Assembly (NCBI RefSeq): GCF_000220985.1
Contig: NZ_AFRW01000102.1
Location: 1 to 39,363 of the forward strand
DNA from: Nesterenkonia sp. F
Lineage (GTDB): Bacteria; Actinomycetota; Actinomycetes; Actinomycetales; Micrococcaceae
DNA length: 39,363 nucleotides
Reading direction: 5' to 3'
This document shows positions 1-39,363 of the stretch, in pieces. The notes beneath the pieces were generated by a model, which saw only the letters and a program-made list of their open reading frames with translations, ran no database searches and had not been told where the DNA came from. Every line of letters begins with the position of its first letter. Positions within the stretch are counted from its first letter, which is position 1. A program made the translations under genes and the position numbers.

Positions 1-2
1 GG

Positions 3-716
3 CGCCGCGCGGCGCAGGGTGCGATGTTCGGCGCCTTCATCGGCTTCCTGATGTACCTCTTCGGCCCGCAGGCGAACCCGCTGGACATCCTCTTCGCCGT
101 GCTGCTGGGCAGCGCGGTGTGGATGATCGTCGGAGTGATCGGCTACGCGGTGCGCCGGGGGCGGCGGGACTTCGCCTCCTCCTCGCAGCTGGTGGCGACC
201 TCCTTCGACGTCGTCTGCTCCTTCGACGCCGCCGGTCATGCCCGGCGGCTCATGCAGGGCGTCGGGGTCTCGAGCATGCAGCCGACGACGGCGGCGCCGG
301 GCCCGCAGGCGCCGATGCAGCAGCCGGTCCCCGGCCCGCAGCAGCCTGTGCCCGCTCAGCCGGGCGGACAGCCCGGCCCCGACGGCGGACCGCCGGCGGA
401 CGCCCAGACTCCGCAGCCCGCGGGGCCGCGGGCCGGCTACGGCGATCTGCCCGACGGCCGACCGCGCTACGGAGTGCGGACCACCAGCTCCTCGAGCGCC
501 AGCAGCGCGACGAGCGCCGCACCCGCGCCGGAGCAGCAGGGTGCCGAGGGTGCCGCGCAGGCCGCTCCGGCCGAGTCGCAGGGCGCGTCGGACCGGGAGT
601 CGGGGCAGACATCCGCAGAGCAGCAGGTGCCGGAGCAGGCGTCGGCGGAGCAGGCCGCCGGGCAGGATGCGCCGCCGCGGAAGGACGGCGACTCTTCGGA
701 GGAGACCACCCGCTGA
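3..716 (+). CDS. General-stress-type membrane protein, 5' end cut off by the window
   Basis: The frame is already open at the left edge, so the true start lies outside; an internal ATG at 24 is probably not the start. The first visible part holds two hydrophobic, glycine-rich membrane segments (GAFIGFLMYLFG and the stretch around LGSAVWMIVGVIGYAV). They are followed by RRGRRDFASSSQLVATSFDV, which resembles the conserved block of actinobacterial 'general stress protein' membrane proteins. The remaining ~140 residues are a low-complexity tail rich in Pro, Gln, Ala and Ser, with the motif GDLPDGRPRYGVR that I recall from this family's C-terminus. The biochemical role is unknown; membrane location is inferred from the segments. 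It is convergent with the GlsB-like gene. Confidence 0.7.
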   Translation, partial: RRAAQGAMFGAFIGFLMYLFGPQANPLDILFAVLLGSAVWMIVGVIGYAVRRGRRDFASSSQLVATSFDVVCSFDAAGHARRLMQGVGVSSMQPTTAAPGPQAPMQQPVPGPQQPVPAQPGGQPGPDGGPPADAQTPQPAGPRAGYGDLPDGRPRYGVRTTSSSSASSATSAAPAPEQQGAEGAAQAAPAESQGASDRESGQTSAEQQVPEQASAEQAAGQDAPPRKDGDSSEETTR

Positions 717-827
717 GTGGTCGATCCTGACGGCGCACCCGTCCCCGCACGCCGGTCCGGGGCGCCGGGTGTCCTCACGCGTGACCACTCGTCGCGCGAC
801 GGCGCCGCGGCGGCTCGTCAGAGCGGC

Positions 828-845
828 GAGCCGGGCCTCCGGCTC
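828..845. terminator. Candidate stem-loop between convergent genes
   Basis: A perfect 7-bp stem (GAGCCGG / CCGGCTC) with a 4-base loop lies in the 149-bp gap between the 3' ends of the general-stress gene and the GlsB-like gene. It has no T-run on either strand, so its role as a bidirectional terminator is a weak inference from position. Confidence 0.35.
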
Positions 846-865
846 AGGCTGTAGAAGCCCGTGCG

Positions 866-1138
866 TCAGACCTCGGAGCGCCCGCGCCCGGTCAGCGCCT
901 GCCAGAGGAAGGCGACGATCACGCCGCCGGCGATCGCGAAGATCCAGGTGCCCAGGTCGAAGAACGATTCGCCGATGCCGACGCCGAAGAGCGCCGAGGC
1001 GAGGAATCCGCCGAGCATCGCACCCAGCACGCCGGTGATCAGTGCCGCGATCCAGCCGCCGGACTGCTTCCCCGGCAGGATGGCGCGGGCGATCGCTCCG
1101 GCGATCAGTCCCAGGATGAGCCAGCCGATGATGCCCAT
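866..1138 (-). CDS. GlsB/YeaQ/YmgE family small membrane protein
   Basis: This 90-residue protein is almost entirely hydrophobic, with three membrane segments (about residues 3-25, 30-52 and 62-83). It begins MGIIGWLILGLIAGAIAR and carries the motif LPGKQSGGW, the hallmark of the GlsB/YeaQ/YmgE ('transglycosylase-associated') family. Length and layout match the family. Members are linked to envelope and general stress, but no enzymatic activity is established. The start has a strong ribosome binding site (GGAGGG, about 7 bases upstream). A possible -10 box TATGCT lies at 1204-1199 on the minus strand, giving a leader of about 55 bases. Its neighbour is another stress-type membrane protein, so both may belong to a stress response. 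Confidence 0.88.
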   Translation of the reverse strand: MGIIGWLILGLIAGAIARAILPGKQSGGWIAALITGVLGAMLGGFLASALFGVGIGESFFDLGTWIFAIAGGVIVAFLWQALTGRGRSEV

Positions 1139-1252
1139 AGGAGCCTCCCTCCGCTCGATTCGCCCCCGGACGGATCGTCGGGGGTCGTCGATGGGGTCAG
1201 CATACGGCCCCGTCCCGGCGCATCGGGAAGGCCTGCGGGCCGGTGAAGTGCG

Positions 1253-1299
1253 CGGACGCGGCCGCCGCGCGACTGATGCGCGGTGAGCGGCCGCGTCCG
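1253..1299 (-). terminator. Strong hairpin terminator after aminopeptidase P
   Basis: Perfect 13-bp arms (CGGACGCGGCCGC at 1253-1265 and its complement at 1287-1299) enclose a 21-base loop that can form a second short stem (CGCGC/GCGCG). It sits 20 bases past the stop codon of the leftward aminopeptidase gene. There is no T-run, as is common in high-GC actinobacteria. The role is inferred from position and stem strength. Confidence 0.6.
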
Positions 1300-1318
1300 T
1301 CGGACGTCGGCGACGGGA

Positions 1319-3016
1319 TCAGCCGCGGGCGCGGGTGCCGGCCTGGACCTCGCGCATCCAGGCCTCGACGTCGTCGGGCCTCCGCGGAAGCTCCGCGGAG
1401 AGGTTCTCCGCGCCGTCGGCGGTGACCAGCACGTCGTCCTCGATGCGCACCCCGATGCCGCGGTACTCCTCCGGCACGGCGAGGTCCTCGGCCTTGAAGT
1501 ACAGGCCCGGCTCGATCGTGAAGACCATGCCCGGCTCCAGCACGCCGTCCAGGTACAGCTCCCGCTTGGCCTGGGCGCAGTCGTGGACGTCCAGGCCCAG
1601 GTGGTGGCTGGTGCCGTGCGGCATCCACCGGCGGTGGTGCTGGCCGGAGTCGTCCAGGACCTCGTCCAGCGGCGCCGGCAGCAGGCCCCAGGAGTCCAGG
1701 TGCTCGGCGAGCACGGTCACCGCGGTGCGGTGCACGTCGCGGAAGCGGATCCCCGGGCGCACGACGGCGAAGGCGGCGTCGGCGGCGGCCAGCACGGCCT
1801 CGTAGACCTTCCGCTGGACGGGGGAGTAGGTGCCGTTCACCGGCAGGGTGCGGGTGATGTCGGCGGTGTAGAGCGATTCGGCCTCCACCCCGGCGTCGAG
1901 CAGCAGCAGCTCGCCGTCGCGGACGGTTCCGGTGTTGCGGATCCAATGCAGCACGGTGGCGTTGTTCCCGCTGGCGGCGATCGTGTCGTAGCCCAGATCG
2001 TTGCCCTCCAGACGGGCGCGGGAGAAGAAGGCGCCCTCGACCACGCGCTCGCCGCGGGAATGCCCGACGGCCCGCGGCAGCACTGAGACGACGTCGGAGA
2101 ATCCGGCGATCGTCGAGCGCACCGACTCACGCAGCTGCTCGATCTCCCAGTCGTCCTTGACCAGCCGCAGCTCGGAGAGCTCCTCGGCCAGCTCGGCGTC
2201 GGTGGCGTCGGAGGCCTCGAGATCCACTCCGGTGTTGATCCGCGAAGTGTCGACGAGCGCGTCGACGTCGAAGTCCACCTCGCGCAGCAGCCGGATGCGG
2301 GTGCCGCCGAGCTCGGCGGGGCCGGCGTCCTTGGTCACCGCGATCTCCAGCTGGGACACGTCGGCGGTGCGCAGGCCCAGCCGCTGACGGAACTCCTCGA
2401 GGTCCGGGCGCGGGCCGATCCAGAACTCGCCGGAGCGGGCGTCGGCGTAGAACTCCTCGGTGTCGCGGCCGGCCATCGGCTTGAAGTACAGCGTGCACTC
2501 ATGGTCGGAGCCGCCGTCGCCGGCGCCCTCCTCGACCGGTTCGAAGACCAGCGCGGCGTGCGGCTCGTGGTCCAGGCCCAGGCCGGTGAGGTGGGCGAAC
2601 GCCGAGTGCGGGCGGAAGCGGTAGTCGGTGTCGTTCGACCGGACCTTCAGCGGGCCGGCCGGGATGACCAGGCGCTCGCCGGTGTGGTTCCGCGAGACGC
2701 GGGCACGACGGCGCGCGGCATGGTCGGCCACCGCGTCGCGGGCGTGCTCGACCTGCTCGGCCGGAGCCCAGTGGGACGCCATGAACTCCTTGAAGGCTCG
2801 CGAGGTCGGCTTCTGCGACCGGTTCGAGCCGCGCTCTTCGAGCGGCTGGTCGCCGGGGCCTCCGGTCTCGCCGGAGGTGGTCTCCTGGTCGGGACCGGCG
2901 GGGGTGAGCGTGGTCCGCTCGACCGAGGAGACGACGTCGAACTCCTCCGCGCGCTCGGCCGATCCGGCCGACTCGGAGGACTCGTGGGAAGACGGGTGAT
3001 TCTGCGAACTGACCAT
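1319..3016 (-). CDS. pepP: Xaa-Pro aminopeptidase (aminopeptidase P, M24B family)
   Basis: Predicted cytosolic dinuclear-metal peptidase releasing N-terminal residues that precede proline. The 565-residue protein has a hydrophilic N-terminal extension (about residues 1-65), the aminopeptidase P N-terminal domain, then the pita-bread catalytic domain. The expected metal ligands are visible: Asp374 (LLLDAG), Asp386 (YTADIT), His471 (GTSHHLGLDVHD), Glu502 (FTIEPGLYF) and Glu526 (GVRIEDDVLV). The extension ends in RAFKEFMASHW, which I associate with actinobacterial members, so the ATG at 3016 is reasonable although its ribosome binding site (GTGGAG) is weak. The gene stands alone, divergent from the PHP gene across a large palindrome, and ends in a strong hairpin. 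Confidence 0.92.
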   Translation of the reverse strand: MVSSQNHPSSHESSESAGSAERAEEFDVVSSVERTTLTPAGPDQETTSGETGGPGDQPLEERGSNRSQKPTSRAFKEFMASHWAPAEQVEHARDAVADHAARRRARVSRNHTGERLVIPAGPLKVRSNDTDYRFRPHSAFAHLTGLGLDHEPHAALVFEPVEEGAGDGGSDHECTLYFKPMAGRDTEEFYADARSGEFWIGPRPDLEEFRQRLGLRTADVSQLEIAVTKDAGPAELGGTRIRLLREVDFDVDALVDTSRINTGVDLEASDATDAELAEELSELRLVKDDWEIEQLRESVRSTIAGFSDVVSVLPRAVGHSRGERVVEGAFFSRARLEGNDLGYDTIAASGNNATVLHWIRNTGTVRDGELLLLDAGVEAESLYTADITRTLPVNGTYSPVQRKVYEAVLAAADAAFAVVRPGIRFRDVHRTAVTVLAEHLDSWGLLPAPLDEVLDDSGQHHRRWMPHGTSHHLGLDVHDCAQAKRELYLDGVLEPGMVFTIEPGLYFKAEDLAVPEEYRGIGVRIEDDVLVTADGAENLSAELPRRPDDVEAWMREVQAGTRARG

Positions 3017-3084
3017 GCTCCACAGTCTGTCACTTCGGTGCGCGCGGTCCCACCGGCGAGCGGCCGTCTCCGCCGATCCTCCTG

Positions 3085-3152
3085 CGTGTCACGTCCGGCC
3101 CCTGTTGTCACGTCCCGGCCCGGACGTGACAACAGGGCCCGGACGTGACACG
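3085..3152. repeat. 68-bp near-perfect palindrome with four copies of TGTCACGTCC
   Basis: Two 31-base arms (3085-3115 and 3122-3152) pair at 30 of 31 positions around the 6-base centre CGGCCC. Each arm contains the 10-mer TGTCACGTCC twice with starts 19 bases apart: 3087 and 3106 forward, and the complement GGACGTGACA at 3122 and 3141. A further outer pair, GATCCTCC at 3075-3082 and GGAGGATC at 3161-3168, extends the symmetry. It lies between the divergent starts of pepP and the PHP gene, so it is not a normal terminator position. It could be a multi-site operator, a REP/MITE-like mobile palindrome or a cruciform. I see no second copy in this window. Confidence 0.9.
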
Positions 3153-3226
3153 CCGGACGGGGAGGATCGCGGGGGCGGGGGATGAGACGCCGCGTCGCCG
3201 AGACGCGGGGCGCGCCTCCGCGGGGA

Positions 3227-3232
3227 TACAGT
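3227..3232 (+). promoter_or_regulatory. -10 box of the PHP gene, leaderless layout
   Basis: TACAGT fits TAnnnT and is followed by 7 bases and then ATG at 3240. A start about 7 bases past the box would put the first transcribed base on or next to the A of ATG. No clear -35 is visible. Confidence 0.45.
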
Positions 3233-3239
3233 GAGGGAC

Positions 3240-4096
3240 ATGGGCGTCGACCTGCATGCGCACTCCTGGTACTCCGACGGCACCCAGCCCCCGGCGGCCG
3301 TGGTGGCCGCCGCCGCCCGCGCGGGGCTGGACGGCATCGCGCTGACCGACCACGACACCACCGCCGGCTGGGCGGAGGCGATGCGCGCCGCGGGGGAGCA
3401 CGGGGTGCTGCTGTCCCGGGGATGGAGATCACCACGCTCTCCTCGGATGCGATCAGCGTGCACATGCTCAGCTACCTCCACGACCCGCACGAGCCCCGGC
3501 TCGCGGAGGCGATCCGCGGGGCCCGCGGCGGGCGCTGGGAGCGGGCGCGACGGATGACCGAGCGGCTCGCCCAGGACTTTCCGCTGACCTGGGAGGACGT
3601 GTTGGCTCAGGTCGCGGACGGCGCCACGCTGGGTCGGCCGCACCTGGCCGACGCGCTGGTCGCCGTCGGCGTCGTCGCCGACCGGCAGCAGGCCTTCGAC
3701 CGCCTGCTGCACCGCAGCTCGCCGTACTACGTGCCGCAGCTGAACATGCGTCCGGACGAGGCGATCCGGCTGATCCGTCACGCCGGGGGAGTGCCGGTGC
3801 TCGCCCACGGGATGGCCTCCGCGCGCGGCCGGACGCTCTCGTCCGAGCAGCTGGAGGACCTCGTCGAGGCCGGGCTCGGCGGCGTCGAGGTCCATCACCG
3901 GGACAACCCGCCGCAGGGGCGGCAGGTGCTGCTCGAGCTGGCCGCGCGCCACGATCTGCTGGTCACCGGGTCCTCGGACTACCACGGAGCCGGCAAGCCG
4001 AACCTGATCGGGGAGAACACCACCGATCTGGACACCGTCGCGGAGCTGCTCGATCTCGCCACCGGCGTCCCGGCGTACGGCCATCTGCCGCGTTGA
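3240..4096 (+). pseudogene. PHP-domain phosphoesterase, broken by a single-base frameshift
   Basis: The N-terminal part reads MGVDLHAHSWYSDGT..IALTDHDTTAGW, the classical PHP metal-binding start (HxH, then DHD). This frame fails near 3410-3420. From there the next frame continues with PGMEITTLSSDAISVHMLSY, the correct family sequence, through GRPHLADAL and VLAHGM to the final TGSSDYHG. The span is 857 bases, one short of 286 codons, so one base appears missing at the VLL/VPGME junction beside the CCCGGGG run. The two halves together would give about 285 residues, the usual size of YciV/TrpH-like PHP phosphoesterases, some of which act on 3',5'-nucleoside bisphosphates or short RNA. Both halves keep high-GC third positions, arguing for a recent event or a sequence error. 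ATG 3240 is favoured by the promoter spacing; GTG 3231 is an alternative. Confidence 0.85.
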
Positions 4097-4097
4097 G

Positions 4098-4130
4098 GCG
4101 CGAATGAAGCGCGAATGAAGCGCGAACGAG
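4098..4130. repeat. Three tandem copies of an 11-bp repeat
   Basis: GCGCGAATGAA occurs at 4098-4108 and 4109-4119, followed by the 9/11 match GCGCGAACGAG at 4120-4130. The array begins right after the PHP stop codon. It may be a slippage tract; no function is evident. Confidence 0.8.
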
Positions 4131-4201
4131 GAGCGAGTCGCCCTCGACCCGGCCCGCGGGCGCGTCGGCCCCACGGACGGACAGCCGCCGGCGAGGTCCC
4201 G

Positions 4202-4207
4202 TAGACT
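4202..4207 (+). promoter_or_regulatory. -10 box of the TetR gene, leaderless layout
   Basis: TAGACT is followed by 8 bases and ATG at 4216. No Shine-Dalgarno sequence is present, so the transcript probably starts at or just before the start codon. Confidence 0.5.
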
Positions 4208-4215
4208 GGGACGCC

Positions 4216-4884
4216 ATGACCGACGACGTCCTCCCCGCCCCGGCGCCGCAGCGTGCCCGGCGGCTGCCGCGCGCCCAGCGTCGGAGCCAGCTGCTCGACA
4301 GCGCGCTGCAGGTCTTCGTCGCCAAGGGGTACCACAGCACGTCGATGGACGACATCGCCGAGGTCGCGGAGGTCTCCAAGCCGGTGCTGTATCAGCACTT
4401 CCCGGGCAAGCATGAGCTCTTCCTGGATCTGCTGGAGACGCATCTGGGCCAGCTCGAGGAGATGCTGGTCGCCGCGCTGAGCTCCACCGATGACAACAAG
4501 GAGCGCGTCACGGCGACGATGACCGCCTTCTACGAGTTCATCTCCCGCGAGGACGAGGCCTACCGGCTGCTGCTCACCTCCGGGATGGACAACGACGAGG
4601 CCGTCGAGTCCCGGCTGGACCGCTTCTTCGACCGGGTCGCGGGTCGCATCGCCGAGGTCATCGTCGACGACACCGGCCAGCCGATGGCCGAGGCCACGCT
4701 GCTCGGCCACGGGCTGATCGGCATGGTCACCGCCGCCGCGCGGCACTGGTCCCGGCTCTCGGAACGTCCTGATCTGGACGTCTCCTCGCAGCTGACCTCC
4801 CGGCTGGCCTGGCGGGGGATCTCGGGCTTCCCCAAGGAGGGCGAGGCCGCCTCCGGCGACTCGGCCGCCTCGGCGCCGGACTGA
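4216..4884 (+). CDS. TetR/AcrR family transcriptional regulator
   Basis: 222 residues, a normal TetR length. The N-terminal helix-turn-helix is clear at about residues 25-75: QLLDSALQVFVAKGYHSTSM, then IAEVAEVSKPVLYQHFPGK, the typical recognition helix and its YxHF follow-up. The C-terminal ligand-binding and dimerisation half (about residues 80-205) is not recognisable for any ligand. The last 15 residues are an Ala/Ser/Asp-rich tail. It precedes DUF3107 and a DEAD-box helicase in the same direction, an arrangement I recall from other Micrococcaceae, but DUF3107 has its own promoter. Ligand and target genes cannot be read from the sequence; autoregulation is possible but no operator stands out. 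Confidence 0.9.
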   Translation: MTDDVLPAPAPQRARRLPRAQRRSQLLDSALQVFVAKGYHSTSMDDIAEVAEVSKPVLYQHFPGKHELFLDLLETHLGQLEEMLVAALSSTDDNKERVTATMTAFYEFISREDEAYRLLLTSGMDNDEAVESRLDRFFDRVAGRIAEVIVDDTGQPMAEATLLGHGLIGMVTAAARHWSRLSERPDLDVSSQLTSRLAWRGISGFPKEGEAASGDSAASAPD

Positions 4885-4979
4885 GGCGGCGTCGCACGCC
4901 GTCGTCGGCGCGGCCGCGATCGCGGCCCCGATCGCGGCCCGGGTCAGAGGCCGGTGAGGTGCTGAGCCGACGTGGTGGG

Positions 4980-4985
4980 TAGTAT
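4980..4985 (+). promoter_or_regulatory. Strong -10 box upstream of DUF3107
   Basis: TAGTAT is one of the best TAnnnT boxes in the window. Eight bases later stands ATG 4994, which is in frame with the DUF3107 start at 5105. Transcripts starting here either have a leader of about 110 bases or are leaderless for an N-terminally extended form. Confidence 0.55.
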
Positions 4986-5104
4986 CGGGGAGGATGACGA
5001 CGTCGTCCCGTCGGCCGTCCGCGGCCGCAGGGTCCGGCGTCGGAGCGGAGACGTCAGAGGCCGCGCGGGCTCCGTGCGGCCCTGCAGAGACACGGAGGAG
5101 CACC

Positions 5105-5338
5105 ATGGAAGTACGCATCGGAGTGCAGAACGTCACCCGCGAGATCGTCGTCGAGACCGATGCCACCGCCGAGGACGTGCAGCAGCGCGTCGCCGAAGCG
5201 GTCGAGCAGAACAAGCCGCTGCTGAGCCTGCAGGACCGTCGGGAGAAGACCATCGTGGTCCCCGTCGCGTCCATCGGCTACGTGGAGATCGGCTCCGACA
5301 CCAAGCAGACTGTCGGCTTCGCCGCAGTCGCCGAATGA
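5105..5338 (+). CDS. DUF3107 family protein
   Basis: A 77-residue soluble protein, MEVRIGVQNVTREIVVETDA to the C-terminal GFAAVAE, matching the short actinobacterial DUF3107 family (about 75 residues). No function is established for the family. This ATG is chosen because GGAGGAG stands 4 bases upstream. The frame is open to ATG 4994, which would add 37 residues rich in Ala, Ser and Arg; that start has leaderless promoter spacing, so a second isoform is possible. The stop overlaps a possible ATG (5335) of the helicase gene, so the two are probably transcribed together. Confidence 0.88.
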   Translation: MEVRIGVQNVTREIVVETDATAEDVQQRVAEAVEQNKPLLSLQDRREKTIVVPVASIGYVEIGSDTKQTVGFAAVAE

Positions 5339-5346
5339 AAGAACCT

Positions 5347-6978
5347 ATGACTGAACAGACCACAGCATCGGCCGATGAGGCCGAGTCGACGCAGGCCGCC
5401 GAGGAGCAGGTGACCTTCGCCGACTTCGCGGTCCGCCCCGAGATCGTCGCGGCCCTGGAGGAGAAGGGCATCGTCACGCCCTTCCCGATCCAGGCGGAGA
5501 CGCTGCCCATCGCCCTGGGCGGCAGCGACATCATCGGCCAGGCCAAGACCGGAACGGGCAAGACCCTCGGCTTCGGCATCCCCGCCCTGCAGCGGGTGAC
5601 CACGCCCGACGACGCCGGCTTCGACGGGATGGAGGCGCCCGGCGCCCCGCAGGCGCTGATCGTCACGCCCACGCGCGAGCTCGCCGTGCAGGTCGCCGAG
5701 GACATCAAGGTCGCCGGCGCCCAGCGCGGCGCCCGGGTGGCCACGATCTACGGCGGCCGCGCCTACGAGCCCCAGATCGAGGAGCTGCAGCGCGGCGTCG
5801 AGATCGTCGTCGGCACTCCCGGTCGGCTGATCGACCTGCACCGTCAGCGCTACCTGAAGCTGAAGAACATCAACATCGTCGTGCTCGACGAGGCTGACGA
5901 GATGCTCGACCTCGGCTTCCTGCCCGACGTGGAGAAGATCCTCTCGGCCGTGCCGGAGATCGGCCGCCAGACCATGCTGTTCTCGGCGACCATGCCGGGG
6001 CCGGTGGTCTCCATGGCTCGCCGGTACATGACCAAGCCGACCCACATCCGCGCGGCCGATCCGGCCGACGAGGGTGTGACCAAGAAGGACATCCGGCAGG
6101 TCATCTACCGCGCCCACCAGCTGGACAAGGACGAAGTCATCGCCCGGATCCTGCAGGCCGAGGGGCGCGGCCGCACGATCATCTTCACCCGGACCAAGCG
6201 CCAGGCCGACAAGCTCTCCGCCGAGCTGATCTCCCGAGGCTTCGCCGCCGGGGCGATCCACGGCGACCTCGGCCAGGGCGCGCGCGAGCAGGCGCTTCGG
6301 GCCTTCCGCACCGAGAAGATCGACGTGCTGGTGGCCACCGACGTCGCCGCCCGCGGCATCGACGTCACCGACGTCACCCACGTCATCAACCTCACCGCGC
6401 CCGAGGACGAGAAGGCCTATCTGCACCGCATCGGCCGCACCGGCCGCGCGGGGCAGAAGGGCACGGCGGTGACCTTCGTGGACTGGCAGGACGTTCCGCG
6501 CTGGAAGCTGATCAACAACGCGCTGGGGCTGGGCGTGGACGAGCCGGTGGAGACTTACTCCTCGTCGCCGCACCTCTACGAGGACCTCGACATCCCGAAG
6601 GGCACCAAGGGGCGTCTGCCGCGCCACAAGCGCTCCAAGACCGGGCTGGACGACGAGAAGCTCGAGGAGCTGGGCGGCGCCGACGCCGACAGCCGCAAGG
6701 GCTCGTCCTCGCGCGGCCAGGGCCGGGAAGACTCGGGCCGGGGCAGTTCAGGCCGGGGCGGATCGGGACGCGGCGGCGGCCGACGGCGCACGCGCCGGTC
6801 CTCCGACGACGCCGGGGGTCAGAGCGGTCAGAAGGACCAGGCCGGCGAATCGAGTCGGAGCGGATCCGGCGGCGGTCAGCGGCGCCGGCGGCGTCGTCGT
6901 CGCGGCGGGTCCTCGGGCTCCGGTGCGGAGAGCGGGTCCTCCAACGGCGACGGCGGACAGGCCGGCTCGGGCGCCTGA
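5347..6978 (+). CDS. DEAD-box ATP-dependent RNA helicase
   Basis: RNA-unwinding ATPase of superfamily 2, likely cytosolic and involved in RNA decay, ribosome assembly or cold response. All core motifs are present in order: Q motif (FPIQAETLPIAL), I (AKTGTGKT), Ia (PTRELAVQ), Ib (GTPGRL), II (VLDEADEM), III (SAT), IV (IIFTRTKRQ), V (VATDVAARGIDV) and VI (HRIGRTGRAG). After the core (to about residue 385) comes a tail of about 150 residues rich in Arg, Gly and Ser with RGG-like repeats and runs of arginine, typical of RNA-binding extensions. The start at 5347 gives 543 residues. The in-frame ATG at 5335, overlapping the DUF3107 stop as ATGA, would add MKEP and fits translational coupling; neither has a good ribosome binding site. 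Confidence 0.95.
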   Translation: MTEQTTASADEAESTQAAEEQVTFADFAVRPEIVAALEEKGIVTPFPIQAETLPIALGGSDIIGQAKTGTGKTLGFGIPALQRVTTPDDAGFDGMEAPGAPQALIVTPTRELAVQVAEDIKVAGAQRGARVATIYGGRAYEPQIEELQRGVEIVVGTPGRLIDLHRQRYLKLKNINIVVLDEADEMLDLGFLPDVEKILSAVPEIGRQTMLFSATMPGPVVSMARRYMTKPTHIRAADPADEGVTKKDIRQVIYRAHQLDKDEVIARILQAEGRGRTIIFTRTKRQADKLSAELISRGFAAGAIHGDLGQGAREQALRAFRTEKIDVLVATDVAARGIDVTDVTHVINLTAPEDEKAYLHRIGRTGRAGQKGTAVTFVDWQDVPRWKLINNALGLGVDEPVETYSSSPHLYEDLDIPKGTKGRLPRHKRSKTGLDDEKLEELGGADADSRKGSSSRGQGREDSGRGSSGRGGSGRGGGRRRTRRSSDDAGGQSGQKDQAGESSRSGSGGGQRRRRRRRRGGSSGSGAESGSSNGDGGQAGSGA

Positions 6979-7005
6979 GCCCGGGCCGAGGCAGGATCTT
7001 CATCG

Positions 7006-7950
7006 GTGACGACCGCATTCGACCCGGACGGCCCGTCGCTGGTGCTCGAGGGCGAGAACCTCGAGCACCTGCGCGGGCTGCCGGACGGCGGCTTCGCCAT
7101 GATCTATCTGGACCCGCCGTTCAACACCGGTCGGGCACGGACCAGCGTCCGCACCAGCACCACCCGGCACGCCGAGGGCGCCCACGTGGGTTTCGGCGGA
7201 CGACGCTATGAGACGGTGCGCCGGCTGCTGGCCGCCTACGACGACTCCTTCACCGACTACTGGGAGTTCCTCGAGCCGCGGCTGCTGGAGGCCTGGCGGC
7301 TGCTCGACCGGACCGGCACGCTGTATCTGCACCTGGACTACCGCGAGGTGCACTACGCGAAGGTGATGCTCGACGTCATCTTCGGCCGCGAGTGCTTCCT
7401 CAACGAGATCGTCTGGGCCTATGACTACGGGGGCCGGACGAAGAAGCGCTGGCCGACGAAGCACGACACCATCCTGGTGTATGTGAAGGACCCGCAGGAT
7501 TATCACTTCGACGCCGAGGCTGTCGACCGCGAGCCCTACATGGCCCCCGGGCTGGTCACTCCGGAGAAGGCCGCCCGCGGGAAGCTGCCCACCGACGTCT
7601 GGTGGCACACCATCGTCTCGCCGACGGGCCGCGAGAAGACCGGCTACCCGACGCAGAAGCCCACCGGGCTGCTGCGCCGGATGGTCGCCGCCTCCTCCCG
7701 GCCCGGCGACTGGGTGCTGGACTTCTTCGCCGGCTCCGGGACGCTGGGCGCGGTCGCCGCCGAGACGGGCCGCCGCTTCGTCTGCATCGACTCCTCGCCG
7801 CACGCCGTCGAGGTGATGGGTCGTCGGCTGGGCGCCCACGCCGAGGTGCGTCCGGCGGAGACGGATCAGGAGCCGGGCCGGGGCCCGGGGTCGGATGGGG
7901 CGGACGGGCCGCACGGGCCGCGCGCCGAGGAGCAGGAGGTGCTGTCGTGA
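7006..7950 (+). CDS. Orphan DNA methyltransferase, beta type (N6-adenine or N4-cytosine)
   Basis: The 314-residue protein has the catalytic motif DPPF at residues 36-39 near the N-terminus and the S-adenosylmethionine-binding motif FFAGSGT at about 240-246 near the C-terminus. That order defines beta-class amino-methyltransferases. YPTQKP at the motif X region also fits. Phe in DPPF occurs in both N6-adenine and N4-cytosine enzymes, so the base methylated is not certain. No restriction endonuclease, specificity subunit or Vsr gene is nearby, so it looks solitary. The start is GTG 7006, 27 bases past the helicase stop. Its own stop overlaps the start of the ABC transporter ATPase gene (GTGA), suggesting cotranscription with an apparently unrelated transporter. 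Confidence 0.9.
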   Translation: MTTAFDPDGPSLVLEGENLEHLRGLPDGGFAMIYLDPPFNTGRARTSVRTSTTRHAEGAHVGFGGRRYETVRRLLAAYDDSFTDYWEFLEPRLLEAWRLLDRTGTLYLHLDYREVHYAKVMLDVIFGRECFLNEIVWAYDYGGRTKKRWPTKHDTILVYVKDPQDYHFDAEAVDREPYMAPGLVTPEKAARGKLPTDVWWHTIVSPTGREKTGYPTQKPTGLLRRMVAASSRPGDWVLDFFAGSGTLGAVAAETGRRFVCIDSSPHAVEVMGRRLGAHAEVRPAETDQEPGRGPGSDGADGPHGPRAEEQEVLS

Positions 7951-8795
7951 TCGAGTTCCGCCAGGTGTCGAAGACCTACCCCGACGGCACCGCCGCAGTG
8001 GAGGACTTCAGCCTCACCGTTCCCTCGCACACCACCACAGTGCTGCTGGGCTCCTCGGGCTGCGGCAAGACCACGCTGCTGCGCATGGTCAACCGCATGG
8101 TCGAGCCGACCGCCGGCTCGGTGCGCATCGACGACGTCGACGTCGCGACCGTGCGGCCGGTGGCGCTGCGGCGCAGCATCGGCTACGTCATGCAGAACTC
8201 CGGGCTGATGCCGCATCGCCGCGTCGTCGAGGACATCGCCACCGTGCCCCGGCTGAACGGCGTTCCGCGGGCCGAGGCTCGCCGGCGCGCGATGGAGCTC
8301 ATGGAGGTCGTCGGCCTGGACCCGCAGCTGGCCCGGCGTCACCCCGGCCAGCTCTCCGGCGGCCAGCAGCAGCGCGTCGGCGTCGCCCGCGCCTTGGCCG
8401 ACGACCCGAACATCCTGCTGATGGACGAGCCCTTCGGGGCCGTGGACCCGCTGGTGCGGCTGGAGCTGCAGCGTGAGCTGCGCCGGCTGCAGGACGACCT
8501 GCGCAAGACGATCGTCTTCGTCACCCACGACATCGACGAGGCGCTGGCCCTCGGCGACCAGATCGTGGTGCTCCGACCCGGCGGCCGCACGGCCCAGGTG
8601 GGCACGCCGCGCGAGCTCGTGGAGGCGCCGGCCGACGACTTCGTCTCCCGCTTCCTGGGCCTCGGCGAGGGCCGGCGGAAGCTCCGGGCCGCCCCGCGTC
8701 CGGGCGGCGGGCAGGTGGTCACCGACGACGCCGGTCGACCGCTGGGCGTGCTCGACGACGCCGACGGCGGCCCCTCCGCCGACGCCGGGGAGTGA
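7947..8795 (+). CDS. opuBA: Osmoprotectant ABC transporter, ATP-binding subunit (OpuBA/OpuCA type)
   Basis: Energises uptake of a compatible solute such as glycine betaine, choline or carnitine. The 282-residue protein shows Walker A GSSGCGKT (residues 35-42), the Q-loop region (YVMQNSGLMPHR), signature LSGGQQQRVGVARAL, Walker B ILLMDEPFGAVDP and the switch His (FVTHDIDEAL). The sequence up to about residue 240 resembles OpuCA/ProV. A pair of CBS domains found in some relatives is absent; a short tail of about 45 residues takes its place, so ionic-strength sensing through CBS is not expected. The GTG start overlaps the methyltransferase stop and has AGGAGG about 7 bases upstream. It is the first of four genes that together form a complete importer. 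Confidence 0.92.
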   Translation: MIEFRQVSKTYPDGTAAVEDFSLTVPSHTTTVLLGSSGCGKTTLLRMVNRMVEPTAGSVRIDDVDVATVRPVALRRSIGYVMQNSGLMPHRRVVEDIATVPRLNGVPRAEARRRAMELMEVVGLDPQLARRHPGQLSGGQQQRVGVARALADDPNILLMDEPFGAVDPLVRLELQRELRRLQDDLRKTIVFVTHDIDEALALGDQIVVLRPGGRTAQVGTPRELVEAPADDFVSRFLGLGEGRRKLRAAPRPGGGQVVTDDAGRPLGVLDDADGGPSADAGE

Positions 8796-9478
8796 CCGCC
8801 GTGGAGTGGATCCTGGAGAATCTCCCGCACATCCTCGAGCTCACCCTCGACCATCTGCTGCTCAGCGCCCCGGCGGTGCTGGCGGCCTTCCTGCTCTCGC
8901 TGCCGCTGGGCCGGCTCGCGGTGCGGCTGCCGCGGCTGCGCGAGCCGCTGGTCGGCGGCATCGGGCTGCTCTATGCGATCCCCTCGCTGCCGCTGTTCAT
9001 CGTGCTGCCGCTGATCCTGGGCACCAGCATCCGGGAGCCGCTCAACGCGGTGGTCGCCCTGACGCTGTTCGGGCTGGCGCTGATGGTGCGTTCGGCCGCC
9101 GACGCCTTCGGCTCGGTGGAGGAGGACGTGCGGCTGGCCGCCGTCGCCGTCGGGCACTCCGCCGGGGGCCGCTTCCTGACCGTGGAGCTGCCGCTGGCCG
9201 GCCCGGCCCTGCTGGCGGGGCTGCGCGTGGTCTCGGTCTCGACGATCAGCCTGGTCAGCGTCTCGGCGGTGCTGGGCGTCACCAGCCTCGGCTCGCTGTT
9301 CACCGACGGTTTCGAGCGCGGCATCGTCGCCGCGATCGTCGCCGGCATCGTGACGACCGCAGCGCTGGCGCTGGTGCTGGACCTGCTGCTGGTCGCCCTC
9401 GGTCGGGTGCTGATGCCCTGGCGGCGACCGGTGCCCCGGCGCTCGGCGTCGCGGAGCGCGGAGAAGGGGGCGGCATGA
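8792..9478 (+). CDS. opuBB: Osmoprotectant ABC transporter permease (OpuBB type)
   Basis: Inner-membrane subunit of 228 residues with about six hydrophobic segments, beginning with an amphipathic start (MTAVEWILENLPHILEL). The binding-protein-dependent transport domain carries the EAA-like loop around AAVAVGHSAGGRFLTVELPLAGPALLAG. GLLYAIPSLPLFIVLPLILG is characteristic of OpuBB/OpuCB-type permeases. The GTG start overlaps the ATPase stop (GTGA) and its own stop overlaps the next permease (ATGA), so translation of the four transport genes is probably coupled. Confidence 0.9.
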   Translation: MTAVEWILENLPHILELTLDHLLLSAPAVLAAFLLSLPLGRLAVRLPRLREPLVGGIGLLYAIPSLPLFIVLPLILGTSIREPLNAVVALTLFGLALMVRSAADAFGSVEEDVRLAAVAVGHSAGGRFLTVELPLAGPALLAGLRVVSVSTISLVSVSAVLGVTSLGSLFTDGFERGIVAAIVAGIVTTAALALVLDLLLVALGRVLMPWRRPVPRRSASRSAEKGAA

Positions 9479-10137
9479 CTCCTCTGCTCGAGGCGCTGGA
9501 CTGGGTGCTGACCGCCGACTCCTGGACCGGTCCCGGCGGGCTCGGCGTCCGCGCCGGCGAGCATCTGCTCTACTCGCTGCTCGCCGTCGGGCTGTCGGCG
9601 CTGGTCGCGCTGCCGGCCGGGCTGCTCATCGGCCATACCGGCCGCGGCCGCGGGATCGCGGTGGTCAGCACCGGGGTCACGCGGGCGCTGCCCACGCTGG
9701 GTGTGATCACCCTGGTGGCACTGGCCGCCGGGATCGGGCTGACCGCCCCGATGGTCGCCTTCATCGTGCTGGCGGTCCCTTCGATCCTCGCCGGTGCGTA
9801 CTCCGGCGTCGAGGCGGTGGATCCGCAGATCGTCGACGCCGCCCGCGCCCAGGGGATGAGCCCTGTGCAGGTGCTGCTCGGCGTCGAGGTGCCGCTGGGC
9901 ATGCGGCTGATCCTCGGCGGCGTCAGACTGGCGACGCTGCAGGTCGTGGCGACGGCGACGCTGGCCGCCTATGTCGGTGCCGGAGGCCTCGGCCGGCCGC
10001 TGTTCCTGGGTCTGCGCAACTACGACTATGCCATGATGCTGGGAGCATCGATCGTGGTGATCCTGCTGGCCGTCGTGCTCGACGCGCTGTTCGCCCTCGG
10101 GCAGCGGCTGCTCGCCCGCCGGCCCGGCACCGCCTGA
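9475..10137 (+). CDS. opuBD: Osmoprotectant ABC transporter permease (OpuBD type)
   Basis: Second permease of the same importer, 220 residues. It has the family signature GVTRALPTLGVITLVALAAG and the EAA-like loop DAARAQGMSPVQVLLGVEVPL, plus about six membrane segments. The C-terminal NYDYAMMLGASIVVILLAVVLD resembles OpuBD/OpuCD. Two dissimilar permeases plus one ATPase and one binding protein is the OpuB/OpuC layout. ATG 9475 overlaps the previous stop as ATGA. Confidence 0.9.
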   Translation: MTPLLEALDWVLTADSWTGPGGLGVRAGEHLLYSLLAVGLSALVALPAGLLIGHTGRGRGIAVVSTGVTRALPTLGVITLVALAAGIGLTAPMVAFIVLAVPSILAGAYSGVEAVDPQIVDAARAQGMSPVQVLLGVEVPLGMRLILGGVRLATLQVVATATLAAYVGAGGLGRPLFLGLRNYDYAMMLGASIVVILLAVVLDALFALGQRLLARRPGTA

Positions 10138-10172
10138 TCCACCAGCCGATCCACCAGACGAGGAGAACGACC

Positions 10173-11123
10173 ATGGACCATGCACTGCGCCGCCCGACCC
10201 GTCCCCGCGGCAGGACCGCGAGCGTCTCCTCGCTGGCGGCCGTCGCGCTGCTGGGCCTCGCCGCCTGCTCCTCCTCGGATCCGCTGGCCGAGGACGGCGG
10301 CGACGGCGGGGGAGCGGGCGACGGCTCGGCGATCGTCGTCGGCTCGCAGCAGTACTACTCGAACACGATCATCGCCGAGCTCTTCGCCCAGAAGCTCGAG
10401 GCCGAGGGGCACGAGGTCGAGCGGGAGTTCGAGATCGGCCGGCGCGAGGTCTACATGCCCGAGGTCGAGTCCGGCGCCATCGACCTCTTCCCGGAGTACG
10501 CCGGCAACCTGCTGCAGCACCTGGACGCCGAATCCGAGGCCGCCACGCGTGAGGAGATCCTCGCCGGACTGGAGGAGGCCCTGCCCGACGGCGTCGAGGC
10601 GCTGTCCGCCGCCGAGGCCACGGACCAGGACTCCTATGTGGTCACCGCCGAGTTCGCCGAGGAGCACGACCTGTCCGACGTCGGCGACCTCGCCGGGATC
10701 GACGGCGGGGTGCGCATCGCGGCCAACTCCGAATTCGCCACCCGGCCCTACGGCCCCGAGGGGCTGCAGGAGGTCTATGGGGTCGACGCCGAGGTGGTGC
10801 CGGTGGAGGACTCCGGCGGGCCGCTGACGGTGCGCGCCCTGAAGGACGGCGACGCCGACGTCGCCGACATCTACAGCGCCGATCCCACGATCGAGGAGAA
10901 CGACCTGGTCGTGCTCGAGGACCCCGAGGAGCTGGTCCCGCCGCAGCCGGTGGTCCCGCTGGCCTCCGAGGCCGTCGGGGAGCAGGCGCGCGCGGCCGTC
11001 GAGGAGGTCACCGCCGAGCTCACCAGCGAGGAGCTGCTGGCGCTCAACGGGCGCAGCATCGACGAGCAGGCCGCGGCCGAGGACATCGCCGGCGACTGGC
11101 TGGCCGAGAAGGACCTCGACTGA
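10173..11123 (+). CDS. opuBC: Osmoprotectant-binding lipoprotein (OpuBC/ProX type)
   Basis: Extracellular solute receptor of the importer, 316 residues. A lipoprotein signal peptide is visible: basic start (RRPTRPRGR), hydrophobic core (VAALLGLAA-like) and lipobox LAAC at about residue 32, so the mature protein should be anchored by a diacylglycerol-modified Cys. The mature part starts IVVGSQQYYSNTIIAELFAQ. It includes DLFPEYAGNLLQHL and DADVADIYSADPTI, typical of the OpuAC-like substrate-binding domain. The linker after the Cys is rich in Gly and Asp. Ligand choice (betaine, choline, carnitine, choline sulfate) cannot be read directly. Its ribosome binding site GAGGAG lies about 7 bases before the ATG. 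It is the last gene of the transport operon. Confidence 0.9.
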   Translation: MDHALRRPTRPRGRTASVSSLAAVALLGLAACSSSDPLAEDGGDGGGAGDGSAIVVGSQQYYSNTIIAELFAQKLEAEGHEVEREFEIGRREVYMPEVESGAIDLFPEYAGNLLQHLDAESEAATREEILAGLEEALPDGVEALSAAEATDQDSYVVTAEFAEEHDLSDVGDLAGIDGGVRIAANSEFATRPYGPEGLQEVYGVDAEVVPVEDSGGPLTVRALKDGDADVADIYSADPTIEENDLVVLEDPEELVPPQPVVPLASEAVGEQARAAVEEVTAELTSEELLALNGRSIDEQAAAEDIAGDWLAEKDLD

Positions 11124-11126
11124 ACA

Positions 11127-11160
11127 CATGAACATTCATGACGATATGTGACATGTCGTC
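11127..11160. promoter_or_regulatory. Two adjacent palindromes, candidate operators
   Basis: CATGAA-CA-TTCATG at 11127-11140 is directly followed (sharing one base) by a 21-bp palindrome, GACGATATGT-G-ACATGTCGTC, at 11140-11160, matching at 9 of 10 arm positions. Both are much richer in A/T than their surroundings. They lie just after the opuBC stop codon and 25-58 bases upstream of the -10 box of the sulfite-reduction operon, where a regulator could bind. They could alternatively act on opuBC mRNA 3' end formation. Confidence 0.6.
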
Positions 11161-11184
11161 TTCTCCTCGTCGGTGGTCCTGGAG

Positions 11185-11190
11185 TAGCGT
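11185..11190 (+). promoter_or_regulatory. -10 box of the sulfite-reduction operon
   Basis: TAGCGT fits TAnnnT and stands 24 bases before the first paired base of the S-box aptamer, a sensible distance for a leader transcript carrying the riboswitch. No strong -35 box is visible, suggesting activator dependence. Confidence 0.4.
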
Positions 11191-11213
11191 GAGGTCTCGG
11201 ACAACAGCATGAC

Positions 11214-11318
11214 CCATCCAGAGCGGCTGAGAGATCTGGCTCGACGATGCCGCAGCAACCCGGGTGACGTCCCTGCCCTGCAGGGCTTCGTGCCGGGTGC
11301 TAACGCCAGGACCGATGG
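11214..11318 (+). promoter_or_regulatory. S-box (SAM-I) riboswitch overlapping the ribosome binding site
   Basis: The conserved S-box core is present in order: CAGAGCGGC with the TGAGAGATC kink-turn part, TGGCTC, GCAGCAACC, then the P4 motif GGTGCTAACGCC. The closing helix P1 pairs CCATC (11214-11218) with GATGG (11314-11318). The last two bases of P1 are the first two of GGAGGAG, the Shine-Dalgarno of the sulfite reductase gene, and no terminator hairpin follows. The likely mechanism is translational: SAM binding stabilises P1 and hides the ribosome binding site. S-adenosylmethionine control of sulfur assimilation is well known for this class. Confidence 0.87.
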
Positions 11319-11326
11319 AGGAGCCA

Positions 11327-13054
11327 TTGAGCACTGACGTGCCCGTGAAACCCGCAGCGCCCCGCCCGACCAAGCGCCCCAACGGGCAGTGGAAGGTCGA
11401 CGGCACCGATCCGCTGAACCACAACGAGGAGTTCAAGCAGGAGGACAACGGCCTCAACGTGCGTCGCCGCATCGAGGAGGTCTACTCCAAGCAGGGCTTC
11501 GCCTCGATCTCGAACGACGACCTGCGCGGCCGCTTCCGCTGGTGGGGGCTGTACACCCAGCGGCGTCCCGGTGTGGAGGCCGGCGCGCACAACTCGCTGC
11601 CGCCCGAGGAGGTCGACGACGAGTACTTCATGCTGCGCGTGCGCATCGACGGCGGCGCGCTGAGCACCGAGCAGCTGCGCGTCGTCGGCGAGATCTCCCG
11701 GGACTTCGCCCGCGACACCGCCGACGTCACCGATCGGCAGAACGTGCAGCTGCACTGGGTCGCCGTCGAGGACGTCCCGGAGATCTGGCGCCGCCTGGAG
11801 GCGGTCGGCCTGCACACCACCGAGGCCTGCGGCGACACCCCGCGGGTGATCCTCGGCTCCCCGGTCGCCGGCATCTCGGCTGACGAGATCATCGACCCTA
11901 CCCCGGTCATCCGCGAGATCTCCGACCGGTACATCGGCGACCCGGAGCTGGCGAATCTGCCGCGCAAGTACAAGACCGCGATCACCGGCCACCCCAGCCA
12001 GGACGTGGTCCACGAGATCAACGACTGCTCGCTGGTCGGCATCGACCATCCCGAGCACGGCCCCGGCTACGACCTGTGGGTCGGCGGCGGGCTGTCCACC
12101 AGCGCCCGGCTGGCCGAGCGGCTCGGCGCCTTCGTGCCCGAGGAACGGGCCGCCGAGGTCTGGCACGGAGTCACGCAGATCTTCCGCGACTACGGCTACC
12201 GCCGACTGCGCAACAAGGCCCGGCTGAAGTACCTGATGGCCGACTGGGGTCCGGAGGAGTTCCGGCGCGTGCTGGAGGAGGAGTACCTCGGCTACGCCCT
12301 GGCCGACGGCCCGGCCCCGCAGACGCCGAACGTCCCCGGCGACCACATCGGCGTGCATCGGCAGAAGGACGGGCTGAACTACATCGGCGCCGCCCCGACC
12401 GTCGGCCGCGTCTCCGGCACGCTGCTGGTCCAGCTGGCCGACCTGCTCGAGGCCCACGGCTCGACCCGGCTGCGCACCACGCCCTTCCAGCACCTGGTGA
12501 TCCTCGACGTGGCCGACGAGCACGTCGAGGCGGTGCAGGCCGGACTCCGCGACCTGGGCCTCGATCCGGCGCCGTCGGTGTTCCGCCGCTCGACCATCGC
12601 CTGCACCGGCATCGAGTTCTGCAAGCTGGCCATCGTCGAGACCAAGGCCAACGCGGCCACCGCCGTCGGCGAGCTCGAGGAGCGGCTGGCCGACGTCGCC
12701 GAGCGGATGCCGCAGCGGCTGACGCTGCACATCAACGGTTGCCCGAACTCCTGCGCCCGCATCCAGACCGCCGACATCGGCCTGAAGGGCCAGCTGCTGC
12801 CCGACGGCGACGGCGGCAAGTCCCCGGGGTACCAGGTCCACCTGGGCGGCGGGCTGACCTCCGAACACCGCGACGACCCGGGACTGGGCCGGACGGTGCG
12901 CGGGCTCAAGGTCACCACCGAGGAGCTCGTCGACTATGTCGAGACGCTGGTCCGCCGCTTCCTGGACGACCGGAGCGCCGGCGAGACCTTCGGCGAGTGG
13001 GCTCACCGCGCCGACGAGGAGCGGCTGCAGAAGAAGGAGGTGGAGGCCGCATGA
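11327..13054 (+). CDS. sir: Assimilatory nitrite/sulfite reductase, siroheme and 4Fe-4S, probably sulfite reductase
   Basis: Reduces sulfite to sulfide with six electrons, probably from ferredoxin. The 575-residue protein has the two-repeat ferrodoxin-like and siroheme domains. The cluster and siroheme ligands are Cys426 and Cys432 (CTGIEFC) and Cys472 and Cys476 (CPNSC). VTDRQNVQLHWV and KYKTAITGHPSQD are also typical. The neighbours (APS reductase, siroheme methyltransferase, ferredoxin reductase) and the S-box leader argue for sulfite rather than nitrite. The chosen start is TTG 11327: GGAGGAG stands 3-5 bases upstream and the frame then reads STDVPVKPAAPRPTKRPNGQ. ATG 11315 lies inside riboswitch helix P1 and is unlikely. 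It overlaps cysH by ATGA. Confidence 0.92.
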   Translation: MSTDVPVKPAAPRPTKRPNGQWKVDGTDPLNHNEEFKQEDNGLNVRRRIEEVYSKQGFASISNDDLRGRFRWWGLYTQRRPGVEAGAHNSLPPEEVDDEYFMLRVRIDGGALSTEQLRVVGEISRDFARDTADVTDRQNVQLHWVAVEDVPEIWRRLEAVGLHTTEACGDTPRVILGSPVAGISADEIIDPTPVIREISDRYIGDPELANLPRKYKTAITGHPSQDVVHEINDCSLVGIDHPEHGPGYDLWVGGGLSTSARLAERLGAFVPEERAAEVWHGVTQIFRDYGYRRLRNKARLKYLMADWGPEEFRRVLEEEYLGYALADGPAPQTPNVPGDHIGVHRQKDGLNYIGAAPTVGRVSGTLLVQLADLLEAHGSTRLRTTPFQHLVILDVADEHVEAVQAGLRDLGLDPAPSVFRRSTIACTGIEFCKLAIVETKANAATAVGELEERLADVAERMPQRLTLHINGCPNSCARIQTADIGLKGQLLPDGDGGKSPGYQVHLGGGLTSEHRDDPGLGRTVRGLKVTTEELVDYVETLVRRFLDDRSAGETFGEWAHRADEERLQKKEVEAA

Positions 13055-13809
13055 GCACCGCGACCGACCGCGCCTCCGCCGTCGCCGAGGCGCCCGCCGA
13101 CGTCGATCACCTCCGTGCGCTGGCCGCCGAGGGTGCCGAGACTCTGGGCTGGGAGGCCTCCGCCGAGGACGTCATCGCCTGGGTGGCCGAGCACTTCGGC
13201 ACCGAGGACCTGGCAGTGGCCTGCTCCATGGCCGACGCCGTCGTCCCCTCCCTGGTGGCCGACCGGTTCCCCGGCGTCGACGTGCTCTTCCTGGAGACCG
13301 GATACCACTTCACCGAGACGCTGGCGACCCGCGACGAGGTCGCGCGCCAGCTCGACGTGACCGTCGTCGACGTCACTCCGAAGCTCAGCGTCGCCGAACA
13401 GGACGCCGAGCACGGCAAGGACCTCTTCGCCAGCGATCCGGCGGCCTGCTGCCGGATGCGCAAGGTCGAGCCGCTGAACGACGCGCTGGCCGGGTACCGC
13501 GTCTGGTTCTCCGGAGTGCGCCGCGAGGAGGCCCCGACGCGGCTGAACACGCCGCTGGTGACCTTCGACGAGGCTCACGGGCTGATCAAGGTCAACCCGC
13601 TGGCCACCTGGCGCCACGAGGACCTGGTGGAGCACTCGGCCCGGCGCCGGCTTCCGGTGAATCTGCTGCGCGACAACGGCTACCCGTCGATCGGCTGCAA
13701 GCCCTGCACCCGACCGGTCGCGCCGGGGGAGGACCCGCGCGCCGGCCGCTGGTCGGGCAGCGGCAAGATCGAGTGCGGCATCCACACCGCCGCCGCGACG
13801 GGGAGCTGA
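13051..13809 (+). CDS. cysH: Adenylyl-/phosphoadenylyl-sulfate reductase (APS reductase type)
   Basis: Reduces activated sulfate to sulfite using thioredoxin. 252 residues. The PP-loop-related nucleotide region is AVACSMADAVV. The paired cysteines Cys133-Cys134 (AACCRMRK) and Cys216/Cys219 (GCKPC) are the 4Fe-4S ligands that mark the bacterial APS reductase subtype, as opposed to the cluster-free PAPS enzyme. The catalytic cysteine near the C-terminus is Cys242 (ECGIH). WFSGVRREEAPTR is the conserved substrate-binding stretch. It is coupled to sir by ATGA and to cobA by TGATG. The sulfate-activating genes (cysD/cysN or sat) are not in this window. Confidence 0.94.
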   Translation: MSTATDRASAVAEAPADVDHLRALAAEGAETLGWEASAEDVIAWVAEHFGTEDLAVACSMADAVVPSLVADRFPGVDVLFLETGYHFTETLATRDEVARQLDVTVVDVTPKLSVAEQDAEHGKDLFASDPAACCRMRKVEPLNDALAGYRVWFSGVRREEAPTRLNTPLVTFDEAHGLIKVNPLATWRHEDLVEHSARRRLPVNLLRDNGYPSIGCKPCTRPVAPGEDPRAGRWSGSGKIECGIHTAAATGS

Positions 13810-14648
13810 TGAGCACCGGACACGTCGCCCTGGTCGGCGGCGGGCCGGCCCCGAGCGAGCTGATCACCGTGCGCGGCCGCGAGCTGCTGGAGGCCGCCGA
13901 CGTCGTCGTCGCCGACCGGCTGGGCCCGCGGGGCCTGCTGGACGAGCTCGGCGAGGACGTCGAAGTGCTCGAGGTCGGCAAGGAGCCCGGCCGGCAGTCG
14001 GCCTCGCAGCAGGAGATCAACGAGCTGCTCGTCGATCGGGCGCGCGCCGGCCGTCGGGTGGTGCGGCTGAAGGGCGGCGACCCCTATGTGCTGGGCCGCG
14101 GCGGCGAGGAGCGCGAGCATTGCCGCGCCCACGGCGTCGACGTCGAGGTGGTCCCCGGCATCACCTCGGCCTCCGCGGTGCCGGCGGCCGCCGGGATCCC
14201 GCTGACCCACCGCGGACTGGCCCGCGGCTTCACGGTGATCACCGGACATGAGGATCTGGACGTGGTGCCGCGCTCCGCGCAGCACACGCTGGTCATCCTC
14301 ATGGGAGTCTCCACGCTGCCGCGGGTGAGCCGCCAGCTGATGGCCGACGGTCATGACCCGGAGACTCCGGTGGGCGTGGTGGAGTCCGGCGGGACCGAGG
14401 CGCAGCGGGTGACGCTGGGCCGGCTGCGCAGCATCGGCGAGCTCGCCGCCCGGCGCCAGGTGGCCAATCCGGCGGTGATCGTCGTCGGCGCGGTGGTCAC
14501 TCTCGCCGATGATTGGACCGACGATGACGACGACGGGGCGGCCGAGAGGGTCGGTGCGGCGCCGGCCGGCCGCGACGACCGGCATGACGCCCCACGACCC
14601 GCTGACCCGCTTCAGACACGAAGGACGGACACAGACCATGACTGCTGA
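13809..14648 (+). CDS. cobA: Uroporphyrinogen-III C-methyltransferase
   Basis: Makes precorrin-2 from uroporphyrinogen III with two SAM, the first step towards siroheme, the cofactor of the sulfite reductase encoded two genes upstream. The 279-residue protein has the tetrapyrrole methylase fold: the N-terminal glycine loop (LVGGGPAPSELITVRG), VADRLG, VRLKGGDPYVLGRGGEE, EVVPGITSASAVPAAAGIPL, and VESGGTEAQRV. The last 45 residues or so are a charged tail. The dehydrogenase and ferrochelatase needed to finish siroheme are not seen here. ATG 13809 overlaps the cysH stop, and the 3' end overlaps fprA by 11 bases. Enzyme and product are therefore under the same SAM-riboswitch transcript. Confidence 0.92.
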   Translation: MSTGHVALVGGGPAPSELITVRGRELLEAADVVVADRLGPRGLLDELGEDVEVLEVGKEPGRQSASQQEINELLVDRARAGRRVVRLKGGDPYVLGRGGEEREHCRAHGVDVEVVPGITSASAVPAAAGIPLTHRGLARGFTVITGHEDLDVVPRSAQHTLVILMGVSTLPRVSRQLMADGHDPETPVGVVESGGTEAQRVTLGRLRSIGELAARRQVANPAVIVVGAVVTLADDWTDDDDDGAAERVGAAPAGRDDRHDAPRPADPLQTRRTDTDHDC

Positions 14649-16104
14649 GAACCTGACCGCCGCGTCCGAGTTCATCCCCGATGCGGCCCGCCGCATCGCG
14701 GTGATCGGCTCCGGTCCCGCCGGGGTCTACGCCGCCGACAACCTGGCCCGCTCCGAGGGCGGCGAGGAGCTGGCGATCGATCTCTTCGACCGCTGCCCGA
14801 CGCCCTTCGGGCTGATCCGCTACGGCGTGGCCCCGGACCACCCGCGCATCAAGGGCATCGTCAAAGCCCTGCACAAGGTGATGGAGCGCGACGGCATCCG
14901 CTTCATCGGCAACGTCGACTACGGCACCGACATCACGCTCGAGGAGCTGCAGCGTCATTACGACGCCGTCGTCTTCGCCACCGGTGCGATCGACGACGCC
15001 GCGCTGAACATCGAGGGGATCGACCTGAACGGCTCCTTCGGCGCCGCAGACTTCGTCTCCTGGTACGACGGCCACCCCGACTACCCGCGCGAGTGGCCGC
15101 TGGACGCCACGGAGGTCGCGGTCATCGGCAACGGCAACGTCGCCCTGGACGTCGCCCGCATGCTCTCCAAGCATGCCGACGATCTGCTGACCACCGAGAT
15201 CCCGCAGAACGTCTACGAGGGACTGAAGTCCTCGCCGGTGACCGACGTGCACGTCTTCGGCCGTCGCGGTCCCGCCCAGGTGAAGTTCACCCCGCTGGAG
15301 CTGCGCGAGCTGGCGCACTCGAAGGACGTCGACATCGTGCTGCACCCGGAGGACTTCGAGTTCGACGAGGGCTCCGACGAGGCCATCAAGTCGAACAACC
15401 AGGTCAAGACCATGGTGAACACGCTGACCAACTGGCTGGTCGAGCAGGACGAGCGCGAAGAGGACCCGGACCACCAGCCGGCCCCGCGGCGGCTGCACCT
15501 GCACTTCCTGCAGTCGCCGACGGAGATCCTCGCCGGCGAGGGCGAGGACGCGGGCAGGGTCGCCGGCATCCGCATGGAGCGTCAGGAGCTGGACGGCACC
15601 GGCAGCGTGCGCGGCACCGGCGAGTTCCTCGACTACCCGGTGCAGGCGGTCTACCGCGCGGTGGGCTACTTCGGCTCGCCGCTGGCCGACGTGCCCTTCG
15701 ACGCCGACCGCGGCGTGATCCCGAACGAGGCCGGTCGGGTGCTGGACGAGGACGGCGCGGCGGTGCCGGGCGTGTACTCCACCGGCTGGATCAAGCGCGG
15801 CCCGGTCGGACTGATCGGCCATACCAAGGGCGATGCGATGGAGACCGTCGCCTGCCTGCTCGAGGACCTGCCGCAGCTGCCCGGCCGGGAGAGCGCGGCC
15901 GGAGACGTCGACGTCGTCGAGCTGCTGGAGTCCCGCGGCGTGCAGACGACGTCCTGGGCCGGCTGGCTGCAGCTGGACGGCCACGAGCGCGAGCTCGGGG
16001 AGGAGGCCACGGCCGTCGGATCGGTCGAGCGCGAGCGGGTGAAGGTCGTCCCCCGCGAGGACATGGTCGGAGTCTCCCGGCAGGGCGCCCGCGTCTCGGC
16101 CTGA
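14638..16104 (+). CDS. fprA: Ferredoxin/adrenodoxin-type NADP+ reductase (FprA family)
   Basis: FAD enzyme passing electrons from NADPH to ferredoxin, most likely the electron source for the sulfite reductase in this operon. 488 residues. The FAD loop is VIGSGPAGVYAADNL (about residues 20-34), followed by the FDRCPTPFGLIRYGVAPDHP block typical of adrenodoxin-reductase-like proteins. The NADP loop is VIGNGNVALDVARML (near residue 162). The C-terminal GWIKRGPVGLIGHTKGDA closes the FAD site. The start at 14638 lies inside the end of cobA; AAGGA stands about 12 bases upstream, so coupling may matter. It is the last gene of the operon and convergent with the NTF2-like gene. Confidence 0.93.
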   Translation: MTAENLTAASEFIPDAARRIAVIGSGPAGVYAADNLARSEGGEELAIDLFDRCPTPFGLIRYGVAPDHPRIKGIVKALHKVMERDGIRFIGNVDYGTDITLEELQRHYDAVVFATGAIDDAALNIEGIDLNGSFGAADFVSWYDGHPDYPREWPLDATEVAVIGNGNVALDVARMLSKHADDLLTTEIPQNVYEGLKSSPVTDVHVFGRRGPAQVKFTPLELRELAHSKDVDIVLHPEDFEFDEGSDEAIKSNNQVKTMVNTLTNWLVEQDEREEDPDHQPAPRRLHLHFLQSPTEILAGEGEDAGRVAGIRMERQELDGTGSVRGTGEFLDYPVQAVYRAVGYFGSPLADVPFDADRGVIPNEAGRVLDEDGAAVPGVYSTGWIKRGPVGLIGHTKGDAMETVACLLEDLPQLPGRESAAGDVDVVELLESRGVQTTSWAGWLQLDGHERELGEEATAVGSVERERVKVVPREDMVGVSRQGARVSA

Positions 16105-16161
16105 GGCCTCGCCGGCAGGCTCCGGCCGACCGGGTCGGGGTGCTCTAAGCCCCTCGAAGTC

Positions 16162-16536
16162 TCAGGGAGTCGCGGTCTGCTGGTACAGCGCCAGGCGGGG
16201 GACGCCGTCGAGGAAGCGGTAGGTGCTCGTCATCTGCGCGCGGAAGGGCTCCCGGCCGGTGCGCCTCGCCTCGGCCCGATAGACCAGCGCGGCGACGTCG
16301 CGGCTCAGATCCAGCGCGCGGGGCTCGGTCAGCGCATAGTCGTCCCACGGCGGGGCGCCGTCGAGAGAGGCGACGACGGCGTCGCGGTCGAGGATCGAGC
16401 CGTCGACCAGGATCATCAGGCCGTCGGGGGTCATCAGGGTCCCGTAGTGGGCGCCGCCGCGCTGCTCGCAGAGGGCGCGCCATCCGGCGTGCTCGACCTC
16501 CAGCAGCGTGGTGAGCAGGTCGTCTGCGCTCGTCAT
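16162..16536 (-). CDS. NTF2-like / DUF4440 family protein
   Basis: 124 residues with the features of a small NTF2-like fold: N-terminal helix LTTLLEVEHAGWRALCEQ, then GTLMTPDGLMILVDGSILDRDAVVASL and a C-terminal strand pair ending RFLDGVPRLALYQQTATP. That layout matches DUF4440-type proteins. No catalytic residues can be assigned; members include steroid isomerase-like enzymes and many of unknown function. It begins 13 bases after the hemA stop codon in the same direction, so it is probably cotranscribed with hemA. A link to heme synthesis is only contextual. Confidence 0.72.
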   Translation of the reverse strand: MTSADDLLTTLLEVEHAGWRALCEQRGGAHYGTLMTPDGLMILVDGSILDRDAVVASLDGAPPWDDYALTEPRALDLSRDVAALVYRAEARRTGREPFRAQMTSTYRFLDGVPRLALYQQTATP

Positions 16537-16549
16537 GCCGACGAACGTA

Positions 16550-18010
16550 TCAGGAGGCCTGCGCCTCGGTCAGCCGCTGGGCGACCTCGAGTCGCTCCAC
16601 CTGGAACTCCCCGGGGCTGTGATGTCGGCAGAATCCGCCGTCGGGGACCTTCTGCAGGTAGGACGCCATCTGGGCCAGCTCCGCGGCGGAGAACTCCTCG
16701 GCGCGGCGGCGCTTGGCCGGCTGGCGCCGCTCCGTCTCCTCGCGCGAGCCCACCTCCAGGCCGAAGAGATCCGCCAGGGCCCGGACGTAGTCGTCGGCGC
16801 GGCCTTCGGCGGCCATCTCGCGGGCCCGGACCGTGGGGGTGTGCAGCAGCTTCCGCACGATCCGCCGGGCGGCGAACTCGACCTCCTCGGCGGCGCCGGT
16901 GCAGCCGTGCTGCCTGCGAACCTTCTCCATCTCGCCGTCGAGCAGCTGCTGGGTGTGTCTGCGCAGCGCGACGATCGCGTCGTCGGCGGTGCGGCGGCGG
17001 CGCTCCTCGAGGTACTCCCGGACCGAGGCCTGCACGACCTCGCGGGCCTGCTCCACCGAGTTCTCGGTCTCCTGCGGCGCGGCCATCTTCACCGACTCCA
17101 GGGTGATCAGCTCGACGTCGTCCAGCTCGGCGACCTCGGGGGTGAAGTCATGGGAGAGCGCCAGGTCGATGACCGTCAGCGGACGGTCGCGGCCGTCCTC
17201 GCCGACGCCGGCCAGCCGCCGGATCTCGTCGGCGGTGATCTGCCGGTTGCCGCCCGAGCAGCCGATGATCACGTCGGCGCCGGCGAAGGCCGCCGGCAGC
17301 TCCTCCATGGCCAGCGCCCGGGCCCCGCCGCCGCGCTCGGCGACGAACTGCCCGGCCCGTCCGGAGCCGGAGAAGACCGAGATGTCGGAGACGCCGCGCT
17401 CCTGCAGCTGGGCCAGTGCGGTGCCGGCGTAGGCGCCGGTGCCGATGAGCACCACTGAGGCCCCGGGGTAGAAGGCCGTGCCGTCGCCGCGCAGATCGCC
17501 GGCGACGTCGAGGGCGACCGAGACGATCGAGCGGCCCCGGCTGCCCAGCGCGGTGCGGGCGCCGACGTCCTTGGCGGTCCGGGTGGCCGACTCGAAGAGC
17601 CGGGTCAGCGTGCCGTTGACGGTGCCGGCCTCCTGGGCCTCGGCCAGCGACTTGCGCACCTGGCCGGCGATCTCCCGCTCGCCCACGACGGCGGAGTCCA
17701 GCCCGGCGCCGACCTCGAAGAGATGGCCGACGGCGTCGTCCTCGATCAGCGTGCGGAAGGAGGAGGAGATGGTGCCGCGGTCGACGCCTGAGGCCTCGGC
17801 GACGGCCTCGACCAGCTCGTCGCGGCTGGCGGCCAGATCGTCCTTCGACTCGGACGGGGCCTCGGCGTAGATCTCCAGGCGGTTGCAGGTCGCCAGCGTC
17901 ACGGCAGGCACGTCCACAGAACCGGCCACATCGGCCGCTCCTGAGCTGAGGGTGCCGACGGTCTCGAGATCGAGATCGGCGTGCGTCGCCACGAGTGAGA
18001 AGAGAACCAC
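16550..18010 (-). CDS. hemA: Glutamyl-tRNA reductase
   Basis: First committed step of the C5 heme pathway: reduces glutamyl-tRNA(Glu) to glutamate-1-semialdehyde with NADPH. 486 residues. The catalytic cysteine is Cys42 in TLATCNRLEIYAE. GLDSAVVGEREIAGQVRKSL is the conserved catalytic-domain block. ASVVLIGTGAYAGTAL is the NADPH-binding loop, and a long coiled-coil-like C-terminal dimerisation region follows (rich in Glu, Arg, Ala). The start is GTG 18010; a TAGAAT box 9 bases upstream suggests a leaderless or near-leaderless transcript. It is divergent from hemE across 145 bases and is followed by the NTF2-like gene. The partner enzyme HemL is encoded at the far end of the rightward cluster. 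Confidence 0.95.
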   Translation of the reverse strand: MVLFSLVATHADLDLETVGTLSSGAADVAGSVDVPAVTLATCNRLEIYAEAPSESKDDLAASRDELVEAVAEASGVDRGTISSSFRTLIEDDAVGHLFEVGAGLDSAVVGEREIAGQVRKSLAEAQEAGTVNGTLTRLFESATRTAKDVGARTALGSRGRSIVSVALDVAGDLRGDGTAFYPGASVVLIGTGAYAGTALAQLQERGVSDISVFSGSGRAGQFVAERGGGARALAMEELPAAFAGADVIIGCSGGNRQITADEIRRLAGVGEDGRDRPLTVIDLALSHDFTPEVAELDDVELITLESVKMAAPQETENSVEQAREVVQASVREYLEERRRRTADDAIVALRRHTQQLLDGEMEKVRRQHGCTGAAEEVEFAARRIVRKLLHTPTVRAREMAAEGRADDYVRALADLFGLEVGSREETERRQPAKRRRAEEFSAAELAQMASYLQKVPDGGFCRHHSPGEFQVERLEVAQRLTEAQAS

Positions 18011-18019
18011 GACTTCCCG

Positions 18020-18025
18020 ATTCTA
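18020..18025 (-). promoter_or_regulatory. -10 box of hemA
   Basis: On the minus strand TAGAAT is followed by 9 bases and the GTG start of hemA, so the predicted first transcribed base is within 1-3 bases of the start codon. Confidence 0.5.
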
Positions 18026-18142
18026 CAGCCTGGGCGAGCACCTGTGGGCAGAAGGTGACGTACGAGACGCCCGCGCCCGCGCGCGGCGGAGTCAGCGGGG
18101 GAGACGTGGAGCCCGTCGGTGCCGCGGGGCTCCGGGGCGCAG

Positions 18143-18148
18143 TAGGCT
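18143..18148 (+). promoter_or_regulatory. -10 box of hemE, leaderless layout
   Basis: TAGGCT is followed by 7 bases and ATG 18156, with no Shine-Dalgarno. The same hexamer and spacing recur before hemD. Confidence 0.5.
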
Positions 18149-18155
18149 GGGCGGC

Positions 18156-19331
18156 ATGACTCCCTCCGCCTTCAACAGCATGGCCGCCTCCTCGCCCACG
18201 ACGGTGCCGACCCGCCCGGTCGCCCCCGCGGCCGCGACGCTGCCGGCCGAGCATCCGCTGCGCACCGGGGCCACCGCCGATTCCTCGCTGCTGGTGGAGT
18301 ACCGCGGCGGCCGCGACGCGCAGGGTCGGCCCGCTCGCCCGGAGCGCCGCCCGGTGTGGTTCATGCGCCAGGCGGGCCGCTCGCTGCCCGAGTACCGCGA
18401 GCTGCGCGAGGGCACCGCGATGCTCGACGCCTGCCTGGATCCGGCGATGGCCTCGGAGGTCACCCTGCAGCCGGTGCGTCGTCATGACGTCGACGCCGCC
18501 ATCTTCTTCTCCGACATCGTGGTGCCGCTGCGCCTGGCCGGCATCGATGTGGAGATCGTCCCCGACGTCGGTCCGGTGCTGGCGCATCCGGTGCGCACCC
18601 GCGCCGACGTCGAGGCGCTGCCGACGCTCGACGACGACGCCTTCGCCCCGGTCGCCGAGGCGGTCCGTCGCACAGTGGCGCAGCTGGGCTCGACCCCGTT
18701 GATCGGCTTCGCCGGCGCGCCGTTCACGCTGGCGGCCTACATGGTCGAGGGGCGGGCCTCCCGCGACCACCTGGGTCCGCGGACGATGATGCACGCCGAC
18801 CCGGAGACCTGGGAGGCGCTGGCCGCCTGGGCCGCCGACGTCTCCGGCCGCTTCATGCGCGCCCAGCTGATGGCCGGCGCCTCGGCCGCCCAGCTCTTCG
18901 ACTCATGGGCCGGATCGGTCGGTCGCGAGGACTACGCCGCCCATGTGCAGCAGCACTCGGCCGCCGCTCTGTCGCATGTGCAGGGGCTGGGGGCGCCGCT
19001 GGTGCACTTCGGCACCGGCACGTCCGAGATCCTGGACCTGATGAAGTCCGCAGGAGCAGACGTCGTGGGCATCGACTACCGGCTGAACCTCGCCGAGGCC
19101 ACCCGCCGGCTGGGGGAGGAGACCCCGCTGCAGGGCAACATCGACCCCGCGCTGCTGGCCGCCGGGCCGGAGGCGCTCGAGGCCCACGTCCGCGAGGTCA
19201 TCGCCGCCGGATCGTCGGCCGCCGGCCACGTGCTCAACCTCGGCCACGGCGTCCCGCCGTCGACCGACCCGCAGGTGCTCACCGATCTGGTCTCGCTCAT
19301 CCACCGGATCGAGGACGAGCGCGCGGCATGA
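18156..19331 (+). CDS. hemE: Uroporphyrinogen III decarboxylase
   Basis: Removes four carboxyl groups from uroporphyrinogen III to give coproporphyrinogen III. 391 residues with an N-terminal extension of about 40 residues rich in Ala, Pro and Thr. Conserved blocks: RRPVWFMRQAGRSLPEYREL (with the RxxxR pair that binds substrate carboxylates), the catalytic-Asp region FFSDIVVPL, GFAGAPFTLAAYMVEG, FDSWAG, VGIDYRLNLAEA and LQGNIDPALL. ATG 18156 is chosen from the promoter spacing; ATG 18180 is an alternative that would shorten the extension. Its stop overlaps the hemY start (ATGA). It opens the rightward heme cluster. Confidence 0.95.
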   Translation: MTPSAFNSMAASSPTTVPTRPVAPAAATLPAEHPLRTGATADSSLLVEYRGGRDAQGRPARPERRPVWFMRQAGRSLPEYRELREGTAMLDACLDPAMASEVTLQPVRRHDVDAAIFFSDIVVPLRLAGIDVEIVPDVGPVLAHPVRTRADVEALPTLDDDAFAPVAEAVRRTVAQLGSTPLIGFAGAPFTLAAYMVEGRASRDHLGPRTMMHADPETWEALAAWAADVSGRFMRAQLMAGASAAQLFDSWAGSVGREDYAAHVQQHSAAALSHVQGLGAPLVHFGTGTSEILDLMKSAGADVVGIDYRLNLAEATRRLGEETPLQGNIDPALLAAGPEALEAHVREVIAAGSSAAGHVLNLGHGVPPSTDPQVLTDLVSLIHRIEDERAA

Positions 19332-20812
19332 GCCGCACGCTGATCGTCGGCGGCGGCATCGCCGGGCTGACCGCCGCCTGGGACCTGGCCGGCGCCGACC
19401 GGGCGGTGACCCTGGTCGAGTCCGCCGACCGGCTCGGCGGGGCCGTCGGCGTCCATCATCTGGCCGGGCTCGCCGTCGACGCCGGCGCCGAGGCGTTCGC
19501 GACCCGATCGACGGCGGTGCCGCGGCTCGTCGAGGAGCTGGGGCTGCAGTCGGCGATCGTCGAGCCCCGGCCCGACGGCGCGTGGCTGCGGCTGCCCGAC
19601 GTCGCCGCCCCCATGCCGCCCACCGGAATCCTGGGCATCCCCGCCGATCCGCACGGCGAGGAGGTCGTGCGGCTGATCGGCGCTGAGGCCGCCGCGCTCG
19701 CCGCACAGGACCTGACCGCCGACGTCGCGGCCTGGCGGGGTCGCGAGGGGGTCACCCTCGGGGAGGTCGTCCGCGACCGGATGGGCGAGGCCGTGCTCGA
19801 GCGGCTGGTCACGCCGATCGTCTCCGGAGTGCATTCGGCTCGCGCCGACGATCTGGATCTGGAGACCGCCGCTCCCGGGCTCTTCGCCGCGATGCTGCGC
19901 GAGGGCTCGCTGGCCCGCGCCGTCGCCGCGGTGAAGGCCCAGGCTCCGGCCGGCTCGGCGGTGCAGTCGCTGCACGGCGGGCTGAACACGCTGATCGCCG
20001 CCTTCGCCGAGCAGCTGCCGCGGCGCGGTGCTCGCGGCGTCGACGTCCGGCTGGGCCGGCGCGTGGACTCGCTGCCGGTGCTGCTGACGGAGCTGGCGGA
20101 GGAGGACGCCGGGCCGGTGACCGACGTGGTGCTCGCCGTCGACGCGCCGACCGCCGCGCGGCTGGCCGGAGGGCTCGTCGAGCTGCCGGACGCCGGAGAG
20201 CACGACGGCGACGACGGCCGGACCGGCGGGCGACAGGCCGACGGCGACGACGGGCGGGACGCGCCTCGGGCCGGCCGCGGCGTCGCGCTGGTCTCGATGG
20301 TCCTCGACGCTCCGGAGCTCGACGGGCGTCCGCGCGGCACCGGCATGCTGGTCGCCCCGTCGACCCCGGGCGTCGCGGCGAAGGCGATGACTCATGCCAG
20401 CGCGAAGTGGGAGTGGCTCGACGCCGCCTGCGGCCCCGGCCGGCACCTGGTGCGACTGTCCTACGGGCGGGTCACCGACGTCCCCGGATCCGGCGTGCTC
20501 GGCTTCGCCTCTTCGGACGAGGAGCTGCTCGCCGCGGCCGCCGTCGACGTCGGGGCGCTCTTCGACCGATCGATCGCCGCCGAGCAGATCCTCGACGCCG
20601 ACGTGGTGCGCTGGCAGAAGGCGCTGCCGCGCAGCGCGGCCGGCCAGGCCGGGCAGATCGAGCGGCTGCGCGCCGGACTGCGCGAGGCACCGGCCGACCC
20701 GGCCGCCGGCCTGCCGCGGCTGCATGCCGCGGGCTCCTGGTTCGCCGGCACCGGGCTGGCACGGGTGGTCCCGGACGCGCGCGCCGTCGCCGGCGAGATC
20801 CTCGCCACGTGA
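19328..20812 (+). CDS. hemY: Coproporphyrinogen III / protoporphyrinogen oxidase (HemY/CgoX)
   Basis: FAD-dependent oxidase. In organisms with ChdC, as here, this family oxidises coproporphyrinogen III to coproporphyrin III with oxygen. 494 residues. The N-terminal FAD loop is LIVGGGIAGLTAAWDLAG (residues 5-22), followed by the conserved stretch LAVDAGAEAFATRST. The substrate domain lies in the middle, and the C-terminal FAD block includes AGSWFAGTGLARVV. A region of about 45 residues near position 300 is rich in Asp, Gly and Arg (HDGDDGRTGGRQADGDDGRD) and looks like a disordered insertion not expected in the core fold. ATG 19328 overlaps the hemE stop. Oxidase identity is secure; coproporphyrinogen as substrate is inferred from the pathway. 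Confidence 0.92.
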   Translation: MSRTLIVGGGIAGLTAAWDLAGADRAVTLVESADRLGGAVGVHHLAGLAVDAGAEAFATRSTAVPRLVEELGLQSAIVEPRPDGAWLRLPDVAAPMPPTGILGIPADPHGEEVVRLIGAEAAALAAQDLTADVAAWRGREGVTLGEVVRDRMGEAVLERLVTPIVSGVHSARADDLDLETAAPGLFAAMLREGSLARAVAAVKAQAPAGSAVQSLHGGLNTLIAAFAEQLPRRGARGVDVRLGRRVDSLPVLLTELAEEDAGPVTDVVLAVDAPTAARLAGGLVELPDAGEHDGDDGRTGGRQADGDDGRDAPRAGRGVALVSMVLDAPELDGRPRGTGMLVAPSTPGVAAKAMTHASAKWEWLDAACGPGRHLVRLSYGRVTDVPGSGVLGFASSDEELLAAAAVDVGALFDRSIAAEQILDADVVRWQKALPRSAAGQAGQIERLRAGLREAPADPAAGLPRLHAAGSWFAGTGLARVVPDARAVAGEILAT

Positions 20813-20900
20813 TCCTGTGCAGGACGACATCGCCCCAGGTCAGGAGGGGGTCTGGCGGAATGCGGCGTGCAACGCGCGGTGCGGTCCGGCGGCTCGACGG

Positions 20901-20906
20901 TACGCT
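20901..20906 (+). promoter_or_regulatory. -10 box upstream of hemQ
   Basis: TACGCT in the 141-base hemY-hemQ gap would start a transcript near 20913, leaving a leader of about 40 bases with a good ribosome binding site. This gives hemQ-hemH-hemC a possible own promoter besides read-through from hemE. Confidence 0.4.
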
Positions 20907-20953
20907 GGGTCCGGTGCCGGCGACGACCCGCCGGAGTGTCGAAGGAGGAGCAG

Positions 20954-21679
20954 ATGAGCTACGGCCGCAATGCTGTCCGGACCGCCGAGGACGTCAACGA
21001 CTCGGGCCTGGACTGGTACACCCTCTACACCGTCTTCCGGCGCACCGGGCCGCGTCGTGCGGCCGCCGAGGGGCAGGTCTCCGCACAGGTCGAGGAGTTC
21101 GACGCCGCCGTCGCCGGGTTCGCCGAGCAGGACATCGTGCTGCGCGGGGTCTACGACGTCTCGGGCATGCGCGCCGACGCCGACGTGATGACTTGGCTGA
21201 CCGGCCATGACCCGGCCGCGCTGCAGCAGGCGCTGCGCACTCTGCACCGCACCGGGCCGCTCGCGGACACGGAGCAGACCTTCTCGGCGATGGGCGTCCA
21301 CCGCACCGCCGAGTTCGCCAGCCGGCACGTGCCGGCCTTCAGCCTCGGCGTCGAGGCCGAGGACTGGCTGGTCGTCTACCCGTTCAACCGCTCCTACGAC
21401 TGGTACCTGATGGACCCGGCCAAGCGCGGCGAGCTGCTGCGCGAGCACGGCCAGCTGGGCCAGGAGTTCCCGTCGGTGCTGGCCAACACCACCAGCGCCT
21501 TCGCGCTCAACGACTGGGAGTGGCTGCTGGGCCTGGAGGCCCCGGAGCTGACCGACCTGGTCGACATGATGCGCCGGCTGCGCGCCTCCGAGACGCGCTA
21601 CCACGTCCGTGACGAGACGCCCTTCTTCACCGGACGCCGCCTGAAGACCACCGCCGAGATCACCGAGGTGCTCCGCTGA
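20954..21679 (+). CDS. hemQ: Coproheme decarboxylase ChdC (HemQ)
   Basis: Last step of the coproporphyrin-dependent pathway: two peroxide-dependent decarboxylations of coproheme III to heme b. 241 residues, the length of actinobacterial members of the chlorite dismutase-like family. The motif YPFNRSYDWYLM contains Tyr142, which aligns by offset with the catalytic tyrosine of actinobacterial ChdC. His165 (LLREHG) stands 23 residues later and would be the heme ligand. The distal residue of true chlorite dismutases is not expected here. AAGGAGGAG lies just upstream of the ATG. hemH follows after 2 bases. Its presence shows that heme is made through coproheme rather than protoporphyrin. Confidence 0.93.
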   Translation: MSYGRNAVRTAEDVNDSGLDWYTLYTVFRRTGPRRAAAEGQVSAQVEEFDAAVAGFAEQDIVLRGVYDVSGMRADADVMTWLTGHDPAALQQALRTLHRTGPLADTEQTFSAMGVHRTAEFASRHVPAFSLGVEAEDWLVVYPFNRSYDWYLMDPAKRGELLREHGQLGQEFPSVLANTTSAFALNDWEWLLGLEAPELTDLVDMMRRLRASETRYHVRDETPFFTGRRLKTTAEITEVLR

Positions 21680-21681
21680 CC

Positions 21682-22806
21682 ATGTCTCCCGCATCCCCGA
21701 CCGGCTCCCAGCAGGCCCGCTGCGACGCCGTCCTCCTCGCCTCCTTCGGCGGGCCGGAGGGCCAGGACGACGTCATCCCATTCCTGCGCAACGTCACCCG
21801 CGGGCGCGGCATCCCGGACGAACGTCTGGAGGAGGTCGCCACGCACTACCGCGCCAACGGCGGCGTGAGTCCGATCAACGAGCAGAACCGTCGGCTGAAG
21901 GCCGCGCTGGAGGCCGAGCTGGCCGAGCGGGAGATCGAGCTGCCGGTCTACTGGGGCAACCGCAACTGGGACCCGTACTTCGCCGACACCTTCCGGCAGA
22001 TGCACCAGGACGGGCACCGGAAGATCCTGGTGCTGGTCACCTCCGCCTACGTCGGCTACTCCAGCAATGACCAGTACCTGGAGGACTTCGACCGCACGCT
22101 GGCCGAGACGGGGCTGGAGGGCGAGCTCGAGCTGGTCAAGGTCCGCGAGTTCTTCCATGACAAGGCCTTCACCAGGCCCAATGAGGAGTTCCTGGGCGCC
22201 GGGATCGACGACGTGCGCGCCCAGCTGGTCGCCGACGGCCGCGACGGCGAACCGATCAAGGTCCTCTTCGTCACCCACTCCATCCCGACGGCGGCGGCGG
22301 AGGAGCAGGGCCCGGAGCGGATCCGCGAGCTCTTCGGCACCGACGTCTACTCCGCCCAGCACCAGGCGGTGGCCGATCACCTGATGGACGAGGTGCCCCA
22401 GGCCGAGGGGCTGGCGCACCAGGTGGTCTTCCAATCCCGCTCGGGTGATCCGCGGACCCCGTGGCTGGAGCCGGACATCAACGACCAGATCGCCGAGGAC
22501 GCCGCGGCCTTCGGCGGCGTGGTGGTCATGCCCTTCGGCTTCGTCTCCGACCACATGGAAGTCATGTGGGATCTCGACACCGAGGCGAAGGAGACCGCCG
22601 AGGAGCACGGGATGGCCTTCCACCGGGCCCCGACCCCCGGCGTGCACCCCGCATTCGTCTCCGGGCTGGTCGACATCATGGGCGAGTACCTGCTCGGCGA
22701 GGATGGGGAGCCGTCGACCTCCGGCGAGCAGACGGTCGCCGGCGACTGGAGCGACCTGACCGTCGACGGCGGCTGGGGCACCCGGCGTCAGGCCGAGTCG
22801 TCCTGA
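21682..22806 (+). CDS. hemH: Coproporphyrin III ferrochelatase (HemH/CpfC)
   Basis: Inserts ferrous iron into coproporphyrin III (the substrate is inferred from the accompanying hemQ). 374 residues, a type II chelatase with a duplicated Rossmann-like fold. The metal-site residues are His199 (FVTHSIP) and Glu293 (DHMEVMWDLD). The N-terminal LLASFGGPEGQDDVIPFL block is also conserved. No 2Fe-2S cysteine cluster as in some ferrochelatases is evident near the C-terminus. The C-terminal ~35 residues are a polar tail. Translation is tightly linked: 2 bases after hemQ, and the stop overlaps the hemC start as TGATG. Confidence 0.94.
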   Translation: MSPASPTGSQQARCDAVLLASFGGPEGQDDVIPFLRNVTRGRGIPDERLEEVATHYRANGGVSPINEQNRRLKAALEAELAEREIELPVYWGNRNWDPYFADTFRQMHQDGHRKILVLVTSAYVGYSSNDQYLEDFDRTLAETGLEGELELVKVREFFHDKAFTRPNEEFLGAGIDDVRAQLVADGRDGEPIKVLFVTHSIPTAAAEEQGPERIRELFGTDVYSAQHQAVADHLMDEVPQAEGLAHQVVFQSRSGDPRTPWLEPDINDQIAEDAAAFGGVVVMPFGFVSDHMEVMWDLDTEAKETAEEHGMAFHRAPTPGVHPAFVSGLVDIMGEYLLGEDGEPSTSGEQTVAGDWSDLTVDGGWGTRRQAESS

Positions 22807-23843
22807 TGCGGACCTTCCGCGTCGGCACCCGCGGCAGCCGCCTGGCGATGACCCAGTCCACCACGGTGGCCGAGACGCTCTCCGCCGCCGCGGGGATCGA
22901 GCACGAGCTGGTCACCATCCGCACCGAGGGCGACGTGCTCACCGGACCGCTGGCCCAGATGGGCGGCACCGGCGTCTTCGCCTCCGCGCTGCGGCAGGGC
23001 CTCTTCGACCGGCGCTGCGACGTCGCAGTGCATTCGTTGAAGGACCTGCCGGCGAAGGACCTCGAGGGGCTGACCATCGCCGCGGTCCCGGCCCGCGAGC
23101 AGGTCCGCGACGCCCTGTGCTCGGCCGGGGACCTGCCGCTGGCCGAGCTGCCCGCCGGAGCGAAGATCGGCACCGGCTCGCCGCGGCGGGCCGCCCAGCT
23201 GCGGCTGGCCCGGCCGGACGTCGACGTCGTCGACATCCGCGGCAACGTCGGCACGCGGCTGGCCCGGGTCCGCGGCCGCGAGGACGCCGCCGAGACCTCC
23301 ACGCAGGCGCCCGACTCCGCCCGCGGAGACCTGGACGCCGTCGTGCTGGCCGGCGCGGGCCTGACCCGGCTGGGGCTGGCCGATCACATCTCCGAGCTGC
23401 TGGATCCGCGGGTGATGCTGCCGGCTCCCGGCCAGGGCGCGCTGGCGGTGGAGGTCCGCAGCGAGGACGCCGCCGCCGACGCGCCGCTGGGACCGGCGCT
23501 GGCCGCCGCCGACGACCGGCGCGCCCGGTTGGAGACCACCGCCGAGCGGGCGCTGCTCGCCCGGCTGAACGCCGGCTGTTCGGCGCCGATCGGCGGGCTG
23601 GGGCGGCTGCTGCAGTCGGCGGAGTCCGAGACCGACTCCGGCGCGGGCTCCGTGCTGCGGCTGGACACCGTCGTCTGCTCGCCGGACGGCGTCTCCGCGC
23701 AGCGGGCCGAGCAGCAGATCGAGCTGGACCCGAAGCTCGGCTCGGACGAGGAGATCGCCGCGGCCGCGGCGCTGGGCCGGCGCACGGCCGAGCAGCTGCT
23801 CGCCGAGGACACCGGGCTGCTGGCCCACGTCGTCGACACCTGA
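22806..23843 (+). CDS. hemC: Hydroxymethylbilane synthase (porphobilinogen deaminase)
   Basis: Joins four porphobilinogen units to the linear tetrapyrrole. 345 residues. It starts RVGTRGSRLAMTQS and contains the catalytic-Asp region HSLKDLPAK, TGSPRRAAQL, DIRGNVGTRL and PGQGALAVEV. The dipyrromethane cofactor is carried on Cys258 (LNAGCSAPIGG). A short insertion after the GNVGTRL block (GREDAAETSTQAPDSA) is polar and probably a surface loop. It precedes the ABC exporter pair that separates it from hemD. Confidence 0.95.
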   Translation: MRTFRVGTRGSRLAMTQSTTVAETLSAAAGIEHELVTIRTEGDVLTGPLAQMGGTGVFASALRQGLFDRRCDVAVHSLKDLPAKDLEGLTIAAVPAREQVRDALCSAGDLPLAELPAGAKIGTGSPRRAAQLRLARPDVDVVDIRGNVGTRLARVRGREDAAETSTQAPDSARGDLDAVVLAGAGLTRLGLADHISELLDPRVMLPAPGQGALAVEVRSEDAAADAPLGPALAAADDRRARLETTAERALLARLNAGCSAPIGGLGRLLQSAESETDSGAGSVLRLDTVVCSPDGVSAQRAEQQIELDPKLGSDEEIAAAAALGRRTAEQLLAEDTGLLAHVVDT

Positions 23844-23876
23844 GCCGACCCTCTCCTTCGGCCGGGTGATCGGCTC
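23842..23876 (+). terminator. Weak candidate hairpin after hemC
   Basis: GAGCCGA at 23842-23848 pairs with TCGGCTC at 23870-23876 around a 21-base loop, starting within the hemC stop codon. There is no T-run. It may weaken read-through into the ABC genes. Confidence 0.25.
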
Positions 23877-23960
23877 GGCGGCCTCTCATCCTGCCGGGCT
23901 AGACCAGATTCGCCCGCCGGGCCGATGTGCCCGTCCGCTCGCACGGGCGATGCTGGTGCC

Positions 23961-24776
23961 ATGACGAGACCAGCGAGGACACCAGGGACCATACCGACGA
24001 CGACGGCGGCAGCCGTATCGGGGACACCAACGGTGGCGCCGGTGCTGCAGGCCCGCGAGCTCTCCAAGAGCTACGCGGACACTCTGCAGGCAGCTCCGGC
24101 GCTGCACGGAGTGGGACTGACCGTGCTCCCGGGAGAGTCGGTGGCCATCATGGGCCCGTCCGGATCCGGCAAGACCACGCTGATGCACGTGCTCTCCGGC
24201 ATCCTGACCCCCGACGCCGGAGAGGTGCAGCTGGCCGTGGGCTCTGACCGCGGGCCGGTCGCCCTCTCCGCCCTCGACGCCGAGCAGCGCGCCCGGCTGC
24301 GCCGTGAGCACATCGGCTTCGTCTTCCAGGAGGGGCTGCTGCTGCCCGAGCTCACCGCGCTGGAGAACGTCGCGGTGGCGCTGATGGTCTCCGGCGTGCG
24401 CCGTTCGACGGCCGAGCAGCAGGCCGCCGGGTGGCTGGGCGCCCTCGGACTGTCCGGCTGGGAGCAGCACCGCCCCGGCCAGCTCTCCGGCGGGCAGGCG
24501 CAGCGCGTGGCCATCGCTCGGGCCCAGGCCGCCGAACCGGCCGTCGTCTTCGCCGACGAGCCCACCGGCGCGCTGGACTCGACGACCTCCGAGGCGGTGC
24601 TCGACGCGCTGCTGGACTCCACCGTCGGACGCGGTGCGCCGCTGGTGGTGGTCACCCATGACGAGACGGTCGCCGCCCGCTGCGCGCGGATCATCCGGCT
24701 GCAGGACGGACGCCTGGTCGCCGACAGCGCGGACGGTGCCGACGGTGCGGCCTCGGCGACGGGAGAGCGGCGATGA
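23961..24776 (+). CDS. ABC transporter ATPase, MacB/LolD/HrtA-like
   Basis: 271 residues after an unstructured start of about 25. Walker A is GPSGSGKTT (from residue 65), Q-loop FVFQEGLLLPELTALENV, signature LSGGQAQRVAIARAQ, Walker B VVFADEPTGALDS and switch His in VVTHDE. LxxLD/ALDS and the ENV motif are typical of the MacB superfamily, which exports rather than imports and pairs with FtsX-like permeases. ATG 23961 is preferred over an upstream in-frame start; GATGCT 6 bases before it could be a weak leaderless promoter. It sits between hemC and hemD, so substrates such as heme or porphyrin (as for HrtAB) are conceivable, but nothing in the sequence proves it. Confidence 0.88.
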   Translation: MTRPARTPGTIPTTTAAAVSGTPTVAPVLQARELSKSYADTLQAAPALHGVGLTVLPGESVAIMGPSGSGKTTLMHVLSGILTPDAGEVQLAVGSDRGPVALSALDAEQRARLRREHIGFVFQEGLLLPELTALENVAVALMVSGVRRSTAEQQAAGWLGALGLSGWEQHRPGQLSGGQAQRVAIARAQAAEPAVVFADEPTGALDSTTSEAVLDALLDSTVGRGAPLVVVTHDETVAARCARIIRLQDGRLVADSADGADGAASATGERR

Positions 24777-26083
24777 TCCGGCTCTTCCTCGCCCGGGCGT
24801 TCCAGGACCGGAGCGTCTGGCCGCTGCCGGTGCTGGCCTGCACCCTGACCAGCGGCATCGCATTCATGGTCGTCGGCGGCTCCCGCTATTTCTTCACGCT
24901 GGAGCACCCGCTGGCCACGTTCTACGCCGTGCTGGCCGGCGTCGCGCTGATCCTGCTGACCGTGCCCATGGTCTCGCTGCTCTCCTCCTCCGCGCGATTG
25001 ATGGCCCGGCGCCGCGACGAGCGGCTCTCCAGCCTGCGCCTGCTGGGCGCCACCACTGGCCAGCTGCGGCTGCTCGCCGTCTCCGAGGCGGTGCTGCTGG
25101 CCGCCGCGGGCGTCCTCGCCGGCACTGTGCTCTACGTCGCCCTGATGCCGCTGGTGGGGCTGATCCCCTTCGCCGGGGCGCCGATGGGAGTCGACGGGCT
25201 CTGGATCGGGCCCGGGCTCTGGGGACTCTCCGCCGCAGCTCTGATGCTCCTCGCGGCGGGGGCCTCGCTGCTGGGCATGCGCCGCATCGAGGTCACGCCG
25301 CTGGGAGTGCGCACGATGGCCGCTCCCGCGCGGGTGCACTGGGTGCGAGTCGTCGTCGCCGTCCTCGGCGTGCTGGCCGCCCAGCTGCTGGCCCAGCTGG
25401 CCGGCGTCGGCGGCATGGCCGCGGTGATCACGATGATGCTGGCCGCCGTCGCCGTGCCGCTGGTGGTGGTGCAGCTGGTCGGGCCCTGGGTGCTGAAGAT
25501 GGTCACGACCGTCCAGCTGCGACGGGCGAGGACGGCCGAGCGGCTGATCGCCGCGCGCAGCGTGCTGGAGTCCCCGCAGCAGATGTTCAAGCAGGTCGGC
25601 GGCGTCTCGATCACCACCTATGCCGGGGTCATCGCCGGCTCCGGGCTGGGGCTGGTGAGCCTGGCCGATCCGTCGCAGGCCGACCCGGGTCAGGCCCAGC
25701 TGCTCGCCGACATCCAGCGCGGGGTCTGGCTGACGCTGGCGATCTCCTTCCTGATGGCGGCCTGCTCGGTCGGCATCAACCAGACCGCCCAGCTGCTGGA
25801 CCGCCGTCGGCTGTACGCCTCGCTGCACATGATGGGGATGAGCCGCGGCCAGCTGCAGCGCATCCGCACGCTGGCGGTGATGCGCGCGCTGGGCGCGGTG
25901 GTCGTCATCGCCCTGGTCGCCGCGGCGGTCACCGCGTTCCCGATCGTCGGTGCGGCGGTGCTCGTCGCCCCGGCGGCGGTGGGGACCTCGCTGGGCGTGC
26001 TGGGTCTCGGCGTGCTCTGCGTGTTCGTCGGCGCCCAGGTCACGCGACCGGCCCTGCGGAGGGTGCTGGCTCCGATAGGCTGA
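24773..26083 (+). CDS. FtsX-like ABC permease
   Basis: 436 residues with about ten hydrophobic segments, coupled to the ATPase by an ATGA overlap. The FtsX-domain pattern appears twice: after the second segment, ARRRDERLSSLRLLGATTGQL with the following hydrophobic block, and near the end, RRRLYASLHMMGMSRGQLQRI. This internal duplication and ten-segment layout match the larger FtsX/BceB-like permeases rather than the four-segment HrtB or MacB. No large periplasmic domain is obvious. The substrate is unknown; location in a heme operon makes tetrapyrrole or heme-stress relief one option, antimicrobial-peptide-type resistance another. Confidence 0.85.
   Translation: MIRLFLARAFQDRSVWPLPVLACTLTSGIAFMVVGGSRYFFTLEHPLATFYAVLAGVALILLTVPMVSLLSSSARLMARRRDERLSSLRLLGATTGQLRLLAVSEAVLLAAAGVLAGTVLYVALMPLVGLIPFAGAPMGVDGLWIGPGLWGLSAAALMLLAAGASLLGMRRIEVTPLGVRTMAAPARVHWVRVVVAVLGVLAAQLLAQLAGVGGMAAVITMMLAAVAVPLVVVQLVGPWVLKMVTTVQLRRARTAERLIAARSVLESPQQMFKQVGGVSITTYAGVIAGSGLGLVSLADPSQADPGQAQLLADIQRGVWLTLAISFLMAACSVGINQTAQLLDRRRLYASLHMMGMSRGQLQRIRTLAVMRALGAVVVIALVAAAVTAFPIVGAAVLVAPAAVGTSLGVLGLGVLCVFVGAQVTRPALRRVLAPIG
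26076..26081 (+). promoter_or_regulatory. -10 box of hemD inside the permease 3' end
   Basis: TAGGCT runs into the permease stop codon and is followed by 7 bases and ATG 26089. Hexamer and spacing are identical to hemE. Confidence 0.45.
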
Positions 26084-26088
26084 ACGCC

Positions 26089-26831
26089 ATGCGTGTGGTG
26101 ATCAGTCGGGACGCGGCGCGGGCGGGTGCGCTGGAGGCCGGGCTGCGCGCGGCCGGTCTCGCCGTCGACTTCCTGCCGCTGACCGAGCAGCGACTCGTCG
26201 CCGACGTCGCCGAGCTGCGCCGCGCCGTCGAGCGGCTGCGCGCCGGGGATTCTCCTGGCTGCTGGTCACCAGCGCGACCACGGTGCGGATGCTGGCCGCA
26301 GTCGGCTGGACGGGCGAGGTGCCCGCCGACACGCGGCTCGGGGCCACCGGTGCGGCCACTGCCCGGGCGCTGGCCGAGCGCACCGGCGTCGAGGAGATCT
26401 GGACGCCGTCGTCCGAGGCGAGTGCGGCCGGCATGCTCGCCGAGCTGCCGAGGCCGGCGCCGGGGGGCCGGGTGCTGCTGCCGCAGTCCGCGCTGGCCCG
26501 GCCGCAGCTGCGCGACGGCCTCGTCGAGGCCGGCTGGGACGTCGCGGCGGTGACCGCCTATGAGACCGTCGGCCGGCTGGTCGACGGCGTGCCGCCGGAG
26601 GGCGTGCCGCGGCTGGGGGCCGACGACGTCGTACTGGTCACCAGCTCCTCCGCAGCGCAGGCCTGGGTCGAGCTGGTCGCCGGCGCAGAGCGTCGCTGCG
26701 ACGAGCTCGCGCCGGCGCAGGTGCTGGCCATCGGCCGGCCGACCGCCGACACGCTGGAGCAGCTGGGCGCTCCGGCCGACGCGGTCCTCGACGAGCCCAC
26801 CGCCGACGCCGTGCGACGCGTCCTGGGCTGA
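26089..26831 (+). pseudogene. hemD: Uroporphyrinogen-III synthase, single-base frameshift
   Basis: Cyclises hydroxymethylbilane with ring D inversion. The first part reads MRVVISRDAARAGALEAGLR through AVERLRAGD, then the frame is lost at about 26248-26254. The adjoining frame continues as SWLLVTSATTVRMLAAVGW, the conserved TSxxxV region of the family, through [21 protein letters not shown] and the final ADAVRRVLG. The span is 743 bases, one short of 248 codons: restoring one T to give GAT-TTC-TCC (DFSW) joins the halves into 247 residues, the usual size. Because heme and siroheme both need this enzyme, a sequence error is more likely than true loss, unless a paralogue exists elsewhere. Confidence 0.88.
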
Positions 26832-26931
26832 TCGCTGCTCAACCTCCCGGGCCGACGGGGCGGACGCCCGGCGTGAGGCGAGAGACAGCCGACGACGGCG
26901 TCCGGCCCGGCGCGCGACGGCGGTGCGGGAC

Positions 26932-26937
26932 TAGACT
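26932..26937 (+). promoter_or_regulatory. -10 box of hemB
   Basis: TAGACT in the 161-base hemD-hemB gap predicts a start near 26944, giving a leader of about 49 bases that contains AGGAG 7 bases before the GTG start. Confidence 0.45.
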
Positions 26938-26992
26938 GGACGCGCCGGTCCTCCGGCCCGCATCCCCACCCGGCGACCACAGGAGTTCCCCC

Positions 26993-27973
26993 GTGACGTT
27001 CCCCGCCGACAGGCCCCGGCGCCTGCGCCGCACCCCCGCCCTCCGCCGTCTCGTCGCCGAGACCCGGCTGCACCCGGCCGACTTCATCCTGCCGGTCTTC
27101 GTCCGCGAGGGGCTCGAGGAGCCGCAGCCGATCACCTCGATGCCCGGCGTCGTCCAGCACACCGAGCAGAGCCTGCTCGACGCCGCGGAGGAGGCCGCCG
27201 ACCTGGGCCTGGGCGGGATCATGCTCTTCGGCATCCCCGTCGTCCGCGATGCCGAGGGGACGGCCTCGCTGGATCCGCAGGGGATCCTCAACCGCAGCAT
27301 CGCCGCGGTGAAGCGGCGGGTGGGGGATCGGCTGCCGGTGATGAGCGACCTCTGCCTCGACGAGTTCACCGACCACGGCCACTGCGGCGTGCTCACCGCC
27401 GACGGTGCGGTGGACAACGACGCCACTCTGGAGATCTATGCGCGCATGGGCGTGGCCCAGGCCGAGGCCGGCGCCGACGTCGTCGCGCCGTCGGGCATGA
27501 TGGACGGCCAGGTCGCGGTCATCCGTCAGGCCCTCGACGAGGCCGGCCACCAGGACGTCGCGATCCTGGCCTACTCGGCGAAGTACGCCTCGGCCTACTA
27601 CGGCCCCTTCCGCGAGGCGGTCGACTCCCAGCTGCAGGGCGACCGGCGCACGTACCAGATGGATGCGGCGAACCGTTCCGAGGGGCTGCGCGAGGCGGAC
27701 CTGGACCTCGCCGAGGGCGCGGACATGCTCATGGTCAAGCCGGCGACCGCCTACCTCGACGTGCTCTCCGACGTCGCCGAGTCCAGCGACGTGCCAGTCT
27801 CGGCCTACCAGGTCAGCGGCGAGTACGCGATGATCGAGGCCGCCGCGGCGAACGGCTGGGTCGACCGCCGCGCCGTCGTGCTGGAGGCGCTGACCTCCAT
27901 CCGCCGGGCCGGGGCCACCAATGTGCTGACCTACCACGCCGCCGAGGCTGCCCGCTGGCTGCGGGACGGCTGA
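26993..27973 (+). CDS. hemB: Porphobilinogen synthase (delta-aminolevulinate dehydratase)
   Basis: Condenses two 5-aminolevulinates to porphobilinogen. 326 residues. The two Schiff-base lysines lie in [14 protein letters not shown] and [12 protein letters not shown]. The metal loop reads [14 protein letters not shown]. It keeps the first and third cysteines of the zinc-type CxC..C site but has Asp in place of the second, so it fits neither the classical three-Cys zinc enzyme nor the Cys-free magnesium type. [13 protein letters not shown] and FVREG are the usual N-terminal blocks. The GTG start is set by AGGAG 7 bases upstream. It has its own -10 box, and hemL follows after 85 bases. Confidence 0.95.
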
Positions 27974-28058
27974 CTCCCGGACGGCTGACCGACCCGACCG
28001 CCGGCGGACCAGCCGACCGAATCCGACCACCGTGACGAGCACCGATCCGAGAGGGCCT

Positions 28059-29372
28059 ATGACGACCAACCAGCAGCTCTTCGACGCCGCCAGCGACGTG
28101 ATGCCCGGGGGAGTGAACTCCCCGGTGCGGGCCTTCGGCTCGGTCGGCGGGACCCCCGCCTTCATCGTCTCCGCCGAGGGGCCCCGGCTCACCGATGCCG
28201 AGGGCGCCGAGTACGTCGACCTCGTCGGTTCCTGGGGCCCCGCCCTGCTGGGGCATAAGCACCCGGCGGTCATCGACGCCGTCCACGCCGCCGTCGACTC
28301 CGGACTGGGCTTCGGCGCCTCGCACCCCTCGGAGACCCGGCTGGCCGAGCTGGTGCGCTCGCGGGTGCCCGGCGCGGAGATGATCCGCATGGTCTCCACC
28401 GGCACCGAGGCGACGATGACCGCGGTGCGCCTGGCCCGCGGGGCGACCGGCCGCAAGCTGGTGGTGAAGTTCGCCGGCTGCTACCACGGCCACTCCGACG
28501 GGCTGCTGGCCGCCGCCGGCTCGGGTGTGGCCACCCTCGGCCTGCCCGGCTCGGCCGGGGTGACCGAGGCGCAGGCCTCCGAGACCATCGTCGTCGGCTA
28601 TAACGATCGCGCCGCATTGGAGCAGGTCTTCGCCGAGCACGGCGAGGACATCGCCGCGGTGATCACCGAGGGCGTGCCGGCCAACATGGGCGTGGTCCCG
28701 CCGCAGGAGGGCTTCAACGCCTTCATCCGCGAGATCACGCAGCGGCACGGCGCGCTGATGATCTTCGACGAGGTGATGACCGGATTCCGGATCACCGAGG
28801 CCGGCCAGTGGGGCGCCTCGGGCCGACAGGAGGGCTGGACGCCGGACCTGTTCACCTTCGGCAAGGTCATCGGCGGCGGGATGCCCACTGCCGCGCTGGC
28901 CGGGCGTCGCGAGATCATGGAGCACCTGGCCCCGACCGGGCCGATCTACCACGCCGGCACGTTGTCCGGAAACCCGGTGGCGATGGCCGCCGGTGCGGCC
29001 ACGCTGGAGCACGCCACCGCCGAGGTCTATCAGCACATCGACTCCGCCGCCGAGGTCGTGGCGACAGGACTGGGCGAGGCGCTCGACGCCGCCGGGGTGG
29101 ACCACAGCATCCAGAAGGCCGGCTCGCTGTTCTCGCTGGCCTTCGGCACCTCGGCCACCGGAGTGCACGACTACGCGCAGGCCGGGGCTCAGGAAGCCTT
29201 CCGCTACGGGCCGTTCTTCCACGCGATGCTCGAGGCCGGGGTCTTCCTGCCGCCGAGCGTCTTCGAGGCCTGGTTCCTCTCCGCGGCGCACGACGACGCC
29301 GCCGTCGAGCAGATCCTGCAGGCGCTGCCGGGGGCCGCCCGCGCGGCGGCCGCGGCGCAGCCGAAGGACTGA
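28059..29372 (+). CDS. hemL: Glutamate-1-semialdehyde 2,1-aminomutase
   Basis: PLP enzyme converting glutamate-1-semialdehyde to 5-aminolevulinate, channelled from HemA. 437 residues. PLP is bound by Lys269 ([10 protein letters not shown]). [36 protein letters not shown] and [14 protein letters not shown] are the class III aminotransferase and HemL-specific blocks. ATG 28059 is favoured by GAGAGGG about 5 bases upstream; a GTG at 28032 would add nine residues. It is the last heme gene of the cluster. The next gene is insulated by an inverted repeat. Confidence 0.96.
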
Positions 29373-29396
29373 GCGACGGGGCTGTGCTTCACGCGT

Positions 29397-29460
29397 CCCC
29401 TCCTCGGTCAGTAGACTCGAGTCAGTAGATCATTTTGTGAAGGTGCTGACTGAGGAGGGG
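29397..29460 (+). promoter_or_regulatory. Inverted repeat enclosing a promoter and masking a ribosome binding site
   Basis: The left arm at 29397-29411 (CCCCTCCTCGGTCAG) pairs with the right arm at 29446-29460 at 14 of 15 positions. The right arm contains the GAGGAGGGG ribosome binding site of the downstream gene. The 34-base loop holds a direct repeat GTCAGTAGA at 29407 and 29421 and the candidate -10 box TAGACT at 29412-29417. Read-through RNA from hemL could fold and hide the site, while RNA started inside the loop lacks the left arm and stays open. The structure is seen; the mechanism is inferred. Confidence 0.65.
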
Positions 29461-29461
29461 T

Positions 29462-29953
29462 ATGACGCAGGACGTCTCGGGCCGGGGCATCGAGCAGGAG
29501 GTCCGGCGGACCGCGCCGGAGGAGAAGCCGGCGCTCGGTGCCCCGCATGATGCGTATGCGTCCACACTGCTGACGGTGAGCCTGACGGGGTTCTTCGCGC
29601 TGTTGCAGCCCGCCATGGATGCTCCGTGGCTCATGGTTCCATGGGTCGGGGCGGTCGCGGTGGTCTTGGCGAGCGTCCACTACCTCAAGCGGGCCCATCG
29701 TCCGGTGCGGGCCAAGAGCGCGGCGCGGCAGGATCTGCGGAACCAGACCATGCCCCTGGCCGTGGCGCCGATGATCGCCGTGGCGTTCGCAGTGCACCAG
29801 CTGAACTGGCTGGTGCTCGAGCCGCTGCACGACGAGTACGGCACCGGCTGGCAGTGGGCGTTCGCCTGCCTGGTGCTGGCCACGCTGATCGTCGCACCGA
29901 TCCAGGCGGCCACCAGCCTGAACCCACGGGCTCGGGAGTACATGACCCGCTGA
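29462..29953 (+). CDS. Small four-helix membrane protein, function unknown
   Basis: I do not recognise a family. The 163 residues have a charged cytoplasmic-type start (to about residue 30) and four hydrophobic segments at about 32-52, 54-74, 95-119 and 131-151. Between the second and third is a basic loop (KRAHRPVRAKSAARQ), placing that loop inside the cell by the positive-inside rule. No catalytic motif is visible. The start is well supported by GAGGAGGGG directly upstream. It is separated from hemL by an unusual inverted repeat with its own promoter and ends before a strong shared terminator, so it is probably a single-gene unit. Confidence 0.75.
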   Translation: MTQDVSGRGIEQEVRRTAPEEKPALGAPHDAYASTLLTVSLTGFFALLQPAMDAPWLMVPWVGAVAVVLASVHYLKRAHRPVRAKSAARQDLRNQTMPLAVAPMIAVAFAVHQLNWLVLEPLHDEYGTGWQWAFACLVLATLIVAPIQAATSLNPRAREYMTR

Positions 29954-29977
29954 TCGGAGATGGTCCCTCTTGCATAT

Positions 29978-30021
29978 GACGACGGCCCCGCCCGAGGAAG
30001 TCCTCGGACGGGACCGTCGTC
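29978..30021. terminator. Strong bidirectional terminator
   Basis: GACGACGG at 29978-29985 and its complement at 30014-30021 close a stem of 21 positions with only two C/A mismatches and the tight top CCGAGG-AAGT-CCTCGG. It lies between the convergent 3' ends of the small membrane gene and betC, 24 and 31 bases from their stop codons. T-runs are absent. Confidence 0.8.
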
Positions 30022-30052
30022 GTGCGTCACCGTCGGGCGGCGACTCGGCCGA

Positions 30053-31636
30053 TCAGCGCCGGCTCTCGTCGGGGATGGTGCCGTACTTCAGCGCCGACCA
30101 GAAGTCGCCGCGGACGTAGCGGGTCTCCGCGTCGGGGACGAAGTCCCAGTGCCGCATGGTGCCCTTGGTCAGGGCTTCGGCGACTAGGCGGCGCTGCGAC
30201 TGGCTGGCGCGCACCTGGGCGTCCAGTGCGTCGAGGTCGTACCGCCGCTCGATCTCAGCACGCAGGGTGGAGGCCACCTCCGCGTACTCGGGGGAGCGGG
30301 CGACGTTGGTGACCTCGTCCGGGTCGGTCTCCAGGTCGAAGAGCTGATCCGGGTCGCCGGGGCAGATGACCATCTTGTGCTGCCCGCGGACGATGGTCAG
30401 CTGCGGCTTCACCGTGCCCTCGGCGAGGTACTCGACGATGACGTCGCGGTCCTCGGGGCGGATGTCGCCGGCGGCCTCGCGACGGGCGATCTCCAGCATG
30501 GAGCTGCCTTCGGTCTCCACCGACGGCGTGCTGCCCAGGTCCATCAGCGTCGGCATCAGGTCCAGCAGCGACACCGGGGTCCGGTACCGACCCTTCGGCA
30601 CCAGGTGATCCGGGCCGTTGACGATCATCGGCACCCGGGAGGAGCGCTCGTACGGGGACATCTTGTACCAGAGGCCCTTCTCGCCGAGCATGTCGCCGTG
30701 GTCGGCGGTCACGATGATCACCGTGTTCTCCGCCAGTCCGACCTCCTCCAGGTGGGCGCGGATGCGGCCCACGTGGTCGTCGATGTAGCTGACGGCCGCG
30801 TAGTACGCCCGGCGGGCGTTGCGGACGTCCTCGATCTCCGGGTCACGCTCGTCGAAGCCGGCCATCGCACGCAGGCGGTGGCTGTGCGGGTCCTCCTCGA
30901 CGGAGGGCACCTGCGGGTTCTTCGGGTCGGGGATCTCGCCCTCGCCGAACCGGTCCCAGTGCTCCCGCGGCGGCTCGTACGGGTCGTGCGGGTGGATGAA
31001 GCTGGTGACCATCAGGAACGGCCGATGCTGTTCACCGTGCGCCTCGGCCCACTGGTTCGCCCGGACTCGGTCGTTGAGGTGGCGGATCGTCCGGAAGCCC
31101 ACCTCGTCGTCGAAGTCCTGCTGGACGGTGGCCTTGGAGACGCCGGCGTCGAAGACCGCGCCGGCCTCGTGGTACCACTGCAGCTTCTGGTCGAACGGCA
31201 GGTCCCAGTCCGGGACCATGTCCAGGTCGGCCGGGTAGACGTCGGTGGTCAGCCGCTCCTCGAAGCCGTGGTGCTGGTCGGCGCCGATGAAGTGCATCCG
31301 GCCCACCAGAGCGGTGTGGTAGCCGGCGTTGCGCAGGTGGTGCGCGAACGTCGGGACCGAGGACGGGAAGTCGTCGCCGTTGTCGTAGCAGCCCAGCTGC
31401 GAGGGGAGCTGGCCGGTCATCATCGATGCGCGCGACGGCGAGCACAGCGGGGTGTTGCAGTAGGCCCGGTCGAAGACCGCGCCCTCGGCCGCCAGCGCGT
31501 CCATGTTCGGGGTCTTGGCGGCCTCGTCGCCGTAGGCGCCGAGCGCCTGTGCGGCCATCTGGTCAGCCTGCACCACCACGATGTTCGGAGGGGAGACAGT
31601 TCCTGAGTTGTGCGAAGTGTCCTGACCGTCGGACAT
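30053..31636 (-). CDS. betC: Choline-sulfatase
   Basis: Hydrolyses choline-O-sulfate to choline and sulfate. 527 residues of the type I sulfatase family. The formylglycine site is Cys65 in CSPSR, within NTPLCSPSRASMMTGQLPS, so it needs conversion by a formylglycine-generating enzyme, encoded divergently next door. Metal and active-site blocks: VVVQADQM (the usual first Asp pair is partly replaced by QADQ, as in choline-sulfatases), HPHDPY, and TADHGDMLGEKGLWYK. The C-terminal block RRLVAEALTKGTMRHWDF followed by YVRG is the choline-sulfatase-specific tail and separates it from arylsulfatases. No signal peptide is seen, so it acts in the cytosol. The start has GGAGGG 8 bases upstream. Confidence 0.9.
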   Translation of the reverse strand: MSDGQDTSHNSGTVSPPNIVVVQADQMAAQALGAYGDEAAKTPNMDALAAEGAVFDRAYCNTPLCSPSRASMMTGQLPSQLGCYDNGDDFPSSVPTFAHHLRNAGYHTALVGRMHFIGADQHHGFEERLTTDVYPADLDMVPDWDLPFDQKLQWYHEAGAVFDAGVSKATVQQDFDDEVGFRTIRHLNDRVRANQWAEAHGEQHRPFLMVTSFIHPHDPYEPPREHWDRFGEGEIPDPKNPQVPSVEEDPHSHRLRAMAGFDERDPEIEDVRNARRAYYAAVSYIDDHVGRIRAHLEEVGLAENTVIIVTADHGDMLGEKGLWYKMSPYERSSRVPMIVNGPDHLVPKGRYRTPVSLLDLMPTLMDLGSTPSVETEGSSMLEIARREAAGDIRPEDRDVIVEYLAEGTVKPQLTIVRGQHKMVICPGDPDQLFDLETDPDEVTNVARSPEYAEVASTLRAEIERRYDLDALDAQVRASQSQRRLVAEALTKGTMRHWDFVPDAETRYVRGDFWSALKYGTIPDESRR

Positions 31637-31956
31637 GCCTGCATCCCTCCTTCTTCAGAGTCGTGGTGTGATGCATCCGTCAGGCTGGCGAATGCGGGCA
31701 CCAGAGTACATGTCACTGGAGTTGCGTGCGTCTCAGTGCCTGGGGATGTGAGGAGTCGCTCATCCAGTACGTGTTCCGCCAGCTCCCCATGCGGCCAGGG
31801 GATGTCGACGACGTCGAGATCCTCGGGCTGTTCCGGGTGGGGTCGCGGCGAGAGACGAGGCGACGGTCGTGCAGCCATGTGGGCGACGCCCGAGACGCCG
31901 GCCGATAGTCTGGAATCCGTCCCACCCCGCCCGTCACATCCGCTCTGGAGCAGCTC
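31637..31956. other. 320-bp divergent intergenic region between betC and the FGE gene
   Basis: On the minus strand TACTCT at 31708-31703 could be the betC -10, leaving a leader of about 60 bases. On the plus strand TAGTCT at 31906-31911 could serve the FGE gene, which has TGGAG 6 bases before its ATG. In between, a small plus-strand frame from GTG 31726 to 31908 would encode 60 residues (with the stretch SLIQYVFRQLPMRPGDVDDV) and has GGAG 4 bases upstream and GC-rich third positions. I do not recognise it; it could be a small protein, a gene remnant or chance. No BetI-like operator is obvious. Confidence 0.4.
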
Positions 31957-32940
31957 ATGGATACCGATCACCACGCTTCGTCCGACGACGCTCCTCGTCA
32001 GCCGGTCAGTCCCTGCTGCGCGCCGAGCAACGGCGCGGCGGGGGTCGCGGAGGCGCCCGGAGTCGAGGCGAGCTCGCCGTCGGGGGCCGTCCCCGGTCCC
32101 TCGCGCGAGCTTCTCGACGCTCTGGCCGCCCGCGCCCCGGAGCAGCTGACGATGATCGGGCTGTCCGCGACCACCTTCCGCATGGGATCCGAGGACGAGC
32201 TGGCCTATCCGGCCGACGGCGAGGGGCCGGTCCGCGAGGTCGCCGTCGGTCCCTTCGCCATCGGCGCCACCAGCGTCACCGTCGCCGAATTCGCCGCCTT
32301 CGTCGTCGCCACCGGTCACCGCACCGACGCCGAGACCTACGGCGACTCGATGGTCTTCGCCGGACGACTGACCGACGCGCTGCGGGCCAGCACTCCGGCG
32401 GTCGCCGAGGCCCCGTGGTGGCGGCAGGTCCGCGGGGCGACCTGGTTCGCCCCCGACGGGCCGGACAGCACCGCCGAAGGCCGCGAGGACCACCCGGTCA
32501 CCCACGTCTCCCACCGTGATGCGCAGGCCTACGCCCAGTGGGCCGGCGCACGGCTGCCCACCGAGGCCGAATGGGAGTACGCCGCCCGCGGCGGCCTGGA
32601 CCAGCAGCCTTACCCGTGGGGCGCGGTCCGCGATCCCGACGGCGTGCGGCGGATGAACATCTTCCCCGGGGACTTCCCGGAGGACCCGCACGGCGAGGCC
32701 GGCACCATGCCGGTGCGCTCCTTCGAACCCAACGGCCTCGGCCTCTACAACTCCACCGGCAACGTCTGGGAGTGGACCGCCGGCACCTTCGGCGCCACGG
32801 GGAACCCGGTCGCCCGCGGCGGCTCCTACATGTGTCACGAGAACTACTGCCGTCGCTACCGGACCACCGGACGCACGCAGGCGACGGCGGACACCACCCT
32901 GGGCCACACCGGCTTCCGGCTCGCCGCCGACGTCGGCTGA
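31957..32940 (+). CDS. Formylglycine-generating enzyme (sulfatase-modifying factor)
   Basis: Copper-dependent oxidase that converts the sulfatase cysteine in CxPxR to formylglycine; BetC next door is the evident client. 327 residues. The two copper-binding cysteines are Cys293 and Cys298 in [13 protein letters not shown], the feature that separates true FGE from other members of the fold. Other blocks: [72 protein letters not shown] (read as overlapping conserved pieces), and NVWEWTAG. The N-terminal CCAPS stretch also occurs in actinobacterial FGEs. Divergent from betC across 320 bases. Confidence 0.93.
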
Positions 32941-32977
32941 GCGAGCTGGGTCGACGGCTTCACCGGGGGTCGCCGAC

Positions 32978-33691
32978 TCACATGGGCCAGCTGGGGTCCA
33001 CCAGGGCGTCGGGGCGCGTGCGGCGGAAGTACTCCTGCAGCGAGGCGGCCTGCTCGGCCTTCCACCCGATCTGCAGCTCGTGCAGCTCCTCGGCCGGGAT
33101 CTGCAGCTGCGGGTACTGCGCCGCCAGCGCGCCGGCCACCTCGACGGCGGCCCAGGCGTCCGGCGTCGCCGAATGGGCGTCGTCGAGCGCGATCCGGTAA
33201 TGCTCGCTGACATGGCCCAGGGTTCGCTTGCCGCGGCGGAACCGGTCGACCTGCTTGTCGACGACCAACGGGTCGATGATCGGGGAGGGCACGGGCACGT
33301 CGATGCCGTGCCGCTCGGCCTCGGCGGCCAGCACGGTGAAGTCGTACGGGGCGTTGAAGACGACCACAGGATTGCCGGCCTCGAGCTGCTCCCGGACCGC
33401 GTGGACGATCTGCGGGATCGCCTCGGCGGCGTCCTGGCCCTCGGCCTGCACCTGCTCGGTGGAGATGCCGTGGACCGCCGTGGTCTCGGCCGGGATCTCC
33501 ACGCCGGGGTCGACCAGCCATTCGCGGGCGCGCTCGCGGCGGCCGTCGGCGTCGACGGTCACCACCGCCGCGGAGACGATCCTGGCCACGCGGGGGTCCC
33601 GCGAGGTGGTCTCGAGGTCGAAGCCCGCCCGCGGACGGTCGTGCCAGCTCTGGCGGCTGGTCGGAAGGTCGAAGAGTGCCGGTTCATCCAC
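32978..33691 (-). CDS. DEDDh 3'-5' exonuclease (DnaQ-like)
   Basis: 237 residues of the DnaQ/epsilon-type exonuclease superfamily. Exo I is FDLETTS (Asp and Glu), followed by AVHGIS, Exo II is VVFNAPYDFTVL, and Exo III is HSATPDAWAA, where His and Asp complete the DEDDh set. No BRCT, UvrC or polymerase domain is attached. It may trim 3' ends in repair or proofreading. The frame extends far upstream, but the real start is GTG 33691 (MDEPALFDLP), placed 6 bases after a TACGGT box on the minus strand, a leaderless layout. It is divergent from the AdnA-like gene, so both may serve DNA repair. Confidence 0.88.
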   Translation of the reverse strand: MDEPALFDLPTSRQSWHDRPRAGFDLETTSRDPRVARIVSAAVVTVDADGRRERAREWLVDPGVEIPAETTAVHGISTEQVQAEGQDAAEAIPQIVHAVREQLEAGNPVVVFNAPYDFTVLAAEAERHGIDVPVPSPIIDPLVVDKQVDRFRRGKRTLGHVSEHYRIALDDAHSATPDAWAAVEVAGALAAQYPQLQIPAEELHELQIGWKAEQAASLQEYFRRTRPDALVDPSWPM

Positions 33692-33697
33692 ACCTCC

Positions 33698-33703
33698 ACC
33701 GTA
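33698..33703 (-). promoter_or_regulatory. -10 box of the exonuclease gene
   Basis: TACGGT on the minus strand, 6 bases before the GTG start. The GGAGGT in between is too close to serve as a normal ribosome binding site. Confidence 0.4.
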
Positions 33704-33778
33704 TCGCCCGCCGCCGACGGACCGGCGGACGACGCTCGCACCGCCGGCCAGACGCTGAATGCCGCCGGCTCCCCCTGA

Positions 33779-33838
33779 GATGACTCTGTGGAAGGTGTGG
33801 GAAAGGACGCGTATTCCCACGCGTGCCACGGAGTCATC
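33779..33838. repeat. 60-bp nested palindrome upstream of the AdnA-like gene
   Basis: Outer arms of 13 bases (GATGACTCTGTGG at 33779-33791 and CCACGGAGTCATC at 33826-33838) match at 12 of 13, the exception being a G-T pair. Inner arms of 7 bases (GTGGGAA at 33797-33803 and TTCCCAC at 33814-33820) are perfect, with a 10-base loop AGGACGCGTA. It lies between the divergent exonuclease and adnA starts, outside both transcripts as predicted, so it is not a terminator by position. Operator, small RNA or repeat element are possible. Confidence 0.85.
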
Positions 33839-33873
33839 CCGTCCGGCGGCGGGATCGTGTCGGAGGGCTCTGA

Positions 33874-33879
33874 TTGAAT
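33874..33879 (+). promoter_or_regulatory. Possible -10 box of the AdnA-like gene
   Basis: TTGAAT followed by 7 bases and ATG 33887. Weaker than the other boxes because the second base is T rather than A. Confidence 0.3.
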
Positions 33880-33886
33880 GTGGGCC

Positions 33887-36800
33887 ATGAGCTTCGACGT
33901 CGCCGTCACCCCGGACGCCGCCCAGCAGGCCGTCCTCGACCGCGTCGCCGCCGGGGACCATGGTCCGCTGCTGGTCACCGGCGGGCCCGGCACGGGCAAG
34001 TCCACGCTCGCCGTCGAGCTGGCGCTGCGCTTCCTGCGTGCCGGCGGCGACTCCCACCACCTGCTGCTGCTCTCGCCTTCGCGCGCCTCCTCGGCCGCGC
34101 TGCGCGATGCGCTGGAGGCCCGATGGGCGGCGGAGCCCGACGGCGGCTCCCTGACCGACCAGCCCTCGCGCTCCTTCGCCTCCTACGCCTTCTGGCTGCT
34201 CGGCGAGGCTCGCCGTCGCGGTCTCCTGGAGTTCGCCGCCCGCACTCCGCGGCTGCTCTCCGGTGCCGAGCAGGACCGTGAGATCGCCGCACTGCTGGAC
34301 TCCGAGCACACCGCCATCGACTGGCGGGTGACCGACCCGATCAGCGGCGCAGTGCGCATCGACCTGCGTGAGGCGGCAGCCACCGCCGGTTTCCGCAAGG
34401 AGATCCGCGAGCTATTCGACCGCGCGGCCGAGTACGGCGTCAGCCCGGAGGAGCTCGTCGCCTGGGGCGAGCAGGCCGCCTCCGGCGCCGGGCCCGGCGA
34501 CCCGGCCTGGCTGCCGGCGGGTCGGCTCTATGCCGAGTACCTCGAGCAGCTCGGCCAGCGCGCCCCCAACGCCTTCGACCCGGCGGGACTGATCAGCCGC
34601 GCCTGCGATCTGCTGGAGGACACTCCGCAGCTGCTGCATGAGGAGCAGGACCGGCTGCGGCTGATCCTCGTCGACGACCTGCAGGAGGCCAATCCCAACA
34701 TCTTCCGGCTGCTGCGGCTGATCGGCGCCGGCCGCCGGATGGTCGCCTGCGCCAACCCCGACGTCGCCGTCCAGGGTTTCCGCGGCGCGCGTCCGGACCT
34801 GCTGGCCCACTGGAGGGGCACGACCGGCGACCGGTCTGTCGACGTGCAGCCTCCCGAGGACGCGGAGGCGCAGGAGATGCCGGAGGAGCGCGACGACGCC
34901 GCGGTCACCCTGCGCGGTCGGCGCGGCTCCATGCGCCCGGACGACGGGCTTCCCGGCCGTGAGCCGGAGGTCCTCGCCCTCGACGGCGACCACCGGCTCG
35001 ACGAGCCCGTCGGCGAGGTCTACGGCCGGGTCGTCCAGCGCATCGGCGCGGTCGGCGACAGCACAGCCCACCGCGGACGCTGGGCGCAGCTGGCCACGCT
35101 GGCCCAGCAGCGCCTCGACGCGCTCGCCGAGGACCAGCGCACCGAGGCCGAGCGGCGCGCGGCCGCGGGGGAGAAGCCGTCCTCGGGCCGGCGGCTGAAC
35201 GTCGCCGCCGACGTCGACGCCCGCGGCCGCGGCGTCCACGTCGCCGTCGTCGGCGGCCAGTACCACGCCGAGCAGATGATCCTGCAGGAGGTCCTGGACC
35301 GGCATCACCGCGGCGGCGACGACGGCGAGCCGCTGCCGCTGGACGAGATCGCCGTCGTCGTCCGCAACGGGCAGATGGTCCAGCAGCTCACCCGCCTGTT
35401 CCACTCCCACGGGGTGCCGGTGCGCCGCTCGATGAGCGAGATCGTGCTGCACGAGGAGGTCGCCGTCGCTCCGCTGCTGCGCATCCTGCGCGCGATCACC
35501 GCCGACGACCCGCTCACCGGCGCCGATGCGAAGCGCCTGCTCGCCGGCCCCTACGGGGCGGTGGACTCGGTGGCGCTGCGCCGCATCCGTCAGCGGCTGC
35601 TCACCGCCGAGCGGCGGCTGCGCCCGGAGACCGTCGACCAGCGCGACTCCGAGGAGCTGCTCGCCGTCGGCATCGCGGATCCGGAGGATCCGACGGTCGC
35701 CGAGGCGCTGGCGACGAAGGACCCCGCCGTGGCCGGGCTGCGTCGACTCGGAGCGATGGTCGCCGCGGCCCGCGAGGCGTGCGAGCGGCTGGGGGAGTCC
35801 GCCGGCGCCGGCGACCTGCTCTGGGAGGTCTGGCAGGCCTCGGGCCGCGAGGCGCTCTGGGTGCGCCGCTCGACGCGCGGCGGCGAGGAGTCCCGCCGCG
35901 CCCACCGCGATCTGGATGCGGTGGTCTCGCTCTTCCAGGCGGCCGAGCGCTACGCCGAGCAGCTGCCCGGTCACAGCGTCAGCGGCTTCGTCACCCACAT
36001 GGAGGAGATGGAGCTGCCCATGGACACCCTCGCCGAGGCCTCCACCGCCCAGGACGCGGTCCATGTGCTCACCCCGGCGACGGCGGCCGGCCAGGAGTTC
36101 GACACCGTGGTCATCGCCGGGCTGCAGGACGGAGTCTGGCCGAACCTGACCCCGCGCGGCGAGCTGCTGGGCTCATCCCGGCTGGTGGACGTCGTCGACG
36201 GCGACGATCCGGCGACGGCCTCGTCACGGGCGAAGCGTCTGCAGGTCCTGCAGGACGAGCACCGACTCTTCGCCGCGGCCGTCTCGCGGGCGAAGCACCG
36301 GCTGGTGGGCATCGGCATCGAGAACACCGACGAGACGCCCAGCATGCTGCTGGGCCTGATCCTGCCACCGCTGCTGCGTCCCTCCTCGGAGCTCGCCAGG
36401 CCGCGGGCGATGACCGCTCCGACGCTCATCGCCGAGCTGCGCCGTCGGCTCGAGAAGCATCACAGTGGCGAGACGGAACGGACCACTGACGCTCAGGCTC
36501 GTGAATCCGCCAGAGCCCTGGCGCTGATGGCCTCCGCCGAGGACCCGCACAGCGGCGACCGCATCCCCGGCGCCGACCCAGAGGGCTGGTGGGGGAGAAT
36601 CGACCCCCGCGAGGTCGAGCCGCTGATCACCGAGGCCGAGCTCGACGAGGGCGCGGAGATCCGACTGTCGCCCTCGGCGTTGGACACCGCGTTCAACCAA
36701 CCGCTGCAGTGGTTCACCCAGCGCGCCGGCGGCGTCGCCCCGACCGACCAGGCCCGCAGCCTCGGGCTGCTGATCCACTCCATCGCCGAGGACCACCCCG

Positions 36801-37597
36801 AGCCGCGTCCGCGTCGGCATCAGACCGAGGAGATGCTGCTCGACGCGCTGGCCTCCCGCTGGCCGGAGCTGGGCATGGACCCCGGCTCCTGGCGCACGCG
36901 CGGAGAGTACGCTCGCGCCCAGGAGATGGTGAAGAAGATCGCCTGGTACCTGCACGCCGCCGAGGAGGCCGGTCGCAAGCACGTCATCTCCGAGGCGCAC
37001 TTCACCACCGGCTCCCAGCTTCCGGTGCGCGGGACGATGCGCGGGGTCACCGTCTCCGGCCTCATCGACCGCCTGGAGCGCGAGGTCGACGACGCCGACG
37101 AGCCGACCGGGCGCTTCTTCATCCTGGACTACAAGACCGGCCGCCACGCCCCGCGGCGCTGCGCGCACCACACTCCGCCGGGCAGTTCGAGGACCAAGCC
37201 CGAGACCTGCGAGCTCTGCGGCCACCTGCAGCTGGGCATATACCAGACGATGCTCACCACCCCGGCCGAGGAGAAGACGGTGGTCCGCGGCGACGACCCG
37301 GTCCAGCTGGAGCTGAGCGGCGAGGTGCTCGGGGCCGCACTGTTGCAGGTCGGCGAGGACCGCAAGAAGATCGAGGGGATCGAGTACCGCCAGGAGCCGA
37401 TCACCGACGTCCCCCGGCAGGACGACTGGCCGGCCGGCGTGGAGCACTGGCCGCAGCTCGCCCTGCGCGAGGCCGCCGAGGTGGTCTCCGGTGCGCGTTT
37501 CCGCGCGGTGCACAGCCCCGGCGACCAGCAGTGCCGCGTCGGGGTGCTGTGCCCGCTCTGCGCCTCCGGCGCCGAGGTCACCCAGCCGCTCGACTGA
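33887..37597 (+). CDS. adnA: AdnA-like UvrD/RecB-type helicase-nuclease subunit
   Basis: Subunit of a double-strand-break end-resecting motor-nuclease, 1236 residues. An N-terminal UvrD-type ATPase has Walker A GGPGTGKST (32-40), but motif II is VDDLQE (262-267) and the motif III equivalent is ANPDVAVQGFRGA, weaker than the canonical DEFQD and GDPNQSIYGFRGA of the next gene. This fits the subordinate AdnA motor. The C-terminal RecB-like nuclease has Asp1061 (GLIDRLE) and the D-x-K pair Asp1081/Lys1083 (LDYKTG), then LQLGIYQ. Six cysteines occur around and after it: RRC, ETCELC and QCRVGVLCPLC; some may hold an iron-sulfur cluster as in AdnA/AddB. A polar stretch near residues 320-350 looks disordered. 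ATG 33887 is preferred over 33878. Confidence 0.88.
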   Translation: MSFDVAVTPDAAQQAVLDRVAAGDHGPLLVTGGPGTGKSTLAVELALRFLRAGGDSHHLLLLSPSRASSAALRDALEARWAAEPDGGSLTDQPSRSFASYAFWLLGEARRRGLLEFAARTPRLLSGAEQDREIAALLDSEHTAIDWRVTDPISGAVRIDLREAAATAGFRKEIRELFDRAAEYGVSPEELVAWGEQAASGAGPGDPAWLPAGRLYAEYLEQLGQRAPNAFDPAGLISRACDLLEDTPQLLHEEQDRLRLILVDDLQEANPNIFRLLRLIGAGRRMVACANPDVAVQGFRGARPDLLAHWRGTTGDRSVDVQPPEDAEAQEMPEERDDAAVTLRGRRGSMRPDDGLPGREPEVLALDGDHRLDEPVGEVYGRVVQRIGAVGDSTAHRGRWAQLATLAQQRLDALAEDQRTEAERRAAAGEKPSSGRRLNVAADVDARGRGVHVAVVGGQYHAEQMILQEVLDRHHRGGDDGEPLPLDEIAVVVRNGQMVQQLTRLFHSHGVPVRRSMSEIVLHEEVAVAPLLRILRAITADDPLTGADAKRLLAGPYGAVDSVALRRIRQRLLTAERRLRPETVDQRDSEELLAVGIADPEDPTVAEALATKDPAVAGLRRLGAMVAAAREACERLGESAGAGDLLWEVWQASGREALWVRRSTRGGEESRRAHRDLDAVVSLFQAAERYAEQLPGHSVSGFVTHMEEMELPMDTLAEASTAQDAVHVLTPATAAGQEFDTVVIAGLQDGVWPNLTPRGELLGSSRLVDVVDGDDPATASSRAKRLQVLQDEHRLFAAAVSRAKHRLVGIGIENTDETPSMLLGLILPPLLRPSSELARPRAMTAPTLIAELRRRLEKHHSGETERTTDAQARESARALALMASAEDPHSGDRIPGADPEGWWGRIDPREVEPLITEAELDEGAEIRLSPSALDTAFNQPLQWFTQRAGGVAPTDQARSLGLLIHSIAEDHPEPRPRRHQTEEMLLDALASRWPELGMDPGSWRTRGEYARAQEMVKKIAWYLHAAEEAGRKHVISEAHFTTGSQLPVRGTMRGVTVSGLIDRLEREVDDADEPTGRFFILDYKTGRHAPRRCAHHTPPGSSRTKPETCELCGHLQLGIYQTMLTTPAEEKTVVRGDDPVQLELSGEVLGAALLQVGEDRKKIEGIEYRQEPITDVPRQDDWPAGVEHWPQLALREAAEVVSGARFRAVHSPGDQQCRVGVLCPLCASGAEVTQPLD

Positions 37598-37698
37598 CCA
37601 GAACCGCCCCCCCCGCACCCGGTCGGGACGCACCCACCCGGTTGCACCCGCCCGGACACACCACCCCGGAAGCACCCAGGAGAGGACGCGACGAGCCC

Positions 37699-39363
37699 AT
37701 GACCTCCCAGACCGCCGACACCGGCGTCTTCGGCTCCGGCCTCAGCGCCGCCGGCCTCGCCGAGATGCTCCACGAGCCGCTCGACGGCACCTTCTTCCCG
37801 CCGACCCCGGACGAGCAGGCCCCGGTGATCGAGGCCGGGCTGGAGCCGATGCTGGTCGTCGCCGGCGCCGGCTCGGGCAAGACCGCGACGATGGCCGACC
37901 GCGTGGTCCACCAGGTCGCCGCCGGGGCGGTCAGTCCCGACGAGGTGCTCGGCGTGACCTTCACCCGCAAGGCCGCCGGCGAGCTGCGCGAGCGGATCGT
38001 GGCCAAGCTGCGGCGTCTCGAGCAGAAGGGTCTGCTGAACCCGGCGGACCTGCTGCCCGAGGGCTCGGCGGCCGCCGCCGTCGGCGCCGGGGGACTGGTC
38101 GAGCTGCTGGCTCCCACTGTGGCGACCTATCACTCGTACGCGAACTCGCTGGTGCAGGAGTATGGGCTGCAGCTCGGCCTGGAGCCGGAGATCACGATGA
38201 TCAGCGACGCCGACGCGTGGCAGATCGTGATGCGGCTCGTCGAGGAGCACGAGCCGTCGGATCCGCAGAAGCTGGTCGACCTGGAGGTCACCCCGCGCAG
38301 CCTGGCGAGTCAGGTGCTGAAGCTCGTCGGCGACTGCAGCGAGCACCTGATCGAGGACCTCGACGTGGTGCGCAGCTTCCTGGACGCCGAGATCGCCCGA
38401 GTCGACTCGCTGCCGATGGGCAAGACCGGCAACCGCGCCAAGACCTGGGGCGCGGCCGAGCAGAAGCTTCTCGACAGCCTGATCATCCGGCGGATCGTGG
38501 TCGACCTCGCCGAGGAGTACCGCCGGCAGAAGGCCGAGCTGAAGGTCATGGACTACGGCGACCTGCTGGTCAACGCGGTGCGCATCGCCCGCAGCACCAC
38601 GGCGCGTCAGACCGAGCAGGCCAAGTTCCGGCTGGTCATGCTCGACGAGTTCCAGGACACCTCGCACGCCCAGCTGGAGCTGTTCTCCAGCCTCTTCGCC
38701 GGCGTCGAGGGCATCGGCGTCACCGCCGTCGGGGACCCGAACCAGTCCATCTACGGCTTCCGCGGCGCCTCGGCCGGCCAGCTGTTCAGCTTCCTGGACC
38801 GCTTCACCTGGACCGAGTCGGCGACGACGGCGCGGCGGGTCCCGCAGCAGCTGCAGCTCACCCGCGCCTGGCGCAACGGGCAGGTCATCCTGGACGCGGC
38901 GAACCGGCTGGTCGAGCCCTTCCGCGAGCATCAGCCGCGCTGGGCGCCGTCGTGGAAGCGGCATAAGCAGGAGCAGCGGCGGATCGCGCGGCTGCGTGCC
39001 GGCAAGGGGCATCGCGGGGCGGTGCGGCTGGGCTGGTACGAGACCGGCGACGCCGAGGCCGCCGCCGTCGCCGACCAGCTGGCCGCCGAACTCGCCGCCG
39101 GCGAGGAGTCCGGCGAGCGGCCCACTGCGGCGGTGCTCTCCCGGAAGCGCAGCCACCTGAGCTCGGTGGCCGAGGAGCTGGCCCGCCGCGGGGTGCCCTA
39201 TGAGTTCGTCGGGCTCTCCGGGCTGCTCTCCACCCCGGAGGTCGTGCAGGTGATCTCCTTCCTGCAGGTCATCGCCGACGCCTCGCGCTCCGACGCGCTG
39301 CTGCGCATCCTGGCCGGGCCGAAGTACCAGGTGCCGCCGCGCGATCTGATGCAGCTGAACCGG
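37699..39363 (+). CDS. adnB: AdnB-like UvrD/REP-type helicase-nuclease subunit, 3' end outside the window
   Basis: The frame from ATG 37699 stays open for 555 codons to the right edge. It shows the canonical superfamily 1A motifs: TPDEQ Q-motif region, Walker A GAGSGKT, Ia (VTFTRKAAGELRERI), II (LDEFQDTS), III (GDPNQSIYGFRGA) and IV (LQLTRAWRNGQ). This strong ATPase, next to a gene with a weak one, fits AdnB as the lead motor of an AdnAB complex. The expected C-terminal nuclease domain is not in the window. It starts 101 bases after adnA, and the gap contains a C-rich run followed by AGGAGAGGA about 13-14 bases before the ATG. The two genes are probably one operon. Confidence 0.9.
   Translation, partial: MTSQTADTGVFGSGLSAAGLAEMLHEPLDGTFFPPTPDEQAPVIEAGLEPMLVVAGAGSGKTATMADRVVHQVAAGAVSPDEVLGVTFTRKAAGELRERIVAKLRRLEQKGLLNPADLLPEGSAAAAVGAGGLVELLAPTVATYHSYANSLVQEYGLQLGLEPEITMISDADAWQIVMRLVEEHEPSDPQKLVDLEVTPRSLASQVLKLVGDCSEHLIEDLDVVRSFLDAEIARVDSLPMGKTGNRAKTWGAAEQKLLDSLIIRRIVVDLAEEYRRQKAELKVMDYGDLLVNAVRIARSTTARQTEQAKFRLVMLDEFQDTSHAQLELFSSLFAGVEGIGVTAVGDPNQSIYGFRGASAGQLFSFLDRFTWTESATTARRVPQQLQLTRAWRNGQVILDAANRLVEPFREHQPRWAPSWKRHKQEQRRIARLRAGKGHRGAVRLGWYETGDAEAAAVADQLAAELAAGEESGERPTAAVLSRKRSHLSSVAEELARRGVPYEFVGLSGLLSTPEVVQVISFLQVIADASRSDALLRILAGPKYQVPPRDLMQLNR

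Follow-up and report, generated by a model that had tools for sequence, protein, structure and literature searches.

MITEs are miniature elements with terminal inverted repeats. The Nesterenkonia palindromes described here resemble them in being small, non-coding, dispersed, built of inverted repeats and present or absent between relatives, but differ in that no target duplication or autonomous relative was found in the two genomes that carry them, and in having almost no interior between the repeats.

REPINs, as described in PMC3116915, are inverted REP doublets that form a hairpin. The Nesterenkonia palindromes are alike in having two inverted recognition units around a spacer, an extragenic location, a single-strand hairpin, and outer units that are conserved around a less conserved middle. 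They are unlike the REPINs described there in that neither genome has a RAYT match, in that there are about 10 copies instead of hundreds of doublets, and in that each arm is itself a double site with a 19-bp period. The CGTC-tagged REPs without a dedicated transposase, as characterized in PMC3733652, have stems of 8-9 bp, loops of 4-5 bp and an unpaired CGTC tag. The Nesterenkonia elements are likewise dispersed palindromes without an associated transposase gene, but their stem is about 29 bp long, the centre has 6 bases and the ends are paired. Among the bacterial palindromic repeats already described, many are either tied to a RAYT or have no known mover (PMC3733652, together with general background).

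We read the palindrome studied here, with moderate confidence, as belonging to a clade-specific, REPIN- or MITE-like family of short interspersed repeats that are non-coding and non-autonomous. It is best treated as a new, clade-limited family that works like REPINs and MITEs and is a proven member of neither. Among the matches listed in literature searches on Nesterenkonia palindromes, the 10-mer, and REP, RAYT and MITE elements, no title or abstract opening describes such a family.

The window, that is, the whole stretch of DNA analysed, comprises 39,363 nucleotides (G000:C37:1-39363) of the Nesterenkonia sp. F assembly (G000; 2.81 Mb, 138 contigs, 93% complete). The initial annotation, made from the letters of this stretch, had described a palindrome between divergent genes with 31-base arms that pair at 30 positions around a 6-base centre, and with four copies of one 10-mer having a 19-base period in each arm. 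All of this is confirmed. The arms, 3085-3115 and 3122-3152, are complementary at 30 of 31 positions on either side of the centre CGGCCC, the four TGTCACGTCC sites begin at 3087, 3106, 3122 and 3141 (spacing 19/16/19), and the flanking genes are pepP on the minus strand and a PHP-type gene on the plus strand. The features are as follows.

3087..3150, no strand: 64-bp palindromic repeat unit, the family core, defined by ungapped alignments of 18 and 19 copies and by 18 loci where a covariance model matched the full 64 bp
3087..3096, plus strand: outer site 1, TGTCACGTCC
3097..3105, plus strand: left-arm spacer, 9 bases; 37-38 of 38 arms have C, C and G at unit positions 14, 15 and 18, and the remaining positions vary and tend to match the right arm
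3106..3115, plus strand: inner site 2, TGTCACGTCC
3116..3121, no strand: centre CGGCCC; its sequence varies among copies and its length is constant in the 19 aligned copies
3122..3131, minus strand: inner site 3, TGTCACGTCC on the minus strand
3132..3140, minus strand: right-arm spacer, 9 bases
3141..3150, minus strand: outer site 4, TGTCACGTCC on the minus strand
3075..3082, plus strand: left half of an outer pair, GATCCTCC, locus-specific and outside the family
3161..3168, plus strand: right half of the outer pair, GGAGGATC, locus-specific

With pairs scored +1 and mismatches -2 the palindrome scores 30, the next best in the window scores 15, and the best palindrome in each of 20 simulated first-order Markov sequences scores at most 14. 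The RNA fold of a 131-nt stretch has a predicted energy of -105.3 kcal/mol (z -9.59), and none of 200 shuffled sequences was equally stable. The second-best palindrome, at 29978-30021, lies between convergent predicted genes and is probably an ordinary terminator. The outer GATCCTCC/GGAGGATC pair, which had been proposed to extend the symmetry, is present at this locus, and in a swapped-flank control the window copy's own flanks rank 1st of 37 with 30-nt flanks and 3rd of 37 with 60-nt flanks. Across all 19 copies, a copy's two flanks pair with each other no better than swapped flanks do (permutation P 0.77 and 0.65), so the pair does not belong to the repeat family and the idea of a longer element that includes this stem was dropped.

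A search of the genome and of relatives for the 10-mer pair, as the initial annotation had suggested, returned many, mostly intergenic copies. TGTCACGTCC occurs 32 times in G000 and its reversed control 3 times. The pattern of one arm, allowing up to 3 mismatches, matches 22 places in G000 and 15 in Nesterenkonia halophila DSM 16378 (G008; family Micrococcaceae); neither G001 nor G029 has a match, and the reversed control gave none. By our sorting these places form 11 palindromes in G000 and 8 in N. halophila, the latter a minimum because that assembly is 65% complete; every arm place in the two genomes lies within a palindrome, except one half-element that adjoins the N. halophila copy at C19:134021. 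Also by our sorting, 26 of the 32 G000 sites are in palindromes, 2 are beside the PNPase copy, and 4 are isolated (contigs C40, C50, C77 and C120) and can be chance, given the 3 occurrences of the reversed control. The copies are mostly intergenic at these 11 and 8 loci, in keeping with REPs and REPINs as extragenic repeats. They are found beside pepP/PHP, cysteine desulfurase, EamA, PNPase, GcvT/GcvP, ispE/ABC-F, glycosylase/cation efflux, glyS and dnaB genes, which look unrelated and without a common theme; the names were mostly read from translations, and seven proteins were checked for domains.

Solitary half-sites of the form TGTCACGTCC(G/T)CACC, 50-52 bp from the next site, adjoin the full palindrome downstream of PNPase in both species (L023 3043-3102 and L031 2989-2998) and are possibly partial or decayed copies. 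The predicted ends of the EamA and AbiEi-like genes run into the palindrome in both species (L016 2030-2992 and L023 3147-4313 in G000; L032 and L031 in N. halophila), so the repeat may supply their last codons.

Nineteen copies align without gaps over 64 bp, and the 19/16/19 phasing is fixed in all 19. The consensus over 38 arms is TGTCACGTCC-N9-TGTCACGTCC. Position by position, 34-38 of the 38 arms agree with the outer 10-mer and 27-38 with the inner one, and 37-38 have the spacer CC and G (unit positions 14, 15 and 18). Copies differ from each other at a mean of 15.0 positions (range 4-23, 171 pairs) with no indel among the 19 aligned, which we take to mean either that length is constrained or that the unit was copied intact in recent times.

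Spacer bases covary between the two arms in shuffle and permutation controls, which do not give exact probabilities since the copies are related: over 18 copies, 85.1% of cells are standard pairs vs 80.5% after shuffling, 41 cells have both sides changed vs 26.2 (0 of 500 shuffles as high), and further pair types number 29 vs 24.5 (11 of 500), and spacers differ at 2.2 of 9 positions within an element vs about 3.3-3.4 between elements (0 of 10000 permutations as low). The fold and the shuffle tests thus point to a hairpin kept by paired changes, as in REPs and REPINs. Against this, the number of pairs with a double change over 18 copies is ordinary (12 vs 10.9 shuffled, 156 of 500), and the RNAalifold covariation term is about zero (0.12) and gives no bonus. 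Terminal inverted repeats, as in MITEs, are present. An unpaired GTAG or CGTC end tag, as in REPs and REPINs, is not: the ends TGTC...GACA pair in nearly all copies.

The pepP-type aminopeptidase gene (1319-3016, minus strand) has Peptidase_M24 and AMP_N domain matches. The gene diverging from it starts at about 3240 on the plus strand and was named PHP on the basis of a DLHAHS start together with below-cut-off NCBIfam matches; the tested fragment of its product has no Pfam match. This PHP-type gene (3231-4096) is split over two reading frames near 3415-3425, and the N. halophila gene is one open frame of 285 aa; the split may be a real frameshift or an assembly error. pepP was matched in 28 of 30 Nesterenkonia genomes (E 1e-100 or better), and the PHP gene lies upstream on the opposite strand in all 28 loci read. 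Only the gaps of G000 and N. halophila carry the palindrome; the other 26 do not. A TACAGT-like box just before the PHP start is retained in several relatives, so the palindrome is probably not the core promoter.

These counts bear on the proposal that the palindrome is an operator or architectural site, in which a clade-specific regulator or nucleoid protein would bind four phased sites cooperatively and the copies would have arisen by duplication and been kept for binding. The nearly invariant outer 10-mer, the less conserved inner one, the fixed spacer bases, the spacing free of indels and the six of eight N. halophila copies that stand at addresses common with G000 are all in its favour. 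We nevertheless regard it as unlikely: the adjacent genes have no evident pathway in common, 26 pepP/PHP loci keep their divergent gap without the site, and binding to duplex DNA leaves the match of unconserved spacer bases between arms unexplained. The operator tied to pepP or PHP that the initial annotation had considered is not supported, since the site is not conserved along with these genes, being present in 2 of 28 gaps; its suggestion of cooperative binding survives in the more general form that the fixed phasing of 19 copies still allows some protein on the four sites.

The family appears narrowly confined. A blastn search with the 94-bp stretch against 30 genus genomes, including G000, matched G000, G008 and G029, the last by a 21-base piece at the query end only. 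Among 395 family genomes, a sample of a larger group, the double-site pattern occurs in G000 and G008, and these alone have matches of at least 65 bits to the covariance model R2; 15 others matched at no more than 42.3 bits, and no strong copy was seen by either method in the 393 other genomes. The R2 search recovered 10 of 11 G000 loci (not C116:11143) and 8 of 8 N. halophila loci; with 13 candidates scored per genome under stricter filters, it may have overlooked weak copies. At E 1 the window copy had no counterpart among 72,556 plasmid and 50,697 phage records, and no viral contig contained the exact arm pattern. In Rfam only microRNA-precursor models responded, at 28.6-42.8 bits against gathering scores of 70-104. 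The double-site pattern in named genomes returned 16 stretches, 5 of them in N. halophila. The other 11, several of which are 19-bp tandem duplications, were taken as chance or unrelated; no transposase was recognised beside them in the first 160 residues of nearby ORFs of at least 150 codons.

Several of the R2-matched genomes have GTCACGTCC stems in common. One Micrococcaceae genome, G206, has four very similar, shorter GTCACGTCC-stem hairpins located 8-23 nt past predicted stop codons (L164 7397, L165 16629, L172 9352 and L175 15392). In G159 (L182 11148-11220) a palindrome that closely follows a predicted gene contains three GTCACGTCC-like sites at 14-base spacing. A wider class of GTCACGTCC hairpins in family genomes stays a lead, because R2 itself selected for this motif and the stretches fetched were centred on R2 matches.

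An alternative at the RNA level is a hairpin that acts as a terminator or 3'-end stabiliser and was copied to places downstream of genes. The very stable fold agrees with it, as do the G206 hairpins and the many copies that have a predicted stop codon within about 100 bp, in some cases at 13-39 bp. We think it distinctly unlikely, since the window copy, its N. halophila counterpart and the copies at G000 C116:14582 and G008 C20:88732 lie upstream of both of their divergent neighbours, no T run adjoins the window copy, and a terminator needs neither a nearly invariant outer 10-mer nor a fixed length.

Judged by neighbouring genes, six addresses are common to G000 and N. halophila, six of the eight copies of the latter. 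Five were compared one to one; the sixth, at GntR, allows more than one assignment (0 or 1 double change) and was set aside. At the pepP/PHP address four pairs have changed on both sides with pairing kept (unit positions 12, 16, 17 and 20), along with 2 one-sided changes; the PNPase address likewise has four double changes with pairing kept (unit positions 11, 12, 13 and 31) and 7 one-sided. The cysteine desulfurase address has one double change and 11 one-sided, and the EamA and DinB addresses have none, with 4 one-sided changes each. One-sided changes at the common addresses fall partly in the loop-proximal part. The pepP copies of the two species are each nearer to another copy (7 differences) than to each other (12), and for EamA and DinB the nearest copy is the counterpart in the other species (4 and 6 differences). 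Such a mixture would be expected if some addresses underwent replacement or arm-to-arm copying and others drifted in the ordinary way.

Two G000 addresses (C127 and C124) are empty in N. halophila, which has both flanking genes and no element. The gaps are 130 vs 17 bp and 249 vs 89 bp; the differences of 113 and 160 bp are larger than the 64-bp core, and the element boundaries are thus not exact. At the glyS (C137), dnaB and NUDIX addresses the spacers of the two species do not align and can be read as neither empty nor filled, and the GcvT/GcvP address (C114) has no N. halophila match among the matches listed. The REP- or MITE-type mobile palindrome of the initial annotation is favoured by the many, mostly intergenic copies and by addresses that lack the element in relatives; the tag of a REP or REPIN in the strict sense is absent, and neither draft has a RAYT match.

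A G000 block containing TauE, an unnamed ORF and an MBL-rhodanese gene lies between the palindromes at C116:11143 and 14582 (L023 4444-7946). The N. halophila counterpart has a single palindrome (L031 4333-4396), and the block is absent from that place. Its flanks agree with the outer sides of the G000 pair, left with left of the first palindrome (194 of 240 aligned bases) and right with right of the second (181 of 241), compared with 106 of 218 and 111 of 237 in wrong-flank controls. This comparison suggests that the palindromes serve as rearrangement points. Among seven stretches from relatives that have the block, PNPase is near it in two (G012 and one of two in G020), and the other five have no PNPase within the stretch; loss of the block at the palindromes in N. 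halophila is thus the likelier direction. The block is on the same strand as PNPase in G012 and that G020 stretch and on the opposite strand in G000. The AbiEi-like gene beside PNPase is bracketed by palindromes in both species and has a weak, below-cut-off PF13338 match in both; we make no claim that it is a mover.

The search for a mover covered the rve and Y1 transposase classes in these two incomplete draft assemblies. No RAYT/Y1 (PF01797) match was found in G000 (93% complete) or N. halophila (65% complete), and one of the 30 genus genomes (G010) has one. rve (PF00665) has two matches in G000 and none in N. halophila; the two transposases, read as IS30-like and IS481-like, do not have arm-like ends, and an rve-type insertion sequence was rejected as the source. 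Within these classes and drafts, we found no autonomous element with the same ends in either genome. By eye, no target-site duplication was seen in the flanks, the boundaries at the empty addresses being inexact.

The palindromes might also be the terminal repeats left by an insertion sequence with TG...CA ends and two sub-repeats per end that is now absent from both assemblies. TG/CA outer ends are seen in the window copy, and such ends with 19-bp sub-repeats resemble ends bound twice by a DDE transposase. This origin seems very unlikely to us, as all 37 arm matches (up to 3 mismatches) except the one half-element lie in palindromes, no transposase adjoins any context read, neither the plasmid nor the phage records matched the window copy at E 1, no viral contig contained the exact arm pattern, and no target duplication was seen.

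Under the preferred reading, as a family of non-autonomous interspersed repeats, the element has two inverted arms, each with two copies of a recognition site 19 bp apart, and as a single strand it can form a hairpin of about 29 bp. Gain and loss of copies would take place at mostly intergenic sites, presumably through a trans-acting enzyme that recognises TGTCACGTCCnnnCC; mobility by an enzyme is our inference. Counted against a mobile element are the low copy number, the one-sided stem changes accumulated at common loci, the lack of a Y1/RAYT or arm-ended rve match and of a visible target-site duplication, the 113- and 160-bp differences, the RNAalifold term near zero, and the 65% completeness of the N. 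halophila assembly. A fuller proposal, which we put forward as doubtful, is a palindromic mobile element with no tie to a RAYT or known insertion sequence that is recognised via its four phased site copies. Both arms would be replaced together, either as a hairpin or with one arm serving as template for the other, so that sister species could carry different arm types at a given address, and deletions of neighbouring genes would have their breakpoints at the copies.

For the pepP/PHP gap, the analysis does away with an operator that is tempting but lacks support. Concerted changes of both arms at the same address bear on the choice between single-strand hairpin copying and repair from one arm. 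Found in two related species only, the family is small enough to be mapped fully, and its shared, private and empty addresses make it a tractable case for finding how repeats spread without a RAYT.
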